From positions 1 to 25,394 of the IMG/VR virus record IMGVR_UViG_3300005582_000092: a stretch of DNA of 25,394 bases, one strand, 5' to 3'. The translations under genes and the position numbers were made by a program. The stretch's first letter is position 1, and each line of letters opens with the position of its first letter. Origin of the DNA: a virus. This document shows positions 1 through 25,394 of this stretch, in pieces. The notes under the pieces are model-generated. The model was not told the origin of the DNA and searched no databases. It saw nothing but the letters and a program-made list of their open reading frames with translations.

Positions 1-1675
1 AAACAGGTTCACTTCTACCAATAAAATCTGTCGGAGTCCAATTGGCACTAGTATTTTCATCAAATGTTAGTTCGTATGGTGGAAACCACATAATTCTACC
101 TTTAGTGCCCGTTAATGAATCACCAGGCCCAATTTCAAACAAAGGTAAGTCTGAAAGATTATCCGCCCAAGCCAAATTTTCTAAAGATAACATAAATTTC
201 TTTCTAGTAGTCTTAGAATCTAATATACTAGGATGATACTTAGGTATCCCATTGTCCATTAAAACACTAAGTGATGCCTTACCCTTACTTACGGAAAATC
301 CTTCACCAGGACTCTCCGAATGATAGAATAATCCTGTGTTCCTTATTGCGTTGAAATAACTGTACCTATCGTTTACTGTCCATACACGACAAAAATTACC
401 ATTACCATTTATGTCTAATAAAGACAATTCTTTAATTGCGTTACCTCTACTTATAATTCTATCCTGTTCTTTATCCCTAAAATATTTTTTAGTTTGATTA
501 ATAAAGACATCATTCTCACTATTATTAACTAATTGTTGTGTTTTATATAATAATGTCTTTGGGTTAAAGTTTTGTTCACTACCAGTTGACCAAAAGAACT
601 TGTTTGGTTCACCTGATGGTTCACCTATCCCCTCAATAGTAGTTCTTAACCCATTTCCTGTATTATCAATTGAACCATTAAAATCTTTATTTGTAAACCT
701 AGTAGTTATCCTACTACCTCTATTAGTATTTCTTTCCGTACCAATGTAATATCTACTATTAATACCTGCGTTATCTGTACCAGCCAATCTACTATCTACA
801 TATTCGGGTCGATAACTGTTTCTATTTAAAAGATTAAACGCAAACGATACTTGTTGGGTACTTGTTCTTTCAAACAATACTTTCATTCTTAATTCGGTTG
901 ATAGTGTTGGTTCAACACCTTCTTTAATATCTAAATTAGACTTTAATAAATCATCACCTGATTTAACACTACTGTTATATTCATTCCAACCAACTGCCCC
1001 GTTTGGTAAAGTATTAAAGAATTGGGAACTACCCCTCATTCTATTTACATACTCATTAACTCTATTACCTAATGGTGGTGTTATATATCCATGTATGAAC
1101 TGTTCATCATTGGTGAACCCTTCTACTTGTGCGATTTTATCTATTACAGTTTTTTCTAATTGTTCACCACCTAATATACCAAGTGATGTTTCTTTTTGAA
1201 AATTTAAAGATTTGTAGGTATCAATAACATTGAAAGGGAAATCAACACCCTTTTTAACTCCATCGTTTAGTAATTTAAATTGGTTTTTATTATAGTATGA
1301 AGGATAAAATCCTCTTACTTTTTGTCCAAATGATGTTGGTAAGGGATACCACAAATTAGGTGGTACTGTTAATTCAAAAGTAACGTATTGATCGTTTTGT
1401 GGTGTATATTTATTTAAATTGACATTTTGTGTCATTCTAAATAATGTACCTAAAGGAAATAGTTTTTTTTCTTCGTTATAGTGAACAGGGATATTTTCAT
1501 TTTCCGTACCCATAACAGGTACATTAATAACTTTACCAATGTCTTGAAGTTTAGAAACTAATCCTGATTGAATTAATGTCTCATTTACTGGTGGTGGTAA
1601 ATTTCTGTTTAATAATCTATTCCTAAATTCTTGTGTAGAATAAATACCTTTGTTATAATCTAATATTCCTGCCAT
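1..1675 (-). CDS. Large virion structural protein, C-terminus outside window (partial)
   Basis: An uninterrupted minus-strand frame of 558 codons runs from an ATG at 1675 off the left edge; no stop is seen. The start MAGILDYNKGIYSTQEF is preceded by an A/T-rich leader with a TATTTATA box 19 nt upstream. The protein is soluble-looking, without a signal peptide or membrane segment. Near residues 490-535 it has FMLSLENLAW, then RIMWFPPYEL and FIGRSEPV close to the edge. From memory, this LENLAW / RIMWFPPYDL / IGRGEP signature recurs in very large tail- or baseplate-associated proteins of big T4-like phages, whose missing C-terminal parts can carry OmpA- or LysM-like modules. It follows the tape-measure gene after a 188-bp gap, which fits a baseplate or tail role. 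The coding call is firm; the exact role is an inference. Confidence 0.8.
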   Translation of the reverse strand, partial: MAGILDYNKGIYSTQEFRNRLLNRNLPPPVNETLIQSGLVSKLQDIGKVINVPVMGTENENIPVHYNEEKKLFPLGTLFRMTQNVNLNKYTPQNDQYVTFELTVPPNLWYPLPTSFGQKVRGFYPSYYNKNQFKLLNDGVKKGVDFPFNVIDTYKSLNFQKETSLGILGGEQLEKTVIDKIAQVEGFTNDEQFIHGYITPPLGNRVNEYVNRMRGSSQFFNTLPNGAVGWNEYNSSVKSGDDLLKSNLDIKEGVEPTLSTELRMKVLFERTSTQQVSFAFNLLNRNSYRPEYVDSRLAGTDNAGINSRYYIGTERNTNRGSRITTRFTNKDFNGSIDNTGNGLRTTIEGIGEPSGEPNKFFWSTGSEQNFNPKTLLYKTQQLVNNSENDVFINQTKKYFRDKEQDRIISRGNAIKELSLLDINGNGNFCRVWTVNDRYSYFNAIRNTGLFYHSESPGEGFSVSKGKASLSVLMDNGIPKYHPSILDSKTTRKKFMLSLENLAWADNLSDLPLFEIGPGDSLTGTKGRIMWFPPYELTFDENTSANWTPTDFIGRSEPV

Positions 1676-1863
1676 ATATAATATTTTCTTATTATATAAA
1701 TATTAGGTCTATAAAATTCAGGTGATTATTTATTATATATTATATCCTAGTATCTTGTTTTATTCATATATCTAGAATTATTTCTTGAAATAAATTGGTC
1801 CTTGTAATAATAGGAATAATATTTTGTAAAGTCAATAGTAAATCAAAAATATTTTAAATTTTT
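1676..1863. other. Intergenic gap between tape measure and large virion protein
   Basis: This 188-bp A/T-rich gap contains no credible ORF. It holds the TATTTATA box at 1695-1702 and a weak 6-7 bp inverted repeat at 1778-1793. No U-tract follows that repeat in the direction of minus-strand transcription, so I do not call it a terminator. Confidence 0.5.
1695..1702 (-). promoter_or_regulatory. TATTTATA box, candidate phage promoter
   Basis: In gene sense the context is CTAATATTTATATAATAAG. It ends 19 nt before the ATG at 1675. It matches the extended consensus aATATTTATATa seen in front of other minus-strand genes here. No mapped transcript start supports it; the call rests on recurrence and position. 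Confidence 0.45.
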
Positions 1864-3930
1864 TTAAGTAGACATATAATCTGTGGATTCTTTACTAGAA
1901 GGAACTCCACCATTTCTGAATGTACCATTTAAATGATTGATAACTGTTCTCTCAATCATAGGTTTTATAGACGCCATATCCATTTCTTTTGTAGAACCAT
2001 CAGGTGAAACTAATTCAATCTTACCTGTTATATTTAAATTACCAAACTCAACCTTAGATGAACTAGATGCAGTATTGTTGGAAGGTAATCCACTACCAAA
2101 TAATTTATCAATTGGACCTCCTTTTTTTGCACCAACAACATCATCTTCAGTTGAAAATTGAGTCATATGGCCTGAAGATCTCATTAGAAAGTCTCCTGGT
2201 ACATTATTATCTTGAGTTTCACCTGATCCATCATCACCTTTATAGTCTCCTGTTTCCGTAATTTTATCGATTTCTTTCCCTAAATCCCTTAAAGATTTAA
2301 TAGTACCATCTTTAATTTCAGTGGCTAAATTACCCATTTCTTCCATAGTACTATCTATCACATTTTTTTCACCAGAATTAGATTTAAACATATCCCCAAT
2401 AAAAACGTCTGCTTTTTTAATATATTCGGTAGCCAAACCATCCATAGAATCTTTCATACTATCTATTAGTGGTGCAACCTCATCTGCAGTTAATTCATAT
2501 ATATTAGTTAAACCAGCAACTTTTGCCTCTGAACCTGCCTGAAGATTTTCCATCCTTGTGGTCATTATTTTAGTGTTTGTTGCAATGTCCCTAAGACTTT
2601 CTTCAGAAGTTTGATTTTCTTCCATTATAGTCTTAGCCATATCATCAGTAACTTGATCCAAACCTAAATCACCAAACTTTTCTGTTTCAATAACAAATTT
2701 ACCGTCTTTAAATTTAGCCATAGATGCTAAACTCTCTTTCATTTCATCATCTCCTACTGAAGTAAAATTCATTTTAATATCTTTGATTTTAGATGCCTGT
2801 CTAGACATTTCAATCATTTTGTCTGAACTTAAACCTAATTGTTCCGACATTGCTTGAAACTGCATTCTTGCTTCTGCAGGTAATTCATATTCACCAGTTT
2901 CTTCATTGAATAGCATCATATTTTCAGTCATCTGACTTACTTTTTTTGCCAATTCTTCTGGTTTGTTTCTAGCCAAATACATCACCTCAAAAGGATCACC
3001 AAATGCTTCTGCAACTTCACCACCCAACATTTGTAAATTTGCAACTGCTTCAATTGTTTGTTCAGGTTGGTAAAATTTATCTGCCATAGTCAACATTTCA
3101 CTAACGTCCATTCTCATTTTTACCGCTAATTTAGCCATTTCAGTCATACCCTTAACCCCATTAGCAAATGAGTATTTTGACATTGCACCAATATTACTTT
3201 GTAATGTTTTTGCAACTTTCTGTGCATTTAAACCCATAGATTGTGCAGATTTATATGTTTCAAAAATATGATTTTCAATTTTTTCACTACTTAAACCCAT
3301 TAACATAAAAGTTTCTGTCATTTCAGCACTCTGAGATGCAGTCATGTCTAAGGCACCTGCTATTGAACCTACAGTTACTAAATCTTTTTCCGTCAATGTA
3401 CTAATCCTACCAGTAGCCTCACTAATTTCTGAAATTACCGTACCCACATCATCAAAACCAAATCCCATTTCTTTAAATGCTGGGGCAGCACCCTTAAAAC
3501 TTTTTTCTAAAAATTTGGCACTTACACCTGTTTGCCCAATCATTACTTCAATTTTTTTATACTCCTCAGCCATTTTCATTGACAAGGCTAGTTGTTTTGA
3601 AGTGTCCTTTAGATATTTTGAAAATTCATTACCTGCGGCTGCTACAGAATTATAAATTTGTCCAGTAGCAGTTGCACTATCTTTTAACTGTTGTAATAAT
3701 TGTTTATTTGTTTTAACTAATTGTTTAGTATTTTTTATTTCTTCTTTAGAAAACTCATTATCTGCTTCCGCTTGCTCCCTTTTCAATTCCCAAAGTGCAA
3801 TTTCTTTTTCTAACTGTTTAATCTTTTCTTTATCGACTTCTACACTACCAATTTCAACTTGTTTAGCAAAAAGTTTTAAATCTTCTTGAAGTTCTTGTAA
3901 TTTTTTAGATATATCGTCTCCGGTGCCCAT
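1864..3930 (-). CDS. Tail tape-measure-like protein
   Basis: The 688-aa protein probably spans the tail lumen and sets tail length. Residues 1-75 are a charged coiled coil (LQELQEDLKLFAKQ, then KEIALWELKREQAEAD). A long, mostly helical middle follows, with the segment MLGGEVAEAFGDPFEVMYLA and then PEELAKKVSQMTENMMLF, a pattern I recognise from tape-measure proteins of large T4-like phages. The C-terminus has FGNLNITGKIELVSPDG, also common at the end of that group. No clear transmembrane segment is visible. At about 0.15 nm per residue the helix would give roughly 100 nm of tail (family rule of thumb, not a measurement). It starts 5 nt after the stop of the upstream 380-aa gene, so the two are probably translationally coupled. 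Its place downstream of the chaperone-like gene at 6033-5127 matches the usual chaperone-before-tape-measure order. Confidence 0.72.
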   Translation of the reverse strand: MGTGDDISKKLQELQEDLKLFAKQVEIGSVEVDKEKIKQLEKEIALWELKREQAEADNEFSKEEIKNTKQLVKTNKQLLQQLKDSATATGQIYNSVAAAGNEFSKYLKDTSKQLALSMKMAEEYKKIEVMIGQTGVSAKFLEKSFKGAAPAFKEMGFGFDDVGTVISEISEATGRISTLTEKDLVTVGSIAGALDMTASQSAEMTETFMLMGLSSEKIENHIFETYKSAQSMGLNAQKVAKTLQSNIGAMSKYSFANGVKGMTEMAKLAVKMRMDVSEMLTMADKFYQPEQTIEAVANLQMLGGEVAEAFGDPFEVMYLARNKPEELAKKVSQMTENMMLFNEETGEYELPAEARMQFQAMSEQLGLSSDKMIEMSRQASKIKDIKMNFTSVGDDEMKESLASMAKFKDGKFVIETEKFGDLGLDQVTDDMAKTIMEENQTSEESLRDIATNTKIMTTRMENLQAGSEAKVAGLTNIYELTADEVAPLIDSMKDSMDGLATEYIKKADVFIGDMFKSNSGEKNVIDSTMEEMGNLATEIKDGTIKSLRDLGKEIDKITETGDYKGDDGSGETQDNNVPGDFLMRSSGHMTQFSTEDDVVGAKKGGPIDKLFGSGLPSNNTASSSSKVEFGNLNITGKIELVSPDGSTKEMDMASIKPMIERTVINHLNGTFRNGGVPSSKESTDYMST

Positions 3931-3935
3931 ATAAA

Positions 3936-5078
3936 TTAATCAATAAAACTCATTATTCTACCTGTCCAAGTAGTTTTTATATTACTTACATTACCTGACG
4001 CATCTACCACCCAAAAAACCTCATCTGACTGTGGTTTTTTAGTAACTGCAGTATCAAACCCCATTATATATTTTTTTCCACTATGTTCTACTAAAACAGT
4101 ATCATTTCTTGAACCATACGTTTTTTTAATTTCAAATGTAATTATCGAACCATTAGAAAATAAAGTTGTAACTGCACCACCACCTGTTGGTGTATGTACC
4201 ACATCCTCCTCAAATTTAATTTCTACATAATCGTGAGCAACTATTTTTTCGCCAACACCCTTTTGAGATTTATATTCCTTTTCTCTTTCAGTATCCTTAT
4301 CATAACCTCTAACTTCAAATGATGTTTTTAATTGTGTTATTAAATCATCTAAAATATCCTCGCCCTCTTCGTACCAATCCTCTAAAAATTCACAACTTTT
4401 TTCAGTTTTTTGTCTATCATCTTTTTTAATTATATATTGTGAGAATTTATCATTACAAAAATCCCAAGTATTTTTTAATTCCTCTTGAATAAATTCTGGT
4501 TGATCAAAAATAGTGTCAATATATATTGTTTTGTCTGCGTCTCCAGTAGTTTCATCCGCATTTTCATCAAATATCTTTAAACAATAACATAAACTATGTT
4601 CCGATTTTTTACCGTATTTATCTGTATATTTTTTTGCTTCTATTACTTTGTTACCTATCATTTTAAGTCTATTAATGGATTTAGGTCCATATTTTAAAAC
4701 TTTTCCTGCAACACGTAAAGTAGTCCTTTGACCCAAAATAATTTTTCCTAAAGTTTTTTTATCTATTTCATCTGATGAAAAATAAGATAATAATCCCTCA
4801 TCAGTCATTTTATCAAGATCAACGACTTCTATTTCAATTTCATCACCTACTTTTACATTACTTTTATAAAAAATTGCATCCTTTAGTTCAATATAAAACT
4901 TGTCATCAGTATTTGGTGGTAATTGACCATTCTCTACTACTGTGAATTTTTGTTTTTTGGTAACTAAAACATCTTCAGTATACGGTGTAATAATAATATC
5001 TTGTTCTAAAAGATTATCTATAGATTCATTTAGTAGATAAATTAAATCTAACATTCTACCATTTTTTTTATATAACAT
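3936..5078 (-). CDS. Unknown protein between chaperone and tape measure (tail/baseplate candidate)
   Basis: I do not recognise this 380-aa protein. It is acidic, with no signal peptide or membrane segment. Residues 1-30 are helical (MLDLIYLLNESIDNLLEQD). A beta-rich part follows with VKVGDEIEIEVVDLDKM, then a Lys/Glu-rich middle, and a C-terminal beta-rich part (VHTPTGGGAVTTLFSNGSII, then KYIMGFDTAV and VFWVVDASGNV). The ATG at 5078 is used; the internal ATG nine codons later (MLDLIY) is a possible alternative start. A TATTTATA box ends 17 nt upstream of 5078. It lies between the T4_baseplate-family gene and the tape measure and is nearly joined to the latter (5 nt), so a baseplate-hub or tail-tip role is plausible from position only. 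Confidence 0.6.
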   Translation of the reverse strand: MLYKKNGRMLDLIYLLNESIDNLLEQDIIITPYTEDVLVTKKQKFTVVENGQLPPNTDDKFYIELKDAIFYKSNVKVGDEIEIEVVDLDKMTDEGLLSYFSSDEIDKKTLGKIILGQRTTLRVAGKVLKYGPKSINRLKMIGNKVIEAKKYTDKYGKKSEHSLCYCLKIFDENADETTGDADKTIYIDTIFDQPEFIQEELKNTWDFCNDKFSQYIIKKDDRQKTEKSCEFLEDWYEEGEDILDDLITQLKTSFEVRGYDKDTEREKEYKSQKGVGEKIVAHDYVEIKFEEDVVHTPTGGGAVTTLFSNGSIITFEIKKTYGSRNDTVLVEHSGKKYIMGFDTAVTKKPQSDEVFWVVDASGNVSNIKTTWTGRIMSFID

Positions 5079-5095
5079 AGCAAATTACTTTTTTA

Positions 5096-5103
5096 TATAA
5101 ATA
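5096..5103 (-). promoter_or_regulatory. TATTTATA box, candidate phage promoter
   Basis: The gene-sense context is TTTTATATTTATATAAAAAA. It ends 17 nt before the ATG at 5078 and lies just after the stop codons of the frameshift extension (5127), so it could start a separate transcript for the 380-aa gene and the tape measure. Confidence 0.45.
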
Positions 5104-5126
5104 TAAAAAAAAAGATAAAATTATTA

Positions 5127-5273
5127 TTAATCTGATTTTTTTTGATTTAGGTTAACCATTATTTTTCTTGAGAATGTTGGCATAACCAACAAATCAGAAT
5201 AAGTGTATCCACCGTATCTAACAAGGAAATTAATTTCTCTATGAAGATACATTAGATATTCAGAGTTCAGGCC
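5127..5273 (-). CDS. Frameshift-encoded C-terminal extension of the tail chaperone-like protein
   Basis: After the zero-frame stop of the 257-aa gene, the next frame stays open from just after a TAG at 5309-5307 down to TAA at 5129-5127, followed by two more in-frame stops. Read from 5273 it gives 48 residues starting GLNSEYLMYLHREINF, then LVRYGGYTYSDLLVMPTFSR. The spacing and chemistry (helix, LVRYGG-(Y/F)-T-x-S-D, MP) match what I remember as the extension motif (IFxLVYxGxGGFTxSDVYxMP) after T4_baseplate-family proteins in large phages. The frame has no ATG before the overlap; the only one is internal (5252-5250) and would give 41 aa (MYLHREINFLV...). Reaching it from the upstream gene needs a +1 or -2 shift in the run of eight T (plus-strand A 5274-5281). 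The shifted product would be 301 or 302 aa. Confidence 0.7.
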   Translation of the reverse strand, partial: GLNSEYLMYLHREINFLVRYGGYTYSDLLVMPTFSRKIMVNLNQKKSD

Positions 5274-6033
5274 AAAAAAAAGTCGAGTTGAATCTAAGAA
5301 AGGTGTCTAAGGACTCTCCTCCCTGAGTCCTAGCGGTAGTTTTAAAATTTAATCCCGGTGTAATCTCATCGATATATTTTCTTAATGATCTTGAGTCAAT
5401 GATAGGTAACTTTTTAACAATGTTTGAAATTTTAATTTTATCTCTTTCACCATCAATTGATTTTATATGTTGTTCTAATGTAAAAATTATTTTATTTGAT
5501 ACCCCATCTGCATTTCTTTTACTATCTTCTTTCTCTCTTAAGTCAATAATTTCCTCATCTTTTCCTGTTAATAATTTAAAAGTCACTTTTTTACCTGTTT
5601 TTGGTAAAACAAAATCAAACTCTCCATCTTCGTCAGATTTAATAACTAATTTTTTTTGAGAAAGAGTTGATAAATTTATAATTCCATCCTCATATTGACC
5701 ACTATTAGGATTAAATACTAATTGATTGTATTCTTCTCCGAATGCAGTAACTCTTAAATAAACCATAAGAGCGGTTCTATCACCTACTAATAAATCTTCA
5801 ACATTAAAACCTAAATCTTTAACTTTTCTTTTTAATAATACATCTATAATTTTACCACCACTAGAAATATTAGGTGAAGTTAAAATGGATTCATCCATTG
5901 CAGTTAAATATTCTACCTTAACTGACTTAACTTTATTTTTGTATAGTATACCTTGTGAAGGTAATTCTATAATGTCATACGGTGTCCTATATTCCTCTGG
6001 AACAAAATCTGGACTTAATTGGTTTTCACTCAT
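5260..6033 (-). CDS. T4_baseplate-family protein, predicted tail-assembly chaperone (zero-frame product)
   Basis: The 257-aa zero-frame product starts MSENQLSPDFVPEEYRTPYD. Its first 110 residues carry IIELPSQGILY, VEYLTAMDESILTSPN and NVEDLLVGDRTALMVYLR, followed by FGEEY. This is the recognisable order of the T4_baseplate family (Pfam PF12322 as I recall it; LPS-x-G-x-xY, MTAxDEDIL, D-LLVGD). A beta-rich part (about 120-170) and a helical C-terminal half (HIKSIDGERDKIKISNIVKK) follow. It ends FNSTFFWPEL, right after a slippery T8 run that leads into an open second frame. Gene order (chaperone, unknown, tape measure) and the extension suggest a G/GT-like pair that coats the tape measure during tail assembly. 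Whether it is a structural baseplate part or a chaperone is not settled by sequence. A TGTAAATA variant of the promoter box lies about 30 nt upstream (6063-6070). Confidence 0.78.
   Translation of the reverse strand: MSENQLSPDFVPEEYRTPYDIIELPSQGILYKNKVKSVKVEYLTAMDESILTSPNISSGGKIIDVLLKRKVKDLGFNVEDLLVGDRTALMVYLRVTAFGEEYNQLVFNPNSGQYEDGIINLSTLSQKKLVIKSDEDGEFDFVLPKTGKKVTFKLLTGKDEEIIDLREKEDSKRNADGVSNKIIFTLEQHIKSIDGERDKIKISNIVKKLPIIDSRSLRKYIDEITPGLNFKTTARTQGGESLDTFLRFNSTFFWPEL
5274..5281 (-). promoter_or_regulatory. Candidate +1/-2 ribosomal frameshift site (T8 run)
   Basis: On the minus strand the reading is ACT TTT TTT TGG CCT. Skipping one T after the second TTT, or stepping back two, places the ribosome on GGC CTG AAC, the only frame that continues (to 5127). 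A -1 shift would read TTG GCC TGA and stop at once. The shift must occur between the TAG at 5309-5307 and the zero-frame TGA at 5262-5260, and this is the only slippery run there. Confidence 0.6.
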
Positions 6034-6070
6034 AAATTATATTATATAAAACTTTTATTTATTGTAAATA

Positions 6071-8410
6071 TTAAAAATTACATAAACTTTTTTGTTTATC
6101 GTACCAAAAAATAAATGCGTCGTCCCAATCATCACTCATTCTTTCTATTGAAGGAAATACCGGTTTAAAATATTCATCAAAAACCATAAAAATTTGTGTA
6201 TTTACCCTACCTTTAGAAGAAGGATCAAACCAATCTGGTGTTATATCTACATTACATTCTAGTTGTACTACACCTTCGCCCCATAAGAACTCCATTAAAC
6301 TTTTACTTTTAGTTTCGTCTTTACCATTTTCATTACACCACATAGTAAATTCACCAACAACATTTTCCACACTAACAACTTCTGTACTTTCTGCACCTGT
6401 ATTACATTTTGCCTCAATTACTACCCTATTAATCCAATTTGTTAATGTTATGAAAAATTCATCTACTGTAGTTACGGAACCAAATATATCTGACCTTTTC
6501 ATTATATCAATGTAAACTTTAGGAATTTCTTTATTTTTATCACTTACATCTACGGTTAAATAACCTGCATCTCCATAAGTTTTCATTTCTTGAATTTTCA
6601 CATTTACTTCATTCTGTAAAGAATTACAATCCTTAGTTTCAACTATTGTAATAATCTCATCCCAAAGAGTTTTTATTCTCTCCTCAACACAAGGTAATGC
6701 CTTTTTATTACATTCCATTCTTAGAATCTCAATAAAAGTCATTGGTCGCCCATCTTTGGTTAGGTACTTACTAACAGTCTCATTGTTTTTAGCCTCTTCC
6801 ATAATCTGACGTATTATAATATCTGGATCCGCAGCACCCATACCTGATACTTTTTCCTTTAATATGTTTGGATCAATATTCCTAATTGCCGATTCATACT
6901 TATCCAAAAATTCTGTGTTACCAATAATAGATCTTAATTTATTATCATCATTACAAGACATACAACATTCTTTATCACCGCTTTCATCTTTAGGACATAT
7001 TTTTTCTACTTCAGTTAAAATATATCCGTTAAATTCCTGCATTGGACCCAATATATCCTCCTCAAAAATTGTCTGAGCAATATCCTTACCTATGTTTGTT
7101 AACGATTGGAATACTTCACCAACACACATTGCAAGTTTAGTAAATATTCCTTTTTCTGTAATAGCACCTTTACCCCCACCTTTTTCTCTTAACGCAATTT
7201 CTTCGGGAGTTAATTTTTCAGAAGATAAAAGACAAATTGCAGATCCTATAACAACTGCTGAAGGTATTGCAATCAATAAACCAAGTTTAATATTTCTTAT
7301 TCTTAGATCTCTTTTTGCTAATTGTTCTACTGCAGTTGTTCCAGCCTCACTATTCTTTGCTTCAGTAAAATCTATACCACCATCCTTCAATATTTGTTTA
7401 TAATTTTCTAAATCTTTTTTACTTTTAAATTCTAAAATAAAAATGGTTTCGGGGTCATTATTTTTATTATAAAATACTATAGTATTACTCCAATCTAAAT
7501 CTTTATTTTTTATTGTTTCTAATTTAACTAATATTTTTTCAGATTGCCATACCTTCAACTTATTTAAAAAACTACTTTCTAAAACTTTATATTTAGGATC
7601 CGAAGAAAATGATTTTTTAAATAAAGTTTTAAAATCCGTACCATCCCACTCATCTAAACCGACTTGAGATTTTATTCTTCTCCATATATCATATAATTCT
7701 AATTCTTTGGGTGTTGATCCATTTTTTAAATCATCTAACATTTTAATTGTATTTTCAATCTCATCTATTGATTTTACACCGTCTTCACTAACAAACCCTA
7801 AAATAAGTGATCTAAAATCTTCAGGTTTACTTTGTTTATTCCACATTTGACTTATTTTGTTTAATTTATCCAACGCAAAATCAGTTTTAGTTAATTGAGA
7901 CATTAGATAATTAACATTAACTAAATCTTTTATTTGTGTTTCACTAAGATTTCTAAGTAAGTCATTTGGAATTTCATTACTTAATCCATTAATATAACTT
8001 TTCATTGTACTAAAATCTACTACCACACCCATCTCTCTAAAATAATTACTCAAAGTATTCGCAAACGTTGTACTAAAATTATCCATAGTAACTCTTAAAC
8101 TTTTCGCATTTAATAAATTTTTTAAATTATCAAAAGAACCACCCGATGTTAGATTTCTAATTGCTGAGTCATAATCATCTATTGCCTTACTCATAGATGA
8201 AATGGCAGACTCTATTCTAGTTATCATTAGTTCACTACTAGAACCCATACCTCTCATTAAACTTTTTGAAAGTCTAACTAAATCGTCACCGATTCCTTCA
8301 GTAATAATCATTTTTATACTTTTATTTACTTCATTGAACGTCTTTCTACCCTCAATTCTTTCCATCATAAGTCTAAAATTATTTTTATCTAAATTTAAAT
8401 TCTTTTTCAT
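6071..8410 (-). CDS. Large unknown virion-protein candidate with leader and one membrane segment
   Basis: I do not recognise this 779-aa protein. The N-terminus MKKNLNLDKNNFRLMMERIE is a basic/amphipathic leader, and a possible (I/L)-X-E cleavage point, IITE/G, lies at residue 38. The N-terminal half is helical (for example SAISSMSKAIDDYDSAIRNL). Around residues 374-395 is one hydrophobic segment, LGLLIAIPSAVVIGSAICLL. Near residues 472-487 is a Cys cluster, CPKDESGDKECCMSCN, and more Cys pairs follow to the C-terminus. It starts 1 nt after the stop of the 1181-aa gene and belongs to the same block of large unknowns between tube and chaperone. A long protein with a membrane segment in a phage structural block could be an ejected or tail-lumen protein; that is inference. 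No lysozyme, peptidase or transglycosylase motif was seen. Confidence 0.65.
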   Translation of the reverse strand: MKKNLNLDKNNFRLMMERIEGRKTFNEVNKSIKMIITEGIGDDLVRLSKSLMRGMGSSSELMITRIESAISSMSKAIDDYDSAIRNLTSGGSFDNLKNLLNAKSLRVTMDNFSTTFANTLSNYFREMGVVVDFSTMKSYINGLSNEIPNDLLRNLSETQIKDLVNVNYLMSQLTKTDFALDKLNKISQMWNKQSKPEDFRSLILGFVSEDGVKSIDEIENTIKMLDDLKNGSTPKELELYDIWRRIKSQVGLDEWDGTDFKTLFKKSFSSDPKYKVLESSFLNKLKVWQSEKILVKLETIKNKDLDWSNTIVFYNKNNDPETIFILEFKSKKDLENYKQILKDGGIDFTEAKNSEAGTTAVEQLAKRDLRIRNIKLGLLIAIPSAVVIGSAICLLSSEKLTPEEIALREKGGGKGAITEKGIFTKLAMCVGEVFQSLTNIGKDIAQTIFEEDILGPMQEFNGYILTEVEKICPKDESGDKECCMSCNDDNKLRSIIGNTEFLDKYESAIRNIDPNILKEKVSGMGAADPDIIIRQIMEEAKNNETVSKYLTKDGRPMTFIEILRMECNKKALPCVEERIKTLWDEIITIVETKDCNSLQNEVNVKIQEMKTYGDAGYLTVDVSDKNKEIPKVYIDIMKRSDIFGSVTTVDEFFITLTNWINRVVIEAKCNTGAESTEVVSVENVVGEFTMWCNENGKDETKSKSLMEFLWGEGVVQLECNVDITPDWFDPSSKGRVNTQIFMVFDEYFKPVFPSIERMSDDWDDAFIFWYDKQKSLCNF

Positions 8411-8411
8411 A

Positions 8412-11400
8412 TTATATAGTTTTCATTTTTTCTATTAATTCACTTAATAAAAATCCATTGTCATAATTTGACCATTTCTCTTCTAAAAATTCAGATAATG
8501 TCATACAAGTACCACTAGCACCTTTAAATAACTCTGCATTTCCACCAGTTGTATTATCTAAGCCTGTTAAACTGGAGATATCTATGGGTATATTTATACC
8601 ACCAATATTTATATTGTGATTTAATTTAATTTTTTTATTATCTTTATCCATCAATTTTACTATAACAGTATTACTTAGTTTATAATCTGATCCATCAGTA
8701 GTCCAGTCCCCCTCTATTTTTACAAATTTTAAGCCTGCACCAAATTCACCTGTTGCAATATCGTATCCATCTTTGGTTATCATAATTTTAATCGTACTAC
8801 CACCAATAGTGACTTCTTTTTCACATGAATGACTATCATCAAACATAAAATACATATTAAATCTATTATTCTCATTTAACCCCTTTTCAAAAAGATTAAC
8901 TAAGTAAAAATGATTTACTCTTCCAGTTTTTGCTTTTAGAAAAACACCTAAATAACAACCATCAGGTGATGTACCTGACTGAAAAGATAGTGTAGAATCA
9001 GTTTTATATTTCCCATAAATTTTTCCTAATTCAGTTCCTGGATTTAAACATATATCTCCTTCATTTCCTGCCCTTACTATATAATTTTTACTTTGGAGAA
9101 AAGCAATTGCCTCACCCTCATTATCACATGCTTCATTTACTAAATTACCGTATAACCTTTCATTTGTAAATAATGATTTAATTCTATTTATCTCTTCGTT
9201 TAGTTTCATTTTTGATTTATTATATGTTTCATTTTTAATTAGTGTACTATCACCATCGACTTCTACATCCACTTCTAATAAAAATTTTTGAAATGTTTTT
9301 AAATCTTCAGGGGTTAATTTTTTATTACTTGTTACAACTACTGCAGTCTTTTCTTCTTTTGATATCTTAGGTTTTTCAATACCTTTTAATGTGATAATAA
9401 CATTAGATATTTTTCGAATAGATTCTGTTTCACTAACAGATTTATTAATTATCCCTTCTAAAATAGGTATGACTAAATCTGTAACTTCTTTAATATCTTT
9501 GTGTTTGTATCTTCTACCGTCAATTTGATATGACACTTCTTTTTTAAGTGCCGTAACTGAATTTAAAAGAGAATCCCCAGTATCACTTTTTAATATTTCT
9601 GAAATTTTAATAGAAAAATCACTTAATAATTTAGTCTCTTCAATAAAAGTTTCTGTATCTATAAAACCACTCTCACTTAATTTTTCTGCCAACAAATCAA
9701 TTTTTTCATTATTAGAAATGATGTCAGTGTAATCTGGAGATAATTGTTCCTGATCTATTTCTCCTGTTTCTGTAAATATACCTAATGGATCAAAACCGTA
9801 ATTTAAATAAAGGTTTTGTAATCCTTTTGCAATATCTTCACTAAATACATATAATCCTGCGAATAGAGAACCTTGTATCACAAATTGTTTCACACCTTTA
9901 AAGTATGAATTAACCATCTTATTTAAATCTTTACCATATTTATTATATAATTCTTCTATTTTTTTAGGATCTTCGTTTTTAAATATGTCACTCAATACAC
10001 CCCTTTGTTGAGGATCTAAATTTTTTCCTTGTCTATTTAAATCAGTAATTAAATCTCTATATTTTGGAGTATCTACTTTCTTTAATAATTCTTTAAATTC
10101 GTCAAACATCTTTAATTCCTCAGGATTTAATGTTCTAGACCATTGAGCGATTTCTCTTTCTAACCCTATTAAATCATTACCATATTGTGTAGTTATATTA
10201 CCTAACTCACCTAATTTAGCACTAAATTTACTTCCTTTACCTGCTAATTTTAAAGCCTCTCCCAAACCAAATAACGCACCTAATGCGGTTAAACTGGCAT
10301 TAATTTCCCATCCTTCATCTTCTTCTACAACATATCCTATTGCACTAACTAAATCTATTAATCCACTAACCAATACTCCCACAGGACCAAATGTTAATGA
10401 AACTATAGAAGCTACATCTGATATACAATGCCAATCAGATGCACAATCAGATGACCAGTCTCCTACCTTTTCCAACCCACTCCTAATATCCCCAATAGAT
10501 TTACCACACCAGTCATTAATGTTAATATCTATAACATAGTCACCATCAACCCCATTTACCGTTACTTTTGCAGTACCATTTGGTTTAACACAACAACAAA
10601 CAGTTTTATTATCTATAAACCCAATCCTTGACATTCCTGTAGTTCTTTTAGAAGGGGTAGTTGGTGTCATAAACATACCACCATTATTTTTACATACATC
10701 ACTCCATTTAAATGTTTCATTTATTTCAGGAGAATGTCCACCAGAACCTGGAGCACCATAACCTACAGGTAAAGAAACTGTCTTATAAATTGGATTTGAA
10801 CAAGCATTTTTATGTCTTTCCTTAGTTTGTAAAGAAATTATAATATTATGTTCATCAATTATCTCTAAAACTTTATCATATTTATTATAGAAAACTAAAT
10901 TATCTTTAAATTCAGTCCCTAAACTATCTAATTTTTTCTGTAATTTTATTTTTTGATTATAATCCTTTAAATTATCTTCATAGTTATCTTTTGCGATATT
11001 ATTAAATATTTCAATACTTTGTAATTTTTGGTAATATGATCTACCCAAACTACCTTCAGGATCTAAAACTTGTGTATTTATATCTCCGTCATCTCTAGGA
11101 CCACCTGTGTATGTATTATCCACCTGTTCTATTGGTTTTTCAGGTTTAAAACCTATAGACAAATCACCAAAATAATTTTTTAGTTTATCATCAAAAGAAC
11201 GACTAACCAAAATCCTTTCAACATCATCTGTCCCAACAATGCCACTAGATAGTGCAGAATTCATCATTTTAATTTTTAACTCCTCTAATTTCTCAATTAT
11301 ATAAGAAGGGTTAATACATGTCGATACACCTATTTTACTGTCTAATATATCCGTTATCTTATCACTGTTTACTGTTTTTGTACCAGTCCATCCAAAGTAA

Positions 11401-11957
11401 CTACTTACTGCGTCCCAATTATTTATAGCACTTTTATAGTTTTTATACTCTTTATAATTATCATATTGTATAATGTCTATTGGTGGATACACTCCATCGG
11501 AAACAGGTATACCAAATTTTTTATAGTTAGGATTGTTTCTGTCTGTATCTAAACCTGCAAAATCATCTACACCTTGCCACCCTTTACCTTTGTTAGATTT
11601 TAAATAATCTTGACCGACTGTTCTCCATGCGATTTTCATGTAATCGTTGTTATATCCACCAATTTTACTTAAACCATCCGTCAAACCATTTTTAGAAAGT
11701 TCTTTATTTACTTTACTTAACCTTTTACTATCACCCCTAACCCAAGATCTGAAATTATCACCATCACTTTTATTTTTAATGTGGTAAGTAAATAAATCAT
11801 CAACAGGTATAGTCTTAATTGAATACTTACCACCATCAAAAGGACTTGTTGGTGATACCTGAGCACCCTTTGATTTACCGTTTTTCTTTGGTGGATTTTG
11901 TTCCACTAAGAAAACCCTTTTAAATTGTTCTTCAGATATTACAACTCTTTTTTTCAT
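8412..11957 (-). CDS. Giant unknown virion-protein candidate, apparent two-module fusion
   Basis: I do not recognise this 1181-aa protein. It begins with a leader, MKKRVVISEEQFKRVFLVEQ, with LVE/Q at residue 19, resembling the leaders of neighbouring genes. A Gly/Asn/Tyr-rich first third includes KGWQGVDDFAGLDTDRNNP. Hydrophobic, glycine-rich stretches lie at about 508-570 (VSLTFGPVGVLVSGLIDLV, then LTALGALFGLGEALKLAG) and at about 690-705 (IQGSLFAGLYVF), which could be membrane-active. A helical part follows. At residue 917 an internal copy of the leader type found on the next gene appears (MKLNEEINRIKSLF, then NERLYGNLVNEA). About 239 beta-rich residues follow, so the C-terminal part looks like a second gene fused on. 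It starts 3 nt after the 383-aa gene's stop and ends 1 nt before the next ATG, indicating tight coupling. A virion-internal or ejection role is inferred from leader and context. Confidence 0.62.
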   Translation of the reverse strand: MKKRVVISEEQFKRVFLVEQNPPKKNGKSKGAQVSPTSPFDGGKYSIKTIPVDDLFTYHIKNKSDGDNFRSWVRGDSKRLSKVNKELSKNGLTDGLSKIGGYNNDYMKIAWRTVGQDYLKSNKGKGWQGVDDFAGLDTDRNNPNYKKFGIPVSDGVYPPIDIIQYDNYKEYKNYKSAINNWDAVSSYFGWTGTKTVNSDKITDILDSKIGVSTCINPSYIIEKLEELKIKMMNSALSSGIVGTDDVERILVSRSFDDKLKNYFGDLSIGFKPEKPIEQVDNTYTGGPRDDGDINTQVLDPEGSLGRSYYQKLQSIEIFNNIAKDNYEDNLKDYNQKIKLQKKLDSLGTEFKDNLVFYNKYDKVLEIIDEHNIIISLQTKERHKNACSNPIYKTVSLPVGYGAPGSGGHSPEINETFKWSDVCKNNGGMFMTPTTPSKRTTGMSRIGFIDNKTVCCCVKPNGTAKVTVNGVDGDYVIDININDWCGKSIGDIRSGLEKVGDWSSDCASDWHCISDVASIVSLTFGPVGVLVSGLIDLVSAIGYVVEEDEGWEINASLTALGALFGLGEALKLAGKGSKFSAKLGELGNITTQYGNDLIGLEREIAQWSRTLNPEELKMFDEFKELLKKVDTPKYRDLITDLNRQGKNLDPQQRGVLSDIFKNEDPKKIEELYNKYGKDLNKMVNSYFKGVKQFVIQGSLFAGLYVFSEDIAKGLQNLYLNYGFDPLGIFTETGEIDQEQLSPDYTDIISNNEKIDLLAEKLSESGFIDTETFIEETKLLSDFSIKISEILKSDTGDSLLNSVTALKKEVSYQIDGRRYKHKDIKEVTDLVIPILEGIINKSVSETESIRKISNVIITLKGIEKPKISKEEKTAVVVTSNKKLTPEDLKTFQKFLLEVDVEVDGDSTLIKNETYNKSKMKLNEEINRIKSLFTNERLYGNLVNEACDNEGEAIAFLQSKNYIVRAGNEGDICLNPGTELGKIYGKYKTDSTLSFQSGTSPDGCYLGVFLKAKTGRVNHFYLVNLFEKGLNENNRFNMYFMFDDSHSCEKEVTIGGSTIKIMITKDGYDIATGEFGAGLKFVKIEGDWTTDGSDYKLSNTVIVKLMDKDNKKIKLNHNINIGGINIPIDISSLTGLDNTTGGNAELFKGASGTCMTLSEFLEEKWSNYDNGFLLSELIEKMKTI

Positions 11958-11960
11958 ATT

Positions 11961-13112
11961 TTAAACATTAGTCAACACAAACGAACCAACATCCATTTTA
12001 TCTGTTTCAATTGCCTTTTGTATTACAATTCTTTGTTTATTTGAATCAATGTTTAATTCTTTATAGATATAACTTACATATTCTTTTCTGAATTTAATAT
12101 TACCTTTATCATTCTTATCTACTAAGGGAACATTCATTTTGGAACGGAAATTAAATTTGTTTGCACCAACCTTTTTAACTATTGCAAGTTTAGTACCATT
12201 TTGATCCTTAACAACGTATCTTTCTCCTTCAACTCCGCCTGCAACTATTTTTTCATCAAAGTTATCGCCAGTAATTTCTTCAGTATCATTTCCTGATATT
12301 TGTTGCATTACTTTGGTAGGATCTAAACCTAATGTTTTATACATTATTCTAATCTCATCTCCCTTTCTAAATAATCCTTCTTTTTGAAAAACGTTTCTAA
12401 AAGTAGACATACACCATACTACACCATCAATCTCTTCTTTTTGAAATTCTTCTTTGGTTTTACCTTGTCTAACTTGTTTATACATATCCTTCATGTGATC
12501 TCTACACTCATCCTTACTCATATTAATCTCCTTTTTGGTTGCATTAACATCGTCTTTTCTTTGTTGTTTAACATTGCCCGCATCTTTATTTGTGGAGAAT
12601 TCAGGATTCGTTCCCGACTTAGATTTTAACCAATCAGATTTCAATGCCACGCTCAACTGAGTTTTAAATGATTCTGCGTCAATCTTACCTACTTGTTCAG
12701 ATGATAATACATATCCATCACCAGTACTAATAGAAAGTTTTTTACCCTCAGGACCAATACTCAAAGAACTATTCCAACTTGTAACCAAACCATTCTCAAC
12801 TTTAATCATAATATAAAAATTTAAAGACCCCCTATTAAAATCAAAATCCTTAAATGCCTCTGTTTTACCAAGTTGTTCTACTTCATTCTTTATCTTAACA
12901 ATGTTATAAGGTTTAAATTCTCTAAAATATGTGTTTTCACCATATTCAGGACCTGACTTTTTAAAATTATTAGAAGTTAAAATTTCTTCATATTTTTCAA
13001 GAGTGTCACCATTTACATCTTCAGTTATAAGATTACCGAACATTCTCTCTTCAGTAAAAAGAGATTTCATTCTTTCAATTTCCTCATTTAAAGTATTACT
13101 ATATTTTTTCAT
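11961..13112 (-). CDS. Unknown leader-bearing virion-protein candidate
   Basis: I do not recognise this 383-aa protein. Its first 31 residues are a leader: MKKYSNTLNEEIERMKSLF, then EERMFGNLITE, where ITE/D at residue 31 fits the T4 prohead-protease type of site. The same leader occurs inside the 1181-aa neighbour (residue 917), with NEEI-(E/N)-R-(M/I)-KSLF and ER-(M/L)-(F/Y)-GNL shared. The rest has a beta-rich half (SLNFYIMIKVENG, SLSIGPEGKKLSISTG), a charged linker (about 175-205) and a helical C-terminal part with WCMSTFRNVFQKEGLF. It has no signal peptide or membrane segment. It is the first gene of the 13112-to-6071 block and has TATTTATA boxes 13 and 45 nt upstream of its ATG. Confidence 0.62.
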   Translation of the reverse strand: MKKYSNTLNEEIERMKSLFTEERMFGNLITEDVNGDTLEKYEEILTSNNFKKSGPEYGENTYFREFKPYNIVKIKNEVEQLGKTEAFKDFDFNRGSLNFYIMIKVENGLVTSWNSSLSIGPEGKKLSISTGDGYVLSSEQVGKIDAESFKTQLSVALKSDWLKSKSGTNPEFSTNKDAGNVKQQRKDDVNATKKEINMSKDECRDHMKDMYKQVRQGKTKEEFQKEEIDGVVWCMSTFRNVFQKEGLFRKGDEIRIMYKTLGLDPTKVMQQISGNDTEEITGDNFDEKIVAGGVEGERYVVKDQNGTKLAIVKKVGANKFNFRSKMNVPLVDKNDKGNIKFRKEYVSYIYKELNIDSNKQRIVIQKAIETDKMDVGSFVLTNV

Positions 13113-13125
13113 TTTTTCGTTTATA

Positions 13126-13133
13126 TATAAATA
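13126..13133 (-). promoter_or_regulatory. TATTTATA box, candidate phage promoter (proximal)
   Basis: The gene-sense context is TATAATATTTATATATAAAC. It ends 13 nt before the ATG at 13112 and is one of two copies of the octamer in this gap. Confidence 0.45.
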
Positions 13134-13157
13134 TTATAGTTTTATAAAAAAGGTGAA

Positions 13158-13165
13158 TATAAATA
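13158..13165 (-). promoter_or_regulatory. TATTTATA box, candidate phage promoter (distal)
   Basis: The gene-sense context is TTTCTATTTATATTCACC. It ends 45 nt before the ATG at 13112 and lies directly after the tube-gene terminator hairpin, as expected for a terminator followed by a new promoter. Its flanks fit the extended consensus less well than the proximal copy. Confidence 0.4.
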
Positions 13166-13166
13166 G

Positions 13167-13205
13167 AAAATCCTTACCATATAATATATATACGATAAGG
13201 ATTTT
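13167..13205 (-). terminator. Hairpin downstream of tail tube gene
   Basis: A perfect 10-bp inverted repeat (AAAATCCTTA at 13167-13176, TAAGGATTTT at 13196-13205) flanks a 19-nt A/T-rich loop, 22 nt after the tube stop. On the minus strand the 3' arm ends in TTTT followed by CTATTTAT, a short imperfect U-tract. It may limit read-through from the abundant tube transcript into the 383-aa gene. Confidence 0.5.
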
Positions 13206-13227
13206 GTAAATATGTTAATAAAACGTA

Positions 13228-13716
13228 TTAGAATACGTTTATCGCTCTGTCAAATCTAAGTGTACAAGTAATATCTGCCAAATCTGAAGATGAATAATCT
13301 AATCCACCAAAGTCAACATCATTTAATTGACAACTTTGAAGAATCCATTTTTGAACAACAACACCAGTTGGATCCAACATCTCTAATTCAACATCTTTTT
13401 TGTAACCTGCCGCATAACCTTGTCTACCTGTTACAGATTCAGAGTGTAAACGAACCCACTCCATTAACGCCTGAGACGCAGAAGGACCAATAGGGTCTCT
13501 AAAAGTTACAGAGATTGATTCCCAGTTAAATCTACCAATTACATATGTAGAAGTATTTAAAAAAGGTATCTCCACCTCAGCACTCGTATATTTTGGTCGG
13601 CTAGTTGTAGATACCCACCATTCTTGAATTCCCAATTCATCTGGAAATCTCAAAATAAACCTATTCTTTCTTAACGGTTCGTAAGGAACAGGCATTCTCA
13701 TTAATAAATCAGCCAT
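13228..13716 (-). CDS. gp19: Tail tube protein (T4 gp19-like)
   Basis: This 162-aa protein forms the inner tube of the contractile tail, through which DNA passes. The length matches T4 gp19 (163 aa). Typical features are the start MADLLMRMPVPYEPLRKNRF followed by ILRFPDELGIQEWWV, a central IGRFNWESISVTFRDPIGPS, and the ending TCTLRFDRAINVF, closely like the gp19 C-terminus. It has no signal peptide or membrane segment, as expected for a cytoplasmically assembled tube. An A/T-only leader precedes the ATG, and a TATTTATA box lies 45 nt upstream. It has its own promoter box and a downstream hairpin, which fits separate high-level expression of a major structural protein. The sheath gene lies 2.6 kb upstream rather than immediately adjacent as in T4; five genes separate the two. 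Confidence 0.93.
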   Translation of the reverse strand: MADLLMRMPVPYEPLRKNRFILRFPDELGIQEWWVSTTSRPKYTSAEVEIPFLNTSTYVIGRFNWESISVTFRDPIGPSASQALMEWVRLHSESVTGRQGYAAGYKKDVELEMLDPTGVVVQKWILQSCQLNDVDFGGLDYSSSDLADITCTLRFDRAINVF

Positions 13717-13761
13717 CTTAATTTTTTTTTAATTTTTTTTTATTAGTTGTATTATTTAATA

Positions 13762-13769
13762 TATAAATA
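13762..13769 (-). promoter_or_regulatory. TATTTATA box, candidate promoter of tail tube gene
   Basis: The gene-sense context is CACAATATTTATATATTAAA. It ends 45 nt before the tube ATG at 13716, in the 71-bp gap after the HAD gene. It matches the extended consensus aATATTTATATa fully. Confidence 0.5.
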
Positions 13770-13787
13770 TTGTGTTTTTGAGAAAAA

Positions 13788-14609
13788 TTATTTTTTTATA
13801 ATTATTCTTTTCTTTTTAGGATTTTTAGGGTCTGATGTATCGTAGATAATAAAATTTATTTCGGGATATAATTTTTGTAATTCATCCTCTATTAATTTTT
13901 CTATTGTTTTAACATTACCTTCATCATCGTCACTAAATCCTACGCTAATCCCCTCAAAATCAGAATTATTTCTTATGTCACCTATTTGTTTAACCACTTT
14001 TTCTACAAAACTTTTAAACGCAACTTTCTTACCTTTTTCAGGATTAGTACCACTTACATTTAAATCAAATTTATTTAAAAATTCTTCTGAAGAAACTGGA
14101 TGATAATCTTGTAAATTTAAATATTCCTCAATAGATAAACCGTTTAGATTTTTTTCCATTATTTTTTTCTCATCCCAATTGATTGTCTTTTCAATTACTA
14201 TCTTAATACCGTCTTTTATGGCTTGTGGTGAATTAGATCTGGCAGTAATTATTGAGAAATCACTTCCACTAATTAAAGCCTCTTTAAACTTATTAAAACT
14301 TGGACCATAACTTCTATAATTTAATGCTTCTTTCACATCTCTTACAAATGCATCATAATCTCTAAAATCTTTAAAAGATTGTTTAATGTCATCGTTAAGA
14401 TATCTAAACTCCGTACCTATTTTATGTCTGATACCTCTAAATTGTTCAGTAGAAACTGATACAGGTACCCACATTATTCCATTAACACTATAGTCTAAGT
14501 GTATTCTAGTTGGCATATTAAGAATATTATCATCCCAATCAAAAGAGTAAACTTTTTTTTTCGTTTCCTTTAAAATTTTGTGTTGTGATTCAGTAATTTT
14601 AATATTCAT
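13788..14609 (-). CDS. HAD-superfamily phosphatase-like protein with leader-like N-terminus
   Basis: This 273-aa protein has the HAD hydrolase motif order. Motif I is VYSFDWDDNIL with Asp24 and Asp26, where Asp24 would be the nucleophile. Motif II is FSIITARSNS with Thr122. A Lys-rich segment (GKKVAFK, about 193-199) could supply motif III, and motif IV is GFSDDDEGNV with Asp227-229. A helical cap-like insert lies between motifs I and II. It probably removes phosphate from a small molecule, nucleotide or nucleic-acid end; the substrate cannot be told. The first 15 residues, MNIKITESQHKILKE, resemble the leaders of nearby genes (xITESxxKIxKE) with an L-K-E site, so the enzyme may be packaged in the virion. 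It lies between a terminator and the tube gene, an unusual place for an enzyme. A TATTTATA box ends only 4 nt before its ATG. Confidence 0.75.
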   Translation of the reverse strand: MNIKITESQHKILKETKKKVYSFDWDDNILNMPTRIHLDYSVNGIMWVPVSVSTEQFRGIRHKIGTEFRYLNDDIKQSFKDFRDYDAFVRDVKEALNYRSYGPSFNKFKEALISGSDFSIITARSNSPQAIKDGIKIVIEKTINWDEKKIMEKNLNGLSIEEYLNLQDYHPVSSEEFLNKFDLNVSGTNPEKGKKVAFKSFVEKVVKQIGDIRNNSDFEGISVGFSDDDEGNVKTIEKLIEDELQKLYPEINFIIYDTSDPKNPKKKRIIIKK

Positions 14610-14613
14610 ATCA

Positions 14614-14621
14614 TATAAATA
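14614..14621 (-). promoter_or_regulatory. TATTTATA box very close to HAD gene start
   Basis: The gene-sense context is ACAAATATTTATATGATATG. The box ends only 4 nt before the ATG at 14609. If transcription starts a few nt downstream, as with T4 late promoters, the mRNA would be nearly leaderless. Alternatively the motif has another role here. Confidence 0.35.
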
Positions 14622-14631
14622 TTTGTAAAAT

Positions 14632-14657
14632 AAAAAAACCCATACTATGATGGGTTT
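14632..14657 (-). terminator. Rho-independent terminator after the 186-aa gene
   Basis: An 8-bp perfect stem (AAACCCAT at 14636-14643, ATGGGTTT at 14650-14657) has a 6-nt loop. On the minus strand the stem is followed directly by a T run (A 14632-14638 on plus). It lies 36 nt after the stop at 14694 and separates the small leader-bearing genes from the HAD gene. Confidence 0.85.
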
Positions 14658-14693
14658 AAAAAATAATTTTTTTGTAAAAGTAATAAGAATCTA

Positions 14694-15254
14694 TTAATAT
14701 TTTTGAATCTTATGTATTGATTCAATACCGTACTTCCCTCTCTTTTCTAACCCCTGTTCATCATTACAGGACGCAATGTGTGCGTCAACTTTAAACGGTT
14801 CCTCTACACCATCATCGAATGTACAATTGACTAATACTAGTGTTTTACCTTTAAGTTCCCACGATCCCCGTCTCCCACACAGTCCTGACTCAACATCATC
14901 AAGTGAAAATCTTTCTGCGCCCATACTTTCTTTAATTCTACGTCTAACAATTCTCGATTCATTCATTACGGGTGAATTCACTTTATTTTTAATACAATTT
15001 AAGGCTGCTAATGCTTTCATACCCATACCAAGTGGATCACTTGTTATCATCTCTCCCAATTCCGTCATACATTTAGTAACATCACCTGACACACAGCTTG
15101 GTAATTTAGTTGTATCAATCTTTGCTTCTTTACAACATTGAACCAAATCTGTTCCCGGATCACCTTTAGTGTCCTCTCTTAATACGACACCAACAATTCT
15201 TTTTAAATCACTTTCAGACAAAGTAATAACTTTACCGTTTTTTTTTATTTTCAT
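14694..15254 (-). CDS. Small Cys-rich leader-bearing protein (predicted internal virion protein)
   Basis: I do not recognise the family of this 186-aa protein. The leader MKIKKNGKVITLSESDLKRI followed by VGVVLRE has a predicted cut after Glu27. It is nearly identical to the leader of the upstream 112-aa gene (KIKKNGK-(I/V)-I-x-LSESDLKRI-x-x-(I/V)-VLRE), whereas the rest of the two proteins is unrelated. Several Cys follow (40, 41, 54, 62, 87, 126), which could pair outside the host cytoplasm. A second leader-like helix with an I-x-E site occurs at about 98-109 (MNESRIVRRRIKE), so the precursor may be cut twice. The C-terminal part (GSWELKGKTLVLVNCTFDDG) looks like a small beta domain. It lies 25 nt after the 112-aa gene and is followed by a strong terminator. 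Confidence 0.68.
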   Translation of the reverse strand: MKIKKNGKVITLSESDLKRIVGVVLREDTKGDPGTDLVQCCKEAKIDTTKLPSCVSGDVTKCMTELGEMITSDPLGMGMKALAALNCIKNKVNSPVMNESRIVRRRIKESMGAERFSLDDVESGLCGRRGSWELKGKTLVLVNCTFDDGVEEPFKVDAHIASCNDEQGLEKRGKYGIESIHKIQKY

Positions 15255-15279
15255 ATCTCAATTATATTATTTTTTATTA

Positions 15280-15618
15280 TTACCATTTAGTGCATGAAGC
15301 ACCTAATTTTTTAAATTTATTTGGTTGTTTGTGTTTAGTAAAAATTTTCTTAATTTTTCTTTTAAATCTCCTCAATTTTTTAGGTAAATCACCAACATTA
15401 TCAACAAATTTTTCAACTTTTTGTAAAAGTGTATCTAATAATTTTGGATCTGGATTGTCCTCATCTATTCCATCTAATTCAACCTCTAATTCAGAACCAT
15501 CGGCAGTTACATCAACTTCAGCCTCATCTTGTTCTCTTAATACTATCATAGTAATTCTTTTTAAGTCACTTTCTGAAAGACTTATAATTTTTCCGTTTTT
15601 TTTAATTTTTAAACCCAT
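15280..15618 (-). CDS. Small leader-bearing acidic/basic protein (predicted internal virion protein)
   Basis: This 112-aa protein has no family I recognise. The leader (MGLKIKKNGKIISLSESDLK, then RITMIVLRE) ends at Glu29, a T4 prohead-protease-like L-R-E site. An acidic stretch follows (EVDVTADGSELEVELDGIDE), then a Lys/Arg-rich tail (KKLRRFKRKIKKIFTKHKQ). The mature part thus has a charge split often seen in DNA-associated internal head proteins. It shares its leader with the 186-aa gene 25 nt downstream, consistent with shuffling or duplication of the leader alone. Its ATG is 30 nt past the stop of the beta-rich 200-aa gene; the leader is AAAAAACAAAGAAAATG, with no Shine-Dalgarno. No separate promoter box is seen, so it is probably co-transcribed. 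Confidence 0.65.
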   Translation of the reverse strand: MGLKIKKNGKIISLSESDLKRITMIVLREQDEAEVDVTADGSELEVELDGIDEDNPDPKLLDTLLQKVEKFVDNVGDLPKKLRRFKRKIKKIFTKHKQPNKFKKLGASCTKW

Positions 15619-15648
15619 TTTCTTTGTTTTTTATTTTTTTAGTTGTTT

Positions 15649-16251
15649 TTATTTATTTAATATTTGTACATTAGGTGATGTTACTGTTAAACATTTACCT
15701 ATCGTTGTATTTGTTGTTGGTCCATAATGCATAAAACCAACTGGTAGTAATGAAGTTGAAGACTGTGTTTCAAAATTTACATAACCAACAACTCCTCCTG
15801 ATGTCATTTCCCATACAAAACCAAAATCAGTATTTGGGTTCCATGTCGTTGATGTAGAAACCCTAAAAGTTCCAACTACTACTCCTGTACCAGTTGGTAT
15901 AATAGGAGATGTTTCGTTGGTGAAGATATTTGTTGCTGAAGAGAAATTTAATTTTCTCTGTCCTGAAATATACGGTAAGTTAGTTGTTCCTTTTTGTGGC
16001 CAACCTAACCATTCTGGAATAGTATTGTCATTCAATGCTTTCCATGTTATAGTTCCTGTTGTTAATTTCGGAGAATGAACTCCACGAATAATCAAAGCAT
16101 TTAATTTAACTACTGATGTACCAGTATTTGTTAAACGGATTTGGAAGTCTGCGGTATTTGTTGTTGAACCCAACCACTCCATGTCCATTTTAACCGATAC
16201 TGTTGGTGCAACGTTAGTTAATTCAAGTAATCTTTGTTCTTTAATGTTCAT
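15649..16251 (-). CDS. Beta-rich virion accessory protein candidate
   Basis: I do not recognise this 200-aa protein with certainty. After a short start (MNIKEQRLLELTNVAPTVSV) it is made of Thr/Ser/Asn-rich beta strands such as FQIRLTNTGTSVVKLNALII, TWNPNTDFGFVWEMTSGG and GYVNFETQSS, with one Cys near the C-terminus. The TADFQIRLTNTGTS strand pattern recalls immunoglobulin- or cohesin-like domains of Bacteroidota surface proteins, but I would not name a family. There is no signal peptide, so export by a host pathway is unlikely and a virion-surface or decoration role is more natural. It lies just after the sheath terminator and begins a block with the two small leader-bearing genes. The L-L-E at residues 8-10 is too weak to add this gene to the leader family. 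Confidence 0.6.
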   Translation of the reverse strand: MNIKEQRLLELTNVAPTVSVKMDMEWLGSTTNTADFQIRLTNTGTSVVKLNALIIRGVHSPKLTTGTITWKALNDNTIPEWLGWPQKGTTNLPYISGQRKLNFSSATNIFTNETSPIIPTGTGVVVGTFRVSTSTTWNPNTDFGFVWEMTSGGVVGYVNFETQSSTSLLPVGFMHYGPTTNTTIGKCLTVTSPNVQILNK

Positions 16252-16269
16252 TTTTTATTTTTTTAAAGT

Positions 16270-16292
16270 AAAAAAGGGGGGTAATACCCCCC
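16270..16292 (-). terminator. Strong Rho-independent terminator after tail sheath gene
   Basis: A perfect 6-bp G:C stem (GGGGGG 16276-16281, CCCCCC 16287-16292) has a 5-nt loop. On the minus strand it reads TGGGGGGTATTACCCCCC followed by TTTTTT. It begins 12 nt after the sheath stop and is by far the most G/C-rich patch in its surroundings. Confidence 0.93.
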
Positions 16293-16304
16293 AAATTCTT
16301 ATTT

Positions 16305-19154
16305 TTAAATATCGTCAAAACTTGCACCTGTATTTGTGATATTGAATTCTATTGATATAAATTCTAATGATCTAGTTGGTTTAATAAAAATTCTACCATT
16401 CAATTCATTTCTATCTATAGATTCTGGTGTATCATCTAACACAACTCTAAAGTCTGTCAAACCTCTTTCTTTTCTAATGTTATCTAAGATTGGGTTTACT
16501 AAACTTAAGAATTGGTTTCTAACCACCTCATCATTTTGTTCAAATAACAATCTGATAGAAACTGCAGATATAAGTTTTCTTGCTTGTAACAATAATCTTC
16601 TAACGTTAATTCTGTTAAGTGCACTTTCTTTAACTTGTAATGTTTTATTACCAAATATTACTACACCTACATCTGAGAATGTAGCCATTGGGTTAATTCT
16701 ACCTTCGTACAGATCATCTCTATCATCTAATTTAAGTTTTACTCTCGCTTTAACTGCGTTTGTTGTACCTCTATTTAAACCTGCTGCGGCGAACCAAGGG
16801 AACGCAACGTTATCTGTAAGTGCGATGTTTCTCATAACCTCTACAGTTGGTGGTAACCAAACATATCTGTTATTTTCAGTATCGTTCATTTGAATCCAAG
16901 GCCAGTAAGTGGCAGAATAGTTAGAGTCTATACCTGAATCTTCTAGTAAGTTAACTGCCTCATCTGGAGTTAATGCAACCCCATCTACATCTGTATCAGG
17001 TGTTGTCGTAACATATAAAGAATCCGCCCTATCAACCTCAATCATATCCACTGCATTTTCAATCAAACTTATATTATCTCTAAGGTCAATTCCTGGTGTT
17101 GCGAAAACGTTAATGTTTACTGCTTCAGGATTATTGAACGTATAAATACCGTCTAAGTATGCGTAAAAGTCAGATGTAATACCATTATCACCTTCACTAG
17201 TTATAAATGATGTAAATGTTCCGTTAGTTAAACCTATAGAACCTTTAGATCCTGTCTTAGTATAAGCATCTGTGTTAGTTCTTGTGGTTCTATACTCATC
17301 CCATCCATCCCATCCACCAAATGGTGTTAATGTGAATTTTCTTGATGCTAATTTTTCGTAAGGTCCACCAACTAAACTTGCGTCTGTTGTGAATGCTGAA
17401 ATACCGACTTGTAAAGTAGGTACATAACTATTAGTTCCTAATTCTACTGTAGCACCATTTGCGTTTACATCTAAGTGGAATCCATCAGTTTTACCTGTAT
17501 ATTCACCGTTGTTAACTGCATTTTTACCTTTATAGTCGAAGAAATCTTGATCGACACCTATTTCACTATTTAATCCCAAATAAACTTTTCTCAATTTATT
17601 TGTGTTAAAGTCACTGTATTGTGTTTTATATTCAATTTTAGGTGCTAACGAAGTTCTATTACCAATATAAGTTCTATTAAGAACACCCTCAAATCCTGCA
17701 GGAAAGTGGTTAACTAAATCTGGATCGTTTACATCGTAAAATTCGATCATAATATATTTACTTCTCAATGGATATTCACCATCTACAGTACCAATCTTTC
17801 TACCTAAGAATCCTGTTGCAGTATTATCTAAACTAATTGATGAAAATTTCTCAACTACATTTGGGTTAGCATCTGTATCGTAGAAACTTCTTACCACTAA
17901 GTCAAATGTTTTATTATCTGGTTGAACATTTAAAATTGAAATTTTAATGTCATCATTCGCAGCGTTACCGTCAGATATTGTTACAAATCTAAATAGTCTT
18001 TGTAAAGTTGCACCTGAACCAGTACCTTTTAATTCGGAAAGAACCCAAGGTGAAGCCGCAGATTTCCAACCCTCTAAATAATTATTAAAGTTATATGTTG
18101 ATGTCGCAGAAATTTCTAAGAAAGTAATATCTAAACCTCTAACTTGATCTTTAGCAATTAAATCTTCTAATACGTTAGTATAAATTTCCTCAACCCACAA
18201 TTCTGATTCTTTATCTTGTATTGAACTACCGAATACTCTAGGTAAAAAATTCTTTTTAGTTCTATCCATAGATACATCATATGTAAATGCGTCACCCGTA
18301 GAACCAGTACCATTGATACTAAACGATGCTAAGGCATTTGTGACAATATTTGATGTATTAGTCATAAACGCATTTGTTGTACCAGTTACATCATAAATAA
18401 TGTTTTGATTCGCTTGATCGTAAGTACCTCTAGGTCTTAAAGTGGCAATTACACTACCATCAACATCACTGAAACAAGATGCGGTATATGTTACTACAGT
18501 ACCACTAGTAGTACCAGTTATAAAACCACCTGGAGATGTACCTTTTGCAGTGACTGTCATATTAAAAGTAGCACCACTAAAATTACAACCAGTTTTAACA
18601 TATACTGGTGATGTAACACTAATTGTTGATCCTGTTGATAACAACCCTATAGTTGTAAAACTAGATGTAATTTGATTATCGTTATATAATGCCTGTAAAT
18701 TAGTTGACCCCCACGTAAGTGTAATTGGGTTACCTGTTGTTTGTGCAGAATAAGTTAATAATGTTGCAATAGTTGAAGATGTACCTGATGCAACCGTATC
18801 TGGATCTTCTGATGAGTCCAATGTAATTGACCAAGAGTCACCTGCTTTATAACCTGACAAACCTAAAACCCTACTAACATATAATTGATTAGTTTGACTT
18901 AAAAATGATTTGGCTATATAATTTAATTCGTATTTTTGGTATCCGTTCCCTTTATACTTTTCAGGGTTCAAACCACCAAAATAACTGATAAACTCATCGT
19001 AATTAGAAATGAAGACTGGCTCAAACGCTGGTCCTTTAGGTGTCTCACCTAATAATCCCAATGTTGTTACCCCAACCTGTCTAGTTACGAAAGTTAAATC
19101 TTTTTCTGATGTAAACACACCAGGACTTACAAAAATTCTATCTGTTGATGCCAT
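16305..19154 (-). CDS. gp18: Tail sheath protein (T4 gp18-like)
   Basis: This 949-aa protein is the contractile sheath that drives the tube through the host envelope. The N-terminus (ASTDRIFVSPGVFTSEKDLT, then VGVTTLGLLGETPKGPAFEP) and the C-terminal 250 residues are typical of gp18. The latter contain INVFATPGIDLRDN, NRGTTNAVKARVKLKL, INPMATFSDVGVVIFGNKTL, RRLLLQARKLISAVSIRLLF and LEFISIEFNITNTG. It is clearly longer than T4 gp18 (659 aa). Part of the surplus is a Thr/Gly/Ser-rich beta insertion at about 110-290 (TVTAKGTSPGGFITGTTSGT), which may be a surface-exposed domain. The ATG at 19154 has an A/T-only leader and a TATTTATA box 41 nt upstream. A strong terminator follows, so it is expressed as a single-gene unit. 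Confidence 0.96.
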   Translation of the reverse strand: MASTDRIFVSPGVFTSEKDLTFVTRQVGVTTLGLLGETPKGPAFEPVFISNYDEFISYFGGLNPEKYKGNGYQKYELNYIAKSFLSQTNQLYVSRVLGLSGYKAGDSWSITLDSSEDPDTVASGTSSTIATLLTYSAQTTGNPITLTWGSTNLQALYNDNQITSSFTTIGLLSTGSTISVTSPVYVKTGCNFSGATFNMTVTAKGTSPGGFITGTTSGTVVTYTASCFSDVDGSVIATLRPRGTYDQANQNIIYDVTGTTNAFMTNTSNIVTNALASFSINGTGSTGDAFTYDVSMDRTKKNFLPRVFGSSIQDKESELWVEEIYTNVLEDLIAKDQVRGLDITFLEISATSTYNFNNYLEGWKSAASPWVLSELKGTGSGATLQRLFRFVTISDGNAANDDIKISILNVQPDNKTFDLVVRSFYDTDANPNVVEKFSSISLDNTATGFLGRKIGTVDGEYPLRSKYIMIEFYDVNDPDLVNHFPAGFEGVLNRTYIGNRTSLAPKIEYKTQYSDFNTNKLRKVYLGLNSEIGVDQDFFDYKGKNAVNNGEYTGKTDGFHLDVNANGATVELGTNSYVPTLQVGISAFTTDASLVGGPYEKLASRKFTLTPFGGWDGWDEYRTTRTNTDAYTKTGSKGSIGLTNGTFTSFITSEGDNGITSDFYAYLDGIYTFNNPEAVNINVFATPGIDLRDNISLIENAVDMIEVDRADSLYVTTTPDTDVDGVALTPDEAVNLLEDSGIDSNYSATYWPWIQMNDTENNRYVWLPPTVEVMRNIALTDNVAFPWFAAAGLNRGTTNAVKARVKLKLDDRDDLYEGRINPMATFSDVGVVIFGNKTLQVKESALNRINVRRLLLQARKLISAVSIRLLFEQNDEVVRNQFLSLVNPILDNIRKERGLTDFRVVLDDTPESIDRNELNGRIFIKPTRSLEFISIEFNITNTGASFDDI

Positions 19155-19195
19155 TTAAATTTAATTTATTTTTTATTATTGATTTCGTTTTTTAT

Positions 19196-19203
19196 TATAA
19201 ATA
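19196..19203 (-). promoter_or_regulatory. TATTTATA box, candidate promoter of tail sheath gene
   Basis: The gene-sense context is TGGCATATTTATAATAAAAA. It ends 41 nt before the sheath ATG, similar to the 45-nt spacing at the tube gene, so the two major tail proteins have matching promoter geometry. Confidence 0.5.
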
Positions 19204-19250
19204 TGCCAATATTTTTGAAAAATTTATTTTTAAAGTCTCATTTTTAAAAA

Positions 19251-19283
19251 TAGTATGTTAATTATCATACTTTTATCATACTT
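19251..19283 (+). repeat. Operator-like array of three contiguous 11-bp units
   Basis: TTATCATACTT occurs twice in perfect tandem (19262-19272 and 19273-19283). The adjoining unit TAGTATGTTAA (19251-19261) matches its reverse complement at 9 of 11 positions. Units 1 and 2 together form a near-perfect 20-bp palindrome. One-turn spacing and its position 15 nt before a small RHH-like gene suggest an autoregulatory operator. Confidence 0.6.
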
Positions 19284-19298
19284 ATTATAAAAAGTGTT

Positions 19299-19454
19299 AT
19301 GAAAAGGGATAAAAATTTGAAAATCACACCACAAACCCATAAAATATTGAAACAGTACTGTGAGGATAATGGGTTGAAAATGTTCGCGTTTGTTGAAAAA
19401 CTAATTAAAGATAAATGTATACCAAAAAAAGATATATATGGTGATGTCGAATAA
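19299..19454 (+). CDS. Small ribbon-helix-helix-like DNA-binding protein
   Basis: This 51-aa plus-strand ORF is not a shadow of any other gene. It starts MKRDKNLKITPQTHKILKQY, then CEDNGLKMFAFVEKLIKDKC. The pattern strand (NLKIT), helix (PQTHKILKQYCEDNG), turn (LK), helix (MFAFVEKLIKDKC) is that of ribbon-helix-helix (Arc/MetJ-type) repressors and is common among tiny phage ORFs. Such proteins dimerise and place the paired strands in the DNA major groove. It lies 37 nt upstream of the 1603-aa enzyme on the same strand and 15 nt downstream of three contiguous 11-bp repeats. It probably controls itself and the enzyme gene. The ATG at 19299 is the only sensible start; the short C-terminal tail after residue 40 is charged. 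Confidence 0.6.
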   Translation: MKRDKNLKITPQTHKILKQYCEDNGLKMFAFVEKLIKDKCIPKKDIYGDVE

Positions 19455-19473
19455 TATTTATTTTTTTTGTTTT

Positions 19474-19491
19474 ATACCTTAATATTGGTAT
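19474..19491 (+). promoter_or_regulatory. Hairpin abutting the start codon of the glycosyltransferase gene
   Basis: ATACC (19474-19478) and GGTAT (19487-19491) form a 5-bp stem with an 8-nt A/T loop; the ATG follows immediately at 19492. A TATTTATT sequence lies upstream at 19455-19462 on the gene strand, a near match to the promoter box. The stem may modulate initiation, but it is weak. Confidence 0.3.
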
Positions 19492-22400
19492 ATGAAAAAG
19501 TTACTATTAATTACTCCACATTTATCTACGGGTGGTGCACCACAATTCACTTTAAATAGGATTGAATTATTAAAAGACACTTATGATGTTTATTGTGTCG
19601 AATATAGTTTTTTATCACCTCATTTTGTAGTTCAAAGAAATAAAATTATAGACTTATTAAAAGATAAGTTTTTTGCCTTAGAAAATGATAAAGACAATCT
19701 TTTAAATATCATTAATTCAATTAATCCTGATATCATATCAATTGAGGAATTTTCGGAAACATTTATGGAAAATCATTTATTAGATTTTATTTATAAAAAA
19801 GATAGGGTATGGATGATTTTGGAGACTACTCATACTTCATACAACAATTCAAATATTAAAAGATATTTTCCCGATAAATTTATATTCGTTTCAGAATGGT
19901 CGAAAAAAATGTATTCTCACTTCGGTGTAGAATCTGAGGTAATAGAATACCCAATAGATAAAAAGGAAAAGAAAGAAAAAGAATCGAAAGAAAAGTTATC
20001 ATTTGACAATGATTATATACATATATTAAATGTTGGGTTATTTACACCCGGAAAAAATCAAGGTTACGCATTTGAAATTGCGAGAAGATTTTTAGATAAA
20101 AAAGTATTATTTCACTTTGTAGGTAATCAGGCAGGTAATTTTGAGGATTATTGGGGTGAGATTTTAAAAGATAAACCAAGTAATTGTATACTATGGGGTG
20201 AAAGAGAAGATGTGGAAGACTTTATTATGGCATCCGATGTGTTCTTATTTAGTTCTATATTAGAACTTAACCCATTAGTCATTAAAGAGGTTATGAGATA
20301 TGATACTCCTATATTTATGTTTAATTTGGAAACATATTGTGATGTATATAATAACAATGAAAATATTACTTTCTTATCTGGTAATGTTAGTGAAGACGTA
20401 AACAATATAAAAAAATTATTAGGAATCAAAAACGAAAAACCAAAAGATAAGTTAGATAAATCTTATGTCTATTACGCAACTGAAAAATATTTTGATATTG
20501 TAAAAAAATCTGTTGAATCAATTCGACAGTTTAGTGATAAACCTATAATAGTTTATTTACTAAATTCTGATAGAAAAATTGATGTTGAAAATACTATTAC
20601 CGTAAATTGGAAATGTAATATTAGTGAATCTGAAAATATGTTTATTAATGAAAATGATAATTTTTATATTAATAGATCTAACAGTGAGATATATAATATT
20701 TTAATACAAAGACCTTTAATAGTAAAAGATGCCTTAGAAAAATATTCTAATGTAGTTGCATATGTTGATAGTGATTCTATTGCGACTAAAAGTGTTGACA
20801 ATATTTTTAATATGTACGATGAAAATCTTAACTACCCTTATTTTGTAGAAGGTATTTATGATTATTTAATTATAAACGGTAGAGGTGGGGCATCTTCTAA
20901 AGAAGATTTATCAAATACGTTAGAACACCCAACTTGTGAATTATTCAATGTAAACCAAAAAGTTAGAGAGAAATATAGACAAACAGGATATTTTGTGTCT
21001 GGACAAAACACAACTGATTTTTTAAACGAATGGTACCAAATGTGTATACATCCTGAAATACTAAAGAATAATGAATGGTATGCACCTTTTAATGAAGAAA
21101 CTATTCTCAATGTATTACTTTGGAAAAGAAATATATTAGATGGACTACCATACATTTATGTTAATGGTTCTTTAGACACAATAGATAAAGTTAATGATAT
21201 TGGTTTTAATGGTGTGGACTCACATCACGGTGATTGGTTTAAAATACCTAAGAAAAGGGATAATTTATTATTTTATCACGGAGAAAAGAGAATTGACGTA
21301 TTAGATAATATGAAAAAAAAATTAAAAGGTTTATATTATAAAAATATAAAAATTGCGGACGCGGGTTATGTTATTAATTTACCACATAGGGTAGATAGAA
21401 GAGAAAGTGTGATAAAAATACTTAATGAATTAGAAATAACTGGTTATGAATTTGTTGATGGGACTGTTATAGAACATCCTGAATATAAGAAATTAGGTTG
21501 TACTGCCTCTTATTTAGGAATTTTTAAAAACGTTCTAAAAAGTGATTTAGAAAATATAATTGTTATAGAGGATGATGTTAAACTAATGAATGGTGTTGAT
21601 AAAAACCATTTAGATAACATATTCAATGTATGGGACAAAACAGTAAAAAATTATGATGTCGTTGCATTAGGTGTTAAACTTTTACCGAGAAGTGAGATTA
21701 AAGTGAACGGTGACACACACGGTAGTTTTGAAGAAATGTTGTGTAGTCAATCTTTATTTTACCATAGACACTTTATAGAACATTACGTTAGTCAAATGGA
21801 AAATTATATGAATCCTGAACATTATCTTTATAAATGTACTATAGATATGTTTTTAAATGATTGTTCTTGTGAAGAGTATAGATTCATTCACTCAAAAAAT
21901 CATAAGAAATTTAATTTTGGTATCACATTACCAATGGTATTCACACAAACAGATAGTTTTTCAGATAACGAACTTTTCTTACAAGAGTATGATAATGTTA
22001 TGGAAAACTCATTTTGGGAAAGTTTAAATACTAATGGTAAAAAAAATAATTTTTTTCTTAATGAAATTGGATCAGTTGATTCACAAAAAACAAAAGAAAA
22101 GTATATTAATGTTATGAAACAAACAAATATGGATAAAAATATGAATAAAAATGAAAACATTAAGTTTAATGTTAACTTTGTAAATCAACCATTCTTTGAG
22201 ATAGTGGGGAATTCCGATAAAAAATATAGTGTCGAATTTTTTGATACAAACGGAAAATCGATATATACTACTGTATTGGGTGCAAATATGTGGTCAAAAA
22301 TAAATCGTAGTTACTTCGAAAATTGGGAGATTAAAGTAACATCAGATGACGGTTATGAAAAAATAATTAATTATGATGTAAAAGGAAAAAGAGTATATAT

Positions 22401-24303
22401 TGCGTTAGATTCATCTGCGTTAGGTGATACAATTGCGTGGGTTCCATATGTTGAGGAATTCAGGAAGAAATGGGACTGTGAGGTAATAGTATCGACTTTT
22501 TGGAATCATCTATTTGAGAAATCTTACCCTAATTTAATTTTTAATAAACCAGGTATACCTGTTCATAATTTGTATGCGATGTATAAGATAGGTTGGTTTT
22601 ATGATTCAGAAATGGAACCTGAAACACCAAATACTATCCCACTACAAAAAACTGCGACAAATATTTTAGGTTTAGAATATAAAGAGATTAAACCTATTAT
22701 TGACTATAAAATAGGTAATAACCCTATTGGTGATAAATATGTAGTAATATCCCCTTACTCAACCGCAGGATTAAAACATTGGGATTTTGAAAGATGGGAA
22801 AAATTATCTGAATGGTTAGTTAGTTTGGGTTATAAAGTTGTCAATATTTCTAAAGATTCTGTTAAATCAAAGTTTATTGATAATCTAAAGAATACGTCCA
22901 TAGAAAATACTTTAAATTATATACACCATAGTGAGTTTATGATTGGTTTATCTAGTGGTTTATCTTGGTTATCTTGGGCGGCAGGTAAACACGTATTTAT
23001 GATTTCTAATTTTACTGAACCTGATCATGAGTTTACAACCAACTGTACGAGATTTATAAACAAATCTGTTTGTAATGGTTGTTGGAATAATCCTAAATTT
23101 AAATTTGATAAGGGTGATTGGGATTGGTGTCCTGAACATAAAGGTACGGATAGACAATTTGAATGTCATAAATCAATAACTGTGGAAGATGTTATTAATG
23201 GTATTAAATCTTTTTTAGGTAGTGATATTAAAAATATTGAACAAAGAAAGGTGAGGAAAAATAATATAATTTTTAATGTTTATGAAACAGAACAATGGTC
23301 AAAAAACTTTTGGGAAAATAGATTTGAATATTGGGAGAAAGAAACATTTAATTTTATAGATAAACATCTAAACAAAGACAAAACTTTTATTGATATCGGT
23401 TCTTGGATTGGACCAATGTCCTTATATTCTAGTTTTAATTCTAAAAACTGTATTGCATATGAACCAGATCCAATTGCCTACGAAGAATTTAATAAAAGTA
23501 TTGAACTAAATGGTATTAACAATATATTTTTAGAAAAAAAAGGTGTTTCAACAACCAACAGTATTGAAATTGGAGCATTAGAATTAGGTCATAGTGTTAC
23601 AAGAGTAGGTGTTTCAGAAAATTCTATTACTGTTGAATGTGATACTATATCAGAAATTTTAAATAAAAATAATTTGGATGAATCAAAAATTTCTATGATT
23701 AAAATAGACATTGAGGGTCACGAAACTGAATTATTAAAGGATGAGGTTTTGGTAAATTTAAATGTACCTATGTATATTTCATTTCATCCTGGATTAACGG
23801 ATGTAGAAAATTTCTTTGAGGAAGTTAAACCTTTTTTAATTAAAAAAGGGTATGATATAAATAATTACCCACACAATGAATTATTCTTTGAAATTGGTTT
23901 TGAACCTTTAAATAAACCTAATGTGAGTAAAGAGATAGAAGTTTCTATTGGTGAGATAGTAGATAAGTTATCCATATTACGTTTAAAATTATTAAATATA
24001 ACTGATAAAGAAAAATTAAAAAACGTAACTAAAGAATATAATTACCTATACAACATTGTTTTTAATGATTTAAAAATTGAAACTTACGATTTTGAAAGAA
24101 TGGTTAATATCAATAAAATACTTTGGGATGTAGAAGATCGTATTAGAGAAAAAGAAAGAGAAAAACAATTTGACTCTGACTTTATTGAAATGGCGAGAAC
24201 CGTTTACATCACAAATGATCTGAGGGCAGAAATTAAGAAAGAAATTAATACTAAATACGGTTCATCTTTTGTTGAAGAAAAATCATATTCAGATTATAAT
24301 TAA
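19492..24303 (+). CDS. Six-module glycosyltransferase/methyltransferase megaenzyme
   Basis: This 1603-aa cytoplasmic protein has no signal peptide or membrane segment. Module 1 (1-310) is GT4-like: LLLITPHLSTGGAP, LFTPGKNQG at 184-191, and Glu258/Glu266 in LELNPLVIKEV. Module 2 (about 320-615) is a GT-A-like domain with DxD YVDSDS (Asp426, Asp428). Module 3 (621-840) is GT25-like: VINLPHRVDRRESV and IVIEDDV (693-696). Module 4 (about 890-1240) resembles the TibC/Aah autotransporter O-heptosyltransferases: a small beta domain, then VYIALDSSALGDTIAWVPYV, and an iron-finger-like Cys quartet (1194, 1197, 1213, 1225). Module 5 (about 1280-1470) is an FkbM methyltransferase with FIDIGSWIG and IKIDIEGHE. 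Module 6 (about 1480-1600) matches DUF6165 (VSIGEIVDKLSILRLKL, ending GSSFVEEKSY). It probably builds and methylates a short glycan on a protein. Its stop overlaps that of the convergent fibre gene. Confidence 0.88.
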   Translation: MKKLLLITPHLSTGGAPQFTLNRIELLKDTYDVYCVEYSFLSPHFVVQRNKIIDLLKDKFFALENDKDNLLNIINSINPDIISIEEFSETFMENHLLDFIYKKDRVWMILETTHTSYNNSNIKRYFPDKFIFVSEWSKKMYSHFGVESEVIEYPIDKKEKKEKESKEKLSFDNDYIHILNVGLFTPGKNQGYAFEIARRFLDKKVLFHFVGNQAGNFEDYWGEILKDKPSNCILWGEREDVEDFIMASDVFLFSSILELNPLVIKEVMRYDTPIFMFNLETYCDVYNNNENITFLSGNVSEDVNNIKKLLGIKNEKPKDKLDKSYVYYATEKYFDIVKKSVESIRQFSDKPIIVYLLNSDRKIDVENTITVNWKCNISESENMFINENDNFYINRSNSEIYNILIQRPLIVKDALEKYSNVVAYVDSDSIATKSVDNIFNMYDENLNYPYFVEGIYDYLIINGRGGASSKEDLSNTLEHPTCELFNVNQKVREKYRQTGYFVSGQNTTDFLNEWYQMCIHPEILKNNEWYAPFNEETILNVLLWKRNILDGLPYIYVNGSLDTIDKVNDIGFNGVDSHHGDWFKIPKKRDNLLFYHGEKRIDVLDNMKKKLKGLYYKNIKIADAGYVINLPHRVDRRESVIKILNELEITGYEFVDGTVIEHPEYKKLGCTASYLGIFKNVLKSDLENIIVIEDDVKLMNGVDKNHLDNIFNVWDKTVKNYDVVALGVKLLPRSEIKVNGDTHGSFEEMLCSQSLFYHRHFIEHYVSQMENYMNPEHYLYKCTIDMFLNDCSCEEYRFIHSKNHKKFNFGITLPMVFTQTDSFSDNELFLQEYDNVMENSFWESLNTNGKKNNFFLNEIGSVDSQKTKEKYINVMKQTNMDKNMNKNENIKFNVNFVNQPFFEIVGNSDKKYSVEFFDTNGKSIYTTVLGANMWSKINRSYFENWEIKVTSDDGYEKIINYDVKGKRVYIALDSSALGDTIAWVPYVEEFRKKWDCEVIVSTFWNHLFEKSYPNLIFNKPGIPVHNLYAMYKIGWFYDSEMEPETPNTIPLQKTATNILGLEYKEIKPIIDYKIGNNPIGDKYVVISPYSTAGLKHWDFERWEKLSEWLVSLGYKVVNISKDSVKSKFIDNLKNTSIENTLNYIHHSEFMIGLSSGLSWLSWAAGKHVFMISNFTEPDHEFTTNCTRFINKSVCNGCWNNPKFKFDKGDWDWCPEHKGTDRQFECHKSITVEDVINGIKSFLGSDIKNIEQRKVRKNNIIFNVYETEQWSKNFWENRFEYWEKETFNFIDKHLNKDKTFIDIGSWIGPMSLYSSFNSKNCIAYEPDPIAYEEFNKSIELNGINNIFLEKKGVSTTNSIEIGALELGHSVTRVGVSENSITVECDTISEILNKNNLDESKISMIKIDIEGHETELLKDEVLVNLNVPMYISFHPGLTDVENFFEEVKPFLIKKGYDINNYPHNELFFEIGFEPLNKPNVSKEIEVSIGEIVDKLSILRLKLLNITDKEKLKNVTKEYNYLYNIVFNDLKIETYDFERMVNINKILWDVEDRIREKEREKQFDSDFIEMARTVYITNDLRAEIKKEINTKYGSSFVEEKSYSDYN

Positions 24304-25394
24304 GTACAACCTCTCTTTACGTTTAATGTGTAAGTAAACCTAATTCCATCTCCAGTGGAATTTGCACTACCGATTCCAATACCTTTAAATCCTAATACTA
24401 AACGGGTATCACATCGTGGCCATTCTTGATTTATCACATAAGACATATCAAAACAAACTATCCTAGATTCACTTTGACTATTATCAGCTGTTTCTTCGAA
24501 AAAATTAAAAACTGGGAACGCATCATCTTGCAGACTATAATCACTACATCTAAATGCGTCTATCGCAACACCTAATGACCATGTAGTCGGTACGATTGTA
24601 CCACCAGAAAGATAGGCTGATCCGCAAACAGTTAGTTCATCATCAGGAAATAAGTCAAATGGTACTGGTATTCCACCAAAAACTACCTCCCCTGGAACCG
24701 GATCACCTAAAAAACCTTTATTTACCTTTTTAGAAATATCTAAACTACATCCATCCCATCCGCAGTCAATATCTGCATACCAATATCCACCAGAAGAGGC
24801 TTCTCCAATAAATGAACCTGAATGTGATGCAATTAAGAATTGTGTTCCTATTGTTACTCCAACCTCACCAGCGGCGCCAACCACTGCGGTAACACAAACA
24901 CCACTAAAATCTATACTTGTTACATTTGACTCAACCAAAGTACCCTCATCGTAGATAGATAGTGATGCACCACCACCCGAAACTCCTGAACTACCACTTG
25001 TTCCTGATGAACCTGTACCACCCGGTGAACCTGATGTACCTGATGTACCTGATGTTCCTGATGTTCCTCTTGTTCCTGAACTTCCACTTGTACCACTAGT
25101 ACCGCTAGTTCCTCTAGTACCTGAACTACCACTAGTACCATCAACACCTGATAAACCACTAGTTCCTGAAGAACCGCTAGTTCCTGATGTACCTCTAGTT
25201 CCTGAACTACCACTTGTTCCTGAAGTACCAGTAGTACCTGATGTTCCACTACTTCCACTTATTCCTGAAGAACCACTTGTACCACTAGTACCTGTTGTTC
25301 CTGAAGTACCAGTAGTACCTGATGTTCCACTACTTCCACTTATTCCTGAAGAACCACTTGTACCACTAGTACCTGTTGTTCCTGAAGTACCAGT
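24300..25394 (-). CDS. Collagen-like (Gly-X-X) fibre protein, N-terminus outside window (partial)
   Basis: One minus-strand frame is open from the right edge (25394) to TAA at 24302-24300 (364 codons visible); the true start is beyond the window. A TTG at 24938 is in the same frame and is not a start. The first 140 or so residues are uninterrupted Gly-X-X triplets of the GTSGTSGSSG type, with occasional GTR, GVD and one GSP, and very little proline. They end at SGGGASLSIYDEGTLV. The C-terminal 220 residues are a beta-rich, Cys-containing head (TSIDFSGVCVTAVVG, GGYWYADIDCGWDGCSLD, FTYTLNVKRGCT). The SLSIYDEGTLV-x-x-N-x-T-x-IDF-x-G motif is common after collagen stalks in phage fibres. It is probably a trimeric head or tail fibre with a collagen stalk and a C-terminal receptor-binding or trimerisation domain. 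Thr/Ser in nearly every triplet makes it a candidate O-glycosylation substrate of the adjacent enzyme. Confidence 0.85.
   Translation of the reverse strand, partial: TGTSGTTGTSGTSGSSGISGSSGTSGTTGTSGTTGTSGTSGSSGISGSSGTSGTTGTSGTSGSSGTRGTSGTSGSSGTSGLSGVDGTSGSSGTRGTSGTSGTSGSSGTRGTSGTSGTSGTSGSPGGTGSSGTSGSSGVSGGGASLSIYDEGTLVESNVTSIDFSGVCVTAVVGAAGEVGVTIGTQFLIASHSGSFIGEASSGGYWYADIDCGWDGCSLDISKKVNKGFLGDPVPGEVVFGGIPVPFDLFPDDELTVCGSAYLSGGTIVPTTWSLGVAIDAFRCSDYSLQDDAFPVFNFFEETADNSQSESRIVCFDMSYVINQEWPRCDTRLVLGFKGIGIGSANSTGDGIRFTYTLNVKRGCT
25219..25394 (-). repeat. Exact 81-bp tandem repeat within collagen-like stalk
   Basis: Copies at 25219-25299 and 25300-25380 are identical, and a third begins at 25381 and is cut by the window edge. 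Each codes for 27 residues (nine Gly-X-X triplets), so copy-number changes keep the frame. The rest of the stalk repeats only at protein level with varied codons, so this block looks recently duplicated. Confidence 0.92.

Follow-up and report, generated by a model that had tools for sequence, protein, structure and literature searches.

The window analysed here, the whole 25,394-nt stretch of an IMG/VR virus record, carries a compact array of three contiguous 11-bp units in the intergenic region between two divergently oriented genes. On one side lies a gene on the minus strand for a 949-aa tail sheath protein (16305..19154), identified by a PHROG match at E 1e-59 and by Pfam Phage_sheath_1C and conserved as a divergent neighbour among relatives. 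On the other side, on the plus strand, lies a 51-aa ORF (19299..19454) for which weak profile matches and an N-terminal pattern suggest a regulator of the ribbon-helix-helix (RHH) type. This ORF is followed on the same strand by a 1603-aa fused glycosyltransferase (GT)/FkbM methyltransferase gene (19492..24303), a single ORF that joins GT4, GT25 and GT9 glycosyltransferase, FkbM methyltransferase and DUF6165 domains. Convergent with it, at 24300-25394 on the minus strand, is a probable tail fibre gene with collagen-like GTSG/SGTSG repeats, and several virion genes at 8412-15618, also on the minus strand, share N-terminal leader-like segments (LSESDLKRIVxxVLxE, LNEEIxRxKSLFTxE and ITESQHKILKE) that are perhaps assembly or cleavage signals.

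The array comprises an inverted half-site unit, R1 (19251..19261, minus strand), which matches the 11-mer at 9/11 positions, and two direct units on the plus strand, R2 (19262..19272) and R3 (19273..19283), which both read TTATCATACTT with 0 mismatches. The core of R1 is AGTATG (19252-19257), the commonest core among non-redundant relatives, and the CATACT cores of R2 and R3 occupy 19266-19271 and 19277-19282, respectively; across these relatives, the core of R2 varies most and that of R3 least. The units follow one another with zero gap, and the end of the array lies 15 nt from the start of the 51-aa ORF. The placing of the units, the match counts and the distance to the ORF given in a preliminary description of this DNA are thus exact. 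Its claim that the units are spaced by one helical turn applies to the R2-R3 pair (11 bp) but fails for R1, which is inverted and places the centres of AGTATG and CATACT 14 bp apart.

Single copies of the 11-mer, counted at two or fewer mismatches, occur at chance level across the 25-kb AT-rich window (24 observed versus 31 expected), and the only complex exact tandem in the window is R2-R3. An exact tandem also arose in 2/60 windows simulated under a Markov model, or about 3%. A chance origin of the array is nevertheless untenable because it is conserved among relatives, with a mean pairwise identity of 84% in the array columns versus 43% in the array-proximal half of the spacer that separates it from the sheath promoter.

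We consider the 51-aa protein likely to be of the RHH type on the evidence of weak profile matches together with a sequence pattern. The Pfam family RepB-RCR_reg (PF10723) scores 20 bits against the window protein, with a cut-off of 21, and matches 23/23 members tested; a PHROG named 'Arc-like repressor' matches at E 0.002-0.004, and 2kel, named only Uncharacterized protein 56B, matches at E 0.16. The N-terminal pattern MKRxKN(L/I)KIT is nearly invariant, with M1, K2, R3, K5, N6, K8, I9 and T10 invariant across 23 diverse members, and conservation extends to a C-terminal D(I/L)YG(D/E) tail; the near-invariance of the N-terminus fits what would be expected of a strand that reads DNA. The assignment rests on profiles and pattern because the AlphaFold monomer, modelled at low confidence (pLDDT 69-74), has helices at residues 11-24 and 28/29-37/40 and no strand, and a Foldseek search with the monomer models returned no fold match in the PDB. 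SUMO matches in the PDB were set aside as chance matches of 15 residues.

Relatives of the protein are encoded in 298 IMG/VR stretches, of which 80 were fetched for comparison of their gene neighbourhoods. In nearly all of the fetched relatives, AGTATG-N8-CATACTTTTRTCATACTTAT precedes the start codon. Arrays consist of one inverted unit with one, two or three direct units of 11 bp, usually two. The association, which also weighs decisively against chance, appears as well in a DNA-only scan of IMG/VR that was blind to the protein: the pattern CATACTTTTRTCATACTT returned 116 arrays, of which 111 precede the ORF, 4 meet a contig end (3 of these still show the first codons MKR...) and 1 is unrelated. 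Some relatives elaborate the module, with one array followed by two RHH-like genes in tandem (L069, L080 and L329) or with direct repeats, TCAAATTTACCCCTATAAAA, that have been inserted after the array and ahead of the RHH start (L017, L058, L060, L142 and L158). One bacterial assembly contig, from a Prochlorococcus single-cell assembly (L255, QCKH01000012.1), bears the module, perhaps through infection or a co-sorted virus. A search of cultured phage records gave no convincing match to the ORF.

Each of 17 contigs of 71-368 kb holds one full array, at the ORF; when two of them, of 368 kb and 254 kb, were scanned with a weight matrix, the runner-up fell more than 50 bits short. We therefore reject a genome-wide regulon, which is ruled out by the single array per genome. 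A single site per phage genome would also suit a protein whose real targets are host promoters and for which the phage array serves as an autoregulatory site only; regulators aimed at the host often lack any other target in the phage. We hold such a takeover function to be quite improbable: it would explain neither why the module stays so strictly with the sheath gene nor why it has a late-type promoter and the phasing described below.

The ORF is divergent from the tail sheath gene in 80/80 relatives, usually at a distance of ~145 nt, and the sheath N-terminus lies within 600 nt in 150/155 unique loci. Downstream of the RHH gene, the GT gene is found in 13/80 relatives, and elsewhere there are unrelated, mostly convergent genes. 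These counts bear on the proposal of the preliminary description that the RHH switch and the GT gene move together as a moron-like cassette and time virion glycosylation. The two genes are indeed neighbours in the window, as they are in 13 close relatives, but in 67/80 relatives the RHH gene sits at the sheath gene without a GT gene. Moreover, the GT gene is preceded by a late-promoter-like ATATTTATT (19454..19462, plus strand) that recurs in most of seven relatives inspected, with a variant in L011, which suggests that it has its own promoter. The neighbourhood comparison refutes the GT-linked cassette as a unit and leaves that reading with hardly any credit. Because the sheath gene is the neighbour in 80/80 relatives and the GT gene in 13/80, the RHH-array module belongs stably with the sheath gene and does not form a cassette with the GT gene.

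The sheath gene shares its promoter-like element with other genes. In the window, ATATTTATA precedes six genes on the minus strand, including the sheath gene, for which it lies at 19196..19204 on the minus strand, at a fixed spacing from the array. In two large relatives, TATTTATA is found in the sense versus the antisense orientation 41 versus 17 and 42 versus 26 times, and the element peaks 10-40 nt before gene starts with the consensus ATATTTATAataAAA. The enriched sense element is thus ATATTTATA and not TATAAATA, the gp55-dependent -10 element of the T4 type. Weak gp55-like proteins are encoded in two relatives (E 1.6e-6 in G003 and E 0.01 in G001). We infer that motifs of the ATATTTATA type are the late-type element of this phage group.

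A putative -10 element of the RHH gene, TACTTATT (19279..19286, plus strand), overlaps R3 and resembles the same late-type consensus. R3 and its flank read CATACTTAT(A), and the TACTTAT that overlaps R3 is one change away from the ATATTTATA of the group. Among non-redundant loci, 93% have TAYTTAT no more than 45 nt from the RHH start, versus 6% for the antisense orientation, and the longer TAYTTATA is present in 61% versus 3% in antisense and 3% in shuffled sequence; the TTAT after R3 is specific, as R2 is followed by TTTT(G/A). Relatives with altered arrays place the element differently. L398 has GTATTTATA, with a perfect TATTTATA, in the place of R3; in L309, L385, L387 and L395, a -10-like ATATTTAT(G/A) sits between the half-sites; and in L312 and L393, ATATTTATA comes after the array. 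In each of these variants, a bound protein would cover the -10 element of the RHH promoter or sit beside it, and this placement is the classical geometry of autorepression. The overlap of R3 with the -10 and the presence of ATATTTATA inside or just after the array in relatives thus imply autorepression. As in autoregulatory RHH repressors, repeated sites lie at the regulator's own promoter and are strictly linked to its gene. The regulator and operator postulated in the preliminary description accordingly find support in an array that is tied to the gene, is nearly unique per genome and overlaps a late-type -10, and the RHH-type protein probably has its own cognate, autoregulatory operator.

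Two other promoters were considered for the RHH gene. A Bacteroidota sigma-A promoter is suggested by TACTTTTG, a TAnnTTTG -7 box that R2-R3 contains in many loci, but there is no conserved -33 TTG upstream of the array, and for this reason we prefer the late-type element. A rightward T4-type promoter TATAAATA on the plus strand was also rejected, given that the sense late element of the group is ATATTTATA. The same region could in principle act in RNA, with R1 and R2 forming a hairpin in the leader transcript, and AGTATG-N8-CATACT is indeed able to pair. Differences between R1 and R2 are uncompensated, however (GATACT or CTTACT faces an unaltered AGTATG), the two loop-side pairs hold many mismatches of the T-T, G-A and G-G kinds, and R3 is the most conserved unit although it is unpaired. 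An Rfam search gave no match, and on the lack of compensation together with this empty search we reject the hairpin, a reading to which we attach almost no weight.

By its spacing, the array appears to belong to the promoter region of the sheath gene as well as to that of the RHH gene. From the sheath ATAAATA (as read on the plus strand) to the CATACT of R2, the distance is 69±1 nt in 62 of the 67 non-redundant loci with a clear sheath promoter. The offsets from the mode are 0 (40 loci), +1 (19), -1 (3), -10 (1), +10 (2) and +11 (2), with nothing else. All five of the larger shifts thus fall at 10-11 nt, for which p is ~1e-5 if shifts of 2-20 nt are equally likely, a value to be read with the qualification that the five exceptions possibly come from fewer than five independent events. 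The array-to-ATG distance steps by about 11 too, and the distance from the sheath ATG to its promoter spreads over 27-47 nt without helical-turn quantisation. In L017 and L142, more than 100 nt have been inserted on the way from the array to the RHH start, and the spacing on the sheath side is unchanged.

The spacer itself is uneven in its conservation. Its first half has a mean identity of 59% versus 32% from composition and includes a block conserved among relatives, TTTTTGAAAAA at 19212..19222 (TTTTTCAAAAGTA in relatives), between the sheath promoter and the array; the array-proximal half, at the 43% given above, compares with 36% from composition. Between this block and the array (19225-19250 in the window), the spacer contains a dyad in many clades and none in others; its arms vary from phage to phage and stay self-complementary, for example, TTGTTGTTATACAACAA, ATGGTGTATGTAATACACCAT and GTGTTATATAACAC. 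A second RHH gene, at G003:203276-203530 (also at L029:7312), encodes a differing protein and has a promoter-spacer-array region identical to that of the first gene but for exactly one missing 11-bp unit; in G003, this second module is divergent from a 567-aa fibre-like gene. The helical phasing, the side on which insertions occur and the G003 duplication together indicate that the array probably controls the sheath promoter too, although the fixed spacing could instead reflect the RHH promoter's own needs or the block at 19212-19222.

A plain autorepressor would control its own gene only, and the sheath spacing would then be a by-product or a matter of back-to-back polymerase packing. Such a protein would account for the overlap of R3 with the -10, for the lack of further sites in the genome and for a small gene that, in most relatives, seems to be transcribed alone. 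We find it unlikely nonetheless: the spacing to the sheath promoter is kept over a very variable spacer and changes by whole helical turns, insertions spare the sheath side, and the protein would have no evident use without another target, yet it is kept in all relatives.

We favour instead, at a probability of about 0.64, a reading in which the array is the single operator of the RHH protein and serves both autorepression and the modulation of sheath transcription, in a circuit dedicated to one major virion gene. In this model, built from sequence comparison, RHH dimers would bind the three half-sites side by side. Protein bound at R3, over the -10 of the RHH gene's late-type promoter, would limit RHH synthesis, and the same complex, ~60-95 bp upstream of the presumed sheath start and always on one face of the helix, would modulate transcription of the sheath gene. 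Its effect there would most likely be that of a helper, in a geometry like that of a class-I activator, and less likely that of a repressor or of a referee between back-to-back polymerases.

A more specific version would make the RHH protein a gene-dedicated activator of the sheath late promoter that contacts the late machinery through its KKD(I/L)YG(D/E) tail. We regard this version as unlikely. The tail can be likened to the hydrophobic-acidic C-terminal clamp-binding epitope of T4 gp55, which ends in SLDFLYEAND. Clamp binding is only a lead, because in two relatives neither the gp55-like proteins nor the DNA polymerases end in D(I/L)YG(D/E) and a PF02916 search in two relatives found no gp45-type clamp. 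A coiled-coil protein whose gene lies between an SbcD-like and an SbcC-like gene (G001:201187-201552 and G003:129042-129557), with a sigma70-like gene nearby, has a KKD(I/L)YG(D/E) C-terminus as well and possibly shares a binding partner with the RHH protein. If the tail reading were true, late control in T4-like phages would have a further layer, specific to one promoter.

Known RHH systems offer partial parallels. Repressors of the P22 Arc type are likewise ~50-aa strand-helix-helix proteins with adjacent half-sites by their own promoter, and Arc half-sites lie about one helical turn apart. Unlike the Arc operator, with its two half-sites, the array has three units, and in place of immunity control we find a sheath gene and a late-type promoter in an apparently lytic T4-like phage. 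Arc is also the model cited in the description of RelB/relO, in which RHH dimers occupy contiguous sites on one helix face with strict half-site spacing and autorepression (PMC2812701). The RHH dimers proposed here, on contiguous phased sites and with autorepression, would resemble that system, but there is no toxin partner: the genes downstream are variable and mostly convergent, so no conserved adjacent toxin gene of a type II toxin-antitoxin pair was found. The RHH protein omega/ParB of pSM19035 binds contiguous direct and inverted 7-bp repeats, at least four of which are needed for partition (PMC9499535). The array shares the contiguous direct and inverted arrangement but differs in its 11-bp units, its one to three direct copies and its place beside promoters, and it lacks the four or more contiguous short repeats of a plasmid-type partition site. 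In the T4 late system, gp55, gp33 and gp45 act at late virion genes whose promoters have a single -10-type element (PMC2988020); the present phages resemble T4 in having a single -10-type element and weak gp55-like proteins, and they differ in their sense element, ATATTTATA. RHH proteins on contiguous phased sites are therefore known, and what is different here is one regulator with one site per genome at the sheath promoter.

The probable hosts can be approached through promoter sequences. In two relatives, TTG-N18-22-TAnnTTTG precedes genes 76 times in sense versus 12 in antisense and 23 versus 7 times, and TAnnTTTG is the -7 box of flavobacterial sigma-A (PMC9723704). Far-T4 phages, which are T4-like and distant from T4, have been assigned in silico to aquatic Bacteroidetes (PMC7198788), and large phages predicted for freshwater Bacteroidetes transcribe the sheath gene strongly in late infection (PMC9723584). 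The present group likely belongs to those Bacteroidetes phage clades, and its large, T4-like phages probably infect Bacteroidota.

Overall, we envision this module as a case of control at a single virion gene. We found no description, in open-licence papers, of a dedicated DNA-bound regulator of the sheath gene in T4-like phages, whose late virion genes are generally regarded as switched on together. The sequence AGTATG-N8-CATACTTTTRTCATACTTAT provides a signature that marks this phage group, and the locus offers a short, clean and testable promoter module from a group of large tailed phages that is widespread, abundant and uncultured. Our findings suggest that the stoichiometry of one major virion protein may be controlled at the level of its single gene across hundreds of aquatic phage contigs.
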